Shown here in pieces: positions 1 to 40,285 of a DNA stretch of 40,285 nucleotides. The position numbers were made by a program, and so were the translations under genes. Below the pieces are notes generated by a model that was not told the DNA's origin, searched no databases, and saw nothing but the letters and a program-made list of their open reading frames with translations. The DNA is from Pseudomonadota bacterium (GTDB taxonomy: Bacteria; Desulfobacterota; Desulfobacteria; Desulfobacterales; RPRI01). The DNA lies in contig JAHITX010000082.1 of assembly GCA_018817425.1 (NCBI GenBank), positions 1 through 40,285 on the forward strand, read 5' to 3'. Position 1 is the first letter of the stretch. Each line of letters opens with the position of its first letter.

Positions 1-3000
1 CATATGACTTGTCCCGGACATCTGGATATCCAGGGTTATGTTGCTCATATTGAAAGAGGCGATCCTATAGAAGCTCTTCGGCTGGTAAAAGAAAAGACTC
101 CTTTTGCTGCAACGCTTGGAAGAGTGTGTCCGCATCCTTGTGAGTTAGAATGCCGCCGCAATCGTGTTGAAAAAGCTATCAACATAAAAGATCTTAAAAG
201 GTTTGCAGCCGATTATGCTGCCGAGCGCGGAATCAGGGTAACACCTGCACCACCTCCTGATACCGGCAAAAAGGTAGCCATAATAGGAGGCGGGCCGGCA
301 GGACTTGCCGCAGCTTATTATCTGCGACTTAAAGGACATCAAGCAACCATATATGACGCCATGCCCAAGCTTGGTGGTATGTTAAGATACGGTATTCCTG
401 AATATCGTCTTCCCAAGGCTGTGCTTGATCAGGAGATACAGGAGATTTTGGATCTTGGCGTAACGGTTAATGCAAACAGGAAATTCGGAAAAGATTTTAC
501 TCTGGCATCATTAAAAAGCGAGGGTTATGATGCTATATTTTTAGCCATAGGAGCATGGAATTCGTATAAACTTGGAATTCCCGGTGAAGAGATGCGCGGA
601 GTCATGTCCGCCATCGAATTTCTGATCCGAACCGCCTCCGGAGATCCGCCGCCAGTAGGTAAAAAGGTGGTAGTAATCGGTAATGGAAATACAGGCATGG
701 ATGCTGCCCGCAGCTGTCTTCGCATGGGTGCAGAAGAAGTAATAATGCTTTATCGCCGTACCAAAGCAGAAATGCCGGCTAATCCTCAGGAGATCCATGA
801 TGCTGAAGAAGAAGGCGTAAAAATACATATACTGGCTACTCCGACAAAAATTATTTCCAAAGACGGAGTATTTTCCGGCGTTGAATATCTTAAAAATGAA
901 CTCAAAGCCGCAGACAGCAGTGGTCGTCCGAGACCTGTTCCTATTGAAGGTTCCGAAACAATTCTTGAAGCGGATCAGGCAATTATATCCATCGGACAAT
1001 TTTCCGATGTGCAATTTTTGAAAGAGGATACGGAACTTAAAGAGGCCGCTTTTACGAAAAAAGGAATTCCCGAAACGGATACAAACACCCTTCAATCATG
1101 TATTCCGTATCTGTTTTTAGGCGGAGATCTGTTAAGGGGTCCGAGAACTGTTATTCAGGCAAGTGCAGACGGACGAGAGGCCGCCTTGTCTATTCATAGC
1201 TATCTGACTGATGGAGCTGTTATAAAGGATGCCAAACCTTTTAATATAACAAAAGGAAAATTGAGTGAGGTTGATCCGGTCAATTTTGAAGGCATTAGAA
1301 GCCATCCGCGTAATGAAACACCGATTCTTCCGGTTTCTCAAAGAGTTAAGAGCTTTGAGGAGGCTGAACTGGTGTTGTCCGAAGAGCAAGCAAAAGAAGA
1401 AGCTTCAAGATGTCTTTCCTGCGGCTGCCAGGATGCTTTTGAATGCAGGTTAAGAGAATATGCTACGATATATGGAGTAGATCAGGATAACTTGCAGTCA
1501 TGGAAGAAAAGAAAATATGATATTATAGATAAACATCCTTTAATAACCATAGATCCCAACAAATGCATTACCTGTCGCAAGTGTTTGAACGGCTGTTCAC
1601 AATATCAGGTTCAGTACGCCTTTGATCTGATACAAATCGAAGAGGGTTCGGATTCCAAACCTCCTGTTTACGTTCCGAGCATAAATGACCGCTGTGTTTC
1701 CTGCGGCTATTGTGTGGCAAATTGTCCTACCGGAGCATTGTCTGTAAAAAGCGAGGGGCTTCCCGGACCCTGGAAGCTGGAAACAGTGAGGACCACCTGT
1801 ACTTATTGCGGAGTTGGATGTCAGCTTAATCTGGAAAAGGTTGGTGACAGGGTTGTCAAGGTAAACGGTGCGGATGCGCCGCCCAATTACGGACATCTGT
1901 GTGTAAAAGGCAGATTCGGATTTAATTTCATATATTCCGATGAAAGGCTTAAAGTACCTCTTATAAGACAAGGTGATCGTCAATATAAGGAAGCTACATG
2001 GGATGAAGCACTTGATCTTATTGTAAGCAAATTAAAAGAAACAATCAAAAAACATGGGCCTGACGCAATTGCCGGCGTAAGCTGTGCCCGCAGTATTAAT
2101 GAAGATTCATACCAGATGCAAAAACTCTTTCGCGCTGTGATAGGAACAAACAACATTGATCACTGTGCACGCGCATGCCATGCTCCAACTGTTGCCGGTC
2201 TGGCTATTTCATTCGGTTCGGGAGCAATGACAAATTCATTTTCCGATTTTGATAAAGCCAAAATGATAATAGTAATTGGTTCAAACATGACCGAAGCTCA
2301 TCCGGTTGCCGCTGCTGCCGTCAAAAGGGCAGTACAAAAAGGTGCGCAGATGTATGTTATTGATCCGCGGCGTACCGATCTGGCGAAGATGGCGAAGATG
2401 CATTTACAGCTTAAAGTCGGAAGCGACATTGCTCTTATAAACGGAATTATGCATGTGCTGATAACCGAAGATTTGTATGACAAGGAATATGTCAAGTCAT
2501 GTTGCGTAGGGTTTGAAGAACTTAAAGAAAAAGTGATGGAATACCCGCCTGAAAGAGCGGCGGAGATATCCGGAATTGATGCCGATGTTATCAGAAAATT
2601 AGCAAGGGAACTTACCTTGGTAAAGCCTGCCATGCTGATGTACACTCTTGGAATTACCGAACACACTTGCGGGGTGAACAATGTTTTAAGCTGTGCGAAT
2701 CTTCAGATGCTTTTAGGAAATGTTGGCTTTGAATGCGGAGGAGTAAATCCTTTAAGAGGCCAGAATAATGTTCAGGGCGCATGCGACATGGGCGCTTTGC
2801 CTAATGTATTTCCGGGATACCAGAAAGTAGAAAGTCCGGATGCAAGAGCAAAATTTGAAGAAGCCTGGAAAGTAAAAAATCTTCCCGGCAAAAACGGCAT
2901 GATGGTTCCAACAATGTTAGACAGCCTTGTTGATGGAAAAATAAAATTCTTCTATGTTTTTGGTGAAAATCTTGCTAGTGTTGAACCTGATATCAGTCAT

Positions 3001-3813
3001 GTTGAACATTGCCTGGAATCTGCCGAATTTCTTGTTTGTCAGGATAATTTCCATACCGAGACAACCAAATTCGCCCATGTAATATTGCCTGCTGCAGCCT
3101 GGAGTGAAAATGACGGCACATTTACAAACAGTGAACGAAGAGTAAGCATGGTTCGCACTGTAAAAGAACCGCCCGGAGAATCCAGGCCAAACTGGTGGAT
3201 ATTCAAAGAAATCGCAAAACGGATGGGGCATAACTGGGAATCGAACAGCGCACAGGAGATCTGGGATAATGAGGTTTCCGTCTTAGCGCCGCAATTTGCC
3301 GGTATAAAATACTCGCGTATAGAAGAAAACGGGCTTCAGTGGCCGGTACCAACAACAGATCATATGGGAACTAAAACTTTGCACAAAGACGGCTGTTTCA
3401 CCTGCGGGCTTGGAAATCTTACTCCTGTGGAGTGGACACCTCCTGCTGAAGTGCCGGATGAACAATATCCATTTGTTTTAAGCACGGGAAGACGTCTATA
3501 CCATTATCATACCCGCACGCAGACCGGCCGTTCCTATGGGCTTAATGAGCTTTTGGGAGAGGAAACGGCAGATATTTCATATGCAGATGCCGAAAAACTT
3601 GGAGTTACAACAGGCGAGAAAGTCAAAGTTAAGTCCAGAAGAGGAGAGGTGGTAGTAAAAGCCAAAGTAACTGATCAGGTACCTGCCGGAATGGTGTGGA
3701 TGGCTTTTCACTTCAGGGAGCAAAATGCCAACTGGCTTACAAATCCTGCATTTGATCCTGTAAGCATGACTGCAGAGTATAAAGCCTGTGCGGTATCAGT
3801 AGAGAAAGCATGA
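1..3813 (+). CDS. fdhA: Fused NAD(P)H oxidoreductase (GltD-like) / ferredoxin / formate dehydrogenase catalytic subunit, 5'-partial
   Basis: The protein should move electrons between formate and NAD(P)H or a partner HdrA. Numbering is from the ATG at position 4. The order is a GltD-type Cys cluster (GRVCPHPCE), an FAD Rossmann motif near residue 91 (IIGGGPAG), a second dinucleotide motif near 222 (VIGNGNTG), two ferredoxin motifs near 521 (CITCRKC) and 564 (CVSCGYC), then the molybdopterin enzyme from about 596. That part has the cluster motif CTYCGVGC at 599 and HCARACH at 720-726. Cys725 sits where many formate dehydrogenases have selenocysteine, so this is a Cys enzyme. GltD-type proteins have further N-terminal cysteines before TCPGH, and the frame is open to base 1, so the true start lies outside the window. 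It heads a tight operon with hdrA and mvhD. The domain calls are firm; the physiological direction and the exact cofactor, NADH or NADPH, are inferred. Confidence 0.9.
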   Translation, partial: HMTCPGHLDIQGYVAHIERGDPIEALRLVKEKTPFAATLGRVCPHPCELECRRNRVEKAINIKDLKRFAADYAAERGIRVTPAPPPDTGKKVAIIGGGPAGLAAAYYLRLKGHQATIYDAMPKLGGMLRYGIPEYRLPKAVLDQEIQEILDLGVTVNANRKFGKDFTLASLKSEGYDAIFLAIGAWNSYKLGIPGEEMRGVMSAIEFLIRTASGDPPPVGKKVVVIGNGNTGMDAARSCLRMGAEEVIMLYRRTKAEMPANPQEIHDAEEEGVKIHILATPTKIISKDGVFSGVEYLKNELKAADSSGRPRPVPIEGSETILEADQAIISIGQFSDVQFLKEDTELKEAAFTKKGIPETDTNTLQSCIPYLFLGGDLLRGPRTVIQASADGREAALSIHSYLTDGAVIKDAKPFNITKGKLSEVDPVNFEGIRSHPRNETPILPVSQRVKSFEEAELVLSEEQAKEEASRCLSCGCQDAFECRLREYATIYGVDQDNLQSWKKRKYDIIDKHPLITIDPNKCITCRKCLNGCSQYQVQYAFDLIQIEEGSDSKPPVYVPSINDRCVSCGYCVANCPTGALSVKSEGLPGPWKLETVRTTCTYCGVGCQLNLEKVGDRVVKVNGADAPPNYGHLCVKGRFGFNFIYSDERLKVPLIRQGDRQYKEATWDEALDLIVSKLKETIKKHGPDAIAGVSCARSINEDSYQMQKLFRAVIGTNNIDHCARACHAPTVAGLAISFGSGAMTNSFSDFDKAKMIIVIGSNMTEAHPVAAAAVKRAVQKGAQMYVIDPRRTDLAKMAKMHLQLKVGSDIALINGIMHVLITEDLYDKEYVKSCCVGFEELKEKVMEYPPERAAEISGIDADVIRKLARELTLVKPAMLMYTLGITEHTCGVNNVLSCANLQMLLGNVGFECGGVNPLRGQNNVQGACDMGALPNVFPGYQKVESPDARAKFEEAWKVKNLPGKNGMMVPTMLDSLVDGKIKFFYVFGENLASVEPDISHVEHCLESAEFLVCQDNFHTETTKFAHVILPAAAWSENDGTFTNSERRVSMVRTVKEPPGESRPNWWIFKEIAKRMGHNWESNSAQEIWDNEVSVLAPQFAGIKYSRIEENGLQWPVPTTDHMGTKTLHKDGCFTCGLGNLTPVEWTPPAEVPDEQYPFVLSTGRRLYHYHTRTQTGRSYGLNELLGEETADISYADAEKLGVTTGEKVKVKSRRGEVVVKAKVTDQVPAGMVWMAFHFREQNANWLTNPAFDPVSMTAEYKACAVSVEKA

Positions 3814-3826
3814 AAAAAGGAAGTCG

Positions 3827-6800
3827 ATGAATAACATTAAAAAAACCGGTGCTGTAATGGTTGTGGGAGGAGGTGTTTCCGGAATCCAGGCTTCCCTTGA
3901 TTTAGCCGAGCAGGGTTATCTCGTTTATCTGATTGAATATTCTCCTTCTATTGGAGGAACCATGGGACAGTTGGAAAAGACATTTCCAACTTTGGATTGT
4001 TCCATGTGTATTTTGTCTCCCAAACTTGTTGAGGCCGAACGGCACAGTAACATCAAAATTATAGCCAATGCCCGTATAGAATCTGTTAACGGCATTTCCG
4101 GAAATTTTAAAGTTAAGGTCCTCAAGAAACCCCGTTATGTTGATGAAAAAGTATGCACTGCTTGCGGCAATTGTGTGGATTACTGCCCGGTTAATATGCC
4201 CGATACTTTCAATGAAGGTTTGGCTCAGGTTAAGTGCCTTCATATCCCTTTCCCGCAGGCAGTGCCGTCTTCATATCTCATCGATCCTCAACACTGTTTG
4301 TTTATACTTAAAAATGAATGCCGTCAATGTGAGCAGGCTTGTAAAGATCTTAAGGCCATAAATTTAAACCAGAAAGATCAGAGTATAGAACTTGATGTGG
4401 GTGCTGTGATCCTGACACCGGGATTAGATGAATTTGATGCAGGAAGAAAAACTGAGTTTGGGTATGGCGAATATGCCAATGTCATCACAAGTATCGAATT
4501 TGAAAGAATTCAGAATGCATCCGGTCCGTTTCAGGGCAATATTGTTCGCCTTTCAGACGGCAAGCATCCAAAAAAGCTTGCTTTTATCCAGTGTGTGGGA
4601 AGTCGGGATCTTTCATCCAATTCATACTGCTCTTCAGTTTGTTGTACCTATGCGATTAAGGAATCTACTATTGCGAAAGAACATGATCCTGAATTGGATA
4701 TAACGATTTTCTTCATGGATATTCGAACCCAGGGAAAAGGATTTGAAAGTTTTTTTGAAAGAGGAAAAAAAGAGTTTGGAATTCATTTTGTAAGAAGCCG
4801 AATCTCATCAGTCTTTCAGGACCCCCAAACAAAAGATCTGATTTTAAACTATGCTGCTGAGGATGGGTGCCGTCACAGCGCCCGGTTTGATATGGTAGTG
4901 TTGTCAGTCGGACTGGAGCCGACTAAAACAGGACGGGAATTGGCACAGGCAGTGGGTATTGAGCTTAATAACTTTGGCTTTTGCAAAACTCATGAATTTA
5001 TGCCGACACAAACAAGCCGGGACGGTATTTTTGTTGCCGGTGCTTTTCAGTCGCCTAAAGATATTCCCGAAAGTGTAATGCAAGCCAGTGGGTCGGCGGC
5101 ATTGGCTTCCGGGGTTTTGTCCGATGTCCGGGGTACATTGGTGGTAGAGAAAGAACATATTCCTGAAAGAGATGTGACAGGCGAAGCCCCCAGGATTGGC
5201 GTTTTTGTTTGTCATTGCGGAGTAAATATTGCCGGAGTGGCCGATGTATCAAAGATCAGGGAATATGCTGCCACCTTAGATAATGTGGTTTTTGCCCAAC
5301 AGAGTATGTATGCATGCTCTCGTGACAGCCAGGAAAAAATTATTGAAACCATAAAAGAGCATGGCCTTAATCGGGTGGTTGTTGCTGCATGCACACCGCG
5401 TACACATGAGCCGCTTTTTCAGGAAACCATTCGTGAGGCAGGTCTGAACCGCTGTCTGTATGAAATGGCCAATATCAGAGACTACTGCACATGGGTACAC
5501 GCCAAAGTGCCTGAAGCTGCCACAGAAAAATCAAAAGACCTTGTGAAAATGGCAGTTGCCAAAGCTCGCCTGTTAACTCCGTTGAAGGAGGAAATAATTC
5601 CTGTAGAACAGAGGGGGTTGGTTATCGGCGGAGGGTTATCCGGTATGACCGCAGCCCTGGCGCTGGCCGACCAGGGATTTGAATGTGTTTTAGTGGAAAA
5701 AGAAAAAGAGCTGGGCGGAAATCTTAAACATCATTTTTTCACCTTGAACAAAAATGACCCTCAAAAGCTGCTCGCAGAAATTAAGGATAAAGTTTTAAAC
5801 CATCCCCTGATTACCGTATGTGCGGATGCCAAGGTTAAGCAGGTGAAAGGATATGTGGGCAATTTTGAAACCAGTATTGCCTCAGAGCAAAAAACCAGCC
5901 AGGTTTCTCACGGGGTTATTATTGTTGCCACCGGTGCTGTGGAATTGCAGCCGGATGAATATCTTTATGGAAAACATGAAAAAATATTTACGCAGCAAAA
6001 ACTGGGTGAAGCGATTGCCGCAGGTTCATTGCACTCATCCGAGTTTAAAGATGTTGTAATGATTCAATGTGTGGGGTCCCGAACTCCGGAAAGGCCATAT
6101 TGCAGTAAGATCTGTTGCGGGACGGCTATAAAAAACGCATTGAAAATAAAGGAACTGAATCCATTGGCGAATATATATATTTTTTATAAAGATATCCGTA
6201 CATATGGATTCTATGAAGAATTTTATAGAAAGGCCAGAAATTCAGGTGTTGTTTTTATTCGTTATGATGATTTGCATAAACCCTTGATCACCGAAGAATC
6301 CGGTGAACTTAAGGCAGTTGTTTTTGATCCGGTTATTGGTAAAAATATACTGATAAGACCATCTTTGCTGGCTCTTAGCGCTGCTGTTGTTCCAGGCGAG
6401 AATGAAACTGTTTCGCAGTTGTTGAAAGTGCCTTTAAATGAGGACGGTTTCTTTTTGGAAGCGCATGTAAAATTAAGACCTGTGGATTTTGCCACAGACG
6501 GCATTTTTGTGTGCGGGCTGGCGCATTCCCCTAAAACGATTGATGAGTCTATCAGCCAGGCATTATCAGCCGCGGCCCGCGCGGCGATACCTCTGGCAAA
6601 GGGAGTGGTAAGGGCCGAACCGATTGTGAGTTTCGTGGATGAAAAAAAATGTTTCGGCTGTGGCATTTGCGAATACCTGTGCCCCTATGGTTCGATTAAG
6701 GTGGATAACGGTGCGGGTCTTAAGGCACATACAATAACGGCATCATGTAAGGGATGCGGCGTGTGTGCAGCGCGATGTCCCAGAATGGCGGTTACCATGG

Positions 6801-6859
6801 GAAGATTTACAAGGGAGCAGATAAACGCCCAGATCGATGCATACGCTGCGAATTGGTAA
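3827..6859 (+). CDS. hdrA: Tandem (double) HdrA-like FAD/iron-sulfur protein
   Basis: Heterodisulfide-reductase A proteins carry the flavin at which electron bifurcation occurs. This 1010-residue protein is about two HdrA units in a row. Unit 1 (about 1-450) has a VVGGGVSG FAD motif near residue 13, the CSMCILSPK signature, a CTACGNCVDYCP ferredoxin motif and the CSSVCC motif. Unit 2 starts near 457 with the IGVFVCHCG N-terminal motif. It has a second FAD motif (VIGGGLSG) near 599, a YCSKICC motif and two C-terminal 4Fe-4S motifs from Cys942 and Cys974. The start codon follows an AAGGAAG ribosome site 13 bases after the fdhA stop. Unit 1 lacks the CHCG motif. The gene layout suggests a cytoplasmic FdhA-HdrA-MvhD complex in which HdrA joins two electron acceptors. 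Ferredoxin as one partner is inferred. Confidence 0.93.
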   Translation: MNNIKKTGAVMVVGGGVSGIQASLDLAEQGYLVYLIEYSPSIGGTMGQLEKTFPTLDCSMCILSPKLVEAERHSNIKIIANARIESVNGISGNFKVKVLKKPRYVDEKVCTACGNCVDYCPVNMPDTFNEGLAQVKCLHIPFPQAVPSSYLIDPQHCLFILKNECRQCEQACKDLKAINLNQKDQSIELDVGAVILTPGLDEFDAGRKTEFGYGEYANVITSIEFERIQNASGPFQGNIVRLSDGKHPKKLAFIQCVGSRDLSSNSYCSSVCCTYAIKESTIAKEHDPELDITIFFMDIRTQGKGFESFFERGKKEFGIHFVRSRISSVFQDPQTKDLILNYAAEDGCRHSARFDMVVLSVGLEPTKTGRELAQAVGIELNNFGFCKTHEFMPTQTSRDGIFVAGAFQSPKDIPESVMQASGSAALASGVLSDVRGTLVVEKEHIPERDVTGEAPRIGVFVCHCGVNIAGVADVSKIREYAATLDNVVFAQQSMYACSRDSQEKIIETIKEHGLNRVVVAACTPRTHEPLFQETIREAGLNRCLYEMANIRDYCTWVHAKVPEAATEKSKDLVKMAVAKARLLTPLKEEIIPVEQRGLVIGGGLSGMTAALALADQGFECVLVEKEKELGGNLKHHFFTLNKNDPQKLLAEIKDKVLNHPLITVCADAKVKQVKGYVGNFETSIASEQKTSQVSHGVIIVATGAVELQPDEYLYGKHEKIFTQQKLGEAIAAGSLHSSEFKDVVMIQCVGSRTPERPYCSKICCGTAIKNALKIKELNPLANIYIFYKDIRTYGFYEEFYRKARNSGVVFIRYDDLHKPLITEESGELKAVVFDPVIGKNILIRPSLLALSAAVVPGENETVSQLLKVPLNEDGFFLEAHVKLRPVDFATDGIFVCGLAHSPKTIDESISQALSAAARAAIPLAKGVVRAEPIVSFVDEKKCFGCGICEYLCPYGSIKVDNGAGLKAHTITASCKGCGVCAARCPRMAVTMGRFTREQINAQIDAYAANW

Positions 6860-6873
6860 GAGGAGGAGTTAAT

Positions 6874-7644
6874 ATGAGTTTTGAACCTAAAATTCTCGGC
6901 ATTTTATGCAATTGGTGCGCATATGCCGGCGGTGACCTTGCGGGTGTATCACGTATCCAGTATTCACCCAATATTCGCGTGGTGCGTGTAATGTGTTCGG
7001 GCAGGGTAGATCCTGAATTTGTTGTCAGGGCATTTTTAAAAGGGTGCGACGGCATATGGGTAGGCGGATGCCATCCGGCTGACTGCCATTATATATCGGG
7101 AAACCGGGAAGCTGTTAATATGGTAAACCTGGTAAAGCGGCTATTGGAACATATAAAAATCAACCCGAATCGTCTCATCCTTGAATGGGTGTCAGCAGCC
7201 GAAGGCGCACGTTTTGCCGAAGTCATAAATAATTTTACGAATCAGGTGCGTGAAATGGGTCCATTGGCAAGTGACGCAAAAAAAGGTGTAGACGTTTTAA
7301 AACGGAAACTGGAAGCGGCTTTAAGTTCGGTAACTATGGAAAAACTGCGCTGGGTAACTGCCAAGCAAACTGAATTCCGCCGTGACGGCAACCTATACGG
7401 TGAAGTATTTACTGAACATGAAATAGGCAGAATGCTGGACGGTTTTATTATTGAAGAGATCACCGCACAGGAAATTATGCTGCTGTTAAGACAAGAGTCG
7501 TTATCTGTAAAGGAAATTGCCAGTAAACTGGAACTTTCACCGCCCTATACTATGAATATAGTTCAAACATTGCGGAAAAAAAAGCAGCTGATCCTCAAAG
7601 GAATAAGGTGCCATTCACCGTTATATGCCGCACCGGGTCTATAA
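6874..7644 (+). CDS. mvhD: MvhD/FrhD-type [2Fe-2S] subunit with C-terminal winged-helix domain
   Basis: MvhD passes electrons between a hydrogenase or formate dehydrogenase and HdrA. Residues 1 to about 140 hold the family signatures: CNWCAYAGGD, VMCSGRVDP and GCHPADCHY. The ATG at 6874 is chosen because a strong AGGAGGAG ribosome site lies just upstream and the conserved domain starts at once; an upstream ATG at 6754 would overlap hdrA by more than 100 bases. The protein has 256 residues. About 60 C-terminal residues (LSVKEIASKLELSP and after) look like a winged helix-turn-helix, which a basic MvhD does not need. Whether this tail binds DNA or is only a docking module cannot be told from sequence. 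The gene is third in the fdhA-hdrA operon. Confidence 0.9.
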   Translation: MSFEPKILGILCNWCAYAGGDLAGVSRIQYSPNIRVVRVMCSGRVDPEFVVRAFLKGCDGIWVGGCHPADCHYISGNREAVNMVNLVKRLLEHIKINPNRLILEWVSAAEGARFAEVINNFTNQVREMGPLASDAKKGVDVLKRKLEAALSSVTMEKLRWVTAKQTEFRRDGNLYGEVFTEHEIGRMLDGFIIEEITAQEIMLLLRQESLSVKEIASKLELSPPYTMNIVQTLRKKKQLILKGIRCHSPLYAAPGL

Positions 7645-7654
7645 GATAATACCA

Positions 7655-8818
7655 ATGAACACAAACATTTCGGCCATTATTCTGGCGGCTGGATTTTCTT
7701 CACGAATGCAAAGTTTTAAACCCTTGCTGCCCATGGGTGAAAAGACCGTGTTGGAGCATACAGTAGAACTATTTAAACAGGCCGGAATTTGCGATATTCG
7801 GGTAGTTATTGGGCATCGGGCTAATGAGATAGCTGCTTTTGCAAACGCCACGGGTGCCCAAGTAATTGAAAACCCATATTATGAAAGCGGTATGTTCTCT
7901 TCAATAAAGGCCGGAATTAAAAACCTGAAAAATACGCAAGAAGCATTTTTCCTTTTGCCGGTGGATGTGCCGCTTGTAAGATGCCAAAGCGTATTAGAAT
8001 TGCTTAATACATGGCAAAATAGTGAAAAGAAAATATTTTATCCCACATTTATGAACCGGCGGGGGCATCCGCCGCTGATCTCAACCGAGTTTGCGCAAAA
8101 AATTACGGAATACAAAGGTGGCACAGGTTTACGTTCCTTTTTGAAACAACATGAAGTTTATGCCACTGATGTGCCGGTTATAGACGAGCATATTTTATTT
8201 GATATTGATACACCTGACGACTATCATAAAATGCTTGATATGTATAAGCATTACGATATTCCTACTACATGCGAATGCCTGGAGATATTGACCCGCCGTT
8301 TCGCAGTCGGAAAAGGTATCCTTGATCATTGTCTGGCAGTGGCACAAGTTGCAGGATACCTGACACAAATTTTAAATAGTTCAGGTTGCAGTATAGAACC
8401 TGAACTGGTCAATGCTTCCTCATTACTGCATGATATGTTAAAAAGTGAGCCTGATCATGCCCAGGCCGCAGCACGAGTAATAGAAAAAATGGGATATCCC
8501 AGGGTTGCTGATATTGTTGCCTGCCATATGGATATAATCGTCGAAGATGATGTATCATTTCATGCAGCAGAAGTTGTTTATCTGGCTGATAAACTGATTT
8601 ATGAAGGTCGGCTTGTTCCTTGCCATGACAGGTTTAAGTATAAGCGGGCTGAATATGACGGAGATATAAATGCGATTAAAGCAATAAACGTACGTTATGA
8701 AACTTTGATAAAGGTTAAAAAACGGTTCGAAAACCAAACCGGACGTTCTTTGGATAAAGTTTTATCGGACATGACATTGGTTTTGGATGAAAGTATCGTG
8801 TATGATTTTTCTTATTAG
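7655..8818 (+). CDS. MobA/MocA-like nucleotidyltransferase fused to an HD domain
   Basis: Residues 1 to about 200 are a MobA-like NTP transferase: AIILAAGFSSRM is the nucleotide-binding signature and LLPVDVPL the metal-binding loop. MocA relatives add CMP, and MobA relatives GMP, to molybdopterin. Residues about 215-387 form an HD-type phosphohydrolase-like domain with an early His (DHCLAV), the HD pair in LLHDMLK, a later His (ACHMD) and Asp (ADKLIY). The start at MNTN (7655) is used because the domain begins there; an in-frame ATG at 7625 overlaps mvhD, and neither start has a clear ribosome site. It lies directly behind the formate dehydrogenase genes, so a role in making or salvaging its pterin cofactor is likely but inferred. 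Confidence 0.82.
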   Translation: MNTNISAIILAAGFSSRMQSFKPLLPMGEKTVLEHTVELFKQAGICDIRVVIGHRANEIAAFANATGAQVIENPYYESGMFSSIKAGIKNLKNTQEAFFLLPVDVPLVRCQSVLELLNTWQNSEKKIFYPTFMNRRGHPPLISTEFAQKITEYKGGTGLRSFLKQHEVYATDVPVIDEHILFDIDTPDDYHKMLDMYKHYDIPTTCECLEILTRRFAVGKGILDHCLAVAQVAGYLTQILNSSGCSIEPELVNASSLLHDMLKSEPDHAQAAARVIEKMGYPRVADIVACHMDIIVEDDVSFHAAEVVYLADKLIYEGRLVPCHDRFKYKRAEYDGDINAIKAINVRYETLIKVKKRFENQTGRSLDKVLSDMTLVLDESIVYDFSY

Positions 8819-9401
8819 GCATGGCGAGATCGAATGTAAAGGGAAAGAACGATTTATCGGACAGACTGATGTGCCGCTTAATGAAAATGGCATACAACAG
8901 GCCATGTCATGGCAAAAAGTATTTTCGGAAAAAATACTTGAAAGAATTTATTGCAGTAATTTGAGTCGTACCCGACTTACCGCTCAGATCATATGTGGAA
9001 AACAATCTTTGAAAATCTGTGAAATGCCGGCCCTTCGCGAGATTAATTTGGGAGAACTCGAAAATTATTCCTTTCGGGATGTTTATGAAAAGTTTCCTGA
9101 AAAATGGCGCAATAGGGGAGAAGATATTTTCTTCTACCGGCCTGCAATGGGAGAGAGTTTTTCAGACCTTTACAACCGCGTTATTCCCGTTTTCGAAAAG
9201 ATCGCATCGAATGCAAAAAACGATATTCTGATTGTCTCGCATGCCGGTGTAAACCGGGTTATTCTATGTCATGTCCTCGGCATACCGCCTGAAAATCTGT
9301 TTCGCATCAAACAGGATTATGCCTGCCTGAATAAAATCGATTGCCGTAAAAAACCTTATCAAGTAGATGTAATGAATTTTAAATTAACAGATGACATCTA
9401 A
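8802..9401 (+). CDS. Histidine phosphatase (phosphoglycerate mutase-like / alpha-ribazole phosphatase-like)
   Basis: The protein begins MIFLIRHGE, the RHG catalytic motif of the histidine phosphatase superfamily. It has the conserved SNLSRTRLTA segment, an ALREINLGELE acid loop and the second catalytic His in IVSHAGVNR. At 199 residues it matches small CobC-like phosphatases. An earlier in-frame ATG at 8787 exists; 8802 is chosen because it puts the RHG motif at the usual distance from the N-terminus. Both starts lie inside the end of the nucleotidyltransferase gene, which implies translational coupling. The substrate is unknown. Its pairing with a MobA/MocA-HD protein suggests a nucleotide or cofactor-precursor phosphate. 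Confidence 0.82.
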   Translation: MIFLIRHGEIECKGKERFIGQTDVPLNENGIQQAMSWQKVFSEKILERIYCSNLSRTRLTAQIICGKQSLKICEMPALREINLGELENYSFRDVYEKFPEKWRNRGEDIFFYRPAMGESFSDLYNRVIPVFEKIASNAKNDILIVSHAGVNRVILCHVLGIPPENLFRIKQDYACLNKIDCRKKPYQVDVMNFKLTDDI

Positions 9402-9785
9402 AATAATGCTGTAAGATACTATAAGCGATTAACTCAATCTATTAAAAACACAGATAATTTATGTTGCAGACATGATAACATAAAACATTGCAGAGAAGGT
9501 ATTTAATCGGAAACCGTATCTCACCGGGAAAGTAGAAAGTCTGAAGAAATCCGGATCGGCGTTTATATCTGTAATTTCGGTTTGAATATAGCGGAGATGG
9601 CGGCAGCTTATGCAGAAGGACTTTCCCATGTGGTGCCTTCACCTCCTAAGAAACAAGAATACGTCATTTCCAGTGAAGCTATGCAATTTCAGGAGGTTAT
9701 ATTGCTATGGCACCTGAGCGTCTCCTCCATTGACACCATATGTTTCTTCCATTAATAACCCGGTGCATAGCTTCGGGTTAAAATG
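9402..9785. other. Intergenic, no intact gene
   Basis: Apart from the HdrA-like fragment I see no coding sequence here. A small hairpin with 7-bp arms (TAACCCG 9756-9762 and CGGGTTA 9774-9780) lies just before the left direct repeat; it could be a weak terminator or part of an attachment region. Confidence 0.4.
9546..9635 (+). pseudogene. Degenerate HdrA fragment
   Basis: Frame 3 of the + strand reads EIRIGVYICNFGLNIA here, and further on YAEGLSHVV. The intact HdrA at 5195 has RIGVFVCHCGVNIA followed by YAATLDNVV, so order and spacing agree apart from a short deletion. One motif Cys has become Phe. There is no start codon or ribosome site, and the likeness fades after 9635. I take it as the remnant of a second hdrA-like gene. 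The match is short and by eye, so confidence is moderate. Confidence 0.45.
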
Positions 9786-9845
9786 CTACAAAGAAATGCT
9801 ACCGGATTCTTTGATAAATGTTTATTACTGATAGAAAGAGAGTAA
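9786..9845 (+). repeat. Left 60-bp direct repeat
   Basis: It begins CTACAAAGAAATGCTACC and ends GATAGAAAGAGAGTAA, and matches 12739-12798 at 56 of 60 positions. A short hairpin lies directly upstream. It is a candidate left attachment site. Confidence 0.8.
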
Positions 9846-9908
9846 TAAATTGCTCACTTGGTTCGGGCCTTTTTTAGACCCGAATCGAGGTAGCAAATGG
9901 TTGGGCAT

Positions 9909-10160
9909 TTAGCGTTTAATAAAAAATGGACCAACAAATTTAATTAAAATTAATATCAGAAATCCAATACAGACAACAAGTCGGCTAACCTTGGGGAGGC
10001 TAGTAATTCGGCCTTTTTGGTTGCAATATACTTCTCCAGTCAAGCCAATCAATATCCCTACTGGAGTAAGTAGGAGAATCGCAAGAGCCCAAAACCATCT
10101 TCTCCTGTAAAAAATAATGTCACTATAATTTGAATATTCAACTTTGTTAAAAGACACCAT
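9909..10160 (-). CDS. Small two-helix membrane protein, unknown function
   Basis: The protein has 83 residues. It starts MVSFNKVEYSNYSDIIFYRR and has two strongly hydrophobic segments, one from WFWALAILLL to about residue 42 and one near the C-terminus (LVVCIGFLILILIKFV), joined by a short loop with CNQKGRI. The ATG at 10160 is chosen because GAGGA lies at the right distance upstream; a longer frame to 10235 lacks this. The RRRWFW segment before helix 1 suggests a cytoplasmic N-terminus. I do not recognise a named family. It lies inside the repeat-bounded segment and is transcribed away from the PEP-CTERM gene. Confidence 0.6.
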   Translation of the reverse strand: MVSFNKVEYSNYSDIIFYRRRWFWALAILLLTPVGILIGLTGEVYCNQKGRITSLPKVSRLVVCIGFLILILIKFVGPFFIKR

Positions 10161-10596
10161 CTTTTCCTCGTTTATGATCTTTATAAGTCCAACAATTAAT
10201 ATAAGTAATATGTCTTTTCTTAATGTTGGAAGCAAATTCTATATGAAAAGCTGATAATTTATAAAGGAATTTATAGTTTTTGTCAAGATCGTCAAACCGC
10301 CAGAATTGCTGTCTTCACCTACAATTCAACAGAATGAATTTCCAAAAATAACAACGATCACTGTTTGAAAGACTCAGCGAAAATATTCGATTTCTAAAAA
10401 ATAATCATCATACTGTTGGTGTCCTTTACGAATTTTATTCGTCACATAATCTATTAAACAATAATTTGATTCAATAGCATTTGTTTTATTATTAAATATA
10501 ATAACTCGTTTGACAGCGCTGATTGTGTCGGGTTTTTTTACAATTATAAATAAAGCTGATATGCAACAAAAAATAGGAAAATAATTATTGCGTTTA
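10161..10596. other. AT-rich intergenic region, no gene seen
   Basis: I see no coding potential, tRNA or strong hairpin in this stretch. It precedes the regulatory block of the PEP-CTERM gene. Confidence 0.4.
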
Positions 10597-10614
10597 CTTA
10601 CTTATTTAAGTAAG
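10597..10614. promoter_or_regulatory. 18-bp palindrome, candidate operator or enhancer site
   Basis: The sequence CTTACTTATTTAAGTAAG has perfect 8-bp arms around TT. It lies 24 bases upstream of a sigma-54-like element, so it could bind a regulator of the PEP-CTERM gene. The protein that binds is not known. Confidence 0.45.
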
Positions 10615-10638
10615 CACATCAAGCAGTGTATATTGTTT

Positions 10639-10653
10639 TGGCATTATTATTGC
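10639..10653 (+). promoter_or_regulatory. Sigma-54 (-24/-12) promoter element
   Basis: TGGCATTATTATTGC has the GG and GC dinucleotides at the spacing required for RpoN promoters (TGGCA-N6-TTGC). It points at the PEP-CTERM gene and would leave a leader of roughly 285 bases. PEP-CTERM genes are known to be controlled by RpoN with the PrsK/PrsR two-component system in other bacteria, which supports the call. No regulator gene is in the window. Confidence 0.55.
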
Positions 10654-10950
10654 GAAATTTACAGAAAACTTTATCAAGGAATTAAGATAAGTTAGAATAT
10701 TTACTTTTACTAATTACCGACTGGATAAGAATTTGAAAGGATTAAATACCAGAAAATCAAAGTAAAATATAAAAAAATGTTTTCAAATCCTTTGTTGTTC
10801 AATGTTAATACGGCATGTCGAAGTAAAACCTATTAACGCAAGTTCTTTTAATATGTTACAAAGCTCACAATAGGTTGTTCAACTTTTTTACGGAAGAACC
10901 AAAATTATTGACTGTGAAGTATGGTAAAATAAAATTAAATGGAGGGCATC

Positions 10951-11532
10951 ATGAATGCTATTAGATTGAAATTTTGTATGGTAATTGTTGTTGTAGTTTT
11001 TTTCTTATCCTGGTCGCCTGAAGCATATTCTGCTTATTATGAAGACACTGTCACTTTCAATCCATCTAACATTTATAATATGTTCGCCGAATGGGAGCAC
11101 ACAATCCCCAGTGATTTCGACCCCATTTCTGCAACAGTTACTTTAAACATTAAGGTCAATAATTTCAGCCAACAAGGGACGCTCCACCTATTTGCTAGTA
11201 ATACAGATACATTTGATTATGGCAATCTTTATGCTGCCCCATCAAAAGCAGGCTACATTGCAAACCTTTGGGGCGATGTTTCTTACAATGTATGGGAGGA
11301 GGTTTCTTATGATTTGGATGCAGGGCAACTTGGCTGGCTAAGTGATGATGGAAACATTCATCTTGCTTTGATAGGGCCTGGATACTATATGACAGATTTT
11401 AATGCACAGTTTTGGTTGGACTCTGTTACATTAACAGCCACAAATGCAGCAGTCCCCATACCTGGAGCGGTCTGGCTCCTCGGTTCCGGCCTGGTGGGAC
11501 TAGTCGGGATAAGGAGAAAGCTCAAAAACTAA
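10951..11532 (+). CDS. PEP-CTERM sorting-domain surface protein (VPIPG variant)
   Basis: It is a 193-residue exported protein with an N-terminal signal peptide (about 1-28, ending near EAYSA), a beta-rich middle without recognisable catalytic motifs, and the C-terminal sorting signal: VPIPGAVWLLGSG, a hydrophobic helix, then GIRRKLKN. Such proteins are cut and anchored or released by exosortase, usually with exopolysaccharide production; no exosortase gene is in view. The ATG at 10951 is chosen over 10939 because GGAGG lies five bases before it. A sigma-54-like promoter lies upstream and a terminator follows. The middle region resembles beta-sandwich surface proteins, but the ligand is unknown. 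Confidence 0.85.
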   Translation: MNAIRLKFCMVIVVVVFFLSWSPEAYSAYYEDTVTFNPSNIYNMFAEWEHTIPSDFDPISATVTLNIKVNNFSQQGTLHLFASNTDTFDYGNLYAAPSKAGYIANLWGDVSYNVWEEVSYDLDAGQLGWLSDDGNIHLALIGPGYYMTDFNAQFWLDSVTLTATNAAVPIPGAVWLLGSGLVGLVGIRRKLKN

Positions 11533-11556
11533 ACCTGAAATGAGTTTTTAACACAG

Positions 11557-11588
11557 AAAGGCAGGGTCTCATGGCTCTGCCTTTTTTA
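11557..11588 (+). terminator. Rho-independent terminator of the PEP-CTERM gene
   Basis: The arms AAAGGCAG (11557-11564) and CTGCCTTT (11577-11584) pair, with further pairs inside including wobbles, and a run of T follows. It lies 24 bases after the stop codon. Confidence 0.85.
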
Positions 11589-11766
11589 TTGCCTTGAGTT
11601 AACGATTACTGAATGAAACCTTGTAGATCTAAGTCATCTGTCGTGTTGCTGCTTACAGGAAGCAACATATCAATCTATGCACTTGAATAATGGTAACCGC
11701 CTTTATATCTATATATTTTATTAGCCCAAAGACCTCATTGTTTCAAAGAGTAATGTTTGATCAATT

Positions 11767-12606
11767 TTATTTCCCATGCAGGGTGTCCATCCACCGGATC
11801 GCCTCTGAATCACTGATCTTGCCGAGATAAACCTGGGTAGTTTTCAGGTCCTGGTGCCTCAAGATTACTTTCGATACAACTTCCAAAGGGACGCCATTTC
11901 GGCTGGCATATGTGGCTGAATATCTCCGGAGGTCATGGGGTGACACATGGACATTCAATTTGGCTCCCAGTCCTCTAATGAGGGATCTTGCCGTCGAATA
12001 GCAGATAGGAAAAACCCGATCCTCTCCTTGTAAAGCTTTCTCTTTGATGTATTCTCCCAACTTTCTTGATACGTTCTCCGGCATGTAGGCCATTTCAGAT
12101 TCCTTACCTGACTTTGGTTCTCGAAGGGTAATTGTTCTATCAGAAATATCCGATACTTTGATCTTAAGCAATTCACCGATCCTCAGCCCACATTTCGCTT
12201 GAAGTTCCAATATCAACCGGTCACGGTGCCTTTTAGTGTTGTAAATCATTTCATCTACTGTTTCCCGGTCAAGGATCTTGCGTTGAAATTGCTTCGGTGC
12301 TCTAAAGGCTTTACTGAGCAAAGGTGTATTACAGGGATTTCTCATATTTAGGGAGCAGCGGTCGATGATAAAGTTGTAAAAAGCTTTTATCTGGGCATAC
12401 CTGAGCCTCCGTGTGGATTTCGCCAGATTCTGAGTTATTTTTTCTATAAAATTGAAAATCTCATCGGGGCTTATGTTATCTATGGAACTTTGCGAATAGC
12501 TTGCCTCAAACCTGCCAAGTAGGATGTTGTAGCTTTCGATGGTCTTCTTTTTATGGTTTGCTTGAAGATAATATTTGAACAGAGTTATAGCTTCTTTTGT
12601 TGTCAT
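11767..12606 (-). CDS. Tyrosine recombinase / phage-type integrase
   Basis: This 279-residue protein has an N-terminal SAM-like core-binding domain (about 1-90) and a C-terminal catalytic domain. The active-site set is complete: Arg142 in CGLRIGE, His224 and Arg227 in HDLRR, His251 in LRHQD and the nucleophile Tyr260 in QVYLG. It cuts and rejoins DNA at specific sites. The ATG follows GGAGGT at good spacing. Its start lies about 130 bases from the right 60-bp repeat, which points to it as the integrase of that segment. No excisionase gene is visible. Confidence 0.92.
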   Translation of the reverse strand: MTTKEAITLFKYYLQANHKKKTIESYNILLGRFEASYSQSSIDNISPDEIFNFIEKITQNLAKSTRRLRYAQIKAFYNFIIDRCSLNMRNPCNTPLLSKAFRAPKQFQRKILDRETVDEMIYNTKRHRDRLILELQAKCGLRIGELLKIKVSDISDRTITLREPKSGKESEMAYMPENVSRKLGEYIKEKALQGEDRVFPICYSTARSLIRGLGAKLNVHVSPHDLRRYSATYASRNGVPLEVVSKVILRHQDLKTTQVYLGKISDSEAIRWMDTLHGK

Positions 12607-12738
12607 ACTGCACCTCCATATTTTTCAGCTGTGAGGTCTTCTGGGTTATTGAGATTATAGAATATCCCACAGGCTAAAGATATGGAAAATCATGAGCGCT
12701 AATAATGATATTGTTTCTTAGAAAGCTGTAATAGACAC

Positions 12739-12798
12739 CTACAAAGAAATACTACCGAATTCTTTGAAAAATGTTTATTACAGATAGAAAGAGAGTAA
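12739..12798 (+). repeat. Right 60-bp direct repeat
   Basis: It matches 9786-9845 in the same orientation with four mismatches and is the candidate right attachment site next to the integrase gene. Confidence 0.8.
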
Positions 12799-12940
12799 CG
12801 GCAATGATAGGCAGTATTGAATAAAAGTTGTAATATTCATATAAACAAGAGTGCTTATATCAATGGCAACATTTTCTGAATTACTATGGAGTAAGGCATC
12901 TGCTCAATCATTTTATTATGTCAATTTTTACCATCTTATA

Positions 12941-12967
12941 AAATATCAGTACTCGTTACTGATATTT
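12941..12967. repeat. Perfect 11-5-11 inverted repeat
   Basis: AAATATCAGTA and TACTGATATTT are perfect complements around CTCGT. No T run follows on either side, so it is not a plain terminator. Two 11-bp arms around a short centre is the form of a tyrosine-recombinase core site, but an operator is equally possible. Confidence 0.6.
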
Positions 12968-13020
12968 CACCACCTGTTCTATATGTGAGCTGCCCTCCGT
13001 TCCGTTCAGTCCGCTCTTAC

Positions 13021-13043
13021 GCCGTCGGCTCCGCTTCGACGGC
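13021..13043 (-). repeat. GC-rich hairpin downstream of the candidate variable region
   Basis: GCCGTCG and CGACGGC pair around nine bases, about 57 bases past the NACHT-FGE stop. DGR target genes often have a GC-rich hairpin shortly after the variable region; this may be such a structure or simply a poor terminator. Confidence 0.4.
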
Positions 13044-13099
13044 TATTGCGCTTCCTTCACTACACTCCGGGCTAAAGCAGTCGACAAGGGTCCAAGGGC

Positions 13100-15814
13100 T
13101 CAATGGCCAAGGGTAACTGATCTGGAGAGACGAAAGCCTATGAAGTAGTCGCCGATGTCGGGCCCGAAATCTTTACGGGTCACCGACCGGCAGTTGCGAG
13201 CATCGTTGCACCAGCTGCCGCCCCGTATCATCCGGAAAGAGCCCTGCTCATCTTCGGCCCAGGTGGAACCATCTATTGGAGCACCTTCATATGAATCATG
13301 ATAACAATCTGCCACCCATTCATCGACATTGCCTGCCATTTGATATATCCCGTACATCTGGGGTTCGAATTTGTGCACCTCAACTTTTTTTTTAATATTA
13401 TAATCATAATTGCATATACTATTATCAGGTTTGTAATTACCCCAGGGATATGTTCGCCCCAGTCTTCCTCGTGCGGCCTTCTCCCATTGAGCTTCGGTAG
13501 GAAGAGAATATGCCTTACCCTTCCAGGATATATAGGCTTTAACATCATCCCAGCTTACATCAATCACCGGAAGATAGCCCTTTGCCCATTTTTCATCTTC
13601 AAGAGGCTTTTTGCTGTAAGGAATATGATACTCGTCATATTCCCGAGAGGTCTCCGCATACTTTGAAATCCAATAATCGGATACATACACTACCCGTACC
13701 GGCTGCTCCAAATCTCTTTCGTAGCCGCCCATCAAAAAAGCCCCGGCAGGAATCCGGACAAACTTGTCATCCGCTATAACATATTTCTGACTCTGATCCT
13801 TTTCCGCATCAAATATTTCCTGAAGCCTCTCTTTCAAGCCCGGCTTTTCTCCCTTGCGATCCCGAAGGGATAGAAGCCAGGTAAATTTATGACCGGCATC
13901 CTCGCTACCCTTCTTTTCATGGTCCGCACGGGCCAGAGCCTCTTCAAACCGATCCATGCAGTACTTGAATACCGGCTCATGCTCAAGGATATCGTCTAAC
14001 AGATCGAGAACAACCGGGCTGAAGGGCAGCTTTATCAGCGCGCTGTCGAAGGCTTCAGGATCTTCTTCAAACAATTGCTTCAAGCGGCAGGCTGCAAAAT
14101 ATTCCTGTAACAGCTGATGGTAGAACGTGCAGCTGTTTTCATCTTTTCCTTCAAACAGCGTCCTGTTGAAAAACACCCAATGCGCATTGAAAATAATTTC
14201 GCAGGCATTGCGATAATTCTTTCTGTACTTATCTATGAAACGAAAAGGAAATGATTGAATTTGATTTTCCGTCAATGTTTCTAAAGACAATTGATACAAC
14301 AGGTTTTTAATTTCCGGCACATCCAGTTCACTAATACCAATGCCTCTTTGTTTTGCCTCCCTGAAAAGCTCCACCTCAAACTTGAATAGCAACTGGCTTC
14401 TATTCTCCACCCGCCCTCTTTCAGTTTCCGGCTGCATGCCGATTCGCCTGGTAATGTTGGCATAAAATGGGACTCTCAAAAGCTTTTTAAAATCTTCTCC
14501 CAGCAATTTATAATCAAGCCATTCGGTGATCTCATCACCTAAATACACAAAGAGCTGGTCTTCGCTGAATCCACCCAGAATGACCCATTCATACGCAGAA
14601 AAAATATCACGAAAAACCTCCGGATCACTCTTTATGTGTTCGATCCGGCAGGCCACCGCTACCCTGTTTTGTTCCAGAATCCCGGACGTATCCATCTGGA
14701 AATGGTTTTTACAGCGTCTATCATCGGAACACTGGTCCATCGAATCCAGCAAAAAACACAGTCTACCGGTTTCATTCAGCATGCCCGCTATTCTGCGGGC
14801 TTTTTCCGGACTGTAATCCACCGATTTCGTCTTACCCAGAAGGCCGACGACTCTTTCAATTAATGTTCCTGTGTTCTCAAAAAATTCATTAACGTCTTCA
14901 AACACCGGAAGCGGGGCGTCTTTTAAGCGGTTTTGCATCAGCTCCAATTGCGTTCGATAAAGAAATGTGGTCTTTCCCACACCTGCACCGGCAATGATAA
15001 GTACTCGCTTTTTTTTAAGGAAAAGATTATGAAATGCATCCGTATCGATTGGCTCCGTGTTTTCTTCAAAATCCTGCGGTATCTGATTGTCTTTTTTAAT
15101 TACCCGCCGCATGCCGGGAGGCATGTAATCGAAGCGATCGTTTAAATTGGGCGCCCGGCCGGCCATCTTGATATCGTAAGTGCGGGTCGCCTGCGCTTTT
15201 AGTCTGTGACGCGCGGCATTTACTGCGCTTAAAATGGTTTTGTCATCAAGTTTGGTATAATGTTGAATCTCGGATAATTGCTGGACGACATCTTGCCGGA
15301 ACCTGGCTTTTTGGCACTCACGGATTTGTTCAAATAAATTCTTTAGCTCCGGATTGGTGGATATCTCATAAAGCATTCGAACAAAGATTCTCGGGACGAC
15401 GGATGAAAGGGTTTCGGGCTTAAGAGAGTTAAGATTTTTACTATCCTTTAGCTCAAACAGCACATGCTCCATTCCTTCAACAGAGAACATATCGACACCG
15501 GTTGCATCCTGGAACCCGGAGAGCCCATACAGGTTCTCCGTGATCGTCTGACGGAGTCTATCCTCCAACTCACCGTCTGATCGATAAAATAGTTCCTGAA
15601 GACACTTGATTTGGTCTTCATCTATTGCCCTCATTGCTGGAAAGTCCTTCGACAGTTTTGGGAATAGGCTCTTTAAGCCCATTTCAAGACTGTTTTGGAT
15701 CTCATTTTCCGACAATGCTTTTGTAGTTTCCGTCTGCTGTAAGTGTTCCCGGTGCCGTTGTGCCAGATAATATACGCCGCTTGTGGTCAGTCCAATAAGC
15801 AATGATTCGAGCAT
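13100..15814 (-). CDS. NACHT/STAND NTPase with C-terminal FGE/SUMF1-like (C-lectin fold) domain
   Basis: The 904-residue protein has a hydrophobic N-terminal segment (about 5-16), a helical region to about 250, a NACHT-type NTPase with Walker A GAGVGKTT near residue 276 and Walker B LCFLLDSMD, a helical arm, and an FGE-sulfatase-like domain from about 684 (FVRIPAGAFLMGG, LPTEAQWEKAARG, GNVDEWVAD, RGGSW, IGFRL). The two catalytic Cys of true formylglycine-generating enzymes are not at matching spacing, so a binding role is more likely. STAND proteins oligomerise after sensing a ligand and often act in defence or signalling. The ATG at 15814 is chosen over an upstream TTG at 15877 because AAAGGA precedes it. 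The last 40 residues look like a DGR variable region. A toxin-antitoxin pair lies upstream and a recombinase downstream. Confidence 0.85.
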   Translation of the reverse strand: MLESLLIGLTTSGVYYLAQRHREHLQQTETTKALSENEIQNSLEMGLKSLFPKLSKDFPAMRAIDEDQIKCLQELFYRSDGELEDRLRQTITENLYGLSGFQDATGVDMFSVEGMEHVLFELKDSKNLNSLKPETLSSVVPRIFVRMLYEISTNPELKNLFEQIRECQKARFRQDVVQQLSEIQHYTKLDDKTILSAVNAARHRLKAQATRTYDIKMAGRAPNLNDRFDYMPPGMRRVIKKDNQIPQDFEENTEPIDTDAFHNLFLKKKRVLIIAGAGVGKTTFLYRTQLELMQNRLKDAPLPVFEDVNEFFENTGTLIERVVGLLGKTKSVDYSPEKARRIAGMLNETGRLCFLLDSMDQCSDDRRCKNHFQMDTSGILEQNRVAVACRIEHIKSDPEVFRDIFSAYEWVILGGFSEDQLFVYLGDEITEWLDYKLLGEDFKKLLRVPFYANITRRIGMQPETERGRVENRSQLLFKFEVELFREAKQRGIGISELDVPEIKNLLYQLSLETLTENQIQSFPFRFIDKYRKNYRNACEIIFNAHWVFFNRTLFEGKDENSCTFYHQLLQEYFAACRLKQLFEEDPEAFDSALIKLPFSPVVLDLLDDILEHEPVFKYCMDRFEEALARADHEKKGSEDAGHKFTWLLSLRDRKGEKPGLKERLQEIFDAEKDQSQKYVIADDKFVRIPAGAFLMGGYERDLEQPVRVVYVSDYWISKYAETSREYDEYHIPYSKKPLEDEKWAKGYLPVIDVSWDDVKAYISWKGKAYSLPTEAQWEKAARGRLGRTYPWGNYKPDNSICNYDYNIKKKVEVHKFEPQMYGIYQMAGNVDEWVADCYHDSYEGAPIDGSTWAEDEQGSFRMIRGGSWCNDARNCRSVTRKDFGPDIGDYFIGFRLSRSVTLGH
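13130..13222 (-). other. Candidate DGR-type variable region (GGSW to IGFR)
   Basis: Between GGSW and GFR the residues are those that vary in DGR targets with a C-lectin fold. The five codons at 13142-13156 read, on the coding strand, ATC GGC GAC TAC TTC. All end in C, as expected if each came from a template AAC by adenine mutagenesis. TGC and AAC follow the Trp codon. No template repeat or reverse transcriptase is in the window, so this could also be a fixed domain or a remote target. Confidence 0.45.
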
Positions 15815-16066
15815 AGGTCGTCCTTTGAAATATAGTTTCCTTCTAATATCGATAAATTCTGAGGCTGTCAATATCAACTCAAAATAGTGCAGATATTATC
15901 TATATGATATCATTGATATTATCAAACGTATTTATTGCCGATGCAATAAGAGACTTGCCTAACACTCTTATCATGGCATAGGTTTATATTTGATAATTTG
16001 TTAGCATGGTTAGTGTTTGAAATCTACTATTTAAATGAAAATATTCGTTCTATTTCTTTCAGGAAG
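15815..16066. other. Short AT-rich spacer
   Basis: It separates the toxin gene from the NACHT-FGE gene. Direct repeats of GATATTATC near 15890-15932 and a small TTATTG/CAATAA hairpin near 15932-15949 are visible. No gene is seen. Confidence 0.4.
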
Positions 16067-16279
16067 CTATACGTACCAAAATCTGATTTTCTTATTGAAG
16101 TTAAAACGTCTTGTTCTCGAATCAAGTTCTGACCATGCATATGGATGTTCGCAAATTTGTTCGATAGCAGCATATACTTCTTCAGAAAATCTTAGCCCCA
16201 AACCTGCCTGGCATTCTTCATAATATTCAATTGCATGAAAAAATTCTCTCTCGGAGGCCTCATGAAAGCTGAATTTCAT
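16067..16279 (-). CDS. ParE/RelE-type toxin, C-terminally short
   Basis: FHEASEREFFHAIEYYEE and FSEEVYAAIEQICEHPYAW are typical of the ParE/RelE superfamily, whose members poison gyrase or cut mRNA. Usual members have about 95-100 residues and continue past the TRR strand with an RRFPYGVIY-like segment and an H..R..GYW end. This one stops after 70 residues with a different tail (NFNKKIRFWYV), so the last strands are missing and it may be inactive. The start overlaps the antitoxin stop by four bases (ATGA), so the pair is translationally coupled. Confidence 0.75.
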   Translation of the reverse strand: MKFSFHEASEREFFHAIEYYEECQAGLGLRFSEEVYAAIEQICEHPYAWSELDSRTRRFNFNKKIRFWYV

Positions 16280-16509
16280 TTTAAAAATCTTTTCTTAATC
16301 TTTTCAAAAACTTCTTCACCAGGAATCAGTTTAGCTTTCCCACTATCAAGTTCTTGACATCGGCGTTCAACTTCTTTTGACCATGCTTGATCAATATCGT
16401 TTTGGGTAGGTAAATTTGTGCTAATAAGCAGCTTATCTATCAGAGTCAATCGATCATCAATTGGCAGATCAAGCGCTTGTTTATAAATTTTATCAGCTAA
16501 TTCAGCCAT
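16276..16509 (-). CDS. Addiction-module antitoxin (PF09720-like)
   Basis: This 77-residue protein has the small-antitoxin pattern: an N-terminal helix, DLPIDDRLTLIDKLLIS, then DIDQAWSKEVERRCQELDSGKAKLIPGEEVFEKIKKRF. The motif of a Trp followed by EVERR and a Gly-rich turn with a GEEV end is typical of antitoxins paired with ParE/RelE toxins. It should bind and neutralise the downstream toxin and may repress its own promoter. A GGGGTGA ribosome site precedes the ATG. Confidence 0.85.
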   Translation of the reverse strand: MAELADKIYKQALDLPIDDRLTLIDKLLISTNLPTQNDIDQAWSKEVERRCQELDSGKAKLIPGEEVFEKIKKRFLK

Positions 16510-16633
16510 ATTTCACCCCTTTTTTCACTTTAAAGATGTGATAAAACTATAATATTCTGGAAGGGTTTCTTCTGACAATGCTTTTCATCCAGTTTAATCA
16601 AAAAATTGAAACTCAAACGAGGGTTAATAAAAA

Positions 16634-16661
16634 AAAGCAGGGCCATTTCTGACCCTGCTTT
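16634..16661 (-). terminator. Bidirectional terminator between the PEP-CTERM gene and the TA pair
   Basis: AAAGCAGGG (16634-16642) and CCCTGCTTT (16653-16661) form a 9-bp stem; on the - strand it is followed by a run of T. It ends the PEP-CTERM transcript 29 bases after the stop codon. Confidence 0.85.
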
Positions 16662-16689
16662 GTGATTTTTTATATGGATTAAATTATGT

Positions 16690-17439
16690 TTAATACTTCT
16701 TTCTTCTAATTCTTACAAGGGCAAGGAGTCCCGATCCAAACAACAAAATAGCTCCTGGCACAGGAACAGGCGATGCGCTTATATCACCAGTGATTGTCAC
16801 TTGATAATCACCATGATCACTGGCAAGACCACCTTCTCTAAACAGAGTAGGATAGTCTCCTTGCTCTACCGAACCAGTTAGAAAAGCATTAAATCTATTT
16901 TGTAGGTTTTGTTCCAAATTTTGGTCTGCATTATAGGTACCAACCAAAAGAAGGTAGCTACCCACATCAAGGTTTATGGTTATGTATGAATCATATGTGA
17001 ATACTACAGGGGTGGGGTCATTTTGATTGACAACTAATGAGCCATCGGATATTCCTTGGTTAGAATCACCATCGTCATCACCTTCAATGAAAACCCATTC
17101 AGATCCATTGTGTTGCGCTAAAAAAATCTCTGAATCAAAGTATGCAAACTCGCCGTCACCATTTACATCAATGTCAGTTTCTATGTTACCGGCTGTACCA
17201 TCTTGCCAAGTGAAATCTCCGTTATTTTCAGCCGATAACACATCGAAAATTATAGTACCGGATGTGTTTACGGTAATTAACCAGTGGTCGACTGTATTTC
17301 CATAATTTTGTTGGGTTTCATGTAGAGTTCCAGTTATCACTGAAGATGCGAAGGCAGGTGCTATCATAAACATTGCTCCTGCTATTGTCAGTGCGATAAC
17401 TCCAAACACGTTTTGTAGTTGCTTCCCAGAAATAATCAT
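16690..17439 (-). CDS. PEP-CTERM sorting-domain protein, DVUA0089-like
   Basis: The protein has 249 residues with a signal peptide (about 1-31, ending APAFA), a domain with a Ca-binding-like DVNGDGEFAYFDSEIFL segment and DDDGDSNQG, and a C-terminal VPVPGAILLFGSGLLAL helix followed by RIRRKKY. It should be exported and processed by exosortase. The acidic DxDGD segments suggest calcium binding. It is a second, unrelated PEP-CTERM protein, about 5 kb from the first. I did not find a good sigma-54 element upstream of this one. Confidence 0.85.
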   Translation of the reverse strand: MIISGKQLQNVFGVIALTIAGAMFMIAPAFASSVITGTLHETQQNYGNTVDHWLITVNTSGTIIFDVLSAENNGDFTWQDGTAGNIETDIDVNGDGEFAYFDSEIFLAQHNGSEWVFIEGDDDGDSNQGISDGSLVVNQNDPTPVVFTYDSYITINLDVGSYLLLVGTYNADQNLEQNLQNRFNAFLTGSVEQGDYPTLFREGGLASDHGDYQVTITGDISASPVPVPGAILLFGSGLLALVRIRRKKY

Positions 17440-17880
17440 TTCATACCTCTCTATGTCGTGATTTCTTTATTAAAGTTTCAAAGATAGGAACGATCATTGG
17501 ATGTGCGGATATCATTATGAATCTATCCATTCTTTCTGTCATAGGTATCGGAATATCTATGTGATGTCAATTAGGAAAACCCTATAGCTTTGAAAAAAAT
17601 ATTATCTTTAAAAAATTGAAAAATTAGAAAATTTTTTCATTAATGATACTACAAATGATGAGTACGATAATTTATTTTCATGATTTGCAATAGGAATCTA
17701 CAACTATTCTGATAATGTTCGATTTATTGATTACAGTTAACAGTATAAAACATGTCACTACCTTGAGCTACTGAAAGAATTATGTCAGCAGGGAAGTGTG
17801 CAAAATCTTGAAAATCGGCGCAAAGACCTTTACGAGTTGGTGTGGTTCATATCACTATTCCCAATGAATGCATTCTCTTT
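17440..17880. other. AT-rich intergenic region
   Basis: The part next to 17439 should hold the promoter of the PEP-CTERM gene, but I see no convincing element. The end towards 17880 holds a short open reading remnant, listed separately. Confidence 0.4.
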
Positions 17881-17884
17881 TTAG
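17741..17884 (+). pseudogene. Short coding-like remnant, unknown
   Basis: The + strand reads open from a stop at 17738 to a stop at 17882. Its composition is protein-like (HYLELLKELCQQGSVQ, then RRKDLYELVWF), without an N-terminal start codon. It runs into the end of the convergent RND gene. It may be the tail of a lost gene; I do not recognise the family, and chance is possible. Confidence 0.25.
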
Positions 17885-20800
17885 GCTGTAATTTTTACTT
17901 TTCTTTTGATTCGATCGGTTACCAGATAAAGCGCCGGTACGTATGCCAAGGTCAGGAAGGTTGAGACCAGCAATCCTGCAATGGCCACAACCGCTAAAGG
18001 TGATAACCTTTCCAGTCCGACAGCCATTTCAGCGGCAATCGGAAGCATTCCGGCTATGGTACTCAGGGCCGTCATTAAAATCGGTCGTGTCCGGCGGCGG
18101 ATCGCTTCTTCAATGGCTGAATGAATGTCCGCCCCGTTTGAGCGCGCGGTTTCAATAAACTCGACAAGCAGTATTGAATTGTTTACCACGATGCCGGCCA
18201 GCAGGATCATGCCCATGGCCGCAGGCATGCATAAATGCCGTTCCAGGAGCAGCATGCCCCAGGGCACCCCGATAAAAGCCAGAGGAATGGCGCTCATAAT
18301 AATTATGGGGTGCAGGTATGACTTAAAAGTAATCACCAGTGAAAAATACAGAAAAATAATCGCCAGCGCCATTGCTCCGCCAAGATTGCCGAAGCTTTCA
18401 GTCATTTGCCGGATTTCTCCTTCCTGGCTTAGCGTATATCCGCCGGGAAGTTTAATGTCCGACAGTACGGCAGTGACCTGATCCTGAAGATGGGTGATGG
18501 CGGTTCTGGAACGATAACCCAGCAGGTTGACAACCGGCAAAAGGTTTTGTCGGGTGATCTTTGACTGGCGCCAGACGGTGCGGAAATCGGCAATTTCTTT
18601 TAGCGGTACGGTGCCTGACGGTCCCGGAATCTGCAACACAGCCAGGTCGTTGACGGTATTTATTGTATTCTGATCAAAGCGCAGTCGAATGCCGTAACCG
18701 TCTTCTCCGGCAATACTGAATTGTGAAGCTATTTTACCTGTTGTTGCCGTCATAAGCGTTTCTGAAACATCTTTGGGAGAAATACCGTAACGGGCGAGTT
18801 TCGTTTCATCAAGATCGATGGCAATTTCCTGTTTGGACCAGTCCCATGAACGGGATATGGATGTCAGTCCCCTGATTTTATGAAGTCTGGCAGCGACATC
18901 ATCGGCAAGCTGGTCCAGAATTCGCGGATCAGGCCCGGAAATCATGACATCAATCGGTGCTGCAATGGAGGACAGGGGAGTTGCGCCGTAATCATAAACA
19001 TTAAAACGCTTCAGGCCGGGCAGTTCACGGAATGTCTCGCGAAGACCTGCTTCTATTTCCCAGATGGATTTGGTACGCGCAAACCGGTTTTGAAAATGGA
19101 CAGTAATCAGTCCTTCCTGAGAGGTGCGATCCGCACCAAAACTAATGACATTGGGTTCGGCTCCTACAATCGTAGACATACGGACAAAACTCGGAACATT
19201 TTTAATTAAACGCTCCATATTTTTCACCACCATTTCGGTTTGTTCAATGGTGCTGTTAGGCCAGACTTCAAATTCGATCTTAACAATACCTGTATCCATT
19301 GACGGCATCAGATCTCTTCCAACCAGCGGCATCTGTCGCATACTGATCAGCAGCAGGCCGATCAGAATCGGTAAAATCAGCATACCCCATTTCGAGGTTG
19401 CCATCCGAAAACTTTGTATAAAAAAATTCTGAAGCGGTGTGATCCAGAATTCACAAAAACGCTGAAGCGCTGTTTCGATACGGTTTGCCTGTTGGCCTGG
19501 TTTCATAAGAATCGGTGCCAGCAATGGAATAACCGTAACAGATATCACAAATGAAGACAAAAGGGCCAAAGATAGTACTACCGAAAGTGGCCGAAGGATT
19601 TTCTGGGAATATCCGCCCACAAACATAATCGGCAGCAAAACGGTCAGTGTGGTTGCGGTGCCGGCAAAATCAGCAAGAATGATTTCTTTTGTGCCGTCAA
19701 CAGAGGCCTGAAAAAGGGATTTAGCTCCGGAGGTGACGTGCCGGTCAATATTTTCAATCACGACAATAGCATCATCCACCAGCAGGCCTACCGCAAGGAT
19801 AATAGCTGTCATAGTAACGATATTGAGTTCATAATGGATGAGCTTCATACCGGCAAAGGTCAGCAGAAATGTAAACGGAATGGAGATGGCGGCTAAAAGC
19901 GTTGTACGCATGCGTGCAATAAGCAGGAAAATAACGGCAACGGTTAAAATGATGGAATCGCGAAGGGAGGTAAGCAGATTGGATACCGATGTGTTGATCA
20001 GTTCGCCCTGGGTATCGGCGACTTCAAATACCAGCTCCGGGAAGGCAGCACGTACGTCAGGCAGTACTTTGTTTAATGCATTGAGCGTTGTTGTAACATT
20101 ACCGCCTTCCGTTCGAAGAATATTAATACCGATGGCCGGTTTGCCGTTTCCATGAAAAAATGAACGTCGCTGCTGATGGGATGTTTCGATGTCTGAAATA
20201 TCGCGTAAATAAACAGCCCCGCCGCCCGCATTTTTTCCAATAACGATATCAGCCAGTTCATGCCGCCTGGTGTGTTCCCCCTGAATTTTGATCATTAATT
20301 CATCATTTTTCCGGATCAGCAGGCCGCTGGGAATGTTCCTATTTTGAGAGTATATAGCGGCGATGATATTATCAATCGATAACCCGAATCGGGCAAGCCG
20401 GTCCCGGTCAACAGTCAAATTGATTTCGGGAACGTACCCACCGAAAATCTCTACATCAGCAATGCCCTGGACCCGAAGAAACATCTCCTGGATTTCATTG
20501 TCGCATAATTGACGAATCTTTGACAGAGTAAGAGATGATTTAGGCTTTGGGTAAACAGCCAGGGTCTGCACCGGCGCAGTGGCGTCGCTAATCCTGAAAA
20601 TTCTTGGTGGCAGCATTTCCGCGGGAAGCATCGGCATGATGCGGTTTAAGGCGGCATTTACATCTGTGACTGCAGCGTCAAGACTTTTGTCATATTCAAA
20701 TTCTACCTTTACGGCAGCGGTTTCGTCACGCACGGTGGATTTGATGGACCGGGATTTGTCCAAAGAGGCCATTTCTTTTTCCACCTGCCGGGAAATTTTA

Positions 20801-20982
20801 TCCGCCATATCTTCAGCGGACGCCCCGGGCCAGATCAACAAAATTGATATCTTGGGATAATTGGAGTCCGGGAATAGATTCAAGGGCAGGGTTTTGAAAC
20901 CGATAAAGCCGAATGCTACTCCTAACAGTATTAAAGCAGTTACCGCATGTGGTCGCTTGAGATAGGCGGATATCCAGTTCAT
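17881..20982 (-). CDS. RND-family efflux pump inner-membrane permease
   Basis: The 1033-residue length and layout are those of the AcrB/HAE superfamily: an N-terminal helix, a periplasmic porter region with GASAEDM, the central block of helices, then a duplicated second half. The proton-relay Asp pair is present as Asp403-Asp404 in LLVDDAIVVIENIDRH. PLAFIGVPWGM and RRRTRPILMTALSTI are late family motifs. It uses the proton gradient to expel hydrophobic compounds through an adaptor and an outer-membrane channel. The start overlaps the adaptor stop by four bases. No TolC-type gene is in the window. The substrate cannot be told. Confidence 0.95.
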   Translation of the reverse strand: MNWISAYLKRPHAVTALILLGVAFGFIGFKTLPLNLFPDSNYPKISILLIWPGASAEDMADKISRQVEKEMASLDKSRSIKSTVRDETAAVKVEFEYDKSLDAAVTDVNAALNRIMPMLPAEMLPPRIFRISDATAPVQTLAVYPKPKSSLTLSKIRQLCDNEIQEMFLRVQGIADVEIFGGYVPEINLTVDRDRLARFGLSIDNIIAAIYSQNRNIPSGLLIRKNDELMIKIQGEHTRRHELADIVIGKNAGGGAVYLRDISDIETSHQQRRSFFHGNGKPAIGINILRTEGGNVTTTLNALNKVLPDVRAAFPELVFEVADTQGELINTSVSNLLTSLRDSIILTVAVIFLLIARMRTTLLAAISIPFTFLLTFAGMKLIHYELNIVTMTAIILAVGLLVDDAIVVIENIDRHVTSGAKSLFQASVDGTKEIILADFAGTATTLTVLLPIMFVGGYSQKILRPLSVVLSLALLSSFVISVTVIPLLAPILMKPGQQANRIETALQRFCEFWITPLQNFFIQSFRMATSKWGMLILPILIGLLLISMRQMPLVGRDLMPSMDTGIVKIEFEVWPNSTIEQTEMVVKNMERLIKNVPSFVRMSTIVGAEPNVISFGADRTSQEGLITVHFQNRFARTKSIWEIEAGLRETFRELPGLKRFNVYDYGATPLSSIAAPIDVMISGPDPRILDQLADDVAARLHKIRGLTSISRSWDWSKQEIAIDLDETKLARYGISPKDVSETLMTATTGKIASQFSIAGEDGYGIRLRFDQNTINTVNDLAVLQIPGPSGTVPLKEIADFRTVWRQSKITRQNLLPVVNLLGYRSRTAITHLQDQVTAVLSDIKLPGGYTLSQEGEIRQMTESFGNLGGAMALAIIFLYFSLVITFKSYLHPIIIMSAIPLAFIGVPWGMLLLERHLCMPAAMGMILLAGIVVNNSILLVEFIETARSNGADIHSAIEEAIRRRTRPILMTALSTIAGMLPIAAEMAVGLERLSPLAVVAIAGLLVSTFLTLAYVPALYLVTDRIKRKVKITA

Positions 20983-22091
20983 TTTTCCCCTTCGGAAATT
21001 ATCATGATGCGCCCATGCCGGCTTAACTGCATAAGCATGGATTCAGCACCGGCTGCCAGAGGTGTACCGGCTGCCAATGATCCTTCAACAACAGCCTGTT
21101 CCCCGTTGTGTCCGAGTATATTTACAGGAACCGGATGGACACTTTCATTGTCTTGAACCACAAAGACCAAAGCGCCTGTTTCCTGTTCAAGAATGCAGTC
21201 TGAGGAAACAATAAGGCCTTCCGGCATCCCGACGATCATATCCACCCCAACGGTGCCGTAACTCGGCAGTCCGAACGGCCGATCCGGTATGCGAATTTCA
21301 ACAGTCGCCAGATTCCCGGTGTTAATGGCCGGATGAATACGATATTCGGTAGCATCAAGAAAAGCGTTGCCATGACTCAAATGAAACGGCATGTTTTTGG
21401 ATAATCGTGTGACTGTTTCCTGGGACACGTGAACAATAACTTTATATCCCCGTTTGGTGTCTTCAATCATAAATACGGGGGTTCCGGTTGTGACCATATC
21501 GCCGTGATTTTTCAAACGCTTTGTAATGACTCCGTTAAAAAGAGACCTGATGCCGGTAAATGACAGGGAAACATTCGAAGCCTCAATTTCCTGTTTCAAT
21601 CGTTGCAGTCGTGAGTATGCCAATTCATAAGCAAGATATGCTTCATTTAAAGATTCTATGGAAACAGCTTTTGTTTTAATTAATTCTTTACGCCGATCCA
21701 GCATTGTTTTTTTAACTTCCAAATCTTCCCGGGCCCCTGCCAGCTCTGCCGCTATAGCGCTTTTTTGACTGACAAGCAATCGATCGTCAATTTTGGCAAC
21801 AGTCTCTCCAGCCGCAACCCGGTCTCCGGTGTCCTTATAAATTGATGTGAGATACCCGGTTGCCTGGGCGGACAATACTGCCTCTACTACTGGTTCAATA
21901 GTTCCCAGATAGTGTTCTATTATCGGGAGCTTTCCACTGTTTGCCGTTTTGATGTGAACGGGAATCGGACGAATCGTTGGCTGTGCCAAGTTTGCCAGTT
22001 CCGACTTTCGGTGGCGGACCAGAATAACTGCTGCAAGAATTAAAGCAATTCCGATTAAAATCCAAATTATGCGTTTGATGGGTTTTTTCAT
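20979..22091 (-). CDS. RND efflux periplasmic adaptor (membrane fusion protein)
   Basis: This 370-residue protein has an N-terminal anchor helix (WILIGIALILAAVILV), a barrel-sandwich (lipoyl-like) half GYLTSIYKDTGDRVAAGETVAKID, a coiled-coil hairpin (about 115-175), the returning lipoyl half SLFNGVITKRLKNHGDMVTTGTP, and a beta-barrel region. It bridges the RND permease to an outer-membrane channel. It is the first gene of the RND pair and follows the VOC gene after 48 bases, so it may share the transcript of the stress genes upstream. Confidence 0.93.
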   Translation of the reverse strand: MKKPIKRIIWILIGIALILAAVILVRHRKSELANLAQPTIRPIPVHIKTANSGKLPIIEHYLGTIEPVVEAVLSAQATGYLTSIYKDTGDRVAAGETVAKIDDRLLVSQKSAIAAELAGAREDLEVKKTMLDRRKELIKTKAVSIESLNEAYLAYELAYSRLQRLKQEIEASNVSLSFTGIRSLFNGVITKRLKNHGDMVTTGTPVFMIEDTKRGYKVIVHVSQETVTRLSKNMPFHLSHGNAFLDATEYRIHPAINTGNLATVEIRIPDRPFGLPSYGTVGVDMIVGMPEGLIVSSDCILEQETGALVFVVQDNESVHPVPVNILGHNGEQAVVEGSLAAGTPLAAGAESMLMQLSRHGRIMIISEGEK

Positions 22092-22139
22092 TTCAGAACA
22101 CTGTTCCTTTTAAAAAATGCGTTGCATGGGCCACTGAGT

Positions 22140-22520
22140 TCAACAAACAAAATTATCTTTTGTTTCGTCTGTGGTCTTTTGCCATATTTCTATGCGGTGT
22201 CCTTCAGGATCAAAAAGATAAAACACCCTGGCATTCCATGCATGCTTACTGATTGCCGTTGGCTCCAATCCGTTTTTTACCATATCTTCCCGCACGGCTT
22301 CAATATCTTCAACTTCCAGCGCTAAAGTAATACCTTTAACCGCGCAGCTCTTTATGGAAGATCGTTTTTCATCGGCAATGCTAAGTCTTGAACTTGCGGT
22401 TAAGCTGAATTCCACAAACCAGTCTGTAGAAAAATTGATTGGTAAGTGCAACCGGTCTTTATAGAAGCAAACTGTTTTTCCCCATTCTTTACAATAAAGA
22501 ATCATATTGGTGCTTATCAT
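22140..22520 (-). CDS. VOC (glyoxalase/bleomycin-resistance) family protein
   Basis: The 126 residues form one VOC unit: MILYCKEWGKTVCFYKDRL at the N-terminus, a middle LALEVEDIEAVREDMVKNG, and FYLFDPEGHRIEIWQ at the end, where Glu would be a metal ligand. Members of this family bind a metal and act in detoxification or as binding proteins; the substrate is unknown. It lies 17 bases after the flavodiiron gene, so the two are probably co-transcribed. Confidence 0.85.
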   Translation of the reverse strand: MISTNMILYCKEWGKTVCFYKDRLHLPINFSTDWFVEFSLTASSRLSIADEKRSSIKSCAVKGITLALEVEDIEAVREDMVKNGLEPTAISKHAWNARVFYLFDPEGHRIEIWQKTTDETKDNFVC

Positions 22521-22537
22521 AATGTATTATCTTTATA

Positions 22538-23716
22538 TTATTTGAATCCATTCTCCGCATGTTTTTTGGAAATAGTGTCAGCCAATTTATCCAGCGCTTT
22601 GAAATCATTTTCCGAAGGAGCCCCTTTACATAATACAGGGTCTAACACCTCAACTTTCAGATTGGGTATCATTCCGGCAAGTGTTTCCACGGTTTTGCCA
22701 CCCCATCCGTATGAGCCGATAATCGAAAGAAATTGAGCCTTGGGCCGTAAGGCATTAGCCAGAAAAGCGCAGTATGCGGCTAAAGGATGCGGACCAGCCA
22801 GGACCGTGGGAGTACCAACGACAATAGTTCCCGCATCTACCAATGCCATAGCAAGCTTGCCGATATCTGTTACAGTCAGATTAAAAAGCTCAACACGAAC
22901 TCCTTTACTCACCAAAGATGACAGAAGATGATCCACCATTATTTTTGTACTGGCATGCATGGACACATAAGGCAGCACAACTGTGTTTTTAGGTGTTCCA
23001 AGAATCCATTCCCGGTAAGCATCAATTATCCAGGCCGGATGGTCATAGATCTGCCCGTGACTTGGGGCGATCATTTGAATATTATACCCTTTGAGCTTTT
23101 CGATATTGTTTTTGATTATATTCCGAAACGGCATCATAATTTCGGCAAAATATCGTTTAGCTGCTTCATACACACGCCCTTGGTCGGTCACAAAAAGATC
23201 TGTGGTCGCTATATGGGAGCCAAAGAAATCACAACTGAAAAGAATTTGATCTTCTTTAAGGTAAGTCACCATTGTTTCCGGCCAGTGAACCCAGGGCGTA
23301 TGAATGAACTTAAGCGTTTTGTTTCCGAGGGATAAAGATTCGCCATCTGTCACAGTAATAAAAGCGTTCTCAGGGACTTTTAGTAAATCAATAAGCATCT
23401 GTTTAGCTTTGGGGGTGGTAATAACTTTCGCTTCCGGAAATCTTTCAAGAACCAGCGGGATGCTCCCGGAATGGTCCTGCTCGGCATGGTGAGAGACGAT
23501 AAAGTCAATTCTGGCAACATCGTCCAGTTGTGCCATCAACTGATCGGCCATGGCCGGATCGGCAGTGTCAAACAAAACGGTTTTCTCACTGCCTTCAACA
23601 AGGTAAGAATTATACGTAGTGCCGTCCGGTAATGGAATGAGAGAATCAAAAAGGCGCCTGTCCCAATCAACAGCGCCCAGCCAGTAAATATTTTCTTTTA
23701 TCTTTCTTTTGTGCAT
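22538..23716 (-). CDS. A-type flavodiiron protein (FprA/ROO family)
   Basis: It reduces O2 to water or NO to N2O in the cytoplasm of anaerobes. The metallo-beta-lactamase-like part has the diiron ligands His77, Glu79, Asp81 and His82 (HAEQDH), His144 (WVHW), Asp163 (SCDFFG) and His220 (PSHG). The C-terminal part from about 250 is a flavodoxin domain with the phosphate loop SMHASTKIM. At 392 residues it matches the family and has no rubredoxin fusion. AAGGAGA precedes the ATG. With the cupin upstream and an FNR-like operator before the unit, it is likely induced by oxygen or NO stress. Confidence 0.93.
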   Translation of the reverse strand: MHKRKIKENIYWLGAVDWDRRLFDSLIPLPDGTTYNSYLVEGSEKTVLFDTADPAMADQLMAQLDDVARIDFIVSHHAEQDHSGSIPLVLERFPEAKVITTPKAKQMLIDLLKVPENAFITVTDGESLSLGNKTLKFIHTPWVHWPETMVTYLKEDQILFSCDFFGSHIATTDLFVTDQGRVYEAAKRYFAEIMMPFRNIIKNNIEKLKGYNIQMIAPSHGQIYDHPAWIIDAYREWILGTPKNTVVLPYVSMHASTKIMVDHLLSSLVSKGVRVELFNLTVTDIGKLAMALVDAGTIVVGTPTVLAGPHPLAAYCAFLANALRPKAQFLSIIGSYGWGGKTVETLAGMIPNLKVEVLDPVLCKGAPSENDFKALDKLADTISKKHAENGFK

Positions 23717-23814
23717 GGATATATCTCCTTATAATGTTATGAAATATTTCATTTCTTACGAGCCACTTTTAAATTACATAAACGCCGGTCCAATTTTATT
23801 TATCTGAATCGAAA

Positions 23815-24120
23815 TTATTGTGATTTAATCATTGTCAAAATCATTTTAAATTTGCTGATGGCCTTTAGTGCATGGGGTTTGTTTGCAGGCATAATAATCA
23901 TTTCACCTTCTGATAATCGATGCGGTTCTCCTGAAATCTTAATTTCGACTTCTCCCTCAACTATCTGAACCATGGCATCAAAGGGAGCGCTGTGCTCACT
24001 TAAGCCCTGATCTTCGTCAAAGGCGAAAATCGTAACGGTCCCGGCTTTTTTATCTATTATTGTTTTGCTTACTACAGCATTTGCCTGATAATCTATCATT
24101 TCATTAATTTTTGATTTCAT
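23815..24120 (-). CDS. Small cupin-domain protein
   Basis: This 101-residue protein forms a single cupin barrel: motif 1 around LSEHSAPFDAMVQIVEGEVE and motif 2 around GEMIIMPANKPHAL. Such small cupins often bind a metal and act as sensors or isomerase-like proteins. Motif 1 has one His and few other metal ligands, so catalysis is uncertain. It is the first gene after the FNR-like palindrome and lies 98 bases before the flavodiiron gene. Confidence 0.85.
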   Translation of the reverse strand: MKSKINEMIDYQANAVVSKTIIDKKAGTVTIFAFDEDQGLSEHSAPFDAMVQIVEGEVEIKISGEPHRLSEGEMIIMPANKPHALKAISKFKMILTMIKSQ

Positions 24121-24190
24121 TTTGGAGTCCTTTCCATGTTTTTACCCCATTCTTTACTTTAAAGCAGTTGTTTTCGGAGTTTCTCGTTGA

Positions 24191-24196
24191 TTTATA
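24191..24196 (-). promoter_or_regulatory. Candidate -10 box of the cupin-flavodiiron operon
   Basis: On the - strand the sequence reads TATAAA. It would place transcription about 45 bases after the centre of the FNR-like palindrome, close to the spacing of class II activation. Confidence 0.35.
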
Positions 24197-24223
24197 CTTA
24201 AACATCCAGAGAGGAAAAAGTCT

Positions 24224-24237
24224 TTGACTTAGGTCAA
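24224..24237. promoter_or_regulatory. FNR/HcpR-like operator
   Basis: TTGACTTAGGTCAA is a perfect palindrome with 5-bp half sites TTGAC/GTCAA around four bases, the form bound by Crp/FNR-family regulators such as FNR, DNR and HcpR. It lies about 104 bases upstream of the cupin start, ahead of a flavodiiron gene, a usual target of oxygen- or NO-responsive regulators. Which protein binds is inferred. Confidence 0.6.
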
Positions 24238-24857
24238 GAATATCTTATCTTTTGTAATAAACGGGTCAGTATAACTCATAGCTATATTGATTTAGCTATG
24301 GACGATTTTGATATAATATTAAGCCTTTCTATTGCATCAATATTATCACTAAAATTCATTTTCTCACTTCTTAAGTCTATGTCAATCATAATTTTCATCG
24401 GGGCTTTAAGGAAGGGTGGTAGAGTTTATGTTATAGGGGATAGTGGAAGATGACGGAAGATTTAAGAATGCCTAATAGCAAAGTCTCACTTACAAAGAAT
24501 TATGCTTAACGGCTTATTTGATTTGGGGCAGGGCAAGTGGATGCTGATGATTACGATTTAAAAGCTCAACAATTAAAAAAGTTATGCCATTTACAGTTCC
24601 TTACCGTACTCTATATTATTCTGCTTGTTTATGTTGTTGAACGAAGCCGCTGAGGCGGCAGGGAAAAATTAAAATTAGTGTATACTCCCTTATCTGTCCA
24701 ATTTCGGGCACAATTTATAAAGGAGTGTACCATGAATAAAGCTGAAACAAATCGATGATTTCTATCTTCACTTCGAAATAACACAAAAATGGTTTGCGGT
24801 ACAGTATCTTGATCGAAATGACAATACGCAAACCAATTTATGAACTTATAGACTATA
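24238..24857. other. Intergenic region between murA and the cupin operon
   Basis: No intact gene is seen. An inverted repeat with perfect 8-bp arms (CATAGCTA 24277-24284, TAGCTATG 24293-24300) could be an operator. Near 24681-24735 an imperfect inverted repeat (GTATACTCCCTTA against TAAAGGAGTGTAC) is followed by ATGAATAAAGCTG and an early stop. This may be the edge of a decayed insertion sequence, but I cannot name one. Confidence 0.4.
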
Positions 24858-26111
24858 TCAGGCTTTAACTCTTTTTATCTTTGCTCCAAGAGCTGCAAAC
24901 TTCTTTTCTATAGCTTCGTATCCGCGGTCAAGATGATATACGCGGTTTACTTCCGTTGTGCCAGATGCTACAAGTCCGGCCAGTATAAGAGATGCGCTTG
25001 CTCTTAAATCCGTAGCCATAACAGGAGCACCCATAAGTTTTGGTACTCCGGTGATCATTGCGGTATTGCCGGAAATCTTGATATTGGCACCCATTCTTTT
25101 TAATTCGCTTACATGGATAAATCTGTTTTCAAAGATTGTTTCCGTGATTACGGAAAAACCTTTTGCGACCGACATCAAAACCATAAACTGCGCCTGCATA
25201 TCGGTGGGAAACCCGGGATAGGGCATGGTTTTTATATCAATGCTTGAGATTTTCGCCCCTCCTTTTACTCTCATGGAATTGCCCTCTATACTGATATCCG
25301 AACCGATCAATCTAAGTTTGTGAATTACTGATTCCAGATGTGTAGGTTCGCAATCAACAATTTCTATATCACCACCGGTAAGTGCCGCAGCAACCATAAA
25401 AGTTCCGGCCTCTATTCTATCGGGTATAATCGGCGTTGAAACAGGTTTTAAAGAAGGCACTCCAGTTATTGTTAATACCGATGTTCCTATGCCTTCAATC
25501 TTTGCTCCCATTTTATTTAGTACATCAGCAAGGGCAACAACTTCAGGTTCTCTGGCCACATTACGAAGAGTAGTAATCCCATCCGCAAGAACGGCCGCCA
25601 TCATGAGATTTTCAGTGCCGGTTACAGAAACTGTGTCAAAATAAAATTCCGCTCCCCTTAATACATCTGCACTTGCTTCAACATATCCATGAACAAGATC
25701 AACCTTTGCTCCAAGAGCGGCAAGACCCTTCAGATGCAGATTTATAGGACGCGCTCCTATAGAGCATCCGCCCGGAAGAGAAACCCTTGCTTTTTTAAGC
25801 CTTGCTACAAGAGGGCCAAGAACCAGTATGGATGCTCTCATTTTTCTTACAAGTTCATACGGAGCCTCATAATTATGAAGGCCTCCGGCATCCATTTTTA
25901 ATGTATTCCCTTCAGTTTCAATATTTACGCCAAGATTTATGAGAAGATCTTTTGTGCTTTTTATATCCATTAAATCTGGAACATTTGAATATGTGCAAGA
26001 ACCGTCAACAAGCAATGAAGATATTAAAATCGGAAGTGCTGCATTTTTTGCACCGCTTATTTTAACCTCACCGCTTAAAGGATACCCGCCTTCAACTATT
26101 ATTTTATCCAT
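24858..26111 (-). CDS. murA: UDP-N-acetylglucosamine 1-carboxyvinyltransferase
   Basis: It catalyses the first committed step of peptidoglycan synthesis, adding enolpyruvate to UDP-GlcNAc in the cytoplasm. The 417 residues cover the whole family length. Lys22 ([10 protein letters not shown]) and the active-site loop Cys116 ([11 protein letters not shown]) are present, so the enzyme should be sensitive to fosfomycin in principle. [13 protein letters not shown] and [10 protein letters not shown] are further family motifs. The start codon lies inside the end of the small membrane protein gene upstream, so it is translationally coupled to it. Confidence 0.97.
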
Positions 26112-26256
26112 TATTACCTTTTATGTGTGTATCAAAAAAAGCTTTGCCAATACAATAAGTTATTCCGATGACAATAATTATAAGAGCAAACCATAAGCCG
26201 CCCATAAAGACCATATGAGACATATCCCACATCCATTCAAAACAGAAAGAAAACAT
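26104..26256 (-). CDS. Small single-helix membrane protein between qrcD and murA
   Basis: A 50-codon frame starts at ATG 26256 with a strong GGAGG ribosome site (on the - strand TGGAGGTAAATAATG) and ends with TAA at 26104, overlapping the murA start by eight bases. The protein begins [20 protein letters not shown], has one membrane helix ([17 protein letters not shown]) and a short charged tail. The ribosome site and the gene coupling make it likely to be real. It may be an accessory subunit of Qrc or of another membrane complex; I do not recognise a family. Confidence 0.65.
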
Positions 26257-26306
26257 TATTTACCTCCATGTAGCGCCCAAGTGTTAAGGTAACTGTGCTG
26301 GTTGTT

Positions 26307-26427
26307 TGGTTCACAGTTCACAGTTGGTCTCCTTGAGCCCTTCATACGCAAATCCCGGCTTATTATTTATACGATAGAGCCACTAAACGTTTGGTTTTAT
26401 CGAACTTTAACCTTGAACTGTGAACCA
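26307..26427. repeat. Short element with 14-bp inverted ends (121 bp)
   Basis: TGGTTCACAGTTCA (26307-26320) and TGAACTGTGAACCA (26414-26427) are perfect complements. The 93-bp centre has no coding potential. It lies between the qrcD stop and the small membrane gene and resembles a small non-autonomous repeat. A long transcript hairpin is also possible. Confidence 0.5.
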
Positions 26428-26448
26428 TGGAACTCTGAACCCAAAGAG

Positions 26449-27681
26449 TTAAGGATTAAGCTCCTTTTCCTGCGGAAAGACCGGCAAATAACGGTATGAA
26501 AAAGATACTATAAGCACACCGTAAGCAAGCGGCAGAATTGTAGTTGCAACCTCCTGCCAGCTTGGAATATACATTTGCCATGTTTCAAATGTTAACACCG
26601 GAGCGGCCATTACCTGAAGAACAAGTACCCAGCGGTTTATACAAACCCCTAACACCGCAAGAATTGCAGCGATTATAAGTGCAGATTTGTTTTTTCGCCC
26701 TTTTTGAGATATCAGTATCAGCGCAGGAAGAATTCCGCAAACTGCTATTTCAAGAACAAGTATCCATATGCCATAAAAAGGATTATTTGAATAAAAATCC
26801 ATAAGACTAAAGCCTTTTTCAGGAAGCGTAACCATTGCCCAATACAGAGTATCTATTATTTTCGCAATTATATAAGTTCCTAACATCCAGCCGGAAATCT
26901 TTGCAAGAAGTTCTATTACATTGTCCTTTACAAGTCTTTTGCCTGTAACTGCTTCAGTGATTTTTGTAATAAGAATTGTAAAACAGGGCCCGCAGGCGGC
27001 AGCCGACCATGTGAAGAGGAAAAATGTCCAGGGCCAGATAAATACTCCTTCTCTGTAACCAAACGGGCGGCCGAACAAAACACCGGATACACCACCCAAA
27101 GATCCCTGATGAAAAAATGACAGAAAAACTCCTGTTGCAGCAAATACGGCCATTATTGAATGCATGTTATGGCCAAGGTGATGGAAAAAGGGGATTTTAT
27201 CTATACGTCGGTTTTCAAGTATGATGGGGATATATTCTATAATTAAAACAAAAAGATAGCATGTAAGACAAAATGCCACTTCGGTAAGCATTGAATGCAC
27301 ATTGGCGTGCCAGAAAATAAACCAGCCTCTTATTGGCTGCCCGACATCAATACCTAATATAATAAGTGCTGAACTGTAGCAGATAAAACCGATAATAACT
27401 GCATAGTTTACAATATTTTTAAGTTCATCTTTGCCGATTATATATCTTAAAAAACCGGTAAAAAATGCCCCGCCGCCAAGCGCTATGATAGCAAGATCGG
27501 CCCAGATCCATAACGCAAAACCATATGCATCATTCATATTGGTCTGGTTAAGACCTTTAATCCAGCAAAGCAGCATGGCATAAACACCCCATAACAGCAC
27601 AGCACTTGCTGCCCCTATCCACAAAGCAAACTGCCATTTAGGACAGCGCTTTAGTTCCCCGGATATAATATTTGAATCCAT
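26449..27681 (-). CDS. qrcD: Menaquinone reductase QrcD, NrfD-like integral membrane subunit
   Basis: This 410-residue protein has about ten hydrophobic helices, with NrfD/PsrC-type segments (GGGAFFTGFLRYI, WHANVHSMLTEV, FFHQGSLGGVSGVLFG). In Qrc it binds menaquinone and receives electrons from QrcC in the membrane. It follows qrcC by 17 bases. The length and helix count fit the family. It is the last qrc gene, and an inverted-repeat element lies just after its stop. Confidence 0.92.
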   Translation of the reverse strand: MDSNIISGELKRCPKWQFALWIGAASAVLLWGVYAMLLCWIKGLNQTNMNDAYGFALWIWADLAIIALGGGAFFTGFLRYIIGKDELKNIVNYAVIIGFICYSSALIILGIDVGQPIRGWFIFWHANVHSMLTEVAFCLTCYLFVLIIEYIPIILENRRIDKIPFFHHLGHNMHSIMAVFAATGVFLSFFHQGSLGGVSGVLFGRPFGYREGVFIWPWTFFLFTWSAAACGPCFTILITKITEAVTGKRLVKDNVIELLAKISGWMLGTYIIAKIIDTLYWAMVTLPEKGFSLMDFYSNNPFYGIWILVLEIAVCGILPALILISQKGRKNKSALIIAAILAVLGVCINRWVLVLQVMAAPVLTFETWQMYIPSWQEVATTILPLAYGVLIVSFSYRYLPVFPQEKELNP

Positions 27682-27698
27682 TGACTACCTATCCTCAA

Positions 27699-28478
27699 TT
27701 AATTCTTTTCATTATTAAGATAATTATCGCCTGCATCTCTAACCCATTTTTTGCTTGAAAGATAATATATTTTAGGATTTGTCTGAAGTCTTTCAAGGAG
27801 CCTGAAAGCGTTTTTATTTTTCTTAAGTTTATAAACTGCATGACCGGTATTATTAAGATCCCCAAATGTAATGGCACCGGCAGGGCATGCCTGCGTACAA
27901 GCCGTCTGGTATTCGCTTTCTGCTACTTCATTGCGGCCTTCATAATATGCTTTGTCTTTTGCAAGCTGATACCTGTGGAAACAAAAGCTGCATTTTTCGA
28001 CAACACCTCTCATGCGCACCGAAACATTAGGGCTTAAGTATTTTTCCATGCCTTTAGGCCAGATCGGGTCCCACCAGTTAAAATATCTTGCGTGATAAGG
28101 ACATGCAGCCATGCAGTATCGGCATCCGAAACATCTTGTATAAATCTGGCTTACAATTCCGGTTTCCATGTTGTAATCGGTTGCTGTTGCAGGACAAACG
28201 GAAACACAGGGCGAATGGCCGTGGTCTCCTTTTCCTCCGCAATGCTGGCAGGGTCTTGGAAGATAACAGATCTGGGTATCAGGAAATGATTTGCCGTTTG
28301 TGAGCCTGTAAACTCTCATCCAGGTAATGCTGTCAAGCTTCTTGGATTCATCTTTCTTGAATGACACATTATTTTCAGCCATACAGGCAACCATGCATGA
28401 CCCGCAACCGGTACATTTATCCAGATCAATTGCCATCCCATATTTTTTAGCGTCTTTACTGCTTTTATCTTCTTTCAT
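27699..28478 (-). CDS. qrcC: Menaquinone reductase QrcC, iron-sulfur subunit
   Basis: This 259-residue ferredoxin-type protein has four Cys groups: CTGCGSCMVAC near residue 22, CQHCGGKGDHGHSPCVSVCP, CFGCRYCMAACP and CSFCFHR with CTQACP. It should hold up to four clusters that wire QrcB and QrcA to the quinone subunit. It has no export signal of its own and would be carried across with the Tat-exported QrcB. It lies 13 bases after qrcB. Confidence 0.92.
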   Translation of the reverse strand: MKEDKSSKDAKKYGMAIDLDKCTGCGSCMVACMAENNVSFKKDESKKLDSITWMRVYRLTNGKSFPDTQICYLPRPCQHCGGKGDHGHSPCVSVCPATATDYNMETGIVSQIYTRCFGCRYCMAACPYHARYFNWWDPIWPKGMEKYLSPNVSVRMRGVVEKCSFCFHRYQLAKDKAYYEGRNEVAESEYQTACTQACPAGAITFGDLNNTGHAVYKLKKNKNAFRLLERLQTNPKIYYLSSKKWVRDAGDNYLNNEKN

Positions 28479-28491
28479 CCAAACCTCATTC

Positions 28492-30636
28492 TCAAACAGC
28501 TTTGCTCAGAGCAGCCCTTATACCCCAGGCTGCATCAAGGCCGGAAGCCGGATCTTTTTGTGTCCCGATCAGTTCATTAACATTAATTCCCTTGCCGGCA
28601 AGATAATTGTCATATGCACTATGGCCAAGTCCTCTCGGCATAGCTATAAGACCGGGCATTATTCCTTCAAACAGATGAATTTTTACTCTTGCCTTTGCTT
28701 TGGAAGTTTCGATTATTGCATAGCTTCCTTCTGTAAGTCCCAAAGCTTTCGCAGTTAGAGGATTTACTTCCACAAGTACATCATTTCCAAGAAGAACTGT
28801 ATCTTCCACTGTTTTTACGGTAAAAGGCGGATCACCTATATAGCCGTTTGCAATTCTGATAGAATCATAGGGTATAAGAATAAACGGGTATTTATCCGGA
28901 TCGGCCCCGGCATCAGGATAAGTAAATAAACTGTTAATATCTGAAAATCCTGCTGTAAAATCAAATTTTTTTGAAGCTGTTTTTAAGGTCAAAAGTTCAG
29001 CTATTCTGTCTTCCCAGAATCCTTGTTCAGAAAGTACTTCCCATTTATCGCCAAGTGCTTCTTCTATAAATGAATCATAATTTTTCCACTTAAAAGAATC
29101 TGCAACAGGCGACCCTATTTTCTTTGCTATCTGAATTATAACATCGCCAGTATGTTTTGTATTAAACGAAGGATCTACAACAGGTACGCAAAGGCTGACA
29201 ACTGGTTTTGGAAGCAATGCTGCATGAACATCTTCATAGCGCTCAAGGTAGATATGGTTAGGTAAAATTAAATCCGAATTCATTGCCGTTTCATCCATAA
29301 ATGATGAAAAACTAACAATATAAGGAATTTTGGCAAAAGCTTTCTTTACAGAATTGGTATCAGGCAGTGAGTAAAGCGGGTTTGATTCATAAACAAAAAG
29401 CGCTTCAGCGCTATATTTTCCTGAGTTAACGTCATCAGTAAAACGGTTGGCAAAGTTTGTTTCGTAATCGGCCATACCCGGCAGTGAAAAATATCTGCGA
29501 CCGGAAACAGTAAAAACGCCCCCTTTTTTGTTTATGTTTCCAACAAGCGCATTTAATGCCTGCACCGCCATAACTTCACCTAAAAATCCCTGTTCTTTAC
29601 CCTGTCCTTTTCCACAGACTGCTAAAGGTTTTGCAGCACCGGCAAAATCATTGGCAAGAGTTTCAATTGTTTCTTTTTTAATGCCTGTTATCTTTTCCAC
29701 CTTGTCAGGTGAATAAAAAGCCTGAACAAATGCGGCAAACTTTGCAAATCCTGAAGCATTGCTTTTTACAAAATTAACATTAAAAAGTGTTTTTGAGATA
29801 ATTACATTTGCAAGCCCCAGGGCCAAAGCGTATTCGGTTCCCGGATTAATCGGAATCCACTTATTTGATTTTGCAGCAGTATTTGAAAGACGCGGTTCAA
29901 TTTGTATAATCTTTCCACCGGCTTCACGTAAAATGCTGTTTGCCCGCATCATGCGAACAGGCGATCCCCAGCCTTCAATAAGACCGCTTCCGAAACTTAA
30001 GATAAAATCGGAATTTTCAATATCAAAGGCAAGCTGTGCTTTTTGTCCTGAAGAACGAAAAGCTGCAAGTTCATAAGCATCGGAAACAGATGGCATCCGC
30101 ATGAAATTGGAAGACCCGTATACCGAAAGAAATTTTTTAAAAAGCGCTGGCACTGTACCCTTATCAGTACCGGAAATACAGGCAACAGAGTTCGATTCCT
30201 TGTTGTTTCTTAATGCCTTAAGTTTTTGAGAAACTTCTGAAATAGCTTCTTCCCAGGATATTGCGATCCATTTTCCTGATCCTCTTTCACCGTCTCTTTT
30301 AAGTGGAGACTCTATACGTGTGGGACCATAGAGAAGTTGCAATCCCGAAAGTCCTAAAAGACAAATTCCCCCGTCATTAACGGGATGCCCTTCTATTCCT
30401 TCTATTTTAACAGCTCTGCCATTAATCTTTCTGACGGAAATTCCACATCCGCCAGTGCAAAGAGTGCATGCAGAATTAACATAAGTTGCTTCACCATCAG
30501 GTGGCACAGGAGTCCAGGGCCATGTCTGCGTCCATATTGCACTGTCATCCATAAGCTTTAATGGCAATGGTGAAAGCGCAATACCTGCCGCACCGCCTAT
30601 TCCAAGCGACAAGAAAGATCTTCTGTCTATTTTCAT
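28492..30636 (-). CDS. qrcB: Menaquinone reductase QrcB, molybdopterin-oxidoreductase-like subunit
   Basis: The 714-residue protein starts with a Tat signal (RRSFLSLGIGGAAG). It carries the 4Fe-4S motif Cys57, Cys60, Cys64 and Cys92 (CTLCTGGC, GGICLLG) and the fold of the DMSO-reductase family. In characterised Qrc the subunit has no molybdenum, so it is a structural and electron-transfer relative rather than an enzyme; that is family knowledge and not visible here. It sits at the periplasmic face. AAGGA precedes the ATG. A 125-bp inverted-repeat element separates it from qrcA. Confidence 0.92.
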   Translation of the reverse strand: MKIDRRSFLSLGIGGAAGIALSPLPLKLMDDSAIWTQTWPWTPVPPDGEATYVNSACTLCTGGCGISVRKINGRAVKIEGIEGHPVNDGGICLLGLSGLQLLYGPTRIESPLKRDGERGSGKWIAISWEEAISEVSQKLKALRNNKESNSVACISGTDKGTVPALFKKFLSVYGSSNFMRMPSVSDAYELAAFRSSGQKAQLAFDIENSDFILSFGSGLIEGWGSPVRMMRANSILREAGGKIIQIEPRLSNTAAKSNKWIPINPGTEYALALGLANVIISKTLFNVNFVKSNASGFAKFAAFVQAFYSPDKVEKITGIKKETIETLANDFAGAAKPLAVCGKGQGKEQGFLGEVMAVQALNALVGNINKKGGVFTVSGRRYFSLPGMADYETNFANRFTDDVNSGKYSAEALFVYESNPLYSLPDTNSVKKAFAKIPYIVSFSSFMDETAMNSDLILPNHIYLERYEDVHAALLPKPVVSLCVPVVDPSFNTKHTGDVIIQIAKKIGSPVADSFKWKNYDSFIEEALGDKWEVLSEQGFWEDRIAELLTLKTASKKFDFTAGFSDINSLFTYPDAGADPDKYPFILIPYDSIRIANGYIGDPPFTVKTVEDTVLLGNDVLVEVNPLTAKALGLTEGSYAIIETSKAKARVKIHLFEGIMPGLIAMPRGLGHSAYDNYLAGKGINVNELIGTQKDPASGLDAAWGIRAALSKAV

Positions 30637-30654
30637 AAGTTTTTCCTTAAGCAG

Positions 30655-30779
30655 GACGGTTTCATAAGAGCTTCATATGCAAGGCTCGTGAATCTTGAGG
30701 AATGAAGAGTACTTATTCGTACGCTGCAATGACGAAAGATGAAACGAAACGCAGCAGAGGGAGCTCTTATGAAACCGTC
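30655..30779. repeat. 125-bp element with 18-bp perfect inverted ends between qrcA and qrcB
   Basis: GACGGTTTCATAAGAGCT (30655-30672) and AGCTCTTATGAAACCGTC (30762-30779) are perfect complements. The element ends inside the qrcA stop codon: TGA is 30780-30778. It looks like a short transposon-derived (MITE-like) repeat in the middle of an operon, and in RNA it would form a long hairpin. Confidence 0.7.
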
Positions 30780-31413
30780 ACTTATGGCACACAAAGCACG
30801 CCTCCTTATCTGTCTGAATGCTTGATCTTCTGCCGGTTTCTTTTTCATGGCATTTTGCGCAATCATCCATCTTCATTCTATCCCACGAATTTTCCTTGGT
30901 TCCGGCAATGTTCTTTCCCCAGATATCACGGCTGTAGCCGGTTATTCTGTTTTGTTCATATGGTTTTAAACTGGTTGATCCTCCAATGCCCCCGTGGCAG
31001 ATGGCGCACTCCATTTTTGCCTTTTTAACATGGGCTGCATGGGAGAAGAAAACACAGTCGGGCTGTTTTGAATAAATCAGCCACGGAACTTCTTTTTCCT
31101 CTAAAACATATTCTTCAACAAATATTTTCTCATCAGGACTGTCACCCTGTACTTCCTGATGGCAATCAGCGCACTGCGCAAGTTTTGGAACTCCTGCAAA
31201 ACTTCCGTCTTCCCTAAAGATATGGCAACTTTCACAACCGTTATCAACCTGTTCGTTATGAATAGCATGATTAAAATCCACTGGTTGCGTTTTCTTTGAA
31301 TAAAGAAGTTTTGGGAAAACCACCCATCCTATTAAAAGACCTGCAACAAGACCGATTATGGAAAAAAGCATTATAGACCCTTGTGAAAATTTTCTTTGGC
31401 CCTTTTTACCCAC
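30778..31413 (-). CDS. qrcA: Menaquinone reductase QrcA, multiheme cytochrome c
   Basis: It takes electrons from periplasmic type I cytochrome c3 and passes them into Qrc. The 211-residue protein has one N-terminal anchor helix (about 14-37) and five CXXCH heme sites at residues 60, 81, 136, 185 and 206. FNHAIH and FFSHAAH supply likely distal His ligands. Characterised Qrc has six hemes, so one site is either absent or atypical (Cys120 in PDCVFFSH). The start is GTG, with GGAGAGG upstream. The stop codon touches the inverted-repeat element. Confidence 0.9.
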   Translation of the reverse strand: MGKKGQRKFSQGSIMLFSIIGLVAGLLIGWVVFPKLLYSKKTQPVDFNHAIHNEQVDNGCESCHIFREDGSFAGVPKLAQCADCHQEVQGDSPDEKIFVEEYVLEEKEVPWLIYSKQPDCVFFSHAAHVKKAKMECAICHGGIGGSTSLKPYEQNRITGYSRDIWGKNIAGTKENSWDRMKMDDCAKCHEKETGRRSSIQTDKEACFVCHK

Positions 31414-31829
31414 TTTTATACCTCTCCGTTGTCAGCATTAGTATAAACCTCTTTAGTTTTCTCAAACGATTCACTCATTATTGTTTCGGCATGCTAATGT
31501 TTATTGTGCAAGAATAAATATTAAAAACAGATAGTTACTAAATAACCCCCGATTATAGAATAATGGTAATCGATATTTAAAATTCGCATTAATATAGAGT
31601 TTGCCTACTCTTTGTGGTTATTCTTGTCAAGAAATTTTCAGATTCCTGCCATAAGCAAATTGCAGAATAAATATAACTTATCGGTAATTTAATATGCTTT
31701 GTCATTTTCTATTCGTTCTTTGTTAGTTTATAAAATATTTATTGATTTCTTTTTAAATACAGGTATTATCCCGCCTCCGATATCAGTGTGATACATATAA
31801 TAATATAAATCAGTGTAAAGGAAATTGAT
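31414..31829. other. Divergent intergenic region upstream of qrcA and the YkgJ-type gene
   Basis: This AT-rich stretch should hold promoters for both directions. On the - strand TATACT (about 31440-31445) is a possible -10 box for qrc, but no well-spaced -35 box is clear. I see no gene. Confidence 0.4.
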
Positions 31830-32444
31830 TTGGGCGGAAACGAAACCTTTAATCTTAATTCTGAAATCCTAAGGACATATCGTAGCATAGATCGAAACAT
31901 TAAACGCATCCAGCGTGCAACTTCTCTGTCTTGCCCCAAAGGATGCGGGCTTTGTTGCAAAACCCAAAAGATCGAAGCAACTATTCTCGAAATGCTTCCG
32001 CTTGCAGAAGCTATTTTTGAAAATAAAGAAGAAGAAACAATTTTGCTTAGATCAGAAAATCTTATTGAAGAAAACGATTTTTCCTGTGCATTATTTTCAC
32101 AGGATGCCAACATTCCGGTAAATGGACACTGTACTTACTATTACTTCAGACCACTCTTATGCAGGCTTTTCGGATTTGCAGCACGCAAAAACCGTTATGG
32201 CGATCTGGAGTTTTGTACTTGCAGGCATATCAAAGAAAGTTATCCTGAGAACGTTCGCAGAGTCGGTATAGGCATTTCAGCAGGAATGAATATTCCGGTA
32301 TACCAGGAAAGCTTTATGCGAATAGCTGCATTAAACCCTGGGATTGGTTTTAAGAGACTCCCAATTAACATAGCCATCAAAGAAGCTTTGGAATATATTT
32401 ACTGGAGAAGGCCGAAAAGATTCAAGATGGCTAAAGCCTCTTGA
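31830..32444 (+). CDS. YkgJ-family cysteine cluster protein
   Basis: This 204-residue protein has the CPKGCGLCCKT motif near residue 32, then CALF, the CTYYYFRPLLCRLFG motif and FCTCRHI. These Cys groups define the YkgJ/FliB-type putative zinc- or iron-binding family, whose reaction is unknown. The start is TTG at 31830 with AAAGGA upstream; no nearby ATG fits as well. It is a single gene facing away from qrc. Confidence 0.85.
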   Translation: MGGNETFNLNSEILRTYRSIDRNIKRIQRATSLSCPKGCGLCCKTQKIEATILEMLPLAEAIFENKEEETILLRSENLIEENDFSCALFSQDANIPVNGHCTYYYFRPLLCRLFGFAARKNRYGDLEFCTCRHIKESYPENVRRVGIGISAGMNIPVYQESFMRIAALNPGIGFKRLPINIAIKEALEYIYWRRPKRFKMAKAS

Positions 32445-32471
32445 TATTTATAGATAACGGGAAGTAAAATT

Positions 32472-33680
32472 TTAACAAACAAACTCATCCTTATGACATT
32501 GAATAGGAGCCGTGTCTGTAGCAACAAAACAGATATTGCAATTATCACATTTTGCAGATTCGCTTTCATTTTTCATAAACTTGTTTGCAAGATCGGGTTC
32601 TAAGAGTAACGGCCTTGCAAGGGATACAAAATCGGTTTTACCTTCACGAATGGCGGATTCCATGAATGCCTTGCTTCGCATACCGCCTACTGTAATTACC
32701 GGCAAAGATACGGCCTGTTTAACCCTGGCTGCCGTTTCCAGATTGTATCCTTCCTTAAATGGGGGTTGAATAAGTTTATTAAACGGTGCTATCACATAAC
32801 GAATGAAACCTTTCGCGATTTTTCCCAACTTACAATATGGCCGCAAGTACTTTAAAATTCCTTCTGTGGGAAAGTATCCCCTTGCCATATAAAAACTGTC
32901 TTCATCACTGCCTGCGCTGATTTCAATAGCATCGCAACAGCCGGTTTTTTCAACCATCCTGGCATATTCAACACATTCAGCCGGTTTGATACCGTCATGC
33001 CACCGCTCAAAACTGTTGAGTTTTATTAAAACCGGATAGTCCTTACCAACCTCTTCGCGCACGGCCTTAAGTGTTTTCGCCACAATTCTGAATCGGTTTT
33101 CTTTACTTCCGCCCCACTTATCTTTTCTTTTATTAGAACGCCGGGTAAGAAAAGTGGAAAGCAGGTAGCCGTGTGCGCCATGGATTTGCACGCCATCGTA
33201 TCCCGCTTTTTGAACGCGTTTGGCAGCTGATGCAAATCGACTGATGATTTCTATTATTTCTTTTTGCGAGAGTTCTCTGGGGACCTCTTTGAAAAAAGTA
33301 TTCGGAATTGAAGAAGGAGCAAGCAACGCACATTCCCCTGTTGCTTCCGAGAGAGTTTGCCTTCCGCAATGAGCGATCTGGCAGACGATTTTTCCGCCCA
33401 AATTATGAAGTTTTTCAACCATTTTTTGATGTGCGGGGATGAGTTCATCATCATCAATCATGGTCATATGATAAAGTGAGCTTTTGCCATTTTGCATGAT
33501 TCCGGCATAGCCCGTAATTATCATGCCGATCCCGCCCTCCACAAAGGCGCGATAAAAATTAAATTGTTCTTCAGTAGGTGCCCCGCGCCTGTCAGCCAGA
33601 CCCTCATGGGAAGCCGTGCGAATTATCCTGTTATTAAGTTTAAGCTTCCCTATCATTTTCTGCGAAAACAATTCAGACAT
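32472..33680 (-). CDS. NADH:flavin oxidoreductase (old yellow enzyme family)
   Basis: The 402-residue FMN barrel protein has the family motifs ASHEGLADRRG, CQIAHCGRQ and IHGAHGYLLSTFLTRRSN (active-site His residues), and VGGMRSKAFMES for FMN phosphate. The C-terminus has a Cys cluster, CDNCNICFV followed by a later Cys, that could bind 4Fe-4S as in dienoyl-CoA reductases, but the second FAD/NAD domain of those enzymes is missing. It probably reduces an activated C=C bond; the substrate is unknown. Confidence 0.9.
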   Translation of the reverse strand: MSELFSQKMIGKLKLNNRIIRTASHEGLADRRGAPTEEQFNFYRAFVEGGIGMIITGYAGIMQNGKSSLYHMTMIDDDELIPAHQKMVEKLHNLGGKIVCQIAHCGRQTLSEATGECALLAPSSIPNTFFKEVPRELSQKEIIEIISRFASAAKRVQKAGYDGVQIHGAHGYLLSTFLTRRSNKRKDKWGGSKENRFRIVAKTLKAVREEVGKDYPVLIKLNSFERWHDGIKPAECVEYARMVEKTGCCDAIEISAGSDEDSFYMARGYFPTEGILKYLRPYCKLGKIAKGFIRYVIAPFNKLIQPPFKEGYNLETAARVKQAVSLPVITVGGMRSKAFMESAIREGKTDFVSLARPLLLEPDLANKFMKNESESAKCDNCNICFVATDTAPIQCHKDEFVC

Positions 33681-33710
33681 GATTCCCTCCTTTATTTTCC
33701 CAATTTGATT

Positions 33711-33960
33711 TTACTGCACTATTTTGCCTCGATCCAGTTCCAGTACATGTGTGATGGCATTTGGCAATTCTTCTGTATGATGAGTTACATACAGAAGACT
33801 AACCGGTGTCTGCCGGCATAAAGAATCCAATAATTTAATAACCCGTGTCCAATGTGATACATCCAGGCCCTGACATGGTTCATCCAGGATCAATAACTGT
33901 GGTTGTTTGACAAATGCCCTTGCTATCAAGGCCAACCGTTGTTCGCCAATAGCTTGTGAA
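33711..33960 (-). pseudogene. 3' fragment of an ABC ATPase gene (ModF/photorepair-like)
   Basis: The fragment holds the end of an ABC ATPase: a degraded signature (SQAIGEQRLALIARAF), Walker B LLILDEP, the D-loop GLD and the switch His (YVTHHTEEL). Walker A and the first half are missing, and the frame is lost near 33960. It cannot bind ATP normally and is a remnant. The closest look is to ModF-type tandem ATPases. Confidence 0.8.
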
Positions 33961-33996
33961 TAGAAGTTTATAGCTCATAAATATCTCCAATTTATA

Positions 33997-35550
33997 TCAT
34001 TCGGTTTTCTCCGGCATCTTTTGTATGAGAATATGCCAGTTAGGGCGGTGCCAGCTTATCCGAAAATGTTCAAGTGTGGATTCTACGGCACGTTGTTCCT
34101 TCTCAATGCCGTCAAGAAAGAGCACAAAGTCAGTCTGGGCGTCTTTGGTTCCATATTGCTCGTCGAATTGGCGCACCATTTCGTTTGGTGTGCTCACCTT
34201 TCTCCCCATTATCTCGGATATGGGAAATCTGATTCCTTTTATCCCGAGCCCAGGCTCGTAGGCCTTGTACACCAATTCCGAACAGACCAGAGAAGCATCG
34301 GTTTCGAAGTCAAAGTTAAAGTCATAAGGCCGTCCGCTATAGTGAAACGCACGCAGTATAGCCGCGGCTTTTTCGGGTTTCATAAGTATAGGCCTGAGCA
34401 CAACTATGGAATCGGCAGCTCCTGAATACTCAAGTGAAGTAAATGATACTCCCTCAGATATTGCCTCCAGAACGCAGGGTGCGTGCCCGCTCTCCTGCGG
34501 GGTCGTACTGATTTTATAGGCATTGGGATAGCGTTGGCTTAGAAGTATTTCCAGATCGCCGTTGGTGACCCCCTCACTTTTTACCCATGCTATCGTTTCC
34601 GGGTCGGATAAAAAAGAACGTCGCTCCTCCGGCGTGCCCACGTATAGGGCTGCGTGGGTCCAAAAACCAGGAAGCCCCATGTTGGACAGATACCATTCGT
34701 GCCGTTCAAAAATGATATCTCCGGGAAGGAGCCGCTTTCTCATTGATTCTATTTGCTCGCCGGATATAAGGTGTATCCCTTTGCGAAGCACTTTAGTATC
34801 CCCCATCCATTCTGAGACGTTCTTTTGAACAGGTAACCAGGCCACAAATGTGGCCTTCTGCACTATTGCCACGGCATTCTTTATGGTTAGGATATAGCCG
34901 GTTCCTTTACCCATCTTCCAGATGTAGTTGCTGTCTTCTTCAATAATAGTGCGAAGTTCCGGTGATGCACTATCTGCTGCATACTTTTTGCCGATGATCT
35001 GGAGTGCAGAAAATTCCGTTGCAATAGCAGCATTAAGGAAGCGAAGTTTGAAGCAGCCAAAACTACCGGCTTCGATGCCAAGCTCAGGGACAGCCTCATC
35101 AAGTATTGTATTTAAGCTGGAGTTCTTGTCTGACAACTCAATAAATTCCAAAGCATATCTGTAGCCGGCCAGGAAGGTGGCGTGGTTCAGAGTAAAAGAG
35201 GTATTACGCCGATATTTATCCGGGAACAAATTAAATTCTTTCCACTTACTTCGGATCGTATCCAAAGCAGCCAGACTGTCCAGCACGGAACTCCAGGTGT
35301 TCCAGATAGCCAGCTTATCCTGCCGTGTTAAAAGATAGCTCTTTTTAATATTATTTTGGTTGAATAGGTCAGGCCGGGAGCGGGTAAAATCAGCAGCCCT
35401 TTGAAGACCGGCACGGGCGATCATAAAAGCATGGCTGGAAGCTAAGATGCGCTTCTGAAAATTTTCATCAGCAGAGGCATCAGCGCGAAACTCTGTGTTA
35501 GTGAAGATAAGCACTGCAAAGACAAGAATTAACCCAACAATCCGTTTCAT
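33997..35550 (-). CDS. Exported YiiX/YebB-like permuted NlpC/P60 hydrolase
   Basis: This 517-residue protein has a signal peptide (about 1-26) and a helical N-terminal part. A C-terminal cysteine-hydrolase domain follows with the circularly permuted order: LLPGDIIFERH, His299 in FWTHAALYVG, then Cys423 in LVCSELVYKAY. Members of this family cleave peptide or amide bonds in cell-wall or lipid substrates. It acts in the periplasm. The target cannot be told. It stands alone and is followed by the ABC remnant. Confidence 0.85.
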   Translation of the reverse strand: MKRIVGLILVFAVLIFTNTEFRADASADENFQKRILASSHAFMIARAGLQRAADFTRSRPDLFNQNNIKKSYLLTRQDKLAIWNTWSSVLDSLAALDTIRSKWKEFNLFPDKYRRNTSFTLNHATFLAGYRYALEFIELSDKNSSLNTILDEAVPELGIEAGSFGCFKLRFLNAAIATEFSALQIIGKKYAADSASPELRTIIEEDSNYIWKMGKGTGYILTIKNAVAIVQKATFVAWLPVQKNVSEWMGDTKVLRKGIHLISGEQIESMRKRLLPGDIIFERHEWYLSNMGLPGFWTHAALYVGTPEERRSFLSDPETIAWVKSEGVTNGDLEILLSQRYPNAYKISTTPQESGHAPCVLEAISEGVSFTSLEYSGAADSIVVLRPILMKPEKAAAILRAFHYSGRPYDFNFDFETDASLVCSELVYKAYEPGLGIKGIRFPISEIMGRKVSTPNEMVRQFDEQYGTKDAQTDFVLFLDGIEKEQRAVESTLEHFRISWHRPNWHILIQKMPEKTE

Positions 35551-35614
35551 ATATTCCTCTTAAAAACATCAATAAGTTTATCTTGGGCAAAGATTGCCTT
35601 GTTTGTATGCTTTA

Positions 35615-35757
35615 GAGCCACTTTCAGAACGTTTCAGTTTGGTCAAGCTCAAGGCGGGAGAGAATTTCAACCACATGAATACATTGAGTATTTAGAGGAT
35701 TGAAATTTGAGCCCAACGCTTAAGATCGGCAAAAATGGGGCGTTTTGAAACTGGCTC
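35615..35757. mobile_element. MITE-like element (143 bp) with imperfect inverted ends
   Basis: GAGCCACTTTCAGAACG (35615-35631) and CGTTTTGAAACTGGCTC (35741-35757) pair at 15 of 17 positions. There is no open frame of its own. TTT flanks both ends and may be a target duplication. It lies between the dodA-like gene and the YiiX-like gene and may also act as a hairpin terminator. Confidence 0.5.
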
Positions 35758-35764
35758 TTTTTTC

Positions 35765-36577
35765 TCACCATAAAAACGCAACTCCACGCTTGCCCAGGAT
35801 GTAGTCATCAAATATTGTTGAAGCCGGTTTGTTCGCCATACCAAGACACACATGGAGTGGCAATAAATGTTCTTCTCGGGGGTGACAGTATCGCGCCGAA
35901 GGGGCTTTCTGCCACTCAATCAGAAATTGTTCACGCTCAGACTGGGATATCGGGCCGGCACATACCTCAATCAGCCAATTTTGGAAGGCTTCATTGGCAG
36001 GATCTGGCGTATTAATTCCTTGCAAAGAAAAGGCTTTCATGTTGTGGAATGAAAACCCGGATCCAATCACAAGGATATTCTCATACATCAATTCCCGCAA
36101 CGCTTTGCCGAGAGCTATATGTGCCGTCGGATTAAGACCGCTCAATAGCGAAAGTTGCAGCGAAGTAATATCAGCTTGAGGATACATCAGTTTCAGTGGT
36201 ATGAATAAGCCGTGGTCAAATCCCCGCTGAGGATCTATACTAGCCGGTATATTGTTTTTGATCAGCAGGCTGGCTATCCTATTCGCAAGATCGGGACTTC
36301 CAGGGGCTGGATAATTGATTTCATAAGCTTCATCAGGAAAACCATAATAATCGTAAAACATGGGAGGAGTATGTGCGCCTAACAATGTTGCTATGCTTTC
36401 TTCCCAATGGGCACTGATGACGAGGATAGCATCCGGTTTCTTAAGCTTCGAAGGAAGCTGGAGCATAAAACTTATCATCGCTTTGTGGCCGGCATCTCCG
36501 AGAATTGGCAAGGGTCCGCCTCCGTGGGAGAAATAGACAATTTGGGCTTGATTTCGAGAATTATTTTGATTCGACAT
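35765..36577 (-). CDS. DODA-type (LigB family) extradiol dioxygenase
   Basis: This 270-residue protein has the metal-binding His set of class III extradiol enzymes: His18 (YFSHGGGPLPI), His57 (ISAHWE), His122 (GFDHGLFIPL), His178 and His232-His242 (CHPREEHLLPLH). It resembles 4,5-DOPA dioxygenase (YgiD). Such enzymes need oxygen, which is odd for a strict anaerobe. A different chemistry, as in the related MEMO proteins, is possible. It shares one base with the end of the GGDEF gene and is the last gene of the corrinoid operon. Confidence 0.88.
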   Translation of the reverse strand: MSNQNNSRNQAQIVYFSHGGGPLPILGDAGHKAMISFMLQLPSKLKKPDAILVISAHWEESIATLLGAHTPPMFYDYYGFPDEAYEINYPAPGSPDLANRIASLLIKNNIPASIDPQRGFDHGLFIPLKLMYPQADITSLQLSLLSGLNPTAHIALGKALRELMYENILVIGSGFSFHNMKAFSLQGINTPDPANEAFQNWLIEVCAGPISQSEREQFLIEWQKAPSARYCHPREEHLLPLHVCLGMANKPASTIFDDYILGKRGVAFLW

Positions 36578-38085
36578 TAAAACCTTTCTGCTAAATCATT
36601 TTTAAGTTGTTTCACCGCAGTGCGGTTTCTCCCGGTTGACTTGGCCGCATAAAGCGCCTGGTCCGCTGACATAAGCAGTGATTGCGCAGATAAATGGGAA
36701 GTATGCACACAGCAGGCCACACCCAGGCTTAACGTAATCCATGGACTGATCTGCGAATTGGCATGGGGGATGCCCTGCTTTTCGATCGAGTGCCGAATGT
36801 TTTCTGCCAGTTGGAAAGCCCCCTCTTCCGGCGTATCCGGCAGCACAAGCACGAACTCTTCACCTCCGTAGCGCGCAACCAAATCACCGGGCCGCTTGCA
36901 ATTGGAGGAAAGCTCTGTAGCTACCTTACGCAAACAATCATCACCCGCTTGATGGCCGTAAGTGTCGTTATACAGCTTAAAATAATCCACATCACACATA
37001 ATAACTGACAGAGGTTGCCGTTCCCGCGCCATGCGCTTCCATTCCTGCTCAATACACTGATCGAACCTGCGGCGGTTTGCTATGCCGGTTAGTCCGTCTA
37101 TTTCAGAAAGGTCTTTGATCTCCTGGTAGTATCTGGCGTTCTCTAAGGCCATCCCACAGACATCCATCAAGCCTGAAGATAGGATCAGGTATCTGTCTAT
37201 GTATTCCGGAAATTGCAGGCCATCCAGTTCAAACCTGCCCATCAATCTTCCGTTTGCAGAAATCGGCAAAACAAAGCCCTTTTCGCGGCGGATGACCGCA
37301 TCTGTGGCAGGAGAAATATCTGGCTCCTCTTTTTTATATGTAATGGTACGGGGTGCAAAAAGCATATTGAACATATCGGTAATCTGACTGACCACCTCAT
37401 CTTCATTTTTGACTTTGGTGATTGTCCTTAAAAGGTCAAAGGCCATGGCATAATAAGACAGCTCTTTCTGTTTCTCATCAAGCAGGCTCAGATGTTCGTT
37501 ACTGAATAGTTTAACCTGTCTTTGAATGACGACATTGGCAACAAAAAGGTCAATAAAGCCAAGTCCTACCGTTAGGGCTTCATACGGTCTATCAACAAAA
37601 TCCGAAAATTCCTGAAGGTTGCGGTATGCCGCATCATCCACCCCCGTATCGAGCATCAGGATTTCCTTGGCTGACTCGGCAAAGTAGCTTTGAGCCGTAG
37701 GCCGGTCAAATCCCCATGCATTGACAAACTGCCTCCATGATGACAACCACCCCGGAGTTACCAGGTGCCGTCCTTCGCTGACATACTTATCCACCAGGTC
37801 CGGATTGGCAATCATGTGAAAACAATTGCGCATGCCATGGATGTGAAATGGTTTATAGTCCGGAAGTTCAGGTTCGGTGACGCAGAGGCTTCCAAGAACA
37901 TCTACCGCAGCATAGTCCATCGGCCCCAACAGAATGTTTTTCATCTTGTCCAGTTCTACCGGCGGTCTTCCGCATGTTCCGGGAAAAAATACAATTTGAA
38001 CATGAGGGTATTTCTCGGACACCTTAAGTTTTTCGATCTCCTGTCGAAAAATGCTGCAACACAGAATAGCATGCTTGCCGCTCAT
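36577..38085 (-). CDS. DUF1638-GAF-like-GGDEF diguanylate cyclase
   Basis: Residues 1 to about 190 match DUF1638 (ILCCSIFRQEIEKL, FFPGTCGRPP, HGMRNCFHMI, LVTPGWLSSW), a domain normally coded beside corrinoid methyltransferase genes. A GAF-like region follows (about 200-325), then a GGDEF domain with active-site GGEEF at 407-411 and the inhibitory I-site RPGD at 398-401. It should make cyclic di-GMP in the cytoplasm under control of the N-terminal domains. The gene overlaps both neighbours by 4 and 1 bases. The fusion of DUF1638 to a GGDEF enzyme looks unusual. Confidence 0.88.
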   Translation of the reverse strand: MSGKHAILCCSIFRQEIEKLKVSEKYPHVQIVFFPGTCGRPPVELDKMKNILLGPMDYAAVDVLGSLCVTEPELPDYKPFHIHGMRNCFHMIANPDLVDKYVSEGRHLVTPGWLSSWRQFVNAWGFDRPTAQSYFAESAKEILMLDTGVDDAAYRNLQEFSDFVDRPYEALTVGLGFIDLFVANVVIQRQVKLFSNEHLSLLDEKQKELSYYAMAFDLLRTITKVKNEDEVVSQITDMFNMLFAPRTITYKKEEPDISPATDAVIRREKGFVLPISANGRLMGRFELDGLQFPEYIDRYLILSSGLMDVCGMALENARYYQEIKDLSEIDGLTGIANRRRFDQCIEQEWKRMARERQPLSVIMCDVDYFKLYNDTYGHQAGDDCLRKVATELSSNCKRPGDLVARYGGEEFVLVLPDTPEEGAFQLAENIRHSIEKQGIPHANSQISPWITLSLGVACCVHTSHLSAQSLLMSADQALYAAKSTGRNRTAVKQLKNDLAERF

Positions 38086-39140
38086 ACCGTTTCTCCTGGG
38101 ACAATCGGATAGCGGCCATAGGTTTCAACAGCCTCTGACAGGGCCATCAGCACATCTTCATGTACTTGCCAAGGTATCTCGCCATGATTGTCCGACAGGA
38201 TAAACCCCCCTCCTGGGCCTGCCTTTGTAATGGCCTTTTTTACAGCTGACTCCGTCTGTGCTGTATCCCAGCGCGCCATTTCTATGCCATTTAGATTTCC
38301 AATAACGGCCAGCCTTCCCCTGCATTTGTTTTTGATGTCCTCCAGGTCCTCCAGTTCGCTGACTCCTATGGCAGTCGTCCCGGTGAGGGCAAGGTCTTCG
38401 GCAATAGGCAGGCATCGCCCTGAAGCCATATGGGTGGCTGTTGGTCCTTTGATGCGGGAGATTGTGCTCTTTGCGATGGCAAATCCGGTTTTAAGGTAAA
38501 GCTCCCGGGGTACATTGGTCGGGGAGGACAACGGATCGAAATAACAAATGGCCGTCGCACCTGCCCCAAGTTGTGCATTTGCCCATTCGACGCAGAATTC
38601 CTGGTTTAATTTCATTAGCTGCTCGAACAGTCGGGGTTGTTCATAGATCAGATCGATATAGGAGAAAAACCCCATTTGCATCACAGGCAGGGAAAAAGGA
38701 GACATTACAACCCCGATGATCGGGGCCTCCTCACCGATATCTTCTTTTATCATTTGGGTGGCCTTGAGCACCTTTATCAGACAGGGGATGTCTTTAACGC
38801 GAGGCAGTGTCAATCGTGTAATGTCATCGGGTTTCCTTATAAAAGGTGCGCCTGCATTCGGAGGGCCATCATCTACATAAATAACATTTCCACCCCAGGC
38901 CTCGAATTCCACTGCGGCATAAAAAAAGCTGTAGAGACAATCATGCCGGTATTTCTTCCTCATCAGAAGCTGTCCTAAGGCAACAGATTCGGCTTTTGAG
39001 AAATACTCTTGAATCGACACGCCAAGTTCCATTGCCCCGTGCATGGTCAACAGGAGGAAAAAAGGGACACGATCAGGTTCCTTGTGTCCCAAAGTGGTAA
39101 GAACCCGCTGCAATGAGGTCATCGAGGGGGCAGCCATCAT
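38082..39140 (-). CDS. Uroporphyrinogen-decarboxylase-family (MtaA/CmuA-like) methyltransferase
   Basis: The 352-residue protein has the UroD/MtaA barrel: an RVLTTLGHKEPDRVPFF start and a central GVVMSPFSLPVMQMG. THMASGRC stands in place of the zinc-binding His-X-Cys motif, and the C-terminal Cys motif is absent (ILSDNHGEI). MtaA enzymes transfer methyl groups from a corrinoid protein to a thiol. The altered metal ligands suggest a different reaction or acceptor. It overlaps both the corrinoid gene and the DUF1638-GGDEF gene by four bases. Confidence 0.85.
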   Translation of the reverse strand: MMAAPSMTSLQRVLTTLGHKEPDRVPFFLLLTMHGAMELGVSIQEYFSKAESVALGQLLMRKKYRHDCLYSFFYAAVEFEAWGGNVIYVDDGPPNAGAPFIRKPDDITRLTLPRVKDIPCLIKVLKATQMIKEDIGEEAPIIGVVMSPFSLPVMQMGFFSYIDLIYEQPRLFEQLMKLNQEFCVEWANAQLGAGATAICYFDPLSSPTNVPRELYLKTGFAIAKSTISRIKGPTATHMASGRCLPIAEDLALTGTTAIGVSELEDLEDIKNKCRGRLAVIGNLNGIEMARWDTAQTESAVKKAITKAGPGGGFILSDNHGEIPWQVHEDVLMALSEAVETYGRYPIVPGETV

Positions 39141-39769
39141 GCGATTTCTCCATATATAGATTGAACGATCTTGATTGCGTCAGATGCCGTATATCCGACA
39201 GCGTCGGCCCCAACCTGGCGCCAAAGGTGAGGGTCAAGCCTGAACGGAGCGCCGCCGACCACTATCTTCACCGTGTATCCATTTTTATCGAGCTGTTCTC
39301 TGATATCCTTTACATGCAGCGCCGAAGGAAACATTAATACGGAAATAAGGATAACATCAAGGCCGTCATCCATTATCTTTTTAACAAGACCTTCAACGCC
39401 GAGCCTTCCATAGTCCAGCAGATCAAACCCGCAGGCACGAAGCGCTGAATACACAATACGCTTGCCGAGGGCATGATAGTCGTTGAGCGTGGTTATTGCC
39501 ATTTTGGTCGCAATATTTTTCTTCCTGTCTTCTTTTGGCAGCAGAGTATCAACCAGTTCTTCACAAATCCTTCCGCTCATATAAACCTGTGCGAGAGCAT
39601 AATGCCCTGCTTCCCAGCCCTTTCCAATATTTTCAAGCGCGCTTACAATTACCGTTTCGACAAGCTGCTCTGCAGTCGTATTGGTCGTTGCTTCAGCCAG
39701 TAGCCGTCTGGCCTTAATAACATCTATCGACAATAAAGCTGCCTGAAACTCACTCAATATTTCTGTCAT
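39137..39769 (-). CDS. Cobalamin-binding (corrinoid) protein, MtaC/MttC-like
   Basis: The 210-residue protein has an N-terminal helical cap (about 1-85) and a Rossmann-like B12 domain. The base-off ligand motif DYHALG at 97-102 gives His99 as the cobalt ligand, and GGAPFRLDPHL lies near the C-terminus. It would carry a methyl group between a substrate-specific methyltransferase, not visible here, and the MtaA-like protein. It is the first gene of the four-gene operon. Confidence 0.92.
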   Translation of the reverse strand: MTEILSEFQAALLSIDVIKARRLLAEATTNTTAEQLVETVIVSALENIGKGWEAGHYALAQVYMSGRICEELVDTLLPKEDRKKNIATKMAITTLNDYHALGKRIVYSALRACGFDLLDYGRLGVEGLVKKIMDDGLDVILISVLMFPSALHVKDIREQLDKNGYTVKIVVGGAPFRLDPHLWRQVGADAVGYTASDAIKIVQSIYGEIA

Positions 39770-39875
39770 TGCCTCTCCATGACCGATGTGCTCCGAACTC
39801 TCAAACCTCGCGGTTAGCGAAGTTTTGTTTGTAAATTAAGGTTTTAACGATTAAGCATTATAACCTAAAATATAG
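39770..39875. other. Short region upstream of the corrinoid operon
   Basis: It should hold the operon promoter. I see no clear box or repeat. Confidence 0.3.
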
Positions 39876-39878
39876 GTT

Positions 39879-40142
39879 TTGTCATGTTTTTATGACTATT
39901 TAAGGAATAAAGATGGCAAAGAGATTGATTTTTGTGTCACAACTGATAATACTCCTTCATTAATGATAGAAGTAAAATGGAATGATGAAAATCTGAGTTC
40001 AAATTTTGAGATTTTTAAAAAATATTTTCCGCGGATAAAAATGATACAGGTGACAAAGGAACTGAAAAGGGAAAAAACATTTCCAAATGGCGCTGAAATC
40101 AGGATTGCACATAAATGGCTTTCCGGGTTAAACCTGAGCTGA
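39879..40142 (+). pseudogene. C-terminal remnant of a DUF4143-type AAA ATPase
   Basis: The frame reads FYDYLRNKDGKEIDFCV and LMIEVKWNDENLSSNFEIF, the restriction-endonuclease-like tail of DUF4143 AAA ATPases. Members have about 400 residues; only about 87 remain, with a stop just upstream and no ribosome site. It is a broken gene. Confidence 0.75.
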
Positions 40143-40285
40143 AGTCAGCAATTCTCGGTGAAGTTAAGAAGATGCATAATATTACCACCCAGAACAAATC
40201 TTGAATTTATTTTTCGCAATCAGTAACGGAATATTTAAAATCCGGGCATTTTCGCAAAAAACCATAACATATTGATAATTAACAA
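40143..40285. other. Window end, no gene seen
   Basis: This is AT-rich DNA without a recognisable feature. Confidence 0.3.

Follow-up and report, generated by a model that had tools for sequence, protein, structure and literature searches.

A putative chemical sensor of a new kind, encoded by three linked genes: corrinoid protein, UroD-family partner and exchangeable signalling output

In the MtaA/MtbA/MtsA, CmuA, OdmB/VdmB, CdmBCA and Mlp clusters, the gene for a UroD-fold protein lies beside that for a corrinoid protein. The UroD superfamily contains corrinoid O-, S- and halogen-demethylases, and its MtaA-type methylcobamide:thiol methyltransferases carry a zinc site of the form His-x-Cys ... 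Cys, according to the available part of one account (PMC10418091). In Phaeobacter inhibens, a DUF1638 protein works, by mutant fitness, with a RamA-like protein and a split, three-part B12 methionine synthase; its gene likewise adjoins a corrinoid-protein gene and is genetically tied to corrinoid function, and the accessible sections of that report make no specific proposal for DUF1638 (PMC5764234). Cobalamin domains also control signalling outputs, as in CarH and in photocobilins such as AbDPcob, where the excerpted description gives the output as a diguanylate cyclase (PMC11796333). How such methyltransferase systems are themselves regulated is called largely unexplored for the 26 systems of Acetobacterium dehalogenans, at least in the passages available from that source (PMC13222342).

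Here we describe a minus-strand operon within the window, the whole 40,285-nucleotide stretch of DNA that was analysed, whose three linked genes appear, by sequence, to encode a chemical sensor of a new kind: a B12 protein (COR) and a methyltransferase-like partner (URD) would feed a signalling protein. Compared with UroD-superfamily methyltransferase systems, the operon has the signalling protein in place of an activator and an acceptor enzyme, and URD lacks the His-Cys-Cys site. Whereas DUF1638 of P. inhibens is a separate metabolic protein in the portion of the report at hand (PMC5764234), the version described here shares a polypeptide with GGDEF or kinase domains and has a fourth conserved cysteine, C38. 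Unlike the cobalamin domains of the photoreceptors, COR stands alone as a protein of methyltransferase type, accompanied by an enzyme-like partner, and most of the light signature is missing. The GGDEF domain, with GG(D/E)EF and RxxD motifs, is shared with WspR and PleD (PDB 3i5c and 1w25), but the sensory input differs, DUF1638 and a GAF-like domain taking the place of receiver domains. Topical literature searches found no description of a COR-URD-signalling module.

Four open reading frames on the minus strand (35765-39769) overlap successively by 4, 4 and 1 bases, as the sequence-only reading of this DNA had reported. The first encodes COR (39137..39769; 210 aa), with Pfam B12-binding_2 and B12-binding matches of 42.6 and 59.5 bits, and the second URD (38082..39140; 352 aa; URO-D, 176.1 bits), all above curated cut-offs. 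The third (36577..38085; 502 aa) encodes the signalling protein, in which DUF1638 (PF07796; residues 30-178, 37552..37998) scores 29.8 bits against a cut-off of 27 and the GGDEF domain (36622..37104) 181.1 bits, above its cut-off, on either side of a putative GAF-like sensory domain (residues 196-322, 37120..37500). The last encodes a LigB/DODA-type dioxygenase (35765..36577; 270 aa) that passes the Pfam LigB cut-off (115.2 bits) and falls below that of the DODA model NF007914 (134.3 of 233 bits). About 90 bases 5' of the first start codon lies a sigma-70-like promoter candidate on the minus strand (ATGACA-17 nt-TATAAT, 39857..39885), called from an 11/12 consensus match only; it ranks top among 19 sites in the region, where 10.4 are expected. 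No cobalamin riboswitch or other Rfam RNA reached the gathering score in six sources.

Across 39 aligned rows, one of them partial, COR is invariant at W52, Y63, D97, H99, G102, S143, L145 and GGAPF (172-176). These positions include DxHxxG, SxL and GG (G172, G173), which we take to be the cobalamin motifs of methyltransferase-type corrinoid proteins. COR scores under the NCBIfam cut-offs for pyl_corrinoid (76.9 of 215.3 bits) and MtbC (64.3 of 350). From the published light signature, GxxW is present (G49, W52) and V62-Y63 stands at the EH position; neither GxxH nor GxxxP was seen when positions were read by eye, and CarH-type light sensing was rejected on this basis.

URD is 47-70% identical to 38 class I relatives, a higher range than for COR or the third protein, and 57 residues are invariant, among them H34, H237, S240, N318 and H319. 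Its nearest models are MtaA/CmuA-type families, and it stays far under all curated NCBIfam cut-offs (MtaA_Meth, 86.7 of 400 bits; mtaA_cmuA, 81.9 of 235.4). Alignment places H237-M-A239 and N318-H319 at the thiol-activating site, so that URD reads HMA...DNH where CmuA reads HTC...PGC, and this agrees with the earlier description of an MtaA-like protein with altered metal ligands. Because corrinoid demethylases occur in the UroD superfamily (PMC10418091, as far as that text was available) and the zinc site of S-methyltransferases is absent from URD, this protein may itself be, on sequence grounds, the enzyme that takes the methyl group; the earlier statement that a methyltransferase I is absent thus becomes doubtful. 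URD may also be non-catalytic. A search of viral contigs with the URD profile gave 14 pattern matches and no relatives, and single-sequence structure predictions of URD and of the DUF1638/GAF-like region had unusably low mean pLDDT values of 37 and 40.

In the third protein, the motifs RPGD (RxxD, 398-401) and GGEEF (407-411) predict a diguanylate cyclase. Among 20 fused and 10 separate copies of DUF1638, cysteines C10, C68 and C88 are conserved in 90-100%, and C38 in 90% of the fused and none of the separate ones. DUF1638 has a single match in the whole genome at E <= 0.001, and a search of genome contigs with the entire protein gave one match, confined to the GGDEF part. The proposed DUF1638-GAF-GGDEF architecture holds for its two ends, and the GAF label is the weak point: residues 196-322 match Pfam GAF_2 at E 0.25, no solved structure at E 0.1, two Pfam-supported GAF domains at 3% hhalign probability and the class II sensory domain at 21%. 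Members of that class II domain reach a best E of 0.0016 against GAF models. The GAF-like region is nonetheless the most widely shared portion of the third protein across class I, and the full architecture recurs in two further loci (L100 and L101). DUF1638 does not show in 18 of the 35 third proteins in the order, and so cannot be the sole reader.

The conserved unit is COR, URD and a signalling protein, co-inherited as an operon. URD was found in 36 of 389 genomes of the order; COR lies upstream in all 36 (truncated in one), and a related third gene follows in 35, the contig ending in the remaining genome. Recurrence in every URD-bearing genome argues that the arrangement is not due to chance. 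Conversely, a DUF1638/GAF-like query matched across both domains in 17 of the 389 genomes, always next to COR and URD, as did all three matches outside the order (G338, G135 and Azoarcus sp. KH32C). The association of DUF1638 genes with corrinoid systems therefore stands for the fused form; separate genes differ, 11 of 13 such loci inspected in the phylum having no COR or UroD relative within ~1.5 kb. Likewise, of the four genes expected to co-occur elsewhere, LigB drops out: it had no match in any of the 39 other class I loci. It was rejected as a module member, and we judge it an accidental neighbour and not the functional partner it had seemed. The idea of methoxy-aromatic sensing thereby loses its main prop.

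A constant input is joined to exchanged outputs. Among 40 class I loci, the output is GGDEF in 3, a histidine kinase in 15 and a Cys-rich tail in 17, with 5 not assigned to a class. A URD tree from which split or partial (L105, L106) and shortened (L154, 138 aa) sequences were left out gave five changes among these outputs in a short search that left 17 of 42 inner branches open. With GGDEF as one of at least three outputs, the module does not serve c-di-GMP alone, so the earlier link to this messenger survives as a c-di-GMP enzyme joined to corrinoid and UroD parts at this locus. A second UroD lineage (class II), also without His-Cys-Cys, has a sensor protein in all ten loci (8 histidine kinases, 1 GGDEF, 1 Cys-rich tail) and a separate DUF1638 in nine; these counts exclude G672 and G710, both class I, and the partial eleventh locus L010, which fits the same plan. 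A plasmid of Candidatus Thiodictyon syntrophicum (class III) carries COR-UroD-RACo-GAF-GAF-GGDEF, bringing signalling outputs to three UroD lineages.

Within the flanks examined, which in several contigs are short, no RACo or pterin-binding (MtrH-type) gene matched at any of the 40 class I or 10 class II loci, so that the RACo absence is a local one. RACo_C_ter has five matches elsewhere in this genome, and a BadF-type activase directly follows the cassette in locus L031. Pterin-binding genes (PF00809, one of three also MtrH) are present at corrinoid loci L147, L148 and L032, the last also with RACo. Neighbours share no metabolic theme: among 81 of the 115 listed non-signalling proteins, no Pfam family (best 25 of 136) occurred in more than three. 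In that survey, the DUF1638/GAF entry of L092 is a second GAF-GGDEF gene ~4 kb from the cassette, whose linked third gene encodes 243 aa.

The three genes very probably form a signalling module. The sensory reading set out below draws on co-inheritance, output swapping and independent repeats in class II and on the plasmid, on intact cobalamin motifs in COR with no RACo or pterin-binding match in the flanks examined, on the action of DUF1638 alongside methionine synthase in P. inhibens (in the part of PMC5764234 available) and on the Azoarcus cassette, which has fae/fhc and a gene for a PQQ methanol/ethanol dehydrogenase in its vicinity. We lean slightly towards a sensory module over a catabolic pathway, with the corrinoid state gating c-di-GMP synthesis or a phosphorelay. 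URD would transfer a methyl or similar group between COR cobalt and a small molecule. COR would dock onto DUF1638 and the GAF-like region, which would read the methylation or reduction state of the metal; DUF1638, which has conserved cysteines, may also reset the cobalt. The readout would set how active the diguanylate cyclase at the C terminus is, and hence the c-di-GMP level. That the state of COR is the signal is probable; that sensing proceeds through methyl transfer by URD has a little under an even chance. A rival close to the sequence-only reading is catabolic demethylation, with COR and URD degrading a methylated, perhaps methoxy-aromatic, compound, LigB opening the ring and the GGDEF protein tuning lifestyle to flux. 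The demethylases of the UroD superfamily (PMC10418091, in its available part), the altered metal site of URD, as in O-methyltransferases, and the four overlapping genes speak for it, as do the genome's other COR-UroD loci, which adjoin oxidoreductase and sigma-54 activator genes. Those activator genes, on the opposite strand at the ordinary loci L144 and L145, also mean that a nearby regulator is not telling by itself. Outputs that vary on a constant input, the lack of RACo and pterin-binding matches in the flanks examined and the inconstant LigB all disfavour catabolism; moreover, dsrA (621 bits, above cut-off) suggests an anaerobe, yet extradiol cleavage needs O2. We consider this reading improbable.

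Somewhat less improbable, but still unlikely, is that COR cobalt reports cobalamin supply, redox state or light without the involvement of a methyl donor, URD acting as a chaperone or handling tetrapyrroles. In favour are the pairing of a cobalamin domain with a diguanylate cyclase in AbDPcob (in the excerpt of PMC11796333), a GGDEF protein (8j2y) that the COR profile matched in the PDB, the link of DUF1638 to corrinoid reactivation (in the sections available of PMC5764234), and the class II UroD protein, which also lacks His-Cys-Cys. Against this, COR retains only GxxW of the light signature, with invariant Y63 where EH would end, and the identity and invariant residues of URD would be unexpected for a non-catalytic partner. 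Several other cassette neighbours are also kinases, so such genes are common there, and the signalling gene could be a passive neighbour of a COR-URD enzyme with its own job. This is very improbable: DUF1638 and the output form an in-frame fusion, all fusions found adjoin COR-URD, outputs recur in three lineages, and the genome's six other corrinoid genes have no histidine-kinase or GGDEF match in the stretches examined, except a kinase fragment ~6 kb from one.

Returning to the sensory reading, we infer that COR and URD would sense methyl groups. Tentatively, a general principle may apply, in which a UroD-superfamily enzyme adds methyl groups to, or removes them from, a corrinoid protein reserved for this role, and a DUF1638/GAF-like receiver with a swappable output reads the cobalt methylation. 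If so, the cell would sense a metabolite by running a little of that metabolite's chemistry on a B12 protein. With GGDEF or kinase output as a simple readout, the module makes both the regulation of methyltransferase systems and the role of DUF1638 testable, and reading of the methyl state, if true, would add a non-light mode to B12-based signalling.

The four overlapping minus-strand genes described in the sequence-only reading were recovered, with open reading frames overlapping by 4, 4 and 1 bases. They encode a corrinoid protein (COR, 39137-39769; Pfam B12-binding_2 and B12-binding), a UroD-family protein (URD, 38082-39140; URO-D), a 502-amino-acid signalling protein (36577-38085; DUF1638 and GGDEF) and a LigB protein (35765-36577; LigB), all domains scoring over their cut-offs. 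A good sigma-70-like promoter match lies ~90 bases upstream of COR. The window is one entire contig of a 5.1-Mb source genome in 147 contigs, and no Rfam family was found in it at the gathering score. A 517-amino-acid protein with a YiiX-like Peptidase_C92 domain (33997-35550) adjoins the operon on the same strand. Further away, consecutive molybdopterin oxidoreductase, 4Fe-4S and NrfD genes (26449-30636) resemble a polysulfide/thiosulfate-reductase set.

The first three genes form a conserved unit. URD was present in 36 of 389 genomes of the order (E <= 1e-60), and we compared the window with the flanks in the other 35. COR lay immediately upstream of URD in all 36 (as 85 residues only at locus L106), and a relative of the 502-amino-acid protein lay downstream in 35, the contig at L095 stopping after URD. 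Identity to the window proteins was 47-70% for URD and 43-56% for COR (38 relatives each) and 24-36% for the DUF1638/GAF-like region (19 relatives with long coverage), making the UroD partner the most constrained piece. LigB, previously counted as an operon partner, had no match in the 39 other loci of this type (class I) and therefore falls outside the module.

What varies is the output of the third protein. The 40 class I loci comprised those of the order (36) plus L027, L028, L029 and L154, which has a shortened URD. Among them, the C-terminus of the third protein was GGDEF in 3, a histidine kinase in 15 (13 called by Pfam; in L085 and L093 the call comes from phmmer alone) and a conserved Cys-rich tail with a zinc-finger look in 17, one of which also has DUF1638 and PAS; a contig end interrupted the protein before any output in 4 and left it absent in 1. 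Two other genomes, G691 (L101) and G724 (L100), have precisely the architecture of the window protein, GGDEF end included. DUF1638 is present in 17 of the 35 third proteins from the order; the other 18 show the GAF-like part only, one of these (L076) being cut after 67 residues. By parsimony, the output changes five times on a URD tree from a short search in which 17 of 42 inner branches were unresolved. The Cys-rich tail, of IPICSHCKKIRDDKGYW...HGICxxC type and without a Pfam hit, ends many GAF-like proteins, such as the third genes of L091, L086, L154 and L028, and also the sensor of L175, a locus of the second lineage described next.

A second UroD lineage (class II), ~20-27% identical to URD in the 6 of 10 members compared, follows the same plan in nine genomes of the order and in G370; the search of the order gave 11 matches at E <= 1e-40, two of them (G672 and G710) belonging to class I. 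In all ten loci COR and UroD precede a sensor with a common N-terminal domain, ending in a histidine kinase (8), GGDEF (1) or Cys-rich tail (1), and in nine a separate DUF1638 gene intervenes between UroD and sensor. A partial eleventh locus, L010, holds UroD, DUF1638 and sensor before its contig ends. In Candidatus Thiodictyon syntrophicum, plasmid pTs417 (L164, NZ_CP020371.1, 4335-9326) encodes a cobalamin protein, UroD, the corrinoid activator RACo and GAF-GAF-GGDEF consecutively, apparently an independent version of the plan. A link between a corrinoid-UroD pair and a signalling protein has thus arisen more than once, and the same slot holds DUF1638 in class II and RACo on pTs417.

We also asked the converse, using DUF1638/GAF-like matches spanning both domains. 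COR and URD adjoined the match in 17 of 17 such genomes of the order and, outside it, in G338 and G135 (same phylum) and on an Azoarcus sp. KH32C plasmid. The expectation that DUF1638 fusions always neighbour corrinoid and UroD genes thus held for two-domain proteins. DUF1638 alone showed a different pattern: 11 of 13 such loci inspected in the phylum had no COR or UroD relative within ~1.5 kb, the remaining two (L009 and L010) being class II. In the order, DUF1638 at L157, L158, L159 and L161 likewise lacked this company.

The D-x-H-x-x-G, S-x-L and GG motifs of COR are intact in every aligned row that covers them (the L106 row is partial, 85 residues), and its closest solved structures are methylamine corrinoid proteins. 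In URD, 57 residues are invariant over 39 rows, some partial, including H34, H237, H319, D67 and D202. Unlike the S-methyltransferases of MtaA type (methylcobamide:thiol methyltransferases) and their relative CmuA, URD lacks a His-Cys-Cys site: aligned with CmuA, HxC...C is replaced by HxA (HxS in L028)...DNH or ENH, and in class II UroD the corresponding residues are HH or HS, with Cys absent. According to excerpts of the respective papers, His-Cys-Cys marks S-methyltransferases in the UroD superfamily, O-methyltransferases replacing one or both Cys (PMC10418091), and the chloromethane enzyme CdmB works without a zinc requirement (PMC13222342). Together, these points make an MtaA-type thiol methyltransferase unlikely; judged from sequence, a donor-specific methyltransferase I and a non-metal relative are both possible identities for URD. 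In DUF1638, C10, C68 and C88 are kept in fused and separate forms and C38 only in the fused form; these cysteines would fit a bound metal or Fe-S cluster. The GGDEF domain carries GGEEF and RxxD motifs, and the GAF identity of the sensory region is tentative.

Control loci came from the source genome, where the other six of seven B12-binding_2 matches lie in L144-L148. There, phmmer found no histidine kinase or GGDEF, bar a kinase fragment ~6 kb off in L145. Pterin-binding genes (PF00809) occur in L147 and L148, and an opposite-strand sigma-54 activator gene in L144 and L145, so a regulator can adjoin an ordinary corrinoid locus; such regulators are separate genes of another type amid metabolic genes. 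L144, L145 and L147 are probably separate demethylation loci. Low-scoring UroD-family genes occur close to the corrinoid genes of L144 and L147. At L032, from a congener, DUF1638 is accompanied by RACo and a pterin-binding gene; no relatives of either were found in the examined flanks of the class I (40) and class II (10) loci. At L031 (11851-16086), a 1411-amino-acid BadF/BcrAD-type activase with DUF2229 is encoded immediately after the class I cassette, whose corrinoid protein it could reactivate. A survey of 81 of the 115 listed non-signalling neighbours brought out no shared metabolic theme, with no Pfam family in >3 of them. A TRAP-transporter-like gene set, by placement and size, follows the cassette in L086 (9536-13943) and similarly in L087, L090 and L106, all one genus; Pfam identified DctP in L086 and DctM once among neighbours, and the set is a possible regulated target.

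We found no description of a corrinoid-UroD-DUF1638 signalling operon in the open-licence literature searched, and other literature may have one. In Phaeobacter inhibens, methionine rescues DUF1638 mutants, whose phenotype resembles that of split B12 methionine synthase mutants; in the excerpted text, the authors propose no molecular role for DUF1638 (PMC5764234). In Azoarcus, the cassette consists of COR-URD-DUF1638-kinase and a further kinase gene, with fae/fhc ~3 kb away and a gene for a PQQ methanol/ethanol dehydrogenase at 6 kb; this setting points to C1 compounds, though it is one named example only. We propose that URD would load or unload COR, that the DUF1638/GAF-like part would sense or reset COR, and that the third protein's C-terminus would emit the signal. 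Given the control-locus and neighbour comparisons, the cassette looks like a travelling signalling unit rather than a component of one pathway.
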